Assembly (NCBI RefSeq): GCF_964355755.1 | Contig: NC_092679.1 | Coordinates: 24,614,432-24,678,431 of the forward strand | DNA: 64,000 nucleotides | Direction of reading: 5' to 3' | Source of the DNA: Antedon mediterranea | Lineage: Eukaryota; Echinodermata; Crinoidea; Comatulida; Antedonidae | Shown here: positions 1 to 64,000 of the stretch, in pieces | How the letters are laid out: every line of letters starts with the position of its first letter | Numbering within the stretch: position 1 is the first letter of the stretch | Program-made: the position numbers and the translations under genes | Notes under the pieces: model-generated | Told to the model about the DNA's origin: nothing | Seen by the model: only the letters and a program-made list of their open reading frames with translations | The model's database searches: none

Positions 1-252
1 ATTATTATGTTCTTTATGATTATTATATTTTTTGATTTAGTAGTAGATGGATTTAGTTGCAGTCTGTTGGAATGTTTAGATCCACCTTGTCTGATGCCCT
101 CACTACCTGGGCACTGATACAGATCTTGGTCTAGACATCCCAAAGACTCAGCAACATGAGTTTTCTTGCTTGCTGCAATGCTCGCGAGTTTATTTGACAA
201 ATGTTTGATGTTTTCGCCGTTCACCTTTTCACTCTCTGAGATACTTTTGTAG

Positions 253-3200
253 ACGGACGCAACTAGAAGCCGCTGGGATGAATATACCATTGAAAAACTA
301 GGTAAGTACAAACTTATATTGGTAATTTGTTTGCATAAGTCAAATAATTATTGACTTTTGCTTGCGTTTATGATTCAATTTTGCTTAGTATTCTCTAGTG
401 TTTAAATGTACAAACAGTCGATTTTATTAGATCATGTTTTATAATGAATACAGAACTGATGCAGACATATTGCATGAACTTGTTTTCCCTACCAGATTAG
501 TTTAAAAACATTTCCAATAGAACAACATTGATATAGAAAGTTATTGTCTAACTACACTACAGTATCTAGTATGGTAGAGTAGTGATATAAATGACTTTAT
601 CAGGTTAACAGACATTTATCATTAGCAAACGTATTTAAAGGATCATTGGGTTTTATGTATTGTAAAACCCAAGAATTATACCAAGTTTAGGAAACTTTCA
701 AGGAGACATTTTTAAAGTAGATAATATAAATAGAAGAATAACATTAATGTATTAATAACATTTTTTTTTAAACATTTAGCAACTGGTTTAATTGTTTTTT
801 CTATTTACAATTATTATTATTATACTGAAGAGTTCTACATTCAGATGAGTTTCTTTTCCAGATTTTTTATCAAACAAAAGCGAGTTTTTCACTTGGCTTC
901 TCTCACATGTAGACAGAGCTTTAAACATGTTTGAGTAGAAAAAGATAGGAAATTGTTGTTTGAGTATACTAGGTGCTGACAGATTATATATATTAATTTC
1001 TTTAAATTTAGAAACTTTTCTTTTTGTCGTATGATTTAATCTGGTGTAATTAAGTGTATGAATTGTAAAATGTATGTTTTCAATAAAGAACAATGTTTAT
1101 ATACTGTTGTATGATTTCTTCTTTCAAAACTAAATAGTAATACTAAACTAAATAGTAATACTAAACTAAATAGTAATACTAAACTAAATATTAATACTAA
1201 ACTAAATAGTAATACTAAACAAAATAGTAATAGTAAACTAAATAGTAATACTAAACTAAATAGTAATACTAAACTAAATAGTAATAGTAAACTAAATAGT
1301 AATAGTAAACTAAATAGTAATAGTAAACTAAATAGTAATACTAAACTAAATAGTAATACTAAAGGAAATAGTAATACTAAACTAAATAGTAATACTAAAG
1401 GAAATAGTAATACTAAACTAAATAGTAATACTAAACTAAATAGTAATACTAAACTAAATAGTAATACTAAACTAAATAGTAATACTAAAGGAAATAGTAA
1501 TACTAAACTAAATAGTAATACTAAACTAAATAGTAATACTAAAGGAAATAGTAATAGTAAACTAAATAGTAATACTAAACAAAATAGTAATACTAAACTA
1601 AATAGTAATACTAAACTAAATAGTAATACTAAATGAAATAGTAATACTAAATGAAATAGTAATACTAAACTAAATAGTAATACTAAACTAAATAGTAATA
1701 CTAAACTAAATAGTAATACTAAACTAAATAGTAATACTAAACTAAATAGTAATACTAAACTAAATAGTAATACTAAACTAAATAGTAATACTAAACTAAA
1801 TAGTAATACTAAATGAAATAGTAATACTAAACTAAATAGTAATACTAAACTAAATAGTAATACTAAACTAAATAGTAATACTAAACTAAATAGTAATACT
1901 AAATGAAATAGTAATACTAAATGAAATAGTAATACTAAACTAAATAGTAATACTAAACTAAATAGTAATACTAAACTAAATAGTAATACTAAATGAAATA
2001 GTAATACTAAATGAAATAGACTAAATAGTAACTGTAGAAAATTAAACATTTTTCAATCTTGCATGTGTAATTAAAAAATTTTATTTTATTATTTTAAATG
2101 GTGAAAACTACTGTTCCTTCCAAAACTTAAGTTGCCACCCATGAGTCAAATTAATAGAATTTCAAAATCTAATATCAGCCTTTGTTTTGTTGTAGCAAAA
2201 AAGAACTTAAATGCAACTACAATACTGTTAATTTTCATCAAATGTATTGCCAATATCTTTAAAAAAAACACTAAAATAAATCTGTTGGTATAAAGTTTGC
2301 AGTACACCACTTATGTATATTTCTGAAAAGAAATCTTGGAGTTTCCATCAATATATTTGGTCATCCTCAATTCTTTTCAGAAATATATATGTGGTGTACC
2401 GCAAACTTGATATCAACAGATTTATTTAGAAAATATTTTTAGATTCTAAAAGCAAATAATTTTAACTAATCAATCGAAAACAGTAGTCGTGTGAGACACT
2501 AGGCACATTTTGCTAGTAAAAATTCGCGTAACTTTTTTTTGCTACTGAAGAAGATGAATCTTCCATGAAAAGCTTGAGGATAAGAGGATATTTGTATTTC
2601 ATTTTACCTGTAAAAACATATTTTTAAAGATTTCTAAATAGGTTATGACATAAGATGTCTTTAGGTTTAGAAGTATGCTTTCTTGTTTAGCACCTTTGAC
2701 CATAGTGGTCTTTCAGTTAGATATTTTTTTAATACTTAATGTAATTGATGCCCATGCTTGGTTGCATATTATAGGTGTTTTGAATTGTGTATGATATTTT
2801 AAAAGTTAATCAAAGCATTTAAATAATTTAATAAAATATTTATAGACTTTTTGTAGCATTCATACATTTAATAATTCAATTACGCTTTATTGAAAACAAT
2901 ATTCTTCTTGGCAGAAGAAATTTTTCAGAAGAATAATTGTCTGATTAAACGTGCGTTACCTGCTTACGTTGATTTCTAAGCATTTCAGATCTGACGTAAT
3001 ACTCTAAACATTTTCTCTTTATTTTCTTTCTTTAAGATAAATTGGACGGTATTAGATCTTTCAAACGAAGACGATCCGAGAGTGAGATGCCGGCGCAAAG
3101 CTTAGAAGAGTACCTATCGGTTACCGAGGACTATGCCTACAGAAAATGTGAACCCGGCAAGAAGAGGGTTAGTTTTTGTTGTATATATTTAGGCAAATTG

Positions 3201-3629
3201 CCAAGGATATTCATAAGCGAATTCATTCACTATACTTCTTAAAGGTGGTAGTCTGAGGGTCCGAATCATCCATGCGCGTTATTGACAATAACATGCACTA
3301 AAGGTGCGATATACAAAGGTGTACCACAAACCTAACTTTACTATTATTTATTCGCCATACAAACTTAAACAATATATGATACTATGGCCTATATTATGGT
3401 CTATTATACTTATAGTGTGGTTGACAATGACAGAAGATGCGTTTCTGGTTAATGAGAATAGATAATTCATTTTGTTTTGTAGGTACGTTGGGCAGACATT
3501 GAGGAAAAGAAAGACCAAGACCTTAAAAGAGCAATGGGGTTTGTAGTAGGACAAACTCAACAGGATTGGCAGAAGATGACAGACGATAACTTTGCCCATA
3601 ATGCTCTCAACAGGACCAAGTATTTCTGA
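253..3629 (+). CDS. YLPM1: YLPM1-like protein (YLP motif-containing protein 1), C-terminal exons only
   Basis: Three coding exons are visible: 253-301, 3037-3167 and 3483-3629 (stop TGA 3627-3629). Phases match at both junctions. The first encodes RWDEYTIEKL; the second continues into LDGIRSFKRRR and an acidic/Tyr-rich stretch (SLEEYLSVTEDYAYRKC); the last encodes VRWADIEEKK, GFVVGQTQQDW and ends ALNRTKYF. The KKRVRWADxEEKK...GFVVGQT...W...ALNRTKY block is, as I remember it, the conserved extreme C-terminus of YLPM1/ZAP3, a nuclear protein with an N-terminal YLP/proline-rich region and a P-loop kinase-like domain, implicated in RNA metabolism and protein phosphatase 1 binding. Those earlier domains would lie left of the window. 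The first junction gives KLDKLDG, an odd repeat of KLD, so the acceptor at 3036 may not be exact. A polyadenylation signal AATAAA lies at 3715-3720. Confidence 0.82.
1127..2030. repeat. 18-bp minisatellite, about 50 copies
   Basis: The unit is AAATAGTAATACTAAACT with variants such as AGTAATAGT, AAAGGA and AAATGA. Because 18 is a multiple of three and the unit lacks a stop on the minus strand, it creates a 337-codon open frame of LVLLFS hexapeptides. I treat that frame as a by-product of the repeat. Confidence 0.95.
2281..2422. mobile_element. Foldback element, family C (GTTTGCAGTACACCAC)
   Basis: Two arms of about 50 bp are inverted around a short loop. The left arm begins CTGTTGGTATAAAGTTTGC and the right arm ends with its near-perfect reverse complement (GCAAACTTGATATCAACAG). 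Related arms occur at 17232-17570 and, as a fragment, at 29512-29540, so this is a dispersed family. No coding capacity is seen. Confidence 0.75.
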
Positions 3630-3779
3630 GGTAAATAAGGGCAACGGCCACTGTGTACATAGATATGATAAAAGTTCATTATAACTATGACCAGGAAAGA
3701 TAGCAAAAAAAATGAATAAATGTAAAATATAGATCGCTTATCCATCTGCTCATACAATACTGTTGTAGAAACTTTTTTT

Positions 3780-4140
3780 ATCTTGTTTTTTTGTATAAAT
3801 GTATTAATTCTTTATTTGACTGTAACTTAGTTAGTAACTTTTATCTTAGAGTCCCTAGTCGTCGTCTTAGAAGAAATAGTACTTTTCATATTCCTTTTAG
3901 TAGAGTAAATGTTTTAAAAAATGGTTTTATTAGTAGATTAAGTCAAACTTACAATTCTTTTACTTTAAGAAACCCTGAGTTAGATATTTTTAGTAATAAT
4001 TTCCGTAAGTTTCGTAACATTGTTAGTAGTTTAGTTTAATGTTTGTTATTGTATATGTTCGTGTTTGTCTGTGTTCCCTCCTGTAAGTGGTGAACCATGA
4101 GCTCACTGTTGGTTGGGAAATGAATAAATAAATATAATTT
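3780..4140 (+). mobile_element. Non-LTR retrotransposon 3' tail fragment (CR1/L2-like)
   Basis: An open frame at 3791-4039 encodes a short basic segment with RVPSRRLRRN, FHIPFSRVNVLKNGF and ISRLSQTYNSF, resembling the region after the reverse transcriptase core of CR1/L2/jockey-type LINEs (pattern F.VP..R...YKNSF..R....WN.L). It is followed by about 95 bp of non-coding sequence ending in repeated AATA near 4121-4135, the usual simple-repeat tail of such elements. It is truncated at the 5' end. Assignment rests on this short match only. Confidence 0.5.
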
Positions 4141-4229
4141 ATTTTTACTTTTCTTAGATCATTTGGAAACTAGTAAACTATGGTAAACCACATGATGTGT
4201 CTACATGTGTTAAAATTTGATACAAAGGA

Positions 4230-4395
4230 TCAGGTCAGAGTTCAACATGATTACTGTGGCGTTCAGCGTTATCCTTGTTGATCAGGTCAATGTTCAACAT
4301 GATTACTGTGGCGTTAAGCGTTATCCTTGTTGATCTGGTCAATGTTCAACATGATTACTGTGGCGTTAAGCGTTATCCTTGTTGATCTGGTCAAA
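4230..4395. repeat. 52-bp tandem repeat, 3 copies
   Basis: The unit includes GGTCAATGTTCAACATGATT and GTGGCGTTAAGCGTTATCC, repeated at about 4241, 4293 and 4345 with few differences. Confidence 0.9.
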
Positions 4396-4823
4396 GTCTA
4401 ACAACTTTTCTAGATTTAAACATTAGATTAAATCATGTATGAACTAGTGTTTCTAGAAGATCTAAACAAGAAAAATAAATGTAAAAAGATTTAAATATAC
4501 AAAACTAAACTGTAAGTTGTATATCTATGTAAAACTTGTCCTGTTGTTAAATACACATTTTATAGTAAATGTGTGACCTTATATGTCAATGCAGTACAAT
4601 TATTGTATTTGGTGCGATTAACCTCCAAACTGTTCAAATGAATGCACAAGGAAGGTGATCAATTTCTAGTACTGAATTTTCTCAGAAGTTTCTAGTTGTA
4701 AATTTTCAACGTTAATCTTCAATGTGTTGTTTTTAAAGCCCATTATTTTGTTTAAATACACGCTTTGTATATTGTTGTATACATACATGTTTTCTTGATT
4801 ATCTAGCTGCCAAGAAAGTCCAA

Positions 4824-4908
4824 AAGCAGCCTAAGCCACTGTTGCTAATTAGGTGTGTACCTCCAAAGCAGCCTAAGCCACTGTTGCTAATTAGGTGTGT
4901 ACCTCCAA
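4824..4908. repeat. 42-bp direct duplication
   Basis: Two adjacent, essentially identical copies of a unit starting AAGCAGCCTAAGCCACTG and ending GTGTGTACCTCC. Confidence 0.9.
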
Positions 4909-6395
4909 CCAATGACTACTAAATAAGTAATATAAAAAATAGAAAAAATGATAAAATCTTAAAAATAGTGTGCAAAAGTATTACTGGCTTTAGTTAAACC
5001 ATGGGGATATAATAACTTATTTCTTCATGGTATGATAAAGATTATGTGTTTAATATTTGTTATAGTATCGTTTACATTATTTCTGCTTATATGAATTAAC
5101 CTCAAGCATGTATTGAATCTGTTTTTAACATAATTGTTGCATTGAAATAATTTGTCTTTGATTGCATATGTATAAAGCCTTTGTAACTTCAGTGACGATA
5201 TTAAAATAAATATCACCTTTTTAGTTTTAGCACATTGTACTGTAGTTTTTATTCATCTATTGTCTGCACAGTAATTTATTATTATTTACTTACAACATAC
5301 CAACATTTTTTTTCTGTATTTTTTTTCCCTATGCAAGCATCCACAGCGTAACTTGCCAATTACAGGATGGATAAATTATTTATTGTATTGTGCTGTATTC
5401 TCAGAGCAACACAATTTTCAATATGTTTTATGCAAATGATATAATAAATGGAATTGGGAAAATAAGTAATAAATTATGTGAAAATAAAACATGTTGGATT
5501 AAATAGTTTGCTCCAGTGGGTTACAAATGATGTCATATAATGCGAGAAAACAACACAGCACCATGTAGCTTATTGTGGGAAGTCCTACAAGTCAAAACCA
5601 TTGGATTTAATATTTACAATTGTTTACTGCTGAGTGTGAAATTGAATTGATTAAGTATGATAAGCCTCCTGATGACCAAGGCATTTATACTTGGCCTCGA
5701 TGGTGGTGACATAATGCCTCCCATATCGCAAACATGCCCATTCTAACAGATGCTTGATTTCCTGTATCATTCAATAACTCTTCCTGAATATATAAATTAC
5801 TTCTTTATAGTTGATACAACTTGGTTTCAAGTTTCAAACTTTATGTTCAATGTTGTCTCAAGGTATGTGCATTATTTGTTTATTTCTCAACACTATCAAA
5901 GTATTTTATTTTTATGTAGACCTACTTAATATTATCTCTAGTTTTATTAGTAAATACTGGTGAGCATTGGTGTTCTTGGGTAAGTTGGTGCTATACATAG
6001 AATGTCTAACAGTGCTGCCTTTGTTGGCCCCCAGTTTGGTATGTTGTTGTTGCAGTACATTACACATTAGTAGGAAAAAAACAAATTGAAAGTGTAGATC
6101 TATCAGCTTCGTACCCAATTTCTCCCATTTCTTCAGTAGGCCTAAACTTTGGCTGAGTTAGACATTTTGTTTTCTCAGATTTTACTCAATTCAAGCGTAC
6201 ATGTTTTCAAATTGTTTTTCTAGGCCTAGGCCTACTGCAATGAGATAATAACACAACACACTTGAAAATTAATATTTATTTATTTATCATTCAGTTTTTC
6301 ATTCTTTTACAGACTTATAAGTGACGGCATGACATCTTGAAGTGGGATTTATTTTTATTTTCTACGTACATTGTCATCATTGATATATTGTAGAA

Positions 6396-11570
<5,175 letters not shown>

Positions 11571-11636
11571 TGTACAATGTTCTTGTTAATTTGATTCAAG
11601 TAATGATAATCATTATCAACTTGCTACCTGCTGCAT

Positions 11637-11936
11637 TAATCGTGGTTCCCACTAAAACGCAGCGCAGCGACGTATCGACGCAAAGTGCTGTATTGCGTAA
11701 TCACAAGTGGGAACAGATGACGCAACAACAGTGCTGTAAACATCGCTACAGGAAATCAAATCAGTTTGATTTCACGAAATACGCGGGGTGAACCAGGTCA
11801 AAGTCTCGGCTAACACTAAACAAACTAACAAAAACAACAAGCAGGTTTGATTTCACGCAGGCGGGGGCAAACACAATTATTGGAATGGCATTTTCTTACG
11901 TTGCGTCGGTTGCGTTACAGTGGGAACCAAGCTTAA
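11637..11936. mobile_element. Foldback MITE family B, copy 2 (longer type)
   Basis: Termini CGTGGTTCCCACTAAAACGC and CAGTGGGAACCAAGCTTAA. It is about 300 bp, with an interior shared with copy 3 (GAACCAGGTCAA, AACAAGCAGGTTTGATTTCACG). It begins about 65 bp after the HHIP-like stop codon, so it is probably part of that 3' UTR or just beyond. Confidence 0.75.
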
Positions 11937-12370
11937 GTAGAAAACTGAACACAACTTGGCCACGTATTGGAAGTAGTGTATAGTCCATTTATAAACCACA
12001 TTTTACCTAATAATTCCTTCAATTTTGACAAATTCAGGTCTACAGGATCTGAAAATTTAAAATAACCATTGATTGTAGTAACAACATGCATTTACCACAC
12101 CGATACCTCGTATAAGTGAAAAAAAAGTGTTTTAATACAAAAAGGTATCTACTCGCTCACAGTGTTCTTATGGTATTGGAGAGGTAAGTATCAATAAACC
12201 TATTAACGTGGAAATGGTATCCTACACACACAACATTATATATTTTATTGATTGTAGATAATAAAATATAGATTTAAAATGATAGCAAAAACAAGGACTC
12301 TTTTTATAACCGTGCTAACTTCAACAATTTAAATATGTGAATGCATTTTTACACATGATAAAATTGCATG

Positions 12371-12575
12371 AACAAATAAAATGAACACTTTTTGATGGCT
12401 GACCGTCTAATACATCATTGTATAACAAATAAAATGAACACTTTTTGATGGCTGACCGTCTAATACATCATTGTATAACAAATAAAATGAACACTTTTTG
12501 ATGGCTGACCGTCTAATACATCATTGTATAACAAATAAAATGAACACTTTTTGATGGCTGACCGTCTAATACATT
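12371..12575. repeat. 53-bp tandem repeat, 4 copies
   Basis: The unit begins AACAAATAAAATGAACAC and contains GATGGCTGACCGTCTAATAC; starts at 12371, 12424, 12477 and 12530. Each unit supplies an AATAAA hexamer on the plus strand. Confidence 0.92.
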
Positions 12576-13290
12576 ATCAATGTAAAAACTACATAAACCG
12601 AATTATTGATTTGAGAATAGACACAGGACAATTTCTTTAGATGCGACTCTACAGTTTATTAACTTCTAATCAATATTGATTTGTTCTATTCAAGGTATTA
12701 TTGTAGTGGAACCGGATATTAGAGAAAGACACACAAGTTAATATATATAATAACGGCTTAATAACGATGTCTATAAAATTGAGTCAATCAATTTAAAATT
12801 CACAAAATTTCCAATACCAAACGCAATGTAAATCGAATCATTTGCCTATCGGCATAATTCATTTGACGTACCTAATACTTTAATGGACTGACGAACAAAC
12901 CCCTTCATAAATTAGAGAAAACTAGAAGTAACTAGTAAAATAATTGGTTATCAATCTTTATTAAAACATCAGAAAGAAGCTGTTACCAAAAAAATGGAAA
13001 TTATTATTGCCGACAAAAACCATCCGCTTAATAAATAAATAATAGGAAGTTGAAGAATTCGTTTTCCTACGATGAAAACAAAACGATTACGAATATATGT
13101 TCTTCTATCTGCAATGAGGCTTTTTAATGTAAGCTTTGTCAGGTGAATGTATTTTTACCCGATTTAAATTTTCCATTTTACAATAATTTTCAATTTATTG
13201 TCACATAAAAATGAAAATTTGTTGCTTTTAGCCAATTTTCAAAACGTAAAATCGTACATTATATATAAAAATAAAATGTTAAACAAACGT

Positions 13291-15405
13291 CTGTATGCGG
13301 TTTAGGGACTCTTGGTGTTTTCTGTATGCGGTTTAGGGACTCTTGGTGTTTTCTGTATGCGGTTTAGGGACTCTTGGTGTTTTCTGTATGCGGTTTAGGG
13401 ACTCTTGGTGTTTTCTGTATGCTGTTTAGGGACTCTTGGTGTTTTCTGTATGCGGTTTAGGGACTCTTGGTGTTTTCTGTATGCTGTTTAGGGACTCTTG
13501 GTGTTTTTTGTATGCGGTTTAGGGACTCTTGATGTTTTCTGTATGCGGTTTAGGGACTCTTGGTGTTTTCTGTATGCGGTTTAGGGACTCTTGGTGTTTT
13601 CTGTATGCGGTTTAGGGACTCTTGGTGTTTTCTGTATGCTGTTTAGGGACTCTTGGTGTTTTCTGTATGCTGTTTAGGGACTCTTGGTGTTTTCTGTATG
13701 CGGTTTAGGGACTCTTGGTGTTTTCTGTATGCTGTTTAGGGACTCTTGGTGTTTTCTGTATGCGGTTTAGGGACTCTTGATGTTTTCTGTATGCGGTTTA
13801 GGGACTCTTGGTGTTTTCTGTATGCGGTTTAGGGACTCTTGGTGTTTTCTGTATGCGGTTTAGGGACTCTTGGTGTTTTCTGTATGCGGTTTAGGGACTC
13901 TTGGTGTTTTCTGTATGCTGTTTAGGGACTCTTGGTGTTTTCTGTATGCTGTTTAGGGACTCTTGGTGTTTTCTGTATGCGGTTTAGGGACTCTTGGTGT
14001 TTTCTGTATGCTGTTTAGGGACTCTTGGTGTTTTCTGTATGCGGTTTAGGGACTCTTGATGTTTTCTGTATGCGGTTTAGGGACTCTTGGTGTTTTCTGT
14101 ATGCGGTTTAGGGACTCTTGGTGTTTTCTGTATGCGGTTTAGGGACTCTTGGTGTTTTCTGTATGCTGTTTAGGGACTCTTGGTGTTTTCTGTATGCTGT
14201 TTAGGGACTCTTGGTGTTTTCTGTATGCGGTTTAGGGACTCTTGGTGTTTTCTGTATGCTGTTTAGGGACTCTTGGTGTTTTCTGTATGCGGTTTAGGGA
14301 CTCTTGATGTTTTCTGTATGCGGTTTAGGGACTCTTGGTGTTTTCTGTATGCGGTTTAGGGACTCTTGGTGTTTTCTGTATGCTGTTTAGGGACTCTTGG
14401 TGTTTTCTGTATGCTGTTTAGGGACTCTTGATGTTTTCTGTATTGCGGTTTAGGGACTCTTGGTGTTTTCTGTATGCTGTTTAGGGACTCTTGGTGTTTT
14501 CTGTATGCGGTTTAGGGACTCTTGGTGTTTTCTGTATGCTGTTTAGGGACTCTTGGTGTTTTCTGTATGCTGTTTAGGGACTCTTGGTGTTTTCTGTATG
14601 CTGTTTAGGGACTCTTGATGTTTTCTGTATGCTGTTTAGGGACTCTTGGTGTTTTCTGTATGCTGTTTAGGGACTCTTGATGTTTTCTGTATGCGGTTTA
14701 GGGACTCTTGGTGTTTTCTGTATGCTGTTTAGGGACTCTTGGTGTTTTCTGTATGCGGTTTAGGGACTCTTGATGTTTTCTGTATGCTGTTTAGGGACTC
14801 TTGGTGTTTTCTGTATGCGGTTTAGGGACTCTTGGTGTTTTCTGTATGCTGTTTAGGGACTCTTGGTGTTTTCTGTATGCGGTTTAGGGACTCTTGGTGT
14901 TTTCTGTATGCTGTTTAGGGACTCTTGGTGTTTTCTGTATGCGGTTTTTAGGGACTCTTGGTGTTTTCTGTATGCAGTTTAGGGACTCTTGGTGTTTTCT
15001 GTATGCGGTTTAGGGACTCTTGGTGTTTTCTGTATGCTGTTTAGGGACTCTTGGTGTTTTCTGTATGCGGTTTAGGGACTCTTGATGTTTTCTGTATGCG
15101 GTTTAGGGACTCTTGGTGTTTTCTGTATGCTGTTTAGGGACTCTTGGTGTTTTCTGTATGCGGTTTAGGGACTCTTGGTGTTTTCTGTATGCTGTTTAGG
15201 GACTCTTGGTGTTTTCTGTATGCTGTTTAGGGACTCTTGGTGTTTTCTGTATGCGGTTTAGGGACTCTTGATGTTTTCTGTATTGCGGTTTAGGGACTCT
15301 TGGTGTTTTCTGTATGCTGTTTAGGGACTCTTGGTGTTTTCTGTATGCGGTTTAGGGACTCTTGGTGTTTTCTGTATGCGGTTTAGGGATTCTTGGTGTT
15401 TTGAT
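13291..15405. repeat. 31-bp minisatellite, about 68 copies, with higher-order periodicity
   Basis: The unit is CTGTATGCGGTTTAGGGACT followed by CTTGGTGTTTT. Two diagnostic variants recur: GCGG versus GCTG, and CTTGG versus CTTGA. Reading variant order from 13508, blocks of eight (once nine) units repeat: GCGG-with-A, then three (or four) GCGG, two GCTG, one GCGG, one GCTG. Blocks begin at 13508, 13756, 14035 and 14283. Each unit contains TTTAGGG. Confidence 0.95.
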
Positions 15406-16242
15406 GTTTTATTATATGACTTATGTTTTTACTTGTTATTGTATGGATTGCTAAGTAAAGTATGACGGTTTATAAAATCTATTAATTGAATATAGTATAC
15501 CAAATATCGCCGAGGATCAGCCTATTTTATTACAGTCGACTCGATTATTGTAAATGCCTACGATGTATAATTAGTGACGTGCGTGCAACGCGACTCTACA
15601 GCTCACTAACACTAACTTGAGCACGCGCGACTGCAGTCATGTATATGACCTTGTTTGTATTAGCCTTACTATACTCGATTACTCTACCTGAGAAATGCCT
15701 ATAGGCCAATTTTCATAAAAATCACGATGAGCTAAAAAAACAAAAATTGTTTCCATGCCAACGTCCAGTCATTATTTTCAATCGTTCCAATAATCTGATT
15801 TAATACACTAATTCAAAACGATTGCCAGTCAATTAATTTTTAATAATATCCAATTCTGGGTAGTCCCGATATAATAATAATAAGTTTATGTTATCTTGTG
15901 TCTTATATTGATCTAGCTTTCCCATTTAATTATGTCGCGAAAATGCAATTCAATATTCCACTACCCATGAGATTTTATTTATCCATCCAAGGTTTCAAGA
16001 TTCAATTTATAAAATGAAAAGTTGTTTTCCAGAGCTTAAGCAAAATACAGTTATATTTAAAACGTAAATATAACCATGACGTACATTTAAATAAAAACAA
16101 AATGGTTAAAACGAACGTCCGCGGTTCAAAGACTCTCTTTTACCATATATATTTTGTGTTTTGTAGCAATAAAAAAAATGTTTCGACAATTCATTGTATT
16201 TTGTAATATTTGTTATTGTTTTATTCTTCTATCCATTTTTTA

Positions 16243-16555
16243 TGCGTGGTTCCCACTATGAACGCAACGCAGCTACGTATCGACGCAAAGTGCTGTATTG
16301 CGTAATCAAAATGACAGTGCTGCAGAACATCGCTACGGGAACGCAACGACGCAAGGCAAAAGAACACTGGATCGGAAAATATAGTACAGTCGTACTCAAA
16401 AGTAGGCCTACGCGTGGTAAACCAGGTCAATGTCTATGGCTGGCATGATACGTTGACGCGCAACAAGCAGGTTTACGCAGACGGGGGAAAACACAATTAT
16501 TGGAAGGGCATACGTTTGCGTCGGTTGCGTTGCATTGCGTCGCTAGTGGAAACGA
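16243..16555. mobile_element. Foldback MITE family B, copy 3 (longer type, degenerate right end)
   Basis: Starts GCGTGGTTCCCACTATGAAC and ends TTGCGTCGCTAGTGGAAACG. The interior matches copy 2 (GGTAAACCAGGTCAA, AACAAGCAGGTTTACGCAG). Confidence 0.7.
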
Positions 16556-17080
16556 TTGAATAAATAAATTGAAATTTAATCGTATGTAAATTAAAAGTAT
16601 GTTTGCTATCACTGAGACAAAAGTGAAAGTCTAAACATGTATTTATTTACTCTCAACATACTTATATTTACACTGCAATCCTACATATTCAGATTTTCTT
16701 GGTTTAGGCCTATTCTATACAAATGAGAAACGTATTTAATTTTTGGAAGAAGGCCTACACATAGTTTGAATACTTGTTGTCGGACTAATCAAATTTAGAT
16801 ACTTCATCCCACTTACGTCATAGCCGTTATTTCGTAAGCCAATCAAATGGCTCTTGTATTTGATAAAAGTGAGTCGTCTGATCTTTTATCTTCTGGTATC
16901 GTCTGATCAATATCAGAAAGAAGATACGGTAAACGAGGAAGGAGCGATTATCCTCGAATACGTTTAAAGAAAACCATAACCGGTTACGAATACGTTTAAA
17001 GAAGATGCGGTAAACGTTTACGAATACTTAAAAAAAACGGTAAACTTTTACGAATTCGTTTAAAGAAGATACGGTAAACG

Positions 17081-20000
17081 ATGGAGCGATTATACTCGAA
17101 CACGCTCCTACGCGTCATTGTGATGTTATCTGTCTATAATTATATTCGTAAGTTGATCTATCAGATTTATATTTATTGTTTTGTTTATAATTTATATTTT
17201 ATTTGAAGGTTTTAATGGCGAATTCAAATGTTGATATAAAGTTTGCAGTACACAATGTATATTAGTTCTGAAATATGCTTTGATCGTCCTCAGGAGTGAG
17301 GAGGGGAGGAGAAGGGAGTTAAGCGTGGTTCCCACTAGCAACGCAACGCAAGGACGTAACGCAACGCAAGTGAATTGACCAATCACAAGCGATGGCTTAT
17401 TCGCTTGTGATTGCTAACTGTCTATAACTTCGCTTGTCATTGGTTAAAACGTTTGCGTTGCGTTTACGTCCTTGCGTTACGTTCTAGTGGGAACCAAGCT
17501 TTAAGGACGATCAAAGCATATTGATCGAAACGTCGAAAACTGAACAGTTCTTTCCAGAACTAATATACCTTAATTGTTTATAATTACTATAATAATGTAA
17601 AATTAGAGCGTACAGATTTTCCTACAAAGAAAAAATGATGATAATGATAGTGTATGTCGTATTTTGGTCGATGTTGTGCTGTAAACTGCTCATAATTGTC
17701 TCATTGATTTTTACTATACTAATATGTTATATATGTGTGTAGGTACATTTGTGTTTAACCCCAAGGCGTAACTGATAATACTATAGGCCTATACTAATGT
17801 TTAAATTGTCATTATAGCGTTATTCATGTTCCTGATAACAAATGTATTAATTTGGTATTTAAAATAATTTGCTCACAAGATCGTGTCGACTGTTGTGACG
17901 TTATGTTTGGATCTTCTTGCTATACTTTCACCTGTATTGTTATTGGTCATCCTGTTGATGATTATAAATCATGGACAGAGGTGGAACAAATGTGTAATAA
18001 TAACGGAGGTAATCTAGTGAGTTTCAACACACAAGATGAACTCGAATCTGTAAAGGTGGAAGCGGAGAAATTGACCACACCATGTACAAATAACTTTTTC
18101 ATAGGCTTAAAACGTGACGCGGATTTACCAAGAACAAGCGCTGCTAGTTGGAAATGGTCCTCGGGTGAAAGTGGAACTCCAATTGGAACTGTCCTTAATT
18201 GGGCCGATGGAGGAGAACCGAATATAGGTGACGCACAAAATGCAGGGGTATATGTAACATTTGATGGAGAAAGCAGCAAAATATTTGACTTAAAGAAAGA
18301 AGAGAAAGAATCTGCTGTTCTTGGATATATCTGTGAGAAATCTGGTGAGTTTAAAAATATAAATAGCTACGATCGCATTTATTTCTTGACCCCACCACTT
18401 TAGATAGTACTTAACTTCTTTTGACACCTTATTATATAAATTACCGTTCATACTCATTAACTATGGTGGGGAACGGCAACCCTACACATGCCTCTGCTCT
18501 CATTTTTTGTAATCGATGAGTTCCTCTTTAATCATTAAAGAAAACTGGGTAATTTACTTTCATTTTTACAGATCCGACAACTCTTGGAATGACAACAGAC
18601 GTAATTGAAACCCCGACACCTCTTGACCTCTTGACAACCGATGGAGAGAACAGTTATCAAGATGTAGAGATTGTAACGGTCACAGACGAAGTAGATGTTG
18701 TAGAGAGTGACGAATACACATCAATAGATGAATTTACGTCCTCACCTGAGGATGAATTTGAGACAAGTGCCGACTTTACTTGGCTACAGACCGAATCTGA
18801 AGTTGGATCTCGCTCAACAGCAGGTAGGGAATTTTAGACTTGCGCTGCGTGTCCACTATGTCGGCTGCTACCCCAATGACGTCAGTTTTATGATATGCCC
18901 ATGCGCAAGTCGACTGGCACGTACGTCGACTGCCAATGTTGAGAACTTGTTCAGTGGCATTTTGCCGTTCGGTCTCTCTGACATCAATACAAGTGCACGT
19001 ATGACGTCATAACACTGTAAAAGTTTACAAAATCATTGCGGAGAATAATAATAATAATAAATAACATTTATAAAGCGCAAGAGACAAAGGTTTCAAAGCG
19101 CTGTGTTTTCCAAGATCTGTGCAAGTAGTAGCGTGCGATTATGCTTCTCTGAAGAGATGAGTTTTGAGTTTAGTTTTAAATGTGATAACAGATTTTGATG
19201 ATTTTCTGACAATGTAGAAAAGTGATTTTCAGTTAAATGTAAATGTCCACTTAATCTAAAAGTTGTATCTGTCGATGGGAACAGTCGACTACGACCCATG
19301 TATAGACGTGACCGCCGTGTGGACGTTCACTCAATCTAAAAGTCCCTAATATTTATTTACAGAAACTACGATGACTTCAGAAACCTCTGAAAACCCAAAT
19401 TATTTCTCAGTAGAAAATACTGATAGTGTGTCAGCAATTACCACTACTGATAGGCATACTACTAGTAGCATTACTACTACAACTACTACTACTGTTACCA
19501 CTACTAAAAACGTAAGTGAATAATGTTGGTAAAGATGTATCTTGTCTTGATACGAAAGTACAGCTTTGTTTGTCGTTAAAACTAAAGATGACAAATAATT
19601 CATGTCAACAATCATGACAAAAATGATATAATGACATAAACAAATATGTTTTGCCATAATAATAATAATTTGTTCTTATTGTACAGAACAACGACCTAGA
19701 AGTTCACATACAGGATTTAAATTCACAGGAACAGACGCTTGTTGTAGAATTTTCAAACAACGATGATCAAACAACATCGATAGAAATTTCATCTGATGTG
19801 TCAGGTAAGTTGTAAACATAATATCTTAATTTTGAAATTGATGTTATAGATGGATTCCTCCAGATAAAAAGAAATACGGAAATTTTTCGACATCATGCTG
19901 TCTAGTAAAGTTGTTGACCGTATAGTAATTTCCTCTTTGTCGCGTGCAGTCTGGTTTAAGATGTTGATCATGAACAACCCTTTATTACCTTTTGAAATTT

Positions 20001-23000
20001 CAATGTTATAAAAATGATCGATTTCAAGGGTAGATTTTAATATACTTTATGATAATCATAAATAACGTTTATTGCTGTCTCATAAACTTCTAGGCCTATA
20101 AGAACACACACAAAAAAACTTTTTTCAGTAAAAAAATGTCGTTACTGCAGTAACTACAGTAGATTCCTAAGGAAGAATCTGGTGGAGAATCGGATGTGGG
20201 ATATCAATCTATGGTAGAATTTGTTTAGACAAGTTGATTTTTTCTTGCTAGTTGGAAGCATTATTGCTTTCAGTGGTGTTAGTGGACAGTCTATATCAAC
20301 CACATTGATCATACCGGAATCAACGCAGCTAACCAGTATTTTACGGATTAAAACCAACATAACTACAAACTACAGCGGTAATTATTTCTTATTGTCACGT
20401 TATTTCTTGTTGTCACAACAGAAATCTTACTGTAGGCTCTACACCTGGCATAGATTATAATAAAAAAACTTCAAAAATTCAATTCATGATATTTTGTTGA
20501 GTGTTTTATACTTTAAAAGAGGTGTATGCCAAATTGGTACATAACTTTGCTATTATTTTTATATAACACAGATATTGTCATCTATTCGGTGTACTCGAAG
20601 ACGGAAGAAGAAAGTGGATCAGTGGTTAATATTATAGAGTAAGATTGCGATTTGTAGCGCTGCTCAAAGAAATATGATTTATAAGGTCATAGGTCATACT
20701 AAATAGTAGTGTTTCTTCCGTAGAAAATAATCGTTTGATAACGATTATATGATTGATTAGAATACGACACTCCAAATGATGATGATTTTTTTTTTTTTTT
20801 GTTAAATGTATATTAACTATAACATTAAACTTTTACAGGGGCGGTAACGCTACTCTTTACAGTGGAATATACAGTTACACTGTTTATGACGGTGTTGGCT
20901 ACTCTTCAGTTTCAACTAATGTCACACACACATTTAAGCATTCGGGTGAGGTTAGTATTCATGCATATTTATATATACATTATTATTAGCATCATCCACA
21001 CTTGTTGCATTCATTCCTATTCAGATCAGTTGCGTTACGTGATTGTGTTGCGTCTCTCTACCAGCGTGATTAAAACACACTCTAAATGAGTTAATATTAC
21101 CAACATTGAAGTTACTTAGGAAAACAAACTTGTTAAAACTCATGGAACAATAAGCAAACGTTGTTAAACCTTATACAAAGAGCTCTACTGTTTCATAACA
21201 CGTTTTTAAATTACATTTAAATTTCAGTACTTGTTAAATTTGGAGTTGAATGAAACTGAAGATGCGCAGCTAATTTGCACCTTTTGGGACGACATTCACA
21301 GGTTTGTAGTTTTACAAGATTAATATTCAAATACTCAAATTAATTTGTATTTAGTAGTTATACCGTATTACCTGAAAAATGTATAATTTTAATTTGATGT
21401 GAAATAAATATCAGTAAAAACCGTCTAGTCTAAAGCTCTGTGACAAAAATATATGGACATGATGATGTCATATCACTACTACAATCGTTAAGCATATCAA
21501 ATTATATGGACATGATGATGTCATATCACTACTACAATCGTTAAGCATATCAAAGAGCTTTTAAAGAAACAAAATGAAATGCTACTTTTTATTAATCTTT
21601 GCTCGTCGTTTCTAGGTCTTTCTCGACATACGGATGTGCCACTCACAATGACGCTGAAAATAATGTGACGTCATGCCTTTTTATTAATCTTTGCTCGTTG
21701 TTTCTAGGTCTTTCTCGACATACGGATGTGCCACTCACAATGACGCTGAAAATAATGTGACGTCATGCCAGTGCACTCATACTACCAATTTTGCGTTGCT
21801 TGTTCAAGTTACTGAAAACGAGGTTTGGAAGTTATTTTATATTTTATAGTCCTAAAACCATTATATTAATTGTGCTTTTTTATAATTAGATTGGTATTTT
21901 ATTATCATGCCTATGTTTCAGGTCTATTTCAAATAGGAAAACATACATATATTAACATTTTAAACACTACTACGATACTCCTGTTGAATTTGCATAAAAT
22001 GTTGTGAGACCTTCTAGTTCTGATTTATTGTTAATCATTGGTAAACTTTCAATACAGTATTTGATAAGCAAATTTAAATTTAGTAGCAACGGAACTTGAT
22101 ATTAACAATTGGATGTATTGTGTGCGTCAACCCCCTCCCCCAAATGAAATTCATACTGACATTAACAAAATAACGCACATCATTTGACGAATGATGACTT
22201 AATTTAATATCCCTGAATCAATTTTTCATAACTTTATTTTGTTAATATTCCGTCATTAATCATTTTTCAATGATAGCCTACATCAATAAAACTAATAAAC
22301 TTATATCATTGTGGTCGTCGGACAATAAGCATCATAAAAGAAATTAATTTAAAAACAAATCGTGGTGAGTCGTAATCATTATATAAGGCTAAATGCAACT
22401 GGTCACTCGCGGTTTCTTTCTGAGCAGTAATATAATACGCTTGGTCAGCGGTGCTCCGTTTTTTATTAGCGCCTAAATTTTCTCTGGTAGGCATAGCAGT
22501 ATAGATAATTATTTTTCATTGACTTAATAGGTCGAGGGTGTGCATGAAAACATCCTGAAGTACATCACACTGGTTGGTCTTTCAATTTCATTGGTTGCTT
22601 TGTTAATCACGTTGTTTGTGTACATTTTTCTCTGGTAATTTTGCCATACTTATTCTTTCTCCTGATTATTGGCGTTAGATTAGGAAGTTCACAGGGTACA
22701 TCTGGAAAGCAAATCTGCTTTCAACAAAACAAAATGATGTAGGCCTACCACATATTCTATATAAGGAGCAATAGAGAATTCCATCAAAAAATTATTTAGT
22801 CTATGATTTCTGTATCGTACAATACCGTACAACTGTTGCTACTTCGTGATGTGTCTGATTAAACTTGTATAGCTAGCTCTAAATCGCTGAACTTATCACC
22901 CCATTCTATACGTCAAACCAACACACGTCCAGTACCAATATTTTAGTCCGCTACAGGAAATATATCGATTATTTTTAGGTTGATAGAATATGTAACATTA

Positions 23001-26000
23001 ATAATGTCTTCTTTCTTTTATTAAAGGGAATTGTGGAACTGCCTTAGGAATAACATCCATAAGAACCTGGTTGCATGCATGGTTGTCTTTAATGCATTGT
23101 TTGTTTTTGGTGCCGATAAAACTGAACACGAGGTATAGTGTTACAAATGTTTCATAAACTTAGTGCCATTATCAGTTAATAATGTACCGTCTTAGAAAAT
23201 GTTCAATTAGTATCAAAACATACGTTTTATTATGGTATTGCAAATTAAAAAATTGTACTAGAAAAGTTCGAAATAAACATAATAGCATATCTCAACGTTT
23301 TTCTATATTATAAGATATTAAAGTAATTAGTGGACCCTGATGATATGTCAATATATCTTAATACTTTAATATCAAGTTCCGTTGCTACTAAATTTAAATT
23401 TGCTTATCAAATACTGTATTGAAAGTTTACCAATAATTAACAATAAATCATAACTAGACATTATTATTATAGAATAACATCACCGACGTCACTACTTAAT
23501 TAAAGCAATAACACTACTTTAAAATGAAACAAATCGATATCTATGGTAAAACTAACATTTATTCTGTTCGTACAAAAGTGTGATATTTAGTTAGAAAAAT
23601 GATAAAAGGTCTTTCTAAGGGACGTAGATATTTACCATTTTTAGGGTATGTTTATTGTAGCGACTTATGTCCCATTAAATGGTAATGATTTAGTTATTGG
23701 TACGGTAACTGCATAATAAAATAACAACATTGTCACTAATTTCAGGATAGTTGTCGTGTAATTGCTATACTGCTTCATTACTTCTTATTGTGTATGTTTA
23801 CATGGATGGCGGCTGAAGCAGTCTACATACTAGATAAAGTGGTTCGCAAGACAACAAGCAAATGGAATAGACTGAAATATTATCTGATTGTCTGCTATTC
23901 GATTCCCGCCATTATCGTAGCAGTAACGATTTCTTTCTCACCGGACAATTATGCTACAGATGGAATGTAAGCCTTTATTTGATTAAACAACAGTAATACA
24001 AAATAAATGATTTAATGGCTGCAAACGATTGTTTTGGTGTATAAGCTTAAAGTTTGTTGAACTTATTTCCCCGCCAGCACACAATCACCTGTAGGCTACA
24101 TTATAAATAGTTTATGTAATAGATATTTCTTTGTATGGAAAATTAATCAATCTTAATTTTTTATATGAAATGAATATGAAATGATAAAGTTAATTCCTGT
24201 AACAATAACGAATCGCTGTATATCGTTCAGAAAGTACAGTCACATTACGAACAATAGGTATTGTGACAATGATAATGTATGTACGTTTTTATTTAATTAT
24301 TATGAGTGATTATACAGTCGTAAATGATCTTGTTTATTTCTAGCTGTTGGCTGGACGTCAGCAGTGGGGCGATATTTGCATTTCTGGTTCCAATGTACAT
24401 TATCCTCATTGTAAGTTGAATAAGTTTATTTCAGTTTAATAATAATTAGCCTACCCCTGAATGTCTACGGACACGTTCTTCATAAAGATATTTTCTTCTC
24501 TTCAGTACAGTAAATGTCCTTACATGTATGTACTATTGGACGATTGTTAAATAGTACATACTATTGCACGCCATGTGATCCATACTCGTCCAATCAAATG
24601 GTAGGAAGTCATTTAGGTTTTACAGTATAATAAATGTTATTACATGTATCCTATGAGCAAAATTGATTAACATGTGCGTGCTACGTGTTATAAAAAATTT
24701 TTACTATTAGTTTTCTTTTTTAATAATTTTAATAATGAAAGAACAATGTTTTAAATTTGTTTATGAATTTATTGGCAGTTTAATGTTATGGTGACATTAA
24801 AAGCTGTAAAAGTAATTTACGAAAGAAGTAAAGGAAGAGTGGCCAGTCATCCATTGGAATCAACATCAATGTCAAAACCAGTGAAGCAATCCACGGCAAC
24901 AAAAACAGTCAAAGAAGCACACAAAGTAGAAAACCAGCAGATGAAGTAAGATAGAGTAGTCTACTGGTTATTAAGTAAGATAGAGTAGTCTACTGGTTAT
25001 TAAGTAAGATAGAGTAGTCTACTGGTTATTAAGTAAGATAGAGTAGTCTACTGGTTATTAAGTAAGATAGAGTAGTCTACTGGTTATTAAGTAAGATAGA
25101 GTAGTCTACTGGTTATGAAGTAAGATAGAGTAGTCTACTGGTTATTAAGTAAGATAGAGTAGTCTACTGGTTATTAAGTAAGATAGAGTAGTCTACTGGT
25201 TATTAAGTAAGATAGAGTAGTCTACTGGTTATTAAGTAAGATAGAGTAGTCTACTGGTTATTAAGTAAGATAGAGTAGTCTACTGGTTATTAAGTAAGAT
25301 AGAGTAGTCTACTGGTTATTAAGTAAGATAGAGTAGTCTACTGGTTATTAAGTAAGATAGAGTAGTCTACTGGTTATTAAGTAAGATAGAGTAGTCTACT
25401 GGTTATTAAGTAAGATAGAGTAGTCTACTGGTTATTAAGTAAGATAGAGTAGTCTACTGGTTATGAAGTAAGATAGAGTAGTCTACTGGTTATTAAGTAA
25501 GATAGAGTAGTCTACTGGTTATTAAGTAAGATAGAGTAGTCTACTGGTTATTAAGTAAGATAGAGTAGTCTACTGGTCATTAAGTAAGATAGAGTAGTCT
25601 ACTGGTTATTAAGTAAGATAGAGTAGTCTACTGGTTATTAAGTAAGATATAGTAGTCTACTGGTTATTAAGTAAGATAGAGTAGTCTACTGGTTATTAAG
25701 TAAGATAGAGTAGTTTACTGGTTATTAAGTAAGATAGAGTAGTCTACTGGTTATTAAGTAAGATAGAGTAGTCTACTGGTTATTAAGTAAGATAGAGTAG
25801 TCTACTGGTTATTAAGTAAGATAGAGTAGTCTACTGGTTATTAAGTAAGATAGAGTAGTCTACTGGTTATTAATGTGCTAGAGTAGTCTACTGGTTATGA
25901 AGTAAGATAGAGTAGTCTACTGGTTATTAAGTAAGATAGAGTTGTCTACTGGTTATTAAGTAAGATAGAGTAGTCTACTGGTTATTAAGTAAGATAGAGT

Positions 26001-26829
26001 AGTCTACTGGTTATTAAGTAAGATAGAGTAGTCTACTGGTTATTAATGTGCTTGGATGCCTTCCAAACATATTGTTTAATCCTGACCTAGTGTTAGGGTT
26101 GTAACTCTTTCTACTCCACTCCCTACTGTAAGAATTGAAATAATATGGTCCTGAGGTATTACTGCGATCACCTCGGAATGGTACTGTTGTTAAGTTATTA
26201 TAGTCGATTTCGTTGTTCATTTAGGCCTACTACTACAGTAACTGTATAAGTGTTATCGTGTAATTACTGTATAGTGTATTATTATGTTCGATCACCTCGG
26301 AATGTACGGTTAAGTTATTTACAGTCGATTTCATTGTTCATAGCAATGACTACTAGTACTACGGTATTAGTTTTAGCTATGTAATTTCTGTTTATTTTTA
26401 TAGGAGGACATTGCGGGGAATGCTAGTTCTGATTCCTATATTTGGCCTTACTTGGTTGTTTGCTATATTTGCATTCGATTCTGAACACGTGTTGTTTCAG
26501 TACCTGTTCGCCATCAGCAACTCATTTCAAGGGGTTTATATCTTCATCATTTATTGTCTGCAGGACAAGAAGGTAAACTAAATGTATTTTTAAATGTGGA
26601 ATTGAAAAACTTGTATTGTCATGCTTTATTATGTCCTGTAGTTTATATAGGCCTATTTGTTAATTTTACTAATACACTGTTCGAATATTGTAAGAACTGA
26701 AACTGATGTGTCTATTATCATAATTGATGGCTTTTACAGATAATAGAAGCTTGGAATCGCAAACTTGGACGTCGGAAGCGCCTCAATGATATGAATTCAG
26801 TCGAAAAAACGAATAGCACTAACATGTGA
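17081..26829 (+). CDS. Adhesion G protein-coupled receptor with N-terminal C-type lectin domain
   Basis: Seventeen exons, phase-consistent, 2469 nt, 822 residues: 17081-17147, 17880-18344, 18572-18823, 19363-19511, 19687-19804, 20252-20377, 20572-20638, 20839-20950, 21228-21301, 21708-21822, 22531-22634, 23027-23132, 23746-23966, 24344-24410, 24779-24945, 26404-26572, 26740-26829. Signal peptide MERLYSNTLLRVIVMLSVYN; C-type lectin domain (about 23-177: W.EVEQMCNNNGGNLVSF, FFIGLKRD, WKWSSGE, WADGGEPN, ICEKS); acidic Thr/Ser-rich stalk (178-311); GAIN-like region; GPS (CTFWDD...GC...CQCTHTTNFALLV). Seven helices carry adhesion-family marks: ELWNCLRNNIHKNL, FTWMAAEAVYIL, CWLDVSSG, GMLVLIPIFGLTWLF, SNSFQGVYIFIIYCLQ. 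The GPS cleavage site reads H-T/T rather than H-L/T. TNFALLV is the likely tethered agonist. Ligand unknown. The signal-peptide exon is the least certain part; an alternative acceptor at 17817 keeps the lectin frame open further upstream. Confidence 0.85.
17232..17570. mobile_element. Foldback element family C, interrupted by a family-B MITE
   Basis: Left arm (17232-17297: GATATAAAGTTTGCAGTACA, TATGCTTTGATCGTCCT) and right arm (17505-17570: AAGGACGATCAAAGCATA, AGAACTAATATACC) are inverted copies. Between them sits the family-B MITE at 17320-17502, so B inserted into C. It lies in receptor intron 1. Confidence 0.7.
17320..17502. mobile_element. Foldback MITE family B, copy 4
   Basis: Termini TAAGCGTGGTTCCCACTAG and CTAGTGGGAACCAAGCTTTA. 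Inner arms are ACGCAACGCAAGGACGTAAC and its inverse. It is nested in the family-C element. Confidence 0.82.
19035..19330. repeat. Probable dispersed repeat fragment in receptor intron 3
   Basis: Begins with an ATA microsatellite, then AACATTTATAAAGCGCAAG and CAAAGCGCTGTG, a motif pair I associate with common interspersed repeats of marine invertebrates. Family not identified. The adjacent upstream part (18835-19015) is unusually rich in GACGTCA and CG. Confidence 0.3.
21430..21557. mobile_element. Foldback MITE family A, copy 4 (damaged, internally duplicated)
   Basis: Starts TAAAGCTCTGTGACAAAAAT. A unit with TATATGGACATGATGATGTC and CACTACTACAATCGTTAAGC is present twice in tandem. The right terminus is lost. 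It lies in a receptor intron. Confidence 0.6.
21585..21776. repeat. 92-bp tandem duplication spanning the acceptor and 5' part of the GPS exon
   Basis: Two nearly identical 92-bp copies each contain 31 bp of intron ending TTTCTAG and 61 bp of exon. Acceptors are at 21615 and 21707. Use of the second gives the intact GPS exon. Use of the first shifts frame and stops at 21758-21760. Confidence 0.92.
22013..22103 (+). repeat. Intronic inverted repeat, left arm
   Basis: About 90 bp, nearly perfectly complementary to 23368-23459. Key stretch: CAATACAGTATTTGATAAGC and TAGTAGCAACGGAACTTGAT. The pair encloses the exons for membrane helices 1 and 2. Confidence 0.9.
23368..23459 (-). repeat. Intronic inverted repeat, right arm
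   Basis: Reverse complement of 22013-22103 with only a few mismatches (AATATCAAGTTCCGTTGCTA ... TACTGTATTGAAAGTTTACC). About 1.26 kb separates the arms. Confidence 0.9.
24946..26045. repeat. 29-bp minisatellite, about 38 copies, each carrying a 5' splice site
   Basis: The unit GTAAGATAGAGTAGTCTACT plus GGTTATTAA starts exactly at the donor of receptor exon 15. Every copy repeats the GTAAGA donor preceded by AA, as at the exon end. Copies are almost identical; rare changes include TTATGAA and one TATAGTAG. Confidence 0.95.
26166..26395. repeat. About 124-bp diverged tandem duplication in receptor intron 15
   Basis: GATCACCTCGGAATG, TTAAGTTATT and AGTCGATTT are found from 26166 and again from 26290, with small indels. 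The second copy runs into the polypyrimidine tract of the next exon. Confidence 0.7.
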
Positions 26830-27583
26830 ACACATCGCTGAATATAACACTAACATGTGAACACATCGCTGAATATAACACTAACATGTGAACACATCGC
26901 TGAATATAACACTAACATGTGAACACATCGCTGAATATAGCACTAACATGTGAACACATCGCTGAATATAACACTAACATGTGAACACATCGCTGAATAT
27001 AACACTAACATGTGAACACATCGCTGAATATAGCACTGACATGTGAACACATCGCTGCAGAATATAGCACTGACATGTGAACACATCGCTGAATATAGCA
27101 CTAACATGTGAACACATCGCTGCATATAGCACTGACATGTGAACACATCGCTTAATATAGAACTGACATGTGAACACATCGCTGCTGAATATACGCTGCT
27201 GAATAATATAGCACTGACATGTGAACACATCGCTAAATATAACACTAACATGTGAACACATCGCTGAATATAACACTAACATGTGAACACATCGCTGAAT
27301 ATAGCACTGACATGTGAACACATCGCTGCAGAATATAGCACTGACATGTGAACACATCGCTGAATATAGCACTAACATGTGAACACATCGCTGCTGAATA
27401 TACGCTGCTGAATATAGCACTGACATGTGAACACATCGCTAAATATAGCACTAACATGTGAACACATCGCTGAATATCGCACGGACATGTGAACACATCG
27501 CTGAATAAGCACTGACATGTGAACACATCGCTGAATATAGCACTAACATGTGAACACATCGCTGAATATAGCACTAACATGTG
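26812..27583. repeat. 31-bp minisatellite, about 24 copies, beginning over the receptor stop codon
   Basis: The unit is AGCACTAACATGTGAACACA followed by TCGCTGAATAT, with CTGACATG and inserted CTGCTGAATATACG variants. The first copy includes the last codons and TGA (26827-26829), so the array is the 3' UTR. Minus-strand open frames (VFTCQCY motifs) across it are by-products. Confidence 0.95.
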
Positions 27584-27970
27584 CCCCAAGTCTGTATTTA
27601 TTTCGGGGCTTTTCGATGTTTACACGCTCAAGTAGTACACGTATGAAACCATATGTGCCAAAATATTTATCTTTTAACTAATATTAAGTCAAAAACTCTG
27701 TCTGGAACCCAGACTACTTAAGTATGAATGGTGAATAACACATTTATTAAGAGTTTTTTATGGTAACAAAAATCACAACATAAGACCAAAGTAAATTGCT
27801 TTCCTCCTAAGACAATGGAGTGTTGTTTTATTCAGCAAAACAAAGCATCCTGTAATTAGCCATTTAACTGTTAGATGTTTGTAAATAAAAATACAGTAAA
27901 TGTTCTGTTAATTCTGATAATATAACTAGTGAATGTATGCACCTTTAAATACAATTTGCCGTAAACAAAA
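27584..27970. other. Intergenic gap between convergent receptor and ALG12 genes
   Basis: About 390 bp of AT-rich sequence expected to hold both polyadenylation sites. TTTATT, a minus-strand AATAAA for ALG12, occurs near 27827. Nothing else is seen. Confidence 0.5.
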
Positions 27971-30900
27971 TTATGAGTCCGCACATTTCTTTTTTTCTAA
28001 AATAAAAATCTTTGGTTGTAATACAACTTGAGGGAATGATTTGAAATCTTTAGTGTCAATTCCTGCATAACCTTCGACATGATCCAGTATATAATGTGAA
28101 GATGTGTAAGGTGAAAGTTCAGGTGCATTCTCGCTAGCAGCGCCAATGCAGAGAACATCGTACGACATCATATCGGCTCCACCTGGTGATAGATCCTCTG
28201 TTTTGTTGTAGCTGAAAATGAAAATGGATAACTTGTACTGAAACTAAGAAAACAAAGCTTATAGATATGTCCTGTATAAATAAATTAGGGCTGAAAATGA
28301 TCTAGAACACACTGCTGGGGTAAACCCACACAAGCCAGTTGTAAGTCCTTATCCAAGAAGACTTGTTCTACTGTATCACCAGAACTACATGGACAAAGAG
28401 TGACTAGAACCTGTGCTAATTTTATCATTGATTGGCTGGGGTTTGCAGTGCCCCAATTGTAAAATAAACATAATTTATACATATAGATCATTTTCTTCTA
28501 GAAAATTTAGCAATATAAATACTTACATCCAGTTGTCATTTAGTTGTGTAAATCTCGACACCCCTGTCTGGGCTGTTGCAACATCAATATGAACATGTAT
28601 GTTTTCTAATAAGGAAAATGAAATAATTTAGTTTATAAATGTTTTAACAAGTAACAAAATAAACTGAATCTTAATGTTTGAAATATCATAGTAGATTAAT
28701 TGCATGATGTTCATAAATGCTTGTATAAATAATAATCAATCTGTAATGGTATACAATTTCATATTTGCTAATGTTACTTTAGCAATTATTTCATCCGGCT
28801 AGATACGTTATGAGAATTGACTGGAGAATAGATGTCCTGATTTAAAAGCAATTAAACCAAGTAGTAGTGTACAACTCATTCTGGTTATTAAAATTAATAA
28901 AATCAATATTGATTCGAAATTGCAAAAGATAAGTACAAAACAAATATAGTGAACGGCACAAAACAGTAGTTAATATCATTTGATGAAGCCAATGAATTCA
29001 GATGCTAAAATCAATATTTGTTAAGACCACAAAGTAGCATGCTAACCTTCTTTTGGTACAAGTTGGTGCAACCTAGTAATAGCGTCTCCACCAGGGTAGT
29101 TATTGTATGATAAATACAGAAAACCTGACGTCGTTGCTAGGTTAAAAACAAAATGGCCGATGACTGCTATTGAAATCAAACTCATTAGTATAGATTTCTT
29201 TCTGTTGTTGAAACTTAATAAGAAAAGGAAATACTATAAATATAACAATCAGAAGATCAAATTTCGTATAATTATTCGAACTAATTAGACACTGAATTAC
29301 TTTCAATAGAAATTGAAAGAAATGTTTTTTATCATTATTCTGATTTTGAAAGAAATAAATGTTTACTTAACATATTAGTAATAAATCAATACTGCAGGTG
29401 TCAGTTCAAAGGTCATGAGCCTTAGAATTATTAGTAAATGTTTACAACAGTATATGATATTGCGACACCATGTATGTACAGTAGTTCTAAAAGGTTGAGT
29501 AACTGACAGTTGTATGTGGTGTACAGCAAACTCAACATATTGATTTTTGCCATGCAAACCTTCAAATAGTATATTACAACCTATACATACATAGTATATT
29601 ACAACCTATACATACATAGTATATTACAACCTATACATACATAGTATATTACAACCTATACATACATAGTATATTACAACCTATACATACATAGTATATT
29701 ACAACCTATACATACATAGCATATTACAACCTATACATACATAGTATATTACAACCTATACATACATAGTATATTACAACCTATACATACATAGTATATT
29801 ACAACCTATACATACATAGTATATTACAACCTATACATACATAGTATATTACAACCTATACATACATAGTATATTACAACCTATACATACATAGTATATT
29901 ACAACCTATACATACATAGTATATTACAACCTATACATACATAGTATATTACAACCTATACATACATAGTATATTACAACCTATACATACATAGTATATT
30001 ACAACCTATACATACATAGTATATTACAACCTATACATACATAGTATATTACAACCTATACATACATAGTATATTACAACCTATACATGTGATTTTTAAT
30101 TTGTCGACGTATACAGTATTACTTATTTACCTTATTAAAAAATAAATAAAAAAAACAACTTACAAATGGCAAACGGCACGTGCTGCAGCTGTATTGAGTA
30201 AGGGAAATACGTAGATTATAAAACGCAATTCTTTATGAGGAAGGAACGAGTAAAGAAAGATGAATCCAACAGCTGGAAGAAGAAGAGTCCTGATTCTAGA
30301 GTCAACATACGCACCAATAGGAACAAGCAGCAGACTACTGGAAAGTGCTCTTGGAATGGCCGAATAAAAATACCAAAGAAATGGAGATGTCTAAACAATT
30401 TTATCAAACAAAATAACGTTAGAAATCACAATCAATTGATATTGGAAGTATTCAGTTTTGAAATAATAACATCAGAAGGATACACCCCAGTTAGAACTTT
30501 TATTCATTATTATATTATACCACAGGACTTCTCCCTCAGGCCAAAGGAATCTCTGCCAAAAGTATGAGTCAATGAAGATAGTAAAACCTGAAAAGAAAAA
30601 AAGAAATAAATACATTCAATTATAAAATGTATCAATAATAACAAATATTTTTTTAAACACTAGCTCATCTATTTTTGCACTTTTAAGAAACAGTTTCCAT
30701 TGAACTTCAAGATGTTAATTTTCATTTAACTCTATTAGGGAGTAGGGGAAAACAGAGTTACTGTATGGGGTTCTCTCGGGAAACACCCCTCTTCACCTCT
30801 CCGATGCAGGGCATAACAAAAAGTCACAATGTAATTTATAATTGAAGATGAGAAATTCATTTGAAAAAAAAACACATTACACTAACCCAAGCAAATGAGG

Positions 30901-32419
30901 CCAGCAGGTGCTGCATACATGAGAAGTGTTATAATGTTAAGTCTACCACTAACAAGTTCCATAAGTAGCATTAGACCCATCAGAATAGCTAGCTCAGCTC
31001 TAAAGACGATGATAGCAAATGCTGACAGACTTATAAATAAGGCATGTTTACCATCAATCCAACCACTAATTGCTATTAAAACTGAAAAATTTTAGTTAGA
31101 TATCAAACATGTTGTATTTCATACTGTGTCATTTATTGTTATGATTGGTTTCATACATAAGGATTATACATGATTAATACGCTGGTCTTAAACAAGGTTA
31201 CCTAATACATGGATGGAGGGGTTCAATCTCAGGAGGACTTAACAAGGATTGCCTATTACAGGAGGAAATATTTTTAAGGTGAGGCTGAAGATGAGCCTAT
31301 GCCGGAATAATAAGGATGGACTTATTTTTTAGGATAAATTAAGCTCTATCTACACTATCAAACTTTTGATGTGGTAGGTGGTAGTCATATGCCCAAGTAT
31401 GGCAGTGACATGACATCATCATGCCCATAGGGCACATCACATTTTTTTGTTACATAAAATTTGATAGTGTAAACAAGGCTTTACTCAACAATAGGCAACC
31501 TAAATATCAGTACAATTAATAATGGACTAAAAGATAATTGTGCACTTTTTAAATTCATTTTTACCTAAAACAAGAGCAAATACATTCGGCAGAGGTCTGG
31601 TCATATAGAAGACAAAGTGGAACTGTGTAGCTGTAATAAGCATGACATATTTAGTAACTTCTTTACCAAATCTGTTGTTGATAGATTTACCAAATTGGTT
31701 GAATGCCACAAGTACACAGAAACCAAGAAAGAAACGAACTGAAAACAAACAAAAAATGTTATTTTTATTATAAAGAATTATGCTTGACATAATTCATGCT
31801 TTAACAACATTTATTTAGAAACAGTTCAAGAAATAAAAAAAGCATACATTTACAATAACTTAAATGGTAACAATAAATAAGAACTGTTTCAGGGATCAGA
31901 AAAAGAAGTAAGACCAATGAAATTGCAAGAATACAATAAGGTATGTTATAATAGTTAATAACTAACATCATTAACTCACCGATGACCTGTGATATGATTT
32001 TAGATGCTCCAATCAGAAAGAAAAATGCAACAAAAGGGGCAGACAAAAGTGAAACAACCAATGGCCCAATGAAAGTTCTTGGAACAACGCCAGGAAACAT
32101 ATGATGATCGTACTGGCAAAACAAACAAAATAATAAATGTTTGTCTTACTTTAGCATAGAAATTGAATACTAGTTAAAACACAGGTATTATTAATATATT
32201 AAGTATCAAGTTATTAAAGGATTCTGAGAAGTTTTTTCTTAACTCTAGTCTTTTCTTTTATATAAATTTAGTAAATCACACATAACTTACTGCTGTGATA
32301 TTAGATGTATGATAGAGTAAATCATGCATGGCTTGAAGATTAAAACTCTCTTCTACTTTGGTAAACGGACAAATTAACAAGTGAACTACAAAGGCTGCTG
32401 CTAAAATCAACACCCACAT
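27971..32419 (-). CDS. ALG12: Dolichyl-P-Man:Man7GlcNAc2-PP-dolichol alpha-1,6-mannosyltransferase (ALG12)
   Basis: Nine exons on the minus strand, in coding order: 32419-32291, 32112-31980, 31738-31565, 31081-30887, 30587-30484, 30390-30164, 29213-29047, 28605-28527, 28211-27971. All phases match; 1449 nt, 482 residues, close to the human length of 488. ALG12 is a multi-spanning ER membrane GT22-family enzyme that adds the eighth mannose (alpha-1,6) to the lipid-linked oligosaccharide for N-glycosylation. Marks seen: [21 protein letters not shown] near the N-terminus with the acidic pair expected for this family, [103 protein letters not shown]. The start ATG begins the ER-signal-like first helix. 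Intron 6 carries a 25-bp minisatellite. It shares a promoter region with COG2. Confidence 0.95.
29568..30087. repeat. 25-bp minisatellite, about 21 copies, in ALG12 intron 6
   Basis: The unit is AGTATATTACAACCTATACA plus TACAT, nearly invariant, with one AGCATATT variant near 29719. Confidence 0.95.
31339..31483. mobile_element. Foldback MITE family A, copy 5 (ALG12 intron 3)
   Basis: TTAAGCTCTATCTACACTAT at the left, TTTGATAGTGTAAACAAGGC at the right, with GCCCAAGTATGGCAGTGACA inside. Confidence 0.72.
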
Positions 32420-33402
32420 CTTGCTAATGTTTAAATCAAACTAAATCTATTCTGAAATAAAACAAAATAAACTTGTCAATTTCTAGTTCAATATAGAATG
32501 TCAATAATATATTTATTTAAAAAGTAGTATAAATAAAAATACACTGATAAATATTAAAAGCATACATTTTGCCCAATAACAATTTTAACTTTAAATTATT
32601 AATCACAATATGAATCTACGCATAGTCATTGTCAAATTGCATAATAAGCAAGGTGTCTCTCTACTGTAGTCTTTGGTTGGGTCTATATATATCTAAACGC
32701 CTGTTTTTTTATTGCCAAAAAGGAGTCCGGACTGGTCACTGTGCTCCTTTATTATGTTGTTGTCCACCGTACAGAAAGAAAATAATATATTATTATATTG
32801 ACAATGTAATGTGTCCAATAATTAATTATGGTCCCCACCTACTAGGCCTAGAGCCAAACCTGGTACTAGCTACATCCTGCCTGCTCATACATAATAGTAT
32901 AATAGATCATCTAGCCTATAGGATCTAACTACTAGCCTAGGCCTAGCCTAGCCTGGCCTAGTAGTAGTAGGCCTAGTACTACTACTAGTACTGTAGTAGG
33001 CCTAGTACTACGGTAGTACTGTAGTAGGCCTAGTAGTACTACTACTAGTACTAGTACTACTAGCTAAACTACCTAGCTAGCTAGCCTAGTAGTAGGCCTA
33101 AACCTCTAATAGTAGTAGACTAGGCTAGATACTATGTAGGCCTTTCTAGCTAACGTAGGGTGTAAGCCTACACATTCCATCAATACTAATAGCCTAAAAT
33201 ATTATATATATATTATTAACAATACTTTCAATATATGTACGTTGAAAAAGTGGGAAAAACAACTGAACGCAACCACCGGACCCTGGATTTTCCTGTATGA
33301 CATGTGTTTGTTGGTTTAGAAAAAAACGCCCCCAATCTTCATCGAACTCTTGTTTTTTTTACAGAGTGTGTGTGACACGACGCAAATTCAACTTCCTAAA
33401 TA
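32420..33402. promoter_or_regulatory. Shared divergent promoter region of ALG12 and COG2
   Basis: The two start codons are 983 bp apart and point away from each other, so both promoters must lie here unless an untranslated exon intervenes. The region includes a dense island of AGGCCTAG/CTAGTACTAC words (about 32840-33165). No TATA box or named factor site is claimed. Confidence 0.6.
32840..33165. repeat. AGGCCTAG / CTAG-rich low-complexity island
   Basis: Made almost wholly of overlapping GGCCTA, CTAG and TAGTACTA words, many palindromic. Similar islands: 33510-33740, 42840-43250, 45400-45450, 46990-47070, 54085-54190, 56035-56385. Confidence 0.8.
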
Positions 33403-36400
33403 ATGGATACTCTCTCAATGTCTTCGCTTTGTTTCGACAAAGACCAATTTATGAAGGTAAGTAGTAAACCGGTTAACTTCATTAAAACATATGCAACGCT
33501 GGTAGAAGCAAGCTAATGCTAGCTAGGCCCTAGGCTAGGCAGCTAGCTGGGCTAGCTAAAGAGGATATAGTATGGGCCTAGGCTAGGCCTAGCTAGATAG
33601 ATAGTAGTAGGGCTAGCCTAGCTACCTCCTCCGGCTAGAGAGTATTTCCTATAGGTAGGCCTAGGCTAGGCCTAGTCACTAATCTAATTAAATAAAAGTA
33701 GAGAGAGAGGGAGGCCTTGGTACGCTAGGCCTAGTAAAGGCGAACGAGACACGTACAAGAAATTTGCAAACGAGTAAACCAACATTTTTTTTTCAGGATG
33801 ATTTTGATGTTGATGAATTTGTTGGTGATTGTCGTCGTCGCGTTCAGCTTGAACAACTCAAAGATGATCTAGACATTTATTTTAAGTCATTGAAGAATGC
33901 TATGGTTGAACTGATCAACAAGGATTATGCTGACTTTGTTAATCTATCATCAAATTTGGTAATAATATTACAAAATATAACAAAAACATTATAAAAATTA
34001 GCTAATTGTGTTTATTTAAGGATGTTGTCCCCCTGAATAAATATTTAAAAAAATGGTTAATGTCATTTAAATATTTATTTATTTAAACAAAAATTATTTC
34101 AACTGAAAAACTAAAATAAAACAAAAATCTAAGTATCACATATCATTATACAATATTTTTCAAACCAAATACATTTACTGTACATGATGCAATGTTGTAA
34201 TAATAAGCTATAAGGCTCTTTCTCTATCAAAGTTCAAACTAGTTTTTTTTAAAGTGTGATGTGCCCAAATATCTAGTGATATGCCCAAATATAGTGGTGA
34301 TATGACATATCAATCATATTGTCCATACACATTTTTATTTGTCACATCAAGTTTTATAGTGTAGACAGAGCTTAAAACTTAGAAATTTTGCACTTTACCC
34401 CAATGGTAAAACAGATGATTATTTTAATTTTCTTATATAACTTTATAAATGTAGGTTGGAATGGACAAAGCAATTAATAATTTATCCATACCATTAGGAC
34501 AACTGCGAGAAGAGGTTTTGGTGAGTCTTATGTTTGTTTAATGTAAATAGCCTCTAATTTCTGCCCCACTAATAACATGCCCCTAGTCTTAGCTTATTAA
34601 AAGATTAATGTTGGCATAATATTTCTGTTTAGAGTGTGAAATATGTGATGGAAGATGCAGAAAAAGCTGTTCAACACAAGTTACTTGCAAGATCTAAAAT
34701 TAGAGAAAAGAAGGTAGCACTTTACTATAAAATAAGATTTTGGAATTGAAGAATATCTAACTAAAGTAACAAATTACAAACATAGACAAATTATGACTAA
34801 ACTAAGACTAGGAATATTAGAATTAGACATTGAAAAAGGAAGATGCAATTGTATTAATAGAAATGAAAATTATGTTCTCTACAATCAATTGAAGATGAAT
34901 GACTTTAATAGTTTGTCCTGTTTATTCAGACATTATGTTTGTCCTGGGTCTTTAAGTACTGGTCTTTAAGTACTGGGTCTTTATAAAGTACTTTTTATAT
35001 TTCCAATTTAGGCTTGCCTGCAGAGACTGATCAACATTAATAAATCAGTTGAGAAGATGGAGGTTATTCTTGGTATGCGTGGACTGCAGTCTGCAGAAAT
35101 CATTGAAAATGATGATGGTGAAATGTGAGTTATTTGTAGAGCTTAACCTTTAAAGCTCTGCCTACACTATCACACATTTTGTGACAAAATTTGATGTGCC
35201 CATATATGGACATGATGATGTCATATCACTTTTTTTGTCAAACTAGTTTGATAGTGTAAACTGAGCTTAAGCATAGAAGGCAGAACTTATTATTTAAAGT
35301 GCACATACAACCAATATTTTACTGAAACAGAATGATATCTTCTTTTTGACACAGTGAGTTGACTGGTCAACAGATTGAGAGAGTTGCCTCAGAGTTTAAT
35401 CAACTTCAGTATTATGTTACACAAAGCAAAGGATTGCCACTTGTTGAAAAAATCAGACCAGTAAGAACACTAATAATGAAAGTTTGCATTCAATTAGAGT
35501 ATTTATTCTATTTTATTCTAAACAATATTCCATAGGGGTGGGGCATTTAATCAAAGAGGTGCGTTTATTCGAACAAATACGGTCATGCTGAACACAGTAT
35601 ATCATAAATTGTACTTGTTATTATATATTAGCTTTTTGCTTATTTTATTTGAATCTCTATTGAGATCCAGCCACAGACAAAAGATGACCATTTCTAACTA
35701 ACCATAAATCAATTACCCATGCCCCAAGTGTAAATTAAGTATAGTAATTATTGAAGGTAGCTAGACAGGTAACTAACACTACTACCCTAAACACTTCCTT
35801 TCATACCATGTTTTCAATTTGTTTAAATTTTGTTTGTCACATTTGTTTGTAAACCAACAGAGAATAGCAGCCATCACAGTGACATTGCAGCATAGTTTAG
35901 AGCGTATGTTTAAGGAGAGTCTTCAGACCAACAATGTTGATATGTTACGTCAGTGTCTGAGAACATATGCAACAATAGATAAGATGCGTGATGCTGAGGC
36001 TCTGTTTAGAAAGGTGTCTGTAGCTCCTTATATGGCAGAGGTTAGTAAATGAGTAATATAAATTATACTAATCAATTTTCTATTGCAATTTGTTTTGTTC
36101 TAGCTTCTCTCTGACCTTTTTTGTTTAAGTGGTATATGTTTATAAGTTGATCCCTTTTGCATTATTAAACAAGAAATATTTCTTACAAAAAATGCCGCTC
36201 ATCTCGATAACTACTGGCTACATGCATCTCAATATTTATCAGCAAATCTTTTCATAGACTCTCTTTTCCCAGACGTACAGTACTTTTGGGTGTGTGCATG
36301 CCCAGTCCGAGATTCCAAATACCCATTTTTGTCTGCCGTAGTAAACTATAAGCTACCGAATGCAACTGTTTCCTAATGATTCTGTTCTTTTGAATATAAC

Positions 36401-39400
36401 TGCCTAAAGGAACGATGTGAACAATTTTACAAAAAGTGTATATTTTTTAATAGGTAATCAGTGAACGGTTTATTCAGATGAACCCTCAGGGATTAAAGGG
36501 AATGTTTAACAAAGTCATGGAGTTTATTCCTATGCACTGTGGACTTATACGTGAAGTAACATCTCCTCTCTTTAGGTAAGAAAAACATACGTTGCAGTAA
36601 CAAATTTATTTATAAGACTGTATCTGTTGAAATTTATGCCAATAAAACATACGTTGCAGTAACAAATTTATTTATAAGACTGTATCTGTTGAAATTTATG
36701 CCAATATTTATTTCTTCTATGTAGTTCTGGAAGTGAAAAAGTTGTAGGAGGTTACAACTTCATGGTAAATGCTGTATGGCCTGAGATTGTTAGCAGCCTA
36801 GAGAGTCGTGTTGCATCCATCTTTGCCTCTGGAAACCCAGATACATTTCATCAGGTATAATGGTCTAATTTGTGATGTTTTTTATCAGTTATTTTGTCTG
36901 TTAATATTTGTACTTTATTGGTTTTTATTTTAAGTTCACGTTCTTGAAAAAGTACATTTTATATGTTTTCTTTTACTGAAAATGTATAGTATTTTAGAAA
37001 AAAAAAATAAAGCCTCATCACTATGTTACACTTTCGTTCTCATTTTAAGAAAAACATTTAATTTTGTGCTCATTATTTATAGAAATACTTAATAAGTATG
37101 GAGTTTGTTGACAAGTTTGAGAGGGAGTGTGGATCACAGAGCAGTGTTAAAAGGCTACGTGCTCATCCAAGCTATAACACCTTTATGTCAAAATGGAGTC
37201 TTCCTGTCTATTTCCAAATAAGGTAAGATTCATGTATATAATTGTAACTAAATCAACATTTTATTTTCAATGTACAGACTGACTACTCATCTAAATCATC
37301 ACCAAATCACATGACATGTCAAAATACTTTAAATTTACTTATGTATTTGTTTTTTTAGATTTCAAGAGATTGCTGGTTCTGTTGAGACAGCCTTAATGAA
37401 TCCATTTAATACAGCTACTGGTATGTTTATAATACAAGAAATCTAAATTTAGACTTCATATAATCTCTGGTAATTATTATTATCATTAGAACTTCACTTT
37501 TGAAAAGTAAAGCAAATAAAATGTGTTACTAATGGTCTGGTTTTTCAGGAAATAATGGATTTAAGCTATCAGTATTTGATACTATATGGAATGCGTTACA
37601 AATGTGTTGGAAAGATCAGGTGTATATAACCCCATTAGCTCATCGATTCTGGAAGCTAACTTTACAAATTATTCTGAGATGTACCACTTGGATTTCTGAG
37701 GTCAGTGAAAAAGAGGTTTGTATATTTATTTATTTTATACACATCCAACAGCAAGTAACTTGCCAATTACAGGATAAACTAATATCACACATTTTTTAGC
37801 ACGCACTAAGTTTTCAATAATATCCTAATTTTTATTGTATAGATAAACGAAAAACCAACGAATACAGAAAACCAGTCACTTTCAAGTGATGGAGACAAAG
37901 CTACAGATGACAAAAGTCCGCCAGTTACCATGGCACAAATGATATTTCTTATTGGAGACGTTGATAAACTGTATGAAAAGGTAATGATTTGTCAACACAA
38001 TGATTAAAATGTTTCCTGTTAAATGTCAATCATTGGGAAATAAATAATTAAAGAAAAAAATATATATATATTTTTATAACCTTATTTTTCTCTTTTGAGG
38101 TGGCAGTCACTTTTATTGCACATGTGACAAACAATTAAGATTTAGTGAAAACATTTTCTTCTGGCTTTTATTAGTATATTGATATGATGGTTCATTGAGT
38201 AGTGTAAACCAGTATAAATTGATATTTAATATTTGCAGTTACCATCAATGTTTACCAAGTGCATTCAAGTCAAGTTATCCAGTATTTGTAAAGACACTTC
38301 ATTTCTAACTGGTTTGTATTATTTTGACTTATTAGCTTTTAATCTACTAGCTAGCTAAATAAGTGACAGCTAAGTTAAGAGGTAGGATGTTGCAGGGTAG
38401 GGACTCCGCCAAATGGCCACCATATATATTATTTAATATTGATAAAATATAATATTAGGATGAACCACATAAATCATCACACAGATTTCTTTAAAATCTA
38501 TTACAGTTTTCTATAATTAAGACACAATTTTCCTTACATTTTTATCTTGTATCATAATTTAAGCGGCCCTCTATAAATACCAGAGAAGAAATGTTTGTCA
38601 AATCTCTGTAATTAGTTGAAACTCATTAAAATATTTTTTTTTTTAATTTAGAATCATTTGAAGAAGCGAGAAGTAAACTAATTGAGCTACAAGATTCATT
38701 TTGTTCTTTTATTGTAAAACAAGTTTGTGGCTTGTGTTCAGCACACCTTAAATCAGCCAATGATATTCCACGATTGTACCGAAGAACTAATCGTGAGGTA
38801 AATATGTGTTTGCATTGAAAATCATAGGCTTACCTAAGCGCTGTAGTGCTAGTTACATGTTTTCCATGAGGAGAATTCTCTCTTTTTATAAGCATGTCTG
38901 CGGCAAGTGCATCTATGGTTTTAGAATAGGAGTTTGGAATAGTGAAAATTATTTTGTTAGGTGTACTACCTGTATTATCACAACCAATGAATTTCCCCGG
39001 AGTTTGGGATAATAAAGTTTTATTGAATTGACTGAGGTGTGGTATAATGCTAAGTCATTTCACATTGTTTGTGTGTTTCCATTTGATAGGTGCCAAGCAA
39101 ATCATCTAATTATGTACAGAATGCAATGAAACCATTGCAGCTGTTTATTCAGGAACATGGTGATGTTTTACAGTCTTCTAGGAAACAACAACTATTTGCA
39201 GATATATTTACACACATTGTACAAGAGTAAGGTTATATTTTTGTTTTTAAATTGTATTTTTTGATTTATTATATTTTCTGTTGGCACTTTCAGCATATAT
39301 TTTTTGTTTGTCTTTTTCTTCAATCAATCCATCTTTAATATATAAATTATAAATACTTTTTTTAAAAGATATCATAGTGTGTCATCTGACCTGTTGACCT

Positions 39401-39919
39401 CCGTAAAGAAGATGGAGGAGAGTTTGAAGCGGCTAAAGATGATGCGCAAGAGTGACGTTGGACTTCCCCAAAGCAGTCAAGGGTTAAGTGATGATGATAA
39501 GATCAGACTACAGCTAGCCATTGATGTCAGGAAGTTTGGAGAACAGGTCAGTCAATGGTCATACATCCTAACTTAGAAAATATTAGGGAGACTTCTTCTT
39601 CCATTTAGGAGCAAACTACTGCTCCACTGGCTATAGCTGTTGCAAATTGTTTTCATACAGTGTGTGGGGTGCTCTGGTAATTTAATATTTAAAATACTTT
39701 TTCAAAACCCGCAACAGTTATTATTTTTATGAAATTGTATTTAACAAGTTTTTATTTTCTTTACAGATTGTAAGTCTTGGTGTTGAGAAGGACCAAGTCA
39801 AAGGTTATGCCGAGCTCAGTGAACTTGTAGAATCTCATGTCAAAAAGACTTCAGACGAACTCTTAACAGAATTAAAAAAGATTGCGAAAGTTAGAGAGGC
39901 AGAAGAATATAACAGTTAA
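33403..39919 (+). CDS. COG2: Conserved oligomeric Golgi complex subunit 2 (COG2)
   Basis: Eighteen exons, phase-consistent, 2193 nt, 730 residues (human 738): 33403-33456, 33797-33958, 34455-34520, 34633-34713, 35012-35124, 35355-35460, 35861-36040, 36454-36575, 36725-36854, 37083-37222, 37359-37420, 37549-37700, 37843-37980, 38239-38311, 38652-38797, 39090-39226, 39369-39546, 39767-39919. COG2 is a lobe-A subunit of the COG tethering complex that recycles Golgi enzymes by retrograde vesicle traffic. The sequence follows the vertebrate protein end to end: LCFDKDQFMK, DDFDVDEFVGDCRRRVQLEQL, MVELINKDYADFVNLSSNLVGMDKAI, LRTYATIDKMRDAEALF, GSQSSVKRLRAHPSY, VYFQIRFQEIAGS, PRLYRRTNREVP, SVKKMEESLKRLK, DDKIRLQLAIDV. 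The N-terminal part is predicted coiled coil. Exon 12 has a second in-frame donor at 37716 that would add VSEKE. Most introns are short; two carry family-A MITEs. Confidence 0.96.
34210..34374. mobile_element. Foldback MITE family A, copy 6 (COG2 intron 2)
   Basis: Left end TAAGGCTCTTTCTCTATCAA, right end AGTGTAGACAGAGCTTAA. The centre holds GATGTGCCCAAATAT and ATATGCCCAAATATAG units. Confidence 0.72.
35151..35271. mobile_element. Foldback MITE family A, copy 7 (COG2 intron 5)
   Basis: Left end TTAAAGCTCTGCCTACACTA, right end TTTGATAGTGTAAACTGAGC, with CCATATATGGACATGATGAT in the middle. It is a short form lacking the TATTTGGGC repeats. Confidence 0.75.
36582..36703. repeat. 61-bp tandem duplication next to the COG2 exon 8 donor
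   Basis: Two identical-looking units (AAAACATACGTTGCAGTAAC ... GAAATTTATGCCAAT) start 6 bp into the intron, just after GTAAGA. The donor itself is not duplicated. Confidence 0.9.
38815..39035 (+). mobile_element. Possible retroelement 3' tail in COG2 intron 15
   Basis: A 68-codon open frame is followed directly by ATAATAAAGTTTTATTGAAT and TGA, like the A-rich or short-repeat tails of LINEs and SINEs. No firm protein match. Confidence 0.2.
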
Positions 39920-41831
39920 AGTTAAATTTTCATAAATTAATCATTAGATATATAGAATTGTTTAAATTATAAATTAAACGTGTTAAAAAATAACTCCATA
40001 ATCTAGTAGACTTATATTCAGTCTCTGTATTGAATTGACAGGGTCTTTGTCTAAAAGATACTGTGCTAGTGCAGTGCAACATAGATGAGATAAAACTGGG
40101 GTATAAAGACACCCTTACAATAATAAAATGGACAATATAAAGTATGAAATAGTTGTATATAATAGTATAATGTTACCATGGCTTCTTAGATTTTAGGCTG
40201 GGTGAAGGAGAATTCATAAATTATGGTACATAGAGAATTGTTTTATGTAAAATTTGATCAGATTTGTTACATTTTTTCCAGATAATGTTATTACATGCAA
40301 CATACTAACACTAACTAAATAATTAGCCTAAATTAAGAATAAAAATGGTCCAAACTTCAAGCATAGTGTGGTACAGCACATGCATTATCAATCAATGTTG
40401 ATTTACAAGTGTCGTATAGAACAAATTATTTACTAAAATTCACCAAATTATCAAACACTATGAATCTTAATCGTCATATTTAGCATAACCAAGTTATGAT
40501 TTTATGATCACTATTACTTTCCATAACAACTTTGAATCAATCAATAATGTTCTTGTTAAAAAAAACACAAGCATTAGAAAGCATGAATTAAATATTTATT
40601 GATCTAAAAAATAAATAGAGTAGACTAAACAAAATGGCTAGAAAAGAAAAGAATTGTCCAAGAAAAAAAACTAAGAATTGCACTAAACGTTTGTGTATAA
40701 ATACGAAATGTTTTGGAAAGCAAAAACGTGATAAGAGTTTTACAAATAAATATGTGTCATACTATCCTGAGACAATAATCATAAAAAATAAACATAATTC
40801 TGATTATAGAATTGTTTAAAAAGTCAAAAAATATCATGGATGTAAACCATTTGAGTATCTCCTATTCTATATAAACTTGTTTAAATAATTATGTAATTTA
40901 AAGTTTACAAACATATACTGTATCTGTTCATTGATAACACAGGTTTTCTTTAAATAAACAGTACAATGTATTGAATGTATATATATATATAATTAAAAGA
41001 AGTCATTGTATTCATTCATAAAAATTGTTAAAAACTAATAAAATATTGGAAAATTTTTAACTTCTTCCACCGTTAATTAATTTGTATTAATAGTAACGTA
41101 AATAATAATATATAATTTGTAACTATACTACATGTTTTGAAATAAGTAATTCATAATTGAAAAAAATGTCCATTAATATCATGTTTTGTTTGGATAAAAT
41201 ATTAAATAATAATAATGGTCCACTAAGAAGAGATTGCACTAAAATAATATGTAGGATAAAATTCCTATAATAAATGTAAAGAAAATGGCAAAGGTAGATA
41301 AATAAAATGTTATAAAGTTATTAAATTTGTGTGCAGTTATACAACATTCTGCAAATTAGAAACCATATTAAGTGTAGGAGTTGTCCGTAGTGTGCTGTCC
41401 CTTCATACATTTCATGGGGTCCTGGACCAAATACAGGAGCAAAGTGAAAGCAGATTAAGTGTAGGAGTTGTCCGTAGTGTGCTGTCCCTTCATACATTTC
41501 ATGGGGTCCTGGACCAAATACAGGAGCAAAGTGAAAGCAGATTAAGTGTAGGAGTTGTCCGTAGTGTGCTGTCCCTTCATACATTTCATGGGGTCCTGGA
41601 CCAAATACAGGAGCAAAGTGAAAGCAGATTAAGTGTAGGAGTTGTCCGTAGTGTGCTGTCCCTTCATACATTTCATGGGGTCCTGGACCAAATACAGGAG
41701 CAAAGTGAAAGCAGATTTATTCTGTTGTTTATCAACAAAACACACCCAGAGGGTACTGTAACCAGTTTTCTGGGTCAATTTAGCTGGAGACTCGGTTAGT
41801 TTGACCGAACTTAGTCCAGTGCGATCAGGTT
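39920..41831. other. Gap between convergent COG2 and SAYSD1
   Basis: Very AT-rich. AATAAA near 40123 could serve COG2; TTTATT at 41716-41721 is a minus-strand AATAAA for SAYSD1. Holds the 87-bp tandem array. A lysine-rich 61-codon open frame at 40634-40819 has no homologue I recognise and looks like chance. Confidence 0.55.
41371..41718. repeat. 87-bp tandem repeat, 4 virtually identical copies
   Basis: Units start at 41371, 41458, 41545 and 41632 (AGTGTAGGAGTTGTCCGTAG ... GTGAAAGCAGATTA). As 87 is divisible by three, both strands stay open across it, giving 156- and 116-codon frames of 29-residue repeats. The array abuts the SAYSD1 poly(A) signal. The near identity implies recent expansion or homogenisation. 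Confidence 0.95.
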
Positions 41832-42671
41832 TTAGTGTATCGAGCCTGCACCATGTAACAATTCTCGTTCAAATTGCTCTGCGGTAAACGTTCCATCAAT
41901 TCTTTCAAAATCACGATTAAACACTGAATACGCACTTAGTTCTCCATAGCGTCTTGGTATTCCAACTGTCATTGTGATATACATCAGATAAAATATACTC
42001 AACATGAAGAAGATGACGCCAAACTCAATGTGGATAAATAAAGCAAATAGTAGTAACCAGAGAAGAACCTTTAAGAATGTGGTATTGGAAATTATATTAT
42101 TGTTGATTATAGCTCTCACAAGTCTTGTATTCTCAACATACACATATAGATTGTTTATCCACCGATTTGGCTGAAATAGAAAAAAAAATGTAGTTTTAAA
42201 AAGATATAATTGTTTAGTTGTTTTTGCTTTGTTTGCCAAAAGAAAAGTCAGGAAACTAAAATTCAAGTTTTATTTCTATATGAATTGCACTTGATTTTAA
42301 AACCATTTCTTCAGCGCATATTCAACGGTGGATACACAATAAATAAAAATTAAGAACCGTAATACAACACATAATTCGTTCACGGTGTACAGTATATTGG
42401 CCACCATATTACAGTAAATAAAACATCCCTCTTGACAATGGTGAGTAAAGATGATGAAGAGTATAACCCCTGTACTCAATGACTCAAGGTTCCACCGCAT
42501 GATAGGTGTATGCTCACACACGTTTGTGCAACTTACCAATATCATTGGTCTTGTGGGTGTAATTGCAACAGGAGCATTTGCAGTGTCATCTGTAATACCA
42601 TGATGCTTTTCTGGGTTTTCTCGACGTTTTCTAGCTCTATATTCAGCCAACTGTTGTTCAATTCCTGACAT
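41832..42671 (-). CDS. SAYSD1: SAYSvFN domain-containing protein 1 (SAYSD1)
   Basis: Two exons on the minus strand: 42671-42537 (45 codons, donor GTAAGT) and 42170-41832 (stop TAA at 41834-41832). The protein has 157 residues. The N-terminus (MSGIEQQLAEYRARKRR) matches the family start. Hydrophobic segments at about 77-93 and 96-111 would form one or two membrane passes. The SAYSVFN signature sits at 124-130, followed by R-FERIDGTFTAEQFEREL, all as in the vertebrate protein. SAYSD1 is an ER membrane protein reported to recognise stalled, UFMylated ribosomes at the translocon. Reading through the intron gives a longer but unconserved frame to 42297, which I reject. The gene is tail-to-tail with COG2 and its 5' side faces TASP1. 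Confidence 0.9.
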
Positions 42672-45329
42672 TGCAAGGTAACTGAGCTCTGTGACACAAC
42701 TTTTATAGACCACTCTATGAACATAACAGTTTGCTGTAAATAATCATGTATCCACTGTCAAAATATAGGCTTTGTATTAGTGTATAATAAATAATTATTT
42801 TAGTACTGACCTAGCTATTCAAGATAGTACTAGGCTGTACTGTACATTATATTTAGATCACAGTCCCTAGTTTCGCCTAGCCAGCATATATTCATGAGTC
42901 TAGGCCTAGACTAGGCCAGGTATTATTAGTAATTAAGTATAGGCCTAGACTAGGCCAGGTATTATTAATATTAGTAATTAAGTATAGGCCTAGCCTACAC
43001 TCATACTGTAACAGTAAGTGTAATAAAACATTCCTCCTTCTACTGCCAGGGAGGCCTACTAACTAGTAGTATGTAGAGTATCTAGGCTAGATATTCTGGT
43101 GTGTAGAGCTTAATGGTCAGCTTAGTCTAGGCCTACAAGAGCACTGTCTAGCTAGTAGGCTAGAGGAGGAGGAAAGGGCCTCACTCGGGCCTCCTACCTA
43201 CCAAACAACTCCCCTTAGTATTAGGCCTACCTAGGCGCGCCTATCTATAATCCAAAATAATTCAGGTCGTTTCTTTCTGAAATAAAATATACCTTAACCT
43301 CCGTTATAATACATTTGTGAAAACAGAATATTACAAAATAATTAAATAAGAATACTATTAGGCTAATAAAGTACCCGTTATTCAGTTAGCAGCTAATTAA
43401 CTCCTCATCATCATCTCTTCCAGTTTTAAGTTAGCTTCACGCATGATCTGGCAAAAACAACAACAACATGATCTGTATGGGATTTCCCTTAATGTCGTCA
43501 TAATACCGATCCAAGAAAAAACAAAATAGGAATTCCGAACTGATTTGAAAATGTTATTTATTATTAAATGAACTGAATTAATTGAAAATTCAATAAAAAT
43601 AATAAGAGGCACAATAGTAGTAGATTATGTTATTTAGAATATTTTAGAATATTATTAGACTACTTCATAATGTGAAGAAGGCTGCCGAAAAATACAGATT
43701 ACCCTTTCAGCATTCACCCATGGTACCTCCATTTGTATTTTAACATACGTACTATATCAGTATGCTTATCAAATAATATAAAGTATACATTTCTCCTTAC
43801 GAAGCTAAGTTAATTTGATATAAACTAATACTGTTTTTAGAATAATTACTTTAACCAATTTAGAACGGTCCAGTACAAATTAAACAATGTGTTCATTTCT
43901 TTAAAAAACACAATTTTTCTAACCTTTCGATAGGTGATCTTATATTATTATTACCATTGTCGCACGTTTTTCTTTACTCTGGTTTCTCTGCGTGACGCAT
44001 AAATCTTTCGCCTTTTACTAAAGATTTCCGTGTAGAGGAACAACTATTGAGTTTTAATTCAATTTTTCTCAACCCTTGTTTTAGAACAAGGGTATTTATG
44101 AATATATAATATTATTAATAAAAATTATTGCTAATATTGCGAAAGACGTTCATGCGTGGCACTATACGTGGCGCTATATGTCATTTAAATATCTAATATT
44201 TATAAGTCTGCACGCACCTCAAATCTTTCCGGTTGGTAATTCTGCATCATGCATATACCTCATCGCCTTTTACTAAAGCTTTCCGTTTAGAGGAAAATAA
44301 GCAATTGGGCGAATTTGTCTTTCTTTATTTCTTTCTCTCTGTGTCTTTCTACACTGAATATTAACAGTACTATATTTGTTTTTCTGTACATCAGTAGTAC
44401 ACGGACTTTGTTCTCTGAAATAAAAGTTGATTGTTGATTGCGGATTTAATTAATTGCTTGATAAGCTAAATCAACTACAGTCAGAAGGAAATATTAATCC
44501 AATCATAATATGTATCCTAAAACAGAATAGGGGCCTACTTCTCTACTGTCTTGTCTCCCAATTACAAAACTTATATAAGACAACTTGAGGGAGTTCAGCG
44601 TAGAGCAACCAAATTTATTTTAAATAATTTTGAAGCTGATTACAAATGCAGACTTCAAACATGCAATTTAATACAATTATGTTATAGGCGTCACATTTTA
44701 CTGATATCGTTTTTCTTTTTAAGTTATTAAATTCTAATATAATTAATACTGACAATTTATTTAATATTCGTAATCCACAACGTGTTACTCGTAGCTCTTC
44801 TACTGTTGGTGGGTACTTTCCTTGCCTTTTATACTTGTTTTGCCTTCTTTGTATTGTGTATGGCAGAAAATAAATAAAAAATAATAAGTTATGTAATACT
44901 ACTCGATATGGTCCATGCTTTATTATTGATAGAGCATTTCAGACTATATTTTACGTTACACAAAATGTCTACGGTACTACTGATTGTTAAACTAAAATAA
45001 TTGATAATAAAACACTATTTATCAAATTATTAAGTAGATATGAAAAAAGCATCATACAATTCGAAATAAACTTTTTTATCTCCTTCGATCTTGTAAATTT
45101 TATGTTTATCCCCCTCAATTTTAAAATTATGCTGCGGATTAGTTTTAGCGACAGAGGGCGCCCTAGAAAAAGTAAAATATACGTCATCACTCATTTGCAT
45201 AAAGGGATGGAAAGCTGTAAAATTCACATGTGATTGTCTTTTTGGGGTGGGGAGCGAAGAGAAGAAGAGAGGAATCACATTGTAGTCCTCTGTGTATAGG
45301 CTAGTATTAGCTTGTTTTTTTTTCAGAAT
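42672..45329. other. Divergent gap between SAYSD1 and TASP1
   Basis: Contains AGGCCTAG-rich islands (42840-43250) that probably flank the SAYSD1 promoter, a diverged repeat of CGCCTTTTACTAAAG (about 44011 and 44261), and a retrotransposon fragment. An untranslated or further 5' exon of TASP1 may lie here because the first recognised exon follows a good acceptor. Confidence 0.5.
44540..44880 (+). mobile_element. Non-LTR retrotransposon 3' fragment (CR1/L2-like)
   Basis: Plus-strand translation, with a frameshift near 44720, gives YIRQLEGVQRRATKFIL and, later, NLFNIRNPQRVTRSSS. LE.VQRRATK is a hallmark of the region after the reverse transcriptase in CR1/L2-type elements. It ends in AAAATAAATAAAAA. 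Truncated and decayed. Confidence 0.65.
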
Positions 45330-48300
45330 ATGATCTCGCGTGAGGGTGTAATTGCTGTACACGTAGGTACATACATACAATACATACTTGCTTGTATTTG
45401 TAGGTAGACCTAGCTAGGCCTAGGCCTGCACAGCCTAGCCTAGGTAGGCCTATTCCTTTTTGCTAAGGCTATTTATTGTTAAACAATATGGTCGACTTTT
45501 TTTTTGTCAATTAATTGCCAGAATGTTGTATTGTATAAATATGTTTCATTTTCCCAAAAAATGTTGAAACTAATATTGAGGGCAGTGTTATAACATCCGG
45601 CTGGCGTAGTCTAATAGAATAATAAGGTTAAATTAATATATTATTATTAATTTATTATTATATTTCCAAGGATCTTATTTCCACTAACGCCATTAAATGG
45701 TACTTGCTGAGTAATTAAAAAGCCATAAATATATATGGCTCTTTGTGTCTTGTGATTATGTCTAAAAGCGCCCTCTATAGTTTCAAAATAATAAAAAAAT
45801 AATGCTGATGTCATCATTTTAAGTAATTTATTACATACATAGTGTTATTTTCCCTACATTGAGGGTGCAATTTAGCAACAAACCAGAAAATCATGCTTAT
45901 GTATTAAATTACGAAAAATGATGACGTCATTGGTCATTTTATGCGTATGTAAAATCCAGGGAAAGTAAAATGAGGGTATGACTATGTAAAACGAAGGTTT
46001 TACAGTCAACCTTCTCATTTACGTATCCATTGGTCTGATGAGAGGCGTTCGTTCATTGCATATTTTGATACAAACAACAAATTACGAACCTAACTTGTGG
46101 CCCGAACGGGCTTCCGTAACTATATTTTAAAAGCCGCCACTTAATTATCTGGCGCCCGCCACTTAATAATTAGTACATGTCCCGTCACGTGACATGTACG
46201 TGCATTGGATCAGAGGCGATGTTGCATATGGAACGCCATCGCTGCCTCCGGGAGCAAACTTTAATTCTATTCGGCTCTTTTACAACCATTACGTTCGGCT
46301 CTTTTAGCATTCGCCGCATTTCTATTCGGCCCATTTACCATATTTACGATTAAAGAATAAGATGTGTTGAATAACCTAAAATTAATTCATCTTTTTACAA
46401 ATTTTGAGAGAGAAAGGGTATTATTATTGTTAAAAGTTAGGCTGACACTAGACTAGGCCATAAATCAAACCTTTTCTCTTTCAAAATAGTCAATAAGGTG
46501 GGACAATTGCAAGTTGACACATTAATCATGTCAATAAAATGATTAGTCATATTGAAATAGCCTTCAAATTCATTTAATTCAACCAACCAAACACTCTACA
46601 TGCTGCATCTATATGTTTTGTAAACTTTTCATAGACTCATTTCCAGCCGTTGATTTTCTTCCATTTGACGCCATGTAAAAGGTTAGAATTTAATTGCGCC
46701 GTATAAAAAAATAAAAAAGAGCCAAACGTAATGGTAAATGGGCCGAAAAGTTAAAATATTAAGTCTGGTCCGGACCGCATATATTTTACCTTTTCAAAGG
46801 TACTACTACAATCCGTAGCAGCAAGGGAAAATGTAATTCCCAGACAATAGTAGTTTTATTGAAAAATTTACAAACTAAGCTAAATTTATAGTATGGTCAT
46901 CAAGCTAGCCTTTGCAGTTCGCGATCAACAATGTCCTGTTTTCAATAAGCGGATGCACTCCAGCAGGCAGGGATGATGATTTCCTGGCACCGCCCTAGGC
47001 CTAGCCTAGTAAATGGCCTAGGCCTAGCCTAGTAAATGGCCATGGCCTAGCCTAGTAAATGGCCTAGGCCTATACTGTTAGACTTGAAATACACAGAATT
47101 TGTCTGTAATTATAACCTTGCTTTATTAGCGGTTTGCTTGCATTAATTGTTTTGGGATAGTTTAATAAATTAAGAAGATAATTAATAGTATGTAAAAGTT
47201 TTATCAACACATTTTTGACTGAGAAGATCGGCTGTACTGTACAGTGTTATAAATTGGTCAATTTTGAAATGTGATCCTGATCGATTACCTTCCAGATTCG
47301 TAATCTATGGAAAATTATGGTCTTGACTAACTGTTTTTTTTTTTGTTGGTAAAACACACCAACTGAAATTGAGCATTTTTATTATTCATATTTAGGTGCT
47401 GGGTATCATGCTCCCTCAAAAGAAGCCGATTACAATCAAGCATGTAAGCTGGCATGTGCAAGAGTAAGTTATCATAAACCTTTACTTAATTAACTTACAA
47501 CAAATTAATCATTTGTGTAAATTTAACCACTAAGGCTGTGTTTGGACTTTAAACTCAATTGCACATGTAATCTAAATTACTCTTTGGACTAACCAAATGA
47601 ACTGTTCTGTAAACAACAAATTTACACTACAAACTGATATTTACCCAGCAAGGTCATATTTCATGGTTCTTTACAATAGTAAGGTCAAATTGCTCCTTAT
47701 CTATCCACCTCATGACTTGGGTTTTTAAAACAACTGGGGTGGATTGCTATAAAACAGTCTTAACTGATGGTCTTAACTCCCCGATTAAAGCCGGCTTTAT
47801 CAGATAGACGGTCTTACTAAAGCCACCCCTGTTAGACCATTGCTATAAAACAGTCTTAGATAAGACCGCGTAAAGTAAGAAATTGAGGGCGTACTTTGCG
47901 TGTAGAATACCAAATAAGGTAATGTTCGTCACGCTTTTTCAATTCACAATCATAACAGTACGTACATTTCTACGCGAAAAAATCTATTCTAGGCCTATAT
48001 AAGAATAAAATCACCGTTATTATTTGATTTAACTAGGTATCCCAATGAAAAAATTCAGCTAAATTTTTTTACTTTTTCTTTCAGTTAACCATTAATTAAT
48101 TTTAATTAATTATTTGTAATTAGCATTTTGAAATTTAAATGATTGAAATCCGATTATCCGTTCTAAAGTTATGGTTATTTAAAGTGGTAAAAAATTATAC
48201 GATTTTTTGCCTAAAAATGGTGTTTTTTGCAGTTGAAATTGGAAGCATTTTTAAAAGGTTATAACTTTTACAATAATTATTTAAAAGTTTTGAATTTTGT

Positions 48301-51300
48301 TAAACCTATAGATATCACAGAGTTGTACAACTCTATTTTTTTTTATAGAGCCTCAACGAAACCTATTTTTTAAATTATTGGTCCGCAAAGTGGTAGGAAA
48401 GCATTTAGCGCCCATATTTGCTTGAATTCCCTAAAAAAATCTGATCTGATGATCTGTAACTTTTGAACTACTGTACTAATTCATTTAATTAGTTATCCGC
48501 TTGGTATACCAAGCGGATAACTCCTTGTTATTGTATGAGATCAACATTTTTTTTCTGTATTATTCTTCTTTCCTTCCTTCCTTTTTGTGAGTCGCGTTTC
48601 TCTAAAATGTGTAAACATAACATTTCATAACTTTGACAACATATGGGCATTTACGTGAAGTTGTGCACCTCCTATTTTTGAATGACGTCATAGTTGCGCA
48701 ACGTGACTTACGCGCAATTTTATGAATTTCAATGATTGATCATAGATTAAAAACCAAAAGTCATTTAGTATTGACACTTTGACAAAATTTAAGTCATATC
48801 GGGGGCAAACTTTCTACGGATTAAAAATGGCATGTTTCACAAAAAGTTACGCGCGCACGCGCATTTAAAATTTCAAAATGCGCAAAATTAAGTTCTAATC
48901 AACTTTTTACGCGTTTCATGTCATTTTGAGCATGTCAAAAATTCCCACGGGCGCGCGATTTTTTACGCACGCGGTGCGCACGTAGCGATAAAAACATATT
49001 TTTTTCTCTTGAATTATATTTTTCAAGCCTTTCCTAGTAATTTTGAAAACAATTTAGAACTTTTCCAGTTTAAATAACGCCATACGAACACGTTGAATTA
49101 GACAATTTGTGCGCGTTTTTTATGAAAAAGCTTAAAAAATCATCAAAATAATGTCTTTTTTTAAACAGTCATAGTTTCTAAAGTAAACCGTGAACCGTTT
49201 ATTTTTATTACAAAATCTAGAAGTTGATGAGTTGCAGATATCGGATCATGCATCGATAAGGCTAAAAAAACATTGTGACGTAATCGTATGGCCACACGAA
49301 TGTAAAGTATAGGATTTTTGTCTGTTTCGTTATTGCTCATCACATTCAATGGAGCGCATCACGCTTATCTGTATTCCTTTTTCTCCTATATTTATATATT
49401 GTCTAGGTTAATCAACTTTCTTTAGCATGAGATAAAAATATTTTAATTTTTATAACGTCATCATGCCTAAAAATTTTAATTACGTGGGTCATTAATTTCA
49501 TCTTTACAGTAAATTTTAATCTGTAATAGCTCGTAAGAATAAAATGTGATAATCACGATTAAAACGTTTTCTGGAAGCTATAGGATTGTAGATACGAATT
49601 CATGTAAACATTTTGCCAATCGGATGTTGTGACGTCATCATATTGCCAGTTGAATAAAAAAAGTCGTATTTTCATATTTTGCGTAATAGTTCATCACATT
49701 TAAATGTGCGCGCACCAACATTTTACGTATTCAAATTTCTTCTACACGTTAATATGTTGTTGCTAAGATAATTTTCTTCAGAAATTGCTATCGTTGTGTT
49801 GTTTTTTTTATGACGTCATCATGTTAAATATTTGAATTAAAGGCAGGTCCCATAATTCAGTTAATATGTCATATAATAATACAGTAGTACAATGTACACC
49901 AGCATAGTCTCTGATGTGAGCAAATTGTTGTTTGCCGCCCTCTGTATCATGTAGAATTAATGTCTCCTTTTATACACAGTGTACTGTATAATTATAATAG
50001 GCTACAAGGCGAAAATACAGGACCACCTCTTATTATAGTTTTTAACGTATGACGTGCACGTGGCATCTGTCGTGCGGATAACTAACTCGTCAAAGTGACG
50101 AGTTTCATGTCTAGTTTTTTTTGTACTTGTTAGAATGTAGTGTATATTTCATTAATAAATATTTTTTAGATGTGTATATGAAAAAAAAAATTGTTTAATG
50201 GTGAAATTTAAAATTATAAAAAAAAAAAATTAAAAAGTATGTTAAAAACGGTGTGTACTGTTTCCTTTCTTTTACACTAATTTTCGGTAAGTATAATTAT
50301 TAGAATATTTTAATATACTTTATATTTATAATTTCAATCATAAATACTATATAACTTTTGAATACGTAAAATCATTTAATATGATTATGACACCAAATCT
50401 AAGCCGGGCTGCTAAGTAAGAATGCTCTTTTAAGGCAAACGCACAATGGGTCAAAATAAACTCATTTAAAATAATCAATGTTAACTAAAACAAATAATTG
50501 TTTACCTGAATAGCATATATAACATTATAAAAATTGTTTTCTTTTCGTATTATTACGTTATTAAATTGAAAGTTTAGGCCAAGTCACGGCTTACTCGCGA
50601 TCAGTAGTTGCTCCCGTTAAAGTATTTCGGTCGCAGTTAATGACTTTCGACCGCCGTATACAGAGTCAAATGTAACGTTGCTAAATTAGCTTAATAAATT
50701 TCTTCGGTACATTTTAACCTAACGCATTTGCATTGTATACTTACTTGCATAATAAATCTTCCGCACATTACATCAATTTTAAGTTGTTATTACGGGATTT
50801 ACGCCTCATGCACCATTTTAAAATGTAGTTCGCACAATTACCATGCACAATACGTTTGTAATCTATGTTTTATCGATTTCAATGTAGATTTAGCTATAAT
50901 TTAATACCAAAATCCATAAAAATTTTTCAATAAATGGCAGGGCATCATTTATAAGGAGCGCCTGCGCAACCGCGCTCCTCAAAAGGCTTCGAGGAGAACA
51001 ATTTATCGTGCTCCTTAATTTTCAAAATAGAGCCTAGCTTTTGACAGTGTTGATTTTTCTGTCAAGAGGCCTAAAAACACGTGGATTTTTAAAAGTTAAA
51101 AATGTGAAAAACGCTTACAATGACAGGCCTAGAAATCTAGGTCTACTGTAGGCATGCCAAGATACCTGTTGTTGTTACTTTTATAATCCATGACATATAA
51201 ATAGAATTAGAGGTTAGCTGCCAACACTTGTTTTTGTTTTCGACTGGCGCCAACCCTGCCTGATGATGATCGCGACTATTCCTCGACTCGCGAACGAACA

Positions 51301-54300
51301 GCAGCGATCGATCATCATAAATTATAAAAGCTCGAGAAGGCGGCGGAGTGATACTCGACGACGACGAAGCAAAGTAAACAACAACAGAGTCTAGCTAGCT
51401 AGCTATCTAGTCTACTAATAAAACACGAGGCCGACCGGACGTACAACTTTTGTATACACGTGACGTGTGTAATCTCCCGATATGATGGAAAAGCTACAAG
51501 CAGTCCCTCGTTTTTAAGGATCAACAACCTTCAAGGAGAGCAATTAATCACGCTCCATCTCACAGTAGGTATCCCAATGAAAGCGCACAGAGGGGTATCA
51601 CTTTTGAAATATTGACGAAATTCGAAAAAGTAGTATGACTTTGATGTTAAATAAATCGTATTCAATCTTAATTAATACTTACAAAATTTATATTGTTTGA
51701 AAGTACTTGTTTTAATCTATGTATAAGTGTGTTTATAATTAAAATTAATTAATTAGTTGCCGAGAAAATGCGATTTTAAAACGGTTCTAAAATCCCGTCG
51801 AGCCGATTTCCGCGCGTTGAAAACCTCATCGGAAAATCCCCATCAGTTTTCAAAACACAATCGCACGATTACCATTGAAGCTAGCGGATTAATTTTTGTT
51901 GTATGTTATCAGGCTTTAAATAAGCTTTAATTTGATACGAAAATCGTCTTCTATTTAAATAGGTTTTTCGTAACGAAAAGTCAATTTTTGTGAAAAAAAA
52001 TCCAATTTTGATTCACCGTTTATGAAAAAATATTATGGATTTTGGTATTAAATTATAGCTAAATCTACATTGAAATCAATAAAACATAGTTTACAAACTT
52101 ATTGTGCATGGTAATTGAGCGAACTACATTTTAAAATGGTGCATGAGGCGTAAATCCCGTTCAAAATTTGAAAGATCCAACCATTATAATCCGGTGAATA
52201 TTGTAGTGAGTAAAATATTGTACTCAAAAATACGCGCGTGTTTGTTGTGGCGTTTTCCGTTAAATACATTAATGCACCCTATCAGCGAATGGTACGTTCC
52301 ATATTTTGAACACGTTGTTTAGTTTTCCTCGCTCGAGTTCGACCGGCTCGACGCGAGATGTGTGACAGCAGCGATGTCGGAGATTGACATGTCCTTTTCC
52401 GTCGTAGAATATCTGGTTTTACACATTAATTTAACAACTTAAAATTGATGTAATGTGCGGAAGATTTATTATGCAAGTATACAATGCAAATGCGTTAGGT
52501 TAAAATGTACCGAAGAAATTTATTAATCTAATTTACCAACGTTACATTTGATTCTGTATACGGCGGTCGAAAGTCATTAACTGCGACCGAAATACTTTAA
52601 CGGGAGCGACTACTGATCGCGAGTAAGCCGTGACTTGGCCTAAACTTTAGCTCCGTATTTCAATTTAATAACGTAATAATATGAAAAGAAAACAATTTTT
52701 ATAATGTTATATACTATTCAGGTAAATAATTAATTGTTTTAATTAACATTGATTATTTTAAATGAGTTTATTTTGACCCATATTGTGCGTTTGCCTTAAA
52801 AAAGAGCATATCTTACTTAGCAGCCTGGCTTAGATTTGGTGTCATAATCATACGGGCCTAAAATCTTGTTTTACGTATTCAAAAGTTAAATATAATAGTA
52901 TTTATGATTGAAATTATAAATATAAAGTATATTAAAATATTCTAATAATTATACTTACCGAAAATTAGTGTAAAAGAAAGGAAACAGTACACACCGTTTT
53001 TAACATACTTTTTCATTTTTTTTTTTTATAATTCGAAATTTCACCATTAAAAAATTATTTTTTTTTCATATACACATCTAAAATATATTTATTAATGAAA
53101 TATACACTACATTCTAACAAGTACAAAAAAAATAAAATGAATTAGTACAGTAGTTCAAAAGTTACAGATCATTGAAAAATTGCAGTTTTTTCATTTTTTA
53201 GGGAATTCCAGCAAAAATGGGCGCTAAATGCTTTCCTACCACTTTGCGGACCAATAATTTAAAAAATAGGTTTCGTTGAGGCTCCAAAAAAAATAGAGTT
53301 GTACAACTCTGTGATATCTATAGGTTTAACAAAATTCAAAACTTTTAACTAATTATTGTAAAAGTTATAACCTTTTAAAAATGCTTCCAATTTCAACTGC
53401 AAAAAACACCATTTTTAGGCAAAAAATCGTATATTTTTTTACCACTTTAAATAACCATAACTTTAGAATGGGTAATCGGATTTCAATCATTTAAATTGCA
53501 AAATGCTAATTACATTAAGTTCTTTATGGTTAACTGAAAGAAAAAGTAAAAAAATTAATCTGAATTTTTTCATTGGGATACCTACTCACAGTGCGAGGTT
53601 AGGTACCAAACAAGGGGATTCCCCTGCCTGCATTCAAGGACGAGTTTACTTCATCGCCTCATAGTGCATCCAGTACGGTGTCATAGAAATACCTCCTTTA
53701 CAGCAACCAATAATTGTTCCTTTTATGCTTACTGCATGTTTTTATAGAACGAGTTTATAAAATATATTTAATTTTAAAAGGAAACATTAATAGGAGGCCT
53801 AAATATAATGTTTATTATTTAAAAAGCTTAGTTGTGTCATTGATGGATTATTTCTTCAAAAGTTCCAACCAATTTTGGTCACTCAAATCCTCCTCAAAAC
53901 ACGTGCTGACGTGTGACGTCATCATCTTCTAGAAGGTAGCTCTCCCCAAATTGTGCGTGCATGTGTGACACATGTAAACACAATTAAATATCTTTCTTAA
54001 TTATTTTGAAATGATACTTTGTAACTTATTATCAATATTTTAATGGCTATTGCATGTTAGAATTGTATAATTTATGAAATACAGGTAGTAGGCCAACAAG
54101 CTAGGCTAGAAAAGCTAGGCCTAGGCTAAAGACATGTTGGTCAGGATTCTCCAGGCAGGCTCCTGAAACCCAATCTAGGCCTACCCAGGCCATACAAAAA
54201 ATTGGATTGATTTTTTTCAATGACGATCCCCACGGAAAATATTGTGTGTGAATGTGGGTGTGGGAGGGGAGTGGGGAGGGAGGAATTTTGGGGAGAGTAA

Positions 54301-57300
54301 TTTAATTATCAAAAGTAATAAATGATATAATTGGGAGGGGTGGGGATAAATTCCCTTGGGCAAAAAAAAAATGTAAACAAAATTAATAAGGGCCAGCCAT
54401 TTTTAATAAGGGCGACCATCCTTCAACTTCAACTGGCCCTGCTGGCCACTATGGTTTAAAGGTTAATTTTCAGCCCTGTATTTATTAATAAAAGATTTAT
54501 AGATTATAATATAATAGATTATAGCGGCAGCATGCGCTAATAATTTTTTTTTGGTAGCAAAACCAATAGAATTTAACTTTTGTGGTCAAATTCAAACATT
54601 GTAATTTTTTTACATATTTACATAAACATTTGAAGAGAGCGATTTAAAATTTTTGCAAGGAGAGCGAATTGCTCTCCTCTGTGATTTGAGGAGAGCGATT
54701 TGTTGCTCTCCTGGGTTTTGCATACGTGATGCCCTGAAACGGTGATTCAAAATTGGTTTTTTGTCACCAAAATTGATATTTCGTAAAACCTATTTATAGA
54801 AGACGATTTTCACATCAAATTAAAGCTCATTTAAAGCCTGATAACATACAACAAAAATTAATCCGCTAGCTTCAATGGTAATCGTGCGATCGTGTTTTGA
54901 AAACTGATGGGGATTTTCCGATGAGGTTTTCAACGCGCGGAAATCGGCTCGACAGGATTTTAGAACCGTTTTAAAATCGCATTTTCTCGGCAACTACTTC
55001 ATTAATTTTAATTGTAAACACACTTATACATAGATTAAAACAAGTACTTTCAAACAATATAAATTTTTAAAGTATTAATTAAGAGTGAACACGATTTATT
55101 TACCGTCAAAGTCATACTACTTATTCTTTTATAATATAATATAATTTTTTTAATATTTCAAAAGTGATGCCCCTCTGTACGCTTTCATTGGGATACCTAA
55201 TTTAACACTTAAAACTCGTTCAATTGGTTATCTTTGACGATAAATAATACGAAAAGCAACAAAAAGAGAGGTTTAAGACTGCTTTAAGACTCCTTCAAGT
55301 AGGCTTTAATTTTAAAGACCGTTTACAGGTTAGACCGCGGTATAGCAATGGTCTATAATATAAGACTACTTGCTACATCACGAATTATAGCCGGCTAAGC
55401 GCTAAGACCGGTTATAGACCGCTTATAGCAATCCGCCCCAGGTGGTTTGTCTCTAAATTTACACCACATGCGACCATTAAACATGTAAATTGTACAGTCT
55501 GAACAGGCTCCATGTAGTTAACACAGCCGATTTTGATGGCAAAAAGAAATGTTAAGCCAAATTTTAGGGAATGATACAATTATTTTTTAAAAAACCTGTT
55601 TTTATTAAAACATGTTATGTGAGATGTACATGGCAAAACTGAGTTTTATATTTTTTGTATACATAAATGAAGACATTAAATTGCACGGCTGTTTCTGTAC
55701 AGAACATTAAAGTGAAGCTCCACCCATTTTTCCAGATCTTTCTATTTCTGGTATTTTTTATTAAGTATACATTGCGCAATTTTGCATCAATAGACACTTC
55801 CCCAATATACTAGGGAGTATGATCATGTGACATTTTTCAAGATCACAGACTGCAGCTGGCATGGCTGGCGATCTGTTCTCGTTGCGGTGTTGGTTTTTGA
55901 CTGGTGAAAAGTACATTAAAACATTCTGGATGTTACCGTATCATGTTTTCACAGTGCAATGATGTGACTATGAGATTATTACTAAAATATCAAATTTAAA
56001 AAGATCAGAGAAAGGCGTGGCTCTATATTCAATAAAGCTAGGCCTACTACTAGATATGTACCAATGCTGCTTGGCCTAACTAGGCCGTGATAGCCTTACA
56101 GCAGTGAAGTTTGTTCTGGTACACAGCCCCGCCCGAACTACCTATGATAGGCTACTTGAATAATTGCTCTTCAGTCAGGCCTAAGTTTCCATACATCCAT
56201 ACTATTCTGTGATGTTGGCAATACTGTAACTTTGTTTGTAGAGGATTTTGTGTTTCAAAATTTAAAATGTGCGAGAAAAGCCTGGAATGATAAATGGGGC
56301 GAAACAACCAAGCCTTTTCAAGCCCATGAATACATAGGCCTAGACATGGTAGCTAGGCTAAGTAGGCATCCTAGCTATGCCTAGTTCAGTTGATTAAGAT
56401 TATGCTGTTGTAACTAGTGCAAATCATGATGTTACATGTAAAACATACTGACATTTTTATCTGAAATATTACTTGGGCCTAAACAAATTGCATTATTTGT
56501 GTGTATAAAATTGATTCGCCATTTTTCGACACTATAATTTACCAAAAGTTTACCAATACACCAACGTGTTCACCACGTTGACTAAAACACGTCCGTTGCC
56601 AAGTGTAATGTGTTTCGCGATGTACTGTATTATTAATAAGAAATTTACAGTGATTATTATAATAAATGTATATTTTGCATGTTTTTTTTTTATAGGGCAT
56701 TGAAATGTTACAGAGCCGTTCTTCTTCTTTAGCTACATTAGTTGCTGTTATGAAAATATTAGAGGTAAAATCTATTTTATCAAACAAATCAAAATTAATA
56801 TTTGTGTGATATCTTTCTACAGTACTGCATTGAATAACTTGGATGGAAGCACTCATTTGTGTCTCTTCGTTTGTTATTTGAATGCACATTTGAATGCTAT
56901 TTGAGTATAAACAAAACTATTAGCTGAAAATATAATTCGGAAATAATTATACAGAAAGCTGGTCGGTGACCTGCTGCATGATCGACATGGTTCTCGCCAA
57001 TCACTTCGCCTTGTCTGGCACAACTAGCTCCCGACCAGCACTTTGTTAAGACTGATATTGGCCTCAATACTTTGTTTCTATTAATTCGTTCTATTACAAA
57101 ATAGGATGATCCGTTTACTAATTCTGGAACGGGCTCGAACCTGACTTTTCATGGCACAGTAGAATGTGATGCTAGTATAATGGATGGTAAAACTAGATTG
57201 TCCGCTTCTGTTGGAGCCTTACAAGGTAAAAAAAAATTAGCTACCTTTTCAACTAGTGTCTTTGGGCCTGTTTCTATAGAGCAGAGAATATGGTTTTGAA

Positions 57301-58903
57301 TACCGTTCTTTTCAGGAACCGTTTTTTCTTGCCAGCAGAAATGGGTCCCCACAAAAAAGAACCGATCTTAAAAACGGTTTCAAAAACCCCAATTGATTGC
57401 GGTCTCGATCACAAAGAACCGTTCTGAAACCGGTTTCCGCGGAGCAATTTTTAGCTGCAACACAATCGCGGTCTCAATTTGACCCCAAAAACTGAACTCT
57501 GCAGTCTGCTGCACTGGGACGATTGCGGTCAACTCGCAGTCAAACCTGCGCGATAGGACCTTGGCCTAAGTCATTTTTATTTCTCTAGATAGTGAGTATT
57601 TTATTTAACTAAAAAATGTTGACCGATGCCTTTACGAGGTTCGTAAAAAATATGTGAAGGGAAGAAGATGAGGGGACTTGTCGGGAGTCGGAAGAAAGAC
57701 TCGCGTAGGCCTAGGCCTACATGTTTTAAAGAATATTGTAAAGCGTGTGAAAGCTAGACTTGTTCAACTTGACAATATCAGAGGGTGGGACGTACCTATA
57801 CTTTAACCAAGGACCACAATAACGTTTCAGGTAATAATTCCCCCTTCTATGATGAAATGGATGCTATTTCTTGGGGATCGCGCTATGCGTGTATTGTGCT
57901 GACGGTTAAGATAAGATAAATTATCTTCTTGACTTCCTGTTATAACTAGATGACGCATTATGTATTCTTGTAAAATAAAGTTAGCATTTTTGGTGATAAT
58001 AAAAAAAGAGATTTAAAGTGATTTTTAAATAAAAGAAATCCTCTGAAGTGATTCATGCCTTTTGTTAGAATGGTTTAACCCTAATTGAAAACGTTAACAA
58101 ATATGAACAATTGTAGTCAGGTCTCCAAAACATTTATTTTTATTTATTCCAGGTGTTAAAAATCCTATTGAAGCTGCACATTGTTTGCTGAAGGAACAGA
58201 TGAAGGGGAAAATGCCACTAGGTAGAGTTCCACCATGGTAACAATTTATACTGTTTTGTCCCGCTACTGTGTTGCATTGACTGCAAATGGCACTAGGTAG
58301 AGTTCCACCATGGTAACAATTTATACTGTTTTGTCCCGCTACTGTGTTGCATTGACTGAAAATGCAAACTCAATTACGAAAGGCACAAGGAGTCTGGCCC
58401 TGTCATTCCAAAATTTTGCAAACTTTAAAGATTGGACATCAAATTAAGCTCAGCTATTCATTTTACCATTTTTATGTCTTACCCCCCCCCCCCCCCCCCC
58501 TTCCTCTATTTCAAAATCCGGGATCTGCCACTGAATGTGCTCTTAAATTAAAACCTTTTATTAATTGGACATGACAAATGATATACAACAATAATGCCAG
58601 AGAGCTGAACCAATTAACCGTAAACAGATTATAAATATTATTATTAATATTATTAAATACAATATCTATCTTAATTCAATGATAACATTTGTTTTGTGTA
58701 ATACATTTACATTCTTGTCTAAATTTGGTTGATTTAGTTTTCTCGTGGGTAACGGTGCCAAACAGTTTGCAAAGGATCATGGGATTGAAGAAGCGTTGCC
58801 AGGCACAATGACAACAGAAAAATCTTTGAAAAGTTACAAGAAATATAAAAGACGATTATCTGAATGTGCAACAAAAAATGAAGGTTTCCAGAAACACCAA
58901 GAG
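45330..58903 (+). CDS. TASP1: Threonine aspartase 1 (taspase 1), N-terminal part
   Basis: Six exons: 45330-45366, 47396-47463, 56696-56764, 57105-57225, 58153-58237, 58738-58903 (182 codons, all phases match). TASP1 is an Ntn-type asparaginase-family protease that cuts itself and then KMT2A/MLL and other nuclear proteins after aspartate. Matches to the human protein: GVIAVHVGAGYH, CKLACARGIEML, EDDPFTNSGTGSNL, GTVECDASIMDGK, SASVGALQGVKNPIEAA, GRVPPCFLVGNGAKQFAKDHGI, MTTEKSLKSYKKYKRRL. Exon 1 is short and preceded by TTTTTTTTCAG, so an upstream exon for the roughly 40 residues present in human is possible. The exon with the nucleophilic threonine (TVGAVV in human) is not found by 64000. Intron 2 is 9.2 kb because of nested transposons. 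A tandem duplication covers the donor of the fifth exon. Confidence 0.88.
46255..46765. mobile_element. Foldback element in TASP1 intron 1
   Basis: The left side contains TTCGGCTCTTTTA repeats and TTCGGCCCATTTACCA; the right side carries the inverse (AAGAGCCAAACGTAATGG, AAATGGGCCGAAAAG). Borders are approximate and no target duplication was identified. Confidence 0.5.
48489..50114 (+). mobile_element. Element Z: Helentron/Helitron-like non-autonomous element inside X copy 1
   Basis: Left end TTAGTTATCCGC, part of a 30-bp perfect palindrome. The same 12-mer occurs inverted (GCGGATAACTAA) just before a 9-bp-stem hairpin (AACTCGTCA-AAG-TGACGAGTT) near the right end, which finishes TCATGTCTAG. 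Asymmetric inverted repeats, a 3' hairpin, a CTAG end and no target duplication fit the Helentron/HINE design. The interior has several GC-rich ACGCGCG stretches and no long open frame. Left border good to a few bases. Confidence 0.65.
50938..54736. mobile_element. Element Y: TIR transposon inside X copy 1, itself carrying X copy 2
   Basis: Ends CAGGGCATCA (50938-50947) and TGATGCCCTG (54727-54736). Flanks AAATGG / AAACGG look like an imperfect short target duplication, and joining them restores the X sequence. Subterminal GGAGAGC/GCTCTCC and GGAGCG/CGCTCC words are repeated. The CAGGG terminus is hAT-like, but no transposase is present. About 1.77 kb without X copy 2. Confidence 0.75.
51566..53585 (-). 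mobile_element. Element X, copy 2 (intact, inside Y)
   Basis: A 2020-bp element, opposite orientation to copy 1. Termini TAGGTATCCCAATGAAA and its inverse, flanked by a perfect 7-bp duplication CTCACAG (51559-51565 and 53586-53592). It aligns over its length to the reverse complement of copy 1. No open frame above 60 codons, so non-autonomous. Confidence 0.88.
58211..58360. repeat. 75-bp tandem duplication covering the donor of a TASP1 exon
   Basis: Two copies start at 58211 and 58286, each with ACTAGGTAGAGTTCCACCAT followed by G|GTAACA. The real donor is at 58238 and the copy at 58313. Splicing from the second would read TGG TAA and stop. Confidence 0.9.
58482..58500. repeat. Poly(C) tract, 19 bases
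   Basis: An uninterrupted run of C on the plus strand, in a TASP1 intron. Exact length may be unreliable in sequencing. Confidence 0.9.
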
Positions 58904-59479
58904 GTAGGTAGGGTTCGTTAATCTTTAATTGTTGTATGTAAGCTGTAATTTTTACTATTTAATGATTTATGTCAAAACATGCTTGTTTTGTATTAAAGAT
59001 GTATTTTCCCCCTGAATATGCCATTTTAATGTGACATAATAGTCATTCACTTTGACCAATAACTGGATCCAAACAAAATAAACATTTGCTTGAAAAAACT
59101 GTAATTTAAAGCAAAAAATAATAAAATTGGCTGCCAGCCAATGCATTTTTTTATTGAATTTAACCGTTTATTTTGTCATTTCATAACTGAAAACATTTTT
59201 TCGGGTTTTTTCCTACAGAAGTGATGACAAAATGGCCTATTCAAATTTTGGTTTTATTAATCTTCACTTTTCATGTTTTTTGGGGACAATACATCTTAAT
59301 TTATGAAATTGTTTTTTAAAATATTTAATCACACTCTTGCTTAAATTCAAATAACAAATATTATAAAATAACAACATAATGAAATGTAAAATGTTAATGC
59401 GACATTGTCAGGGTCTTAATGCATGTGGCGGATGGAGTTACGATTTTGTTGCAGTCAAGTTATAGTATTTGAAAGTTCA

Positions 59480-59645
59480 ACGTACTGTATAATTAAAAAC
59501 GATACTTGCCTTCCAATCTCAAGTTCCAGTGTTCAATCCTAACCAGTCTGTTTTTCCTTCACTGTCTAAGCCTAAAATGAAACTTTATCCATTCTGTAAT
59601 TTGTGTTACTTTGCTATTGGATGTGCTGAAATAAATAAAAAAACA
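59480..59645 (+). mobile_element. Decayed tRNA-derived SINE (candidate)
   Basis: CTTGCCTTCCAATCTCAAG followed by GTTCAATCC resembles a tRNA anticodon stem and pol III B box. The tail ends AAATAAATAAAAAAAC. The A box is not convincing. Family unknown. Confidence 0.4.
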
Positions 59646-59991
59646 TGAAGAGAAATGATAACTATTAGTAATGATTGATTAAAAAAAAAAGACACTAGAA
59701 AATAACATGGAAGCCTTCACGTCACTGATAATAATTATTGCGATTTGCAAGAAATTTATTTGGTTTCTGAGGACAATTATAGGAAACAGCAGTTAAAATG
59801 TGACTGAACGACAATTAGTTCACTGCAATGCAAACTGTATGACACAAGGCCATCGCTGACTATATACACCACAGTACTGTACATTAAATTGTTCAATCTC
59901 ATACAGTTTAATCAAGAAGTAAAAAGAAGAAATAGAACATACTTTAAATGGTTTATGATAAAGAGACAACATGAATCTTAATGAAACATGA

Positions 59992-60391
59992 ACATTGAAT
60001 TACAAGGAACAATGCAGGAGAAAGATAAAAACATTGATTTACAAGGAACAATGCAGGGAAAAGATAAAAACATTGAATGACAAGGAACAATGCAGGAGAA
60101 ATATAAAAACATTGAATGACAGGAACAATGCAGGAGAAAGATAAAAACATTGAATTACAAGGAACAATGCAGGGGAAAGATAAAAACATTGAATGACAAG
60201 GAACAATGCAGGAGAAATATAAAAACATTGAATGACAAGGAACAATGCAGGGAAAAGATAAAAACATTTATTTACAAGGAACAATGCAGGAGAAATATAA
60301 AAACATTGAATTACAAGGAACAATGCAGGGGAAAGATAAAAACATTGATTTACAAGGAACAATGCAGGAGAAAGATAAAAACATTGAATTG
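59992..60391. repeat. 39-bp minisatellite, about 10 copies
   Basis: The unit ACATTGAATTACAAGGAACA plus ATGCAGGAGAAAGATAAAA, varying at GAATTAC/GAATGAC/GATTTAC and GGAGAAAG/GGGAAAAG/GGAGAAAT. Open frames on both strands follow from the length being a multiple of three. Confidence 0.93.
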
Positions 60392-60667
60392 ATTCGATTG
60401 GTTGTTTTTTTCATAACATTATTTACCATGGAGCTTAGCTTGTGATTGGCAGCCAACAATTGTTGAATTCTTATTGCTGTATTCTCATTAGTCAGATGTT
60501 TTGCACTATGTTGCTATCTGGATACATTTCCAGAACTTTAAAGAAACAAATTCATTACAAATCTGGAAATTGACAAGCTGAATTGACTTGACTATGAAAA
60601 TAAATGCAGACGGAAGCTGGAATAAATAAAAAGGAAAGTAATGAAAATGTTTGGATTGGGAAATAAA

Positions 60668-61585
60668 CATCACATGCATTGCAACCATACCAAGTGCTTA
60701 TTTCAACGGTTGATGGAGTACAAATAGATTGAACTGCACCAGTATGGATTGAAACATCACATGCATTGCAACCATGCCAAATGCTTATTGCAACTGTTGA
60801 TGGAGTACAAATAGATTGAACTGCACCAGTATGAATTGAAACGTCACATGCATTGCAACCATACCAAGTGCTTATTTCAACGGTTGATGGAGTACAAATA
60901 GATTGAACTGCACCAGTATGGATTGAAACGTCACATGCATTGCAACCATACCAAATACTTATTTCAACGGTTGATGGAGTACAAATAGATTGAACTGCAC
61001 CAGTATGGATTGAAACATCACATGCATTGCAACCATGCCAAATGCTTATTGCAACGGTTGATGGAGTACAAATAGATTGAACTGCACCAGTATGGATTGA
61101 AACGTCACATGCATTGCAACCATACCAAGTGCTTATTTCAACGGTTGATGGAGTACAAATAGATTGAACTGCACCAGTATGGATTGAAACGTCACATGCA
61201 TTGCAACCATACCAAGTGCTTATTTCAACGGTTGATGGAGTACAAATAGATTGAACTGCACCAGTATGGATTGAAACGTCACATGCATTGCAACCATGCC
61301 AAATACTTATTTTAACTGTTGATGGAGTACAAATAGATTGAACTGCACCAGTATAATTAAAACATCACATGCATTGCAACCATACCAAATGCTTATTGCA
61401 ACTGTTGATGGAGTACAAATAGATTGAACTGCACCAGTATGGATTGAAACGTCACATGCATTGCAACCATACCAAATGCTTATTGCAACTGTTGATGGAG
61501 TACAAATAGATTGAACTGCACCAGTATGGATTGAAACGTCACATGCATTGCAACCATGCCAAATGCTTATTTTAACTGTTGATAA
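60668..61585. repeat. 87-bp minisatellite, about 10.5 copies
   Basis: The unit contains CATCACATGCATTGCAACC, TTCAACGGTTGATGGAGTAC and GATTGAACTGCACCAGTATG; starts near 60668, 60755, 60842 and so on. Copies vary at CATCAC/CGTCAC, ACCATACC/ACCATGCC and GTGCTTATT/ATGCTTATT. Confidence 0.94.
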
Positions 61586-63219
61586 CGCCACCAACATGTA
61601 ATATTACTACACTGTAGTTTGTGAATCAAAATTAATATTAAAAACATTAGTGGTTGAAAAATGAACATAAGTTTTCATTTCTTATGAAAACTCTGGTTGT
61701 TTTTTTTGTGGATAATTACCTTTGTATAAAAAATGTTATGGAATGTGTTTAGCAAAACAACGTTATGTTAAAGATATATTGTCCCCAAAATGTGACAAAT
61801 GTTGAGTAATAAACTTTGAATATTTAAAAAGTTTTTTCAGGTAATGTAATTTTTTCCCTGATTCAATTTTTGGCCTATTCAATAACATTTTTCAGGGGGC
61901 AATACAATTTAAGTTAAATTTTAATAAGAATAGGTCTAGTTTAGAACAGTTAAAACATAGATGTTTATGTATCTATGTTTTATCATAAACATCTATATGT
62001 GCAAATTGTCAAAATGACTTTTATCTTCAAGTCGGCGGTAAATATTGCCAATTTCATGTGTGTAGTAAACTGTAGTGAATTGTTTTCATCATTATATTAT
62101 ACATGATTTAAATATTCATAAAACCATTATCTATGGTAAATATTTCATATTTTGAAAAATTCCTAATATATTTTTTTTTTTGCATTTCTATAAAATCAAC
62201 AGATCCAACATTCTAAAATAGAGGAGTGATTTTCGGCTAAATTGCATAAGCTTTTTTGGACAACAACGATTTTGCTGTTTCAATACACATTTTTATCTTG
62301 TAATCGTACATTTTAAAGCAGGAACACCAGCAGAGAACACAGTTTCGTTGACGTGCTGCTTAATCTGAAGTTTATGCATCATCCATGTACTGTATAAGCT
62401 GGCTAGTGCATAAATCTTCAATGTCCTTTGGTTCATTTACTGTACTCTACTACTTCATCTATCTAGAACTGTTGCTGTCCTACAGTTTGCATTTATTTTT
62501 TTTTCTCTGCTGGATTGTTGACCAAAAAGATATCCCTTAGTTTCCATCCATTTCCTTCTTTTATTGGAAGAAACCTGTAAGGATGTGTTGTGTAATACTT
62601 TCTTATGCTCAATATATTTGTATGGCATTACCTTTAAAAAAATTGAATGTGATTCCTAAAACTAAACTGCACCTCTGTTATTGTGGCTGACATTGTTAAT
62701 GTCTCGCAAACTGTGTACAGTACATTATGTTGGTGGATGGTAAAATTCCGTCAGTTTAGATTGAGGCTTGAGTTTAAAAATTCTAGAAGAAAATTTATAT
62801 ATAAAAAATAGGCTGTGTACAGTACGTTGCATACCTTCGACTCATTCGTTAAATGAATGTAAATTCGCTTGAGGTTTTTTTATAATGCTATGTTTGAAAA
62901 TTCTTATGCATTTTCCTTTGACCATTTTTTTGTGAAGATTGTTGTGCTATCAAATGATGAATGTGTCGTTGACATATCAAAGCCAGAGTTTTGGTCGCTT
63001 GTTGGAGTAAAGTGCTAGTTGTTTGAGCTTCTCCAGGAAGATGGAGATAAAGTAGATCCCATAGCCGTGCCTTCAGTAATTCTTTTCTTAGCTTGTAAAG
63101 CTAACCTCTCTGACACTGTATGTTCAGCAGGGTTATAGAATTCTATCAGTTTTGATTCAGGAATGTCAAATGCTGACGTTTGGAAAATCTTTGAATTATC
63201 GCTTAAACAAATATAATTT

Positions 63220-63450
63220 GCTTGAGGTTTTTTTTGTAATACTACTACTGTTATGTTTAAAAATCCTAATGCATTTTCCTTTAAACATTGTTGAACTGTG
63301 GTTTCATAACCTGCAAAGTTTGAGAGTTTTGCTTGAGGTTTTTTTTGTAATACTACTACTGTTATGTTTAAAAATCCTAATGCATTTTCCTTTAAACATT
63401 GTTGAACTGTGGTTTCATAACCTGCAAAGTTTGAGAGTTTTGCTTCAGGT
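63220..63450. repeat. 111-bp tandem duplication plus partial third copy
   Basis: GCTTGAGGTTTTTTTTGTAA starts units at about 63220 and 63331; a third start (GCTTCAGG) is at 63442. Confidence 0.88.
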
Positions 63451-63652
63451 TTTTGGGTAATAGTATGTATGTTTGATGTATGTATGTATTTTAAGAAACT
63501 ATTGGTTTCAAAGTTCTATTCTATTGTATAGCAAAAGTAATTTTCTCTGTGTGGTTCATGTGGATTACAAGACAGTTTACAAATAGCTGTGGAAACCAAC
63601 TTTCCATCCCATAGAACATCAACTTCTGGGTCATCAGAAATATCCCCCACAA

Positions 63653-64000
63653 TTAATGTGGTCTTGTCAATTCCTTCTCTCCCCATGGAGAATAGGGCCT
63701 AGTATTTCTGTCCTCCACACTCCCATATCTTGGGAATGTACCCAAGTATTAATGTGGTCTTGTCAATTCCTTCTCTCCCCATGGAGAATAGGGCCTTGTA
63801 TTTCTGTCCTCCACACTCCCATATCTTGGGAATGTACCCAAGTATTAATGTGGTCTTGTCAATTCCTTCTCTCCCCATGGAGAATAGGGCCTTGTATTTC
63901 TGTCCTCCACACTCCCATATCTTGGGAATGTACCCAAGTATTAATGTGGTCTTGTCAATTCCTTCTCTCCCCATGGAGAATAGGGCCTTGTATTTTTGTC
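63653..64000. repeat. 96-bp tandem repeat running off the window
   Basis: Units begin TTAATGTGGTCTTGTCAATT at 63653, 63749, 63845 and 63941. In-phase on the minus strand. The first copy has CCTAGTATTT where the others have CCTTGTATTT, which makes a stop codon on the minus strand. Confidence 0.93.

Follow-up and report, generated by a model that had tools for sequence, protein, structure and literature searches.

The P superfamily of DNA transposons includes two described groups that stand closest to the main family treated here. The target duplication of Galileo, a member of the Galileo/1360 branch in Drosophila, has the consensus GTANTAC (PMC4168063). In Anopheles gambiae, MITEs derived from P elements are non-coding and have ends similar to those found on autonomous P elements in that genome (PMC1562414). 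A further point of comparison is the Helentron group, whose HINE / DINE-1 elements are recognized by a set of hallmark features (PMC4067079, PMC7492417). Lastly, intronic nested transposons in general allow the order of their layers to be read from the interruptions.

This reading can be applied in the crinoid Antedon mediterranea, where a window of 64,000 nucleotides (the whole stretch of DNA that was analysed) contains five transposon insertions stacked in one intron of TASP1, two of them from a single family, X. An outer element, W, holds a first X copy (X1), X1 holds two further elements (Z and Y), and Y holds a second X copy (X2) in the orientation opposite to X1. Unlike intronic nested transposons generally, this stack has two copies of one family in different layers. 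Transposon nesting of this sort is ordinary genome biology, of which the locus is a clean example; what is new is the proposed placement of X in the P superfamily, and the families are new ones of known kinds.

The nest lies between TASP1 exons, at about 47394-47463 upstream and at 56696-56764 and from 57105 onward downstream. A tblastn search with a human TASP1 sequence as the probe gave matches at 47377-47463, 57105, 58146 and 58739. The upstream exon (GAGYHAPSKEADYNQACKLACAR; 47394..47463, + strand) was matched with an E value of 4e-4 and is followed by the donor GTAAGT at 47464. The downstream exon region (DDPFTNSGTGSNLTFHGTVECDASIMDG...; 57105..57290, + strand, the latter position being the end of the match rather than the exact exon end) was matched at 1e-11 and also gives an Asparaginase_2 match. 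A probable exon at 56696..56764 (+ strand; GIEMLQSRSSSLATLVAVMKILE), with AG and GT borders, gives the best gap-free match to the human TASP1 segment missing from the tblastn matches and so supplies that segment. The intron thus runs from about 47464 to 56695 (9.2 kb), and the nest, at 7.7 kb, makes up 83% of it. The initial annotation had placed the nest in TASP1 intron 2; its intronic position is borne out by exons on both sides, whereas the number finds no support, as no TASP1 exon upstream of that at 47394-47463 was found within the window.

The X terminus, TAGGTATCCCAATGAAA, is present at exactly four places in the window, namely 48034 (+), 51566 (+), 53568 (-) and 55183 (-), while shuffled sequence gives a mean of 0.31 matches when up to three mismatches are allowed. 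The four termini form two inverted pairs, each with its own perfect 7-bp duplication, exactly as had been claimed. X1 (48034..55199, + strand, in pieces 48034-48488, 50115-50937 and 54737-55199) is flanked by ATTTAAC at 48027-48033 and 55200-55206, and X2 (51566..53584, - strand) by CTCACAG at 51559-51565 and 53585-53591. The further claim that removing Y and Z restores X1 to the order of X2 also stands: without them, X1 (1741 bp) is colinear from end to end with reverse-complemented X2 (2019 bp), apart from further small indels in X1 and one internal segment of about 280 bp that is absent from X1 and present in X2 and other genomic copies. An inverted-repeat scan recovers the same X1 and X2 arms.

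In the genome assembly, of 354 Mb in 18 contigs, X is a non-autonomous family of roughly 100 copies, about 2.0 kb in length, that carries no transposase. Perfect 17-bp X termini occur 200 times, against none for a reversed-pattern control, and 14 of the fetched copies of about 2.0 kb differ from their consensus by 0.2-4.7%, most of them by 0.2-1%. Other copies have the same borders, with perfect 7-bp duplications in 26 of 30 pairs (21 of 25, and all of 5 more) and no matching duplication in the remaining four; none of 20 tested duplications reaches 8 bp. T stands at position 2 in 20 of 21 duplications and A at position 6 in all 21. The longest X pairs (L031-L036) were rejected as coding partners, being X copies interrupted by other insertions, which in L033 and L036 are Z-related sequence.

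Target duplications in the P superfamily measure 7 or 8 bp, and the length of 7 bp seen here suggested its Galileo branch. There are at least 35 P-transposase matches in the genome, and no X ends were found within 1.5 kb of 30 P-transposase loci. An autonomous relative came to light only when ends carrying T at position 15 were considered and a wider region was fetched: ends of the form TAGGTATCCCAATGT, of which there are 63 exact occurrences, led to an element of 7633 bp at C3:37946447-37954079 with 14-bp ends identical to those of X and a perfect CTTTAAG duplication. Compared with X2, it is 68% identical over 0.76 kb at the 5' side and 70% over 0.33 kb at the 3' side, with a middle block at 73%. 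Its 794-aa ORF contains a TNP-like RNaseH_N domain (Pfam, 3e-26) and a GTP-binding domain (6.5e-18), and its best match among solved structures in the PDB is the Drosophila P transposase 6p5a (1.5e-14). The N-terminal THAP domain, a feature of P-superfamily transposases, was found neither in this ORF nor in a small number of other short ORFs scanned in the element, and an unrecognised exon could possibly hold it. No autonomous partner with exactly the ends of X was found, the nearest sharing 14 bp and about 70% identity. Because it has ends and sequence in common with an element coding for a P-type transposase, X is classified here, on sequence grounds, as a non-autonomous family of the P superfamily.

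The transposase region of the relative is present in three copies (C1:2823415, C3:37950354 and C8:6208861) that are more than 99% identical over 3.4 kb and have open frames of equal length, which suggests recent activity. For the two near-identical copies on C1 and C8, the 5' ends did not lie where expected, which leaves a single coding copy delimited in full. The C3 element also has a 334-aa ORF (L081:3145-4149, +), on the other strand from the transposase, with no significant Pfam match.

X has several features of the Galileo/1360 branch: its 7-bp palindromic duplications have T second and A sixth (PMC4168063), the transposase of its autonomous relative is P-type, and there are more non-autonomous than coding copies. 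It differs in its end sequence, TAGGTATCCCAATG, and has short inverted ends where Galileo has long inverted repeats. The autonomous relative differs from Galileo/1360 in its length of 7.6 kb, in the extra 334-aa ORF on the other strand and in the transposase ORF, where no THAP domain was detected. In comparison with the P-derived MITEs of Anopheles gambiae, X is likewise non-coding with ends resembling an autonomous P element of the same genome, but it is not miniature, being about 2 kb long, and it shares only about 70% identity with its nearest coding relative.

The outermost element, W, is about 0.53 kb in length and is interrupted by X1 (47737..55438, + strand). It has the terminal inverted repeat GGGTGGATTGCTATAA / TTATAGCAATCCGCCC and is flanked by CTG (47734-47736) and CAG (55439-55441). 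At least 40 full-length copies of 530-536 bp are 95-97% identical to W minus X1. W appears to make 3-bp CWG duplications, as the ends of about half of 10 copies fit this type and the rest mismatch or differ. PIF/Harbinger elements, which were considered for W, have a 3-bp target duplication that is usually TWA, and no transposase was linked to the W family. The left end of W contains a 96-bp direct repeat (window 47743-47762 and 47839-47858), which is expanded at C6:27490581-27492170 into a tandem array of about 11 units.

Y, of about 1.8 kb, lies in X1 and is interrupted by X2 (50938..54736, + strand; ends CAGGGCATCA / TGATGCCCTG). Its 6-bp duplication in the window, AAATGG (50932-50937) and AAACGG (54737-54742), has a single C-to-T difference, and 6-bp duplications are present in all nine other copies with both ends readable. 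As a hAT element would need an 8-bp target duplication, that assignment was rejected. With X2 removed, Y gives a contiguous 1773-bp match, at 95%, to a copy at C4:31921948-31923720.

Z (about 48490..50114, + strand), delimited by end comparison, also lies in X1. At its 5' side, which reads AGTTATCCGCTTGGTATACCAAGCGGATAACT, is the subterminal repeat AGTTATCCGC with a palindrome, together with an inverted copy; at its 3' side GCGGATAACT is followed by AACTCGTCAAAGTGACGAGTT, giving a palindrome, with the hairpin arms AACTCGTCA/TGACGAGTT, and the element ends in CTAG before T. The window copy and seven others have no target duplication and have T on both sides, a result that the empty X site also supports. 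By these features Z is most readily assigned to the Helentron-associated interspersed elements (HINEs). As in HINE / DINE-1, there are subterminal inverted repeats, a 5' inverted copy, a 3' palindrome, insertion into T-rich sequence without target duplication, and tandem copies; unlike these, the window copy is without a central satellite array. Other full-length Z copies are 99-100% identical, with 2474 candidate places in the genome. Tandem arrays of Z with units of about 1.5 kb occur at C6:5832354-5840497, C11:14202915-14210843 and elsewhere, the older units being 77-86% identical to Z and the last units 98-100%.

The layers are delimited by borders, duplications and empty sites observed in the assembly, and are assigned to families by common ends. 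In all 10 fetched W copies the empty X1 site has the predicted junction ATTATTTGATTTAACACTTAAAACTC, with a substitution a few bases downstream of it in one, and the empty X2 site is as predicted in five other Y copies, one of which has a single substitution inside the 7-bp target. Because of the nesting topology, the order of insertion is W, X1, Y, X2, with Z at any time after X1, as the initial annotation had proposed. The locus is thus almost certainly the product of successive insertions into one TASP1 intron. W would have entered the intron first, followed by X1 into W with its 7-bp duplication. Y would then have inserted into X1 with a 6-bp duplication, followed by another X copy, X2, into Y in the opposite orientation, and Z would have inserted elsewhere in X1 without a duplication. 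X would presumably have been moved in trans, by cut-and-paste, by a P-type transposase like the one encoded by the 7.6-kb relative, and Z probably by rolling-circle movement.

Divergence from the family consensus is broadly in line with the nesting and serves as a second check on the order, independent of the empty sites, in that it separates the older outer layers (W and X1) from the younger inner ones (Y, X2 and Z). The values are 2.63% for W, 4.29% for X1, 0.81% for Y, 1.34% for X2 and 0.25% for Z, and are relative ages only, because the consensus sets are small (five copies each for Y and Z) and the W, Y and Z copies were picked by similarity to the query. By these values X1 predates X2 (Fisher p 3e-8), Y (p 9e-11) and Z (p 4e-17), and W predates Y (p 0.003) and Z (p 3e-6). 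Two pairs are inseparable by this clock, W and X1 (p 0.095) and Y and X2 (p 0.15), and their point estimates, with X1 and X2 as the more diverged members, are the reverse of the nesting order.

Misassembly, or the merging of haplotypes in repeats, could in principle have made the two X copies or the whole stack, as high-copy repeats crowd the locus and Z copies hardly differ from one another. Such an origin is scarcely credible given that X1 and X2 are several percent apart, with an indel of about 280 bp and different perfect 7-bp duplications, and that all junctions are exact to the base and agree with what empty copies elsewhere predict; an assembly duplication of X was rejected on the same differences in duplication and sequence. 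It is also improbable that X belongs to another superfamily that happens to have 7-bp duplications and similar short ends. X encodes no transposase, and the THAP domain went undetected in the partner ORF, but about 1.2 kb of X aligns in several ordered blocks to an element with a P-type transposase, the same ends and a 7-bp duplication, and the duplication motif matches that of Galileo.

More weight, though still unlikely, falls to the second X in the stack being a local hop, as opposed to a separate insertion by chance. Jumping to nearby sites is a known habit of P elements. On C1-C4, 56 X copies form 8 neighbour pairs less than 20 kb apart, where 0.4 would be expected at random. The five clustered copies that were tested have distinct perfect 7-bp duplications and are therefore separate insertions, and segmental duplication was rejected for these neighbours on the same grounds. 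However, X1 and X2 differ in age (4.3% against 1.3%), and the copies nearest to X2 are other young ones and not X1, so X2 was not directly derived from X1; moreover, the clustering may merely mark insertion-tolerant regions. Either local hopping or regional tolerance would make repeat insertion at one locus less surprising.

The initial annotation also suggested that the two X copies could form a long hairpin in the TASP1 pre-mRNA. When 50115-53132 is folded at minimum energy, X2 pairs with 793 of the 823 bases in the middle piece of X1, so that the part of this suggestion that holds is a predicted capacity for pairing, with the hairpin an energetically plausible possibility. The opposite orientation of X1 and X2 had an even chance of arising. 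A broader scheme, in which the P-type transposase prefers nearby sites, X re-enters its own neighbourhood and the inverted copies form a TASP1 duplex that is edited or alters splicing, is very improbable. Should the inverted X copies indeed pair into duplex RNA, TASP1 would be an obvious gene in which to look for intronic effects on editing and splicing.

The use of the locus lies in transposon annotation and dating, and no expectation is overturned by it. Four transposon families can be placed here in a relative chronology that checks itself, and the locus also leads to what is probably a P-superfamily group in an animal genome, consisting of a non-autonomous family of about 2 kb and a coding relative with near-identical copies.
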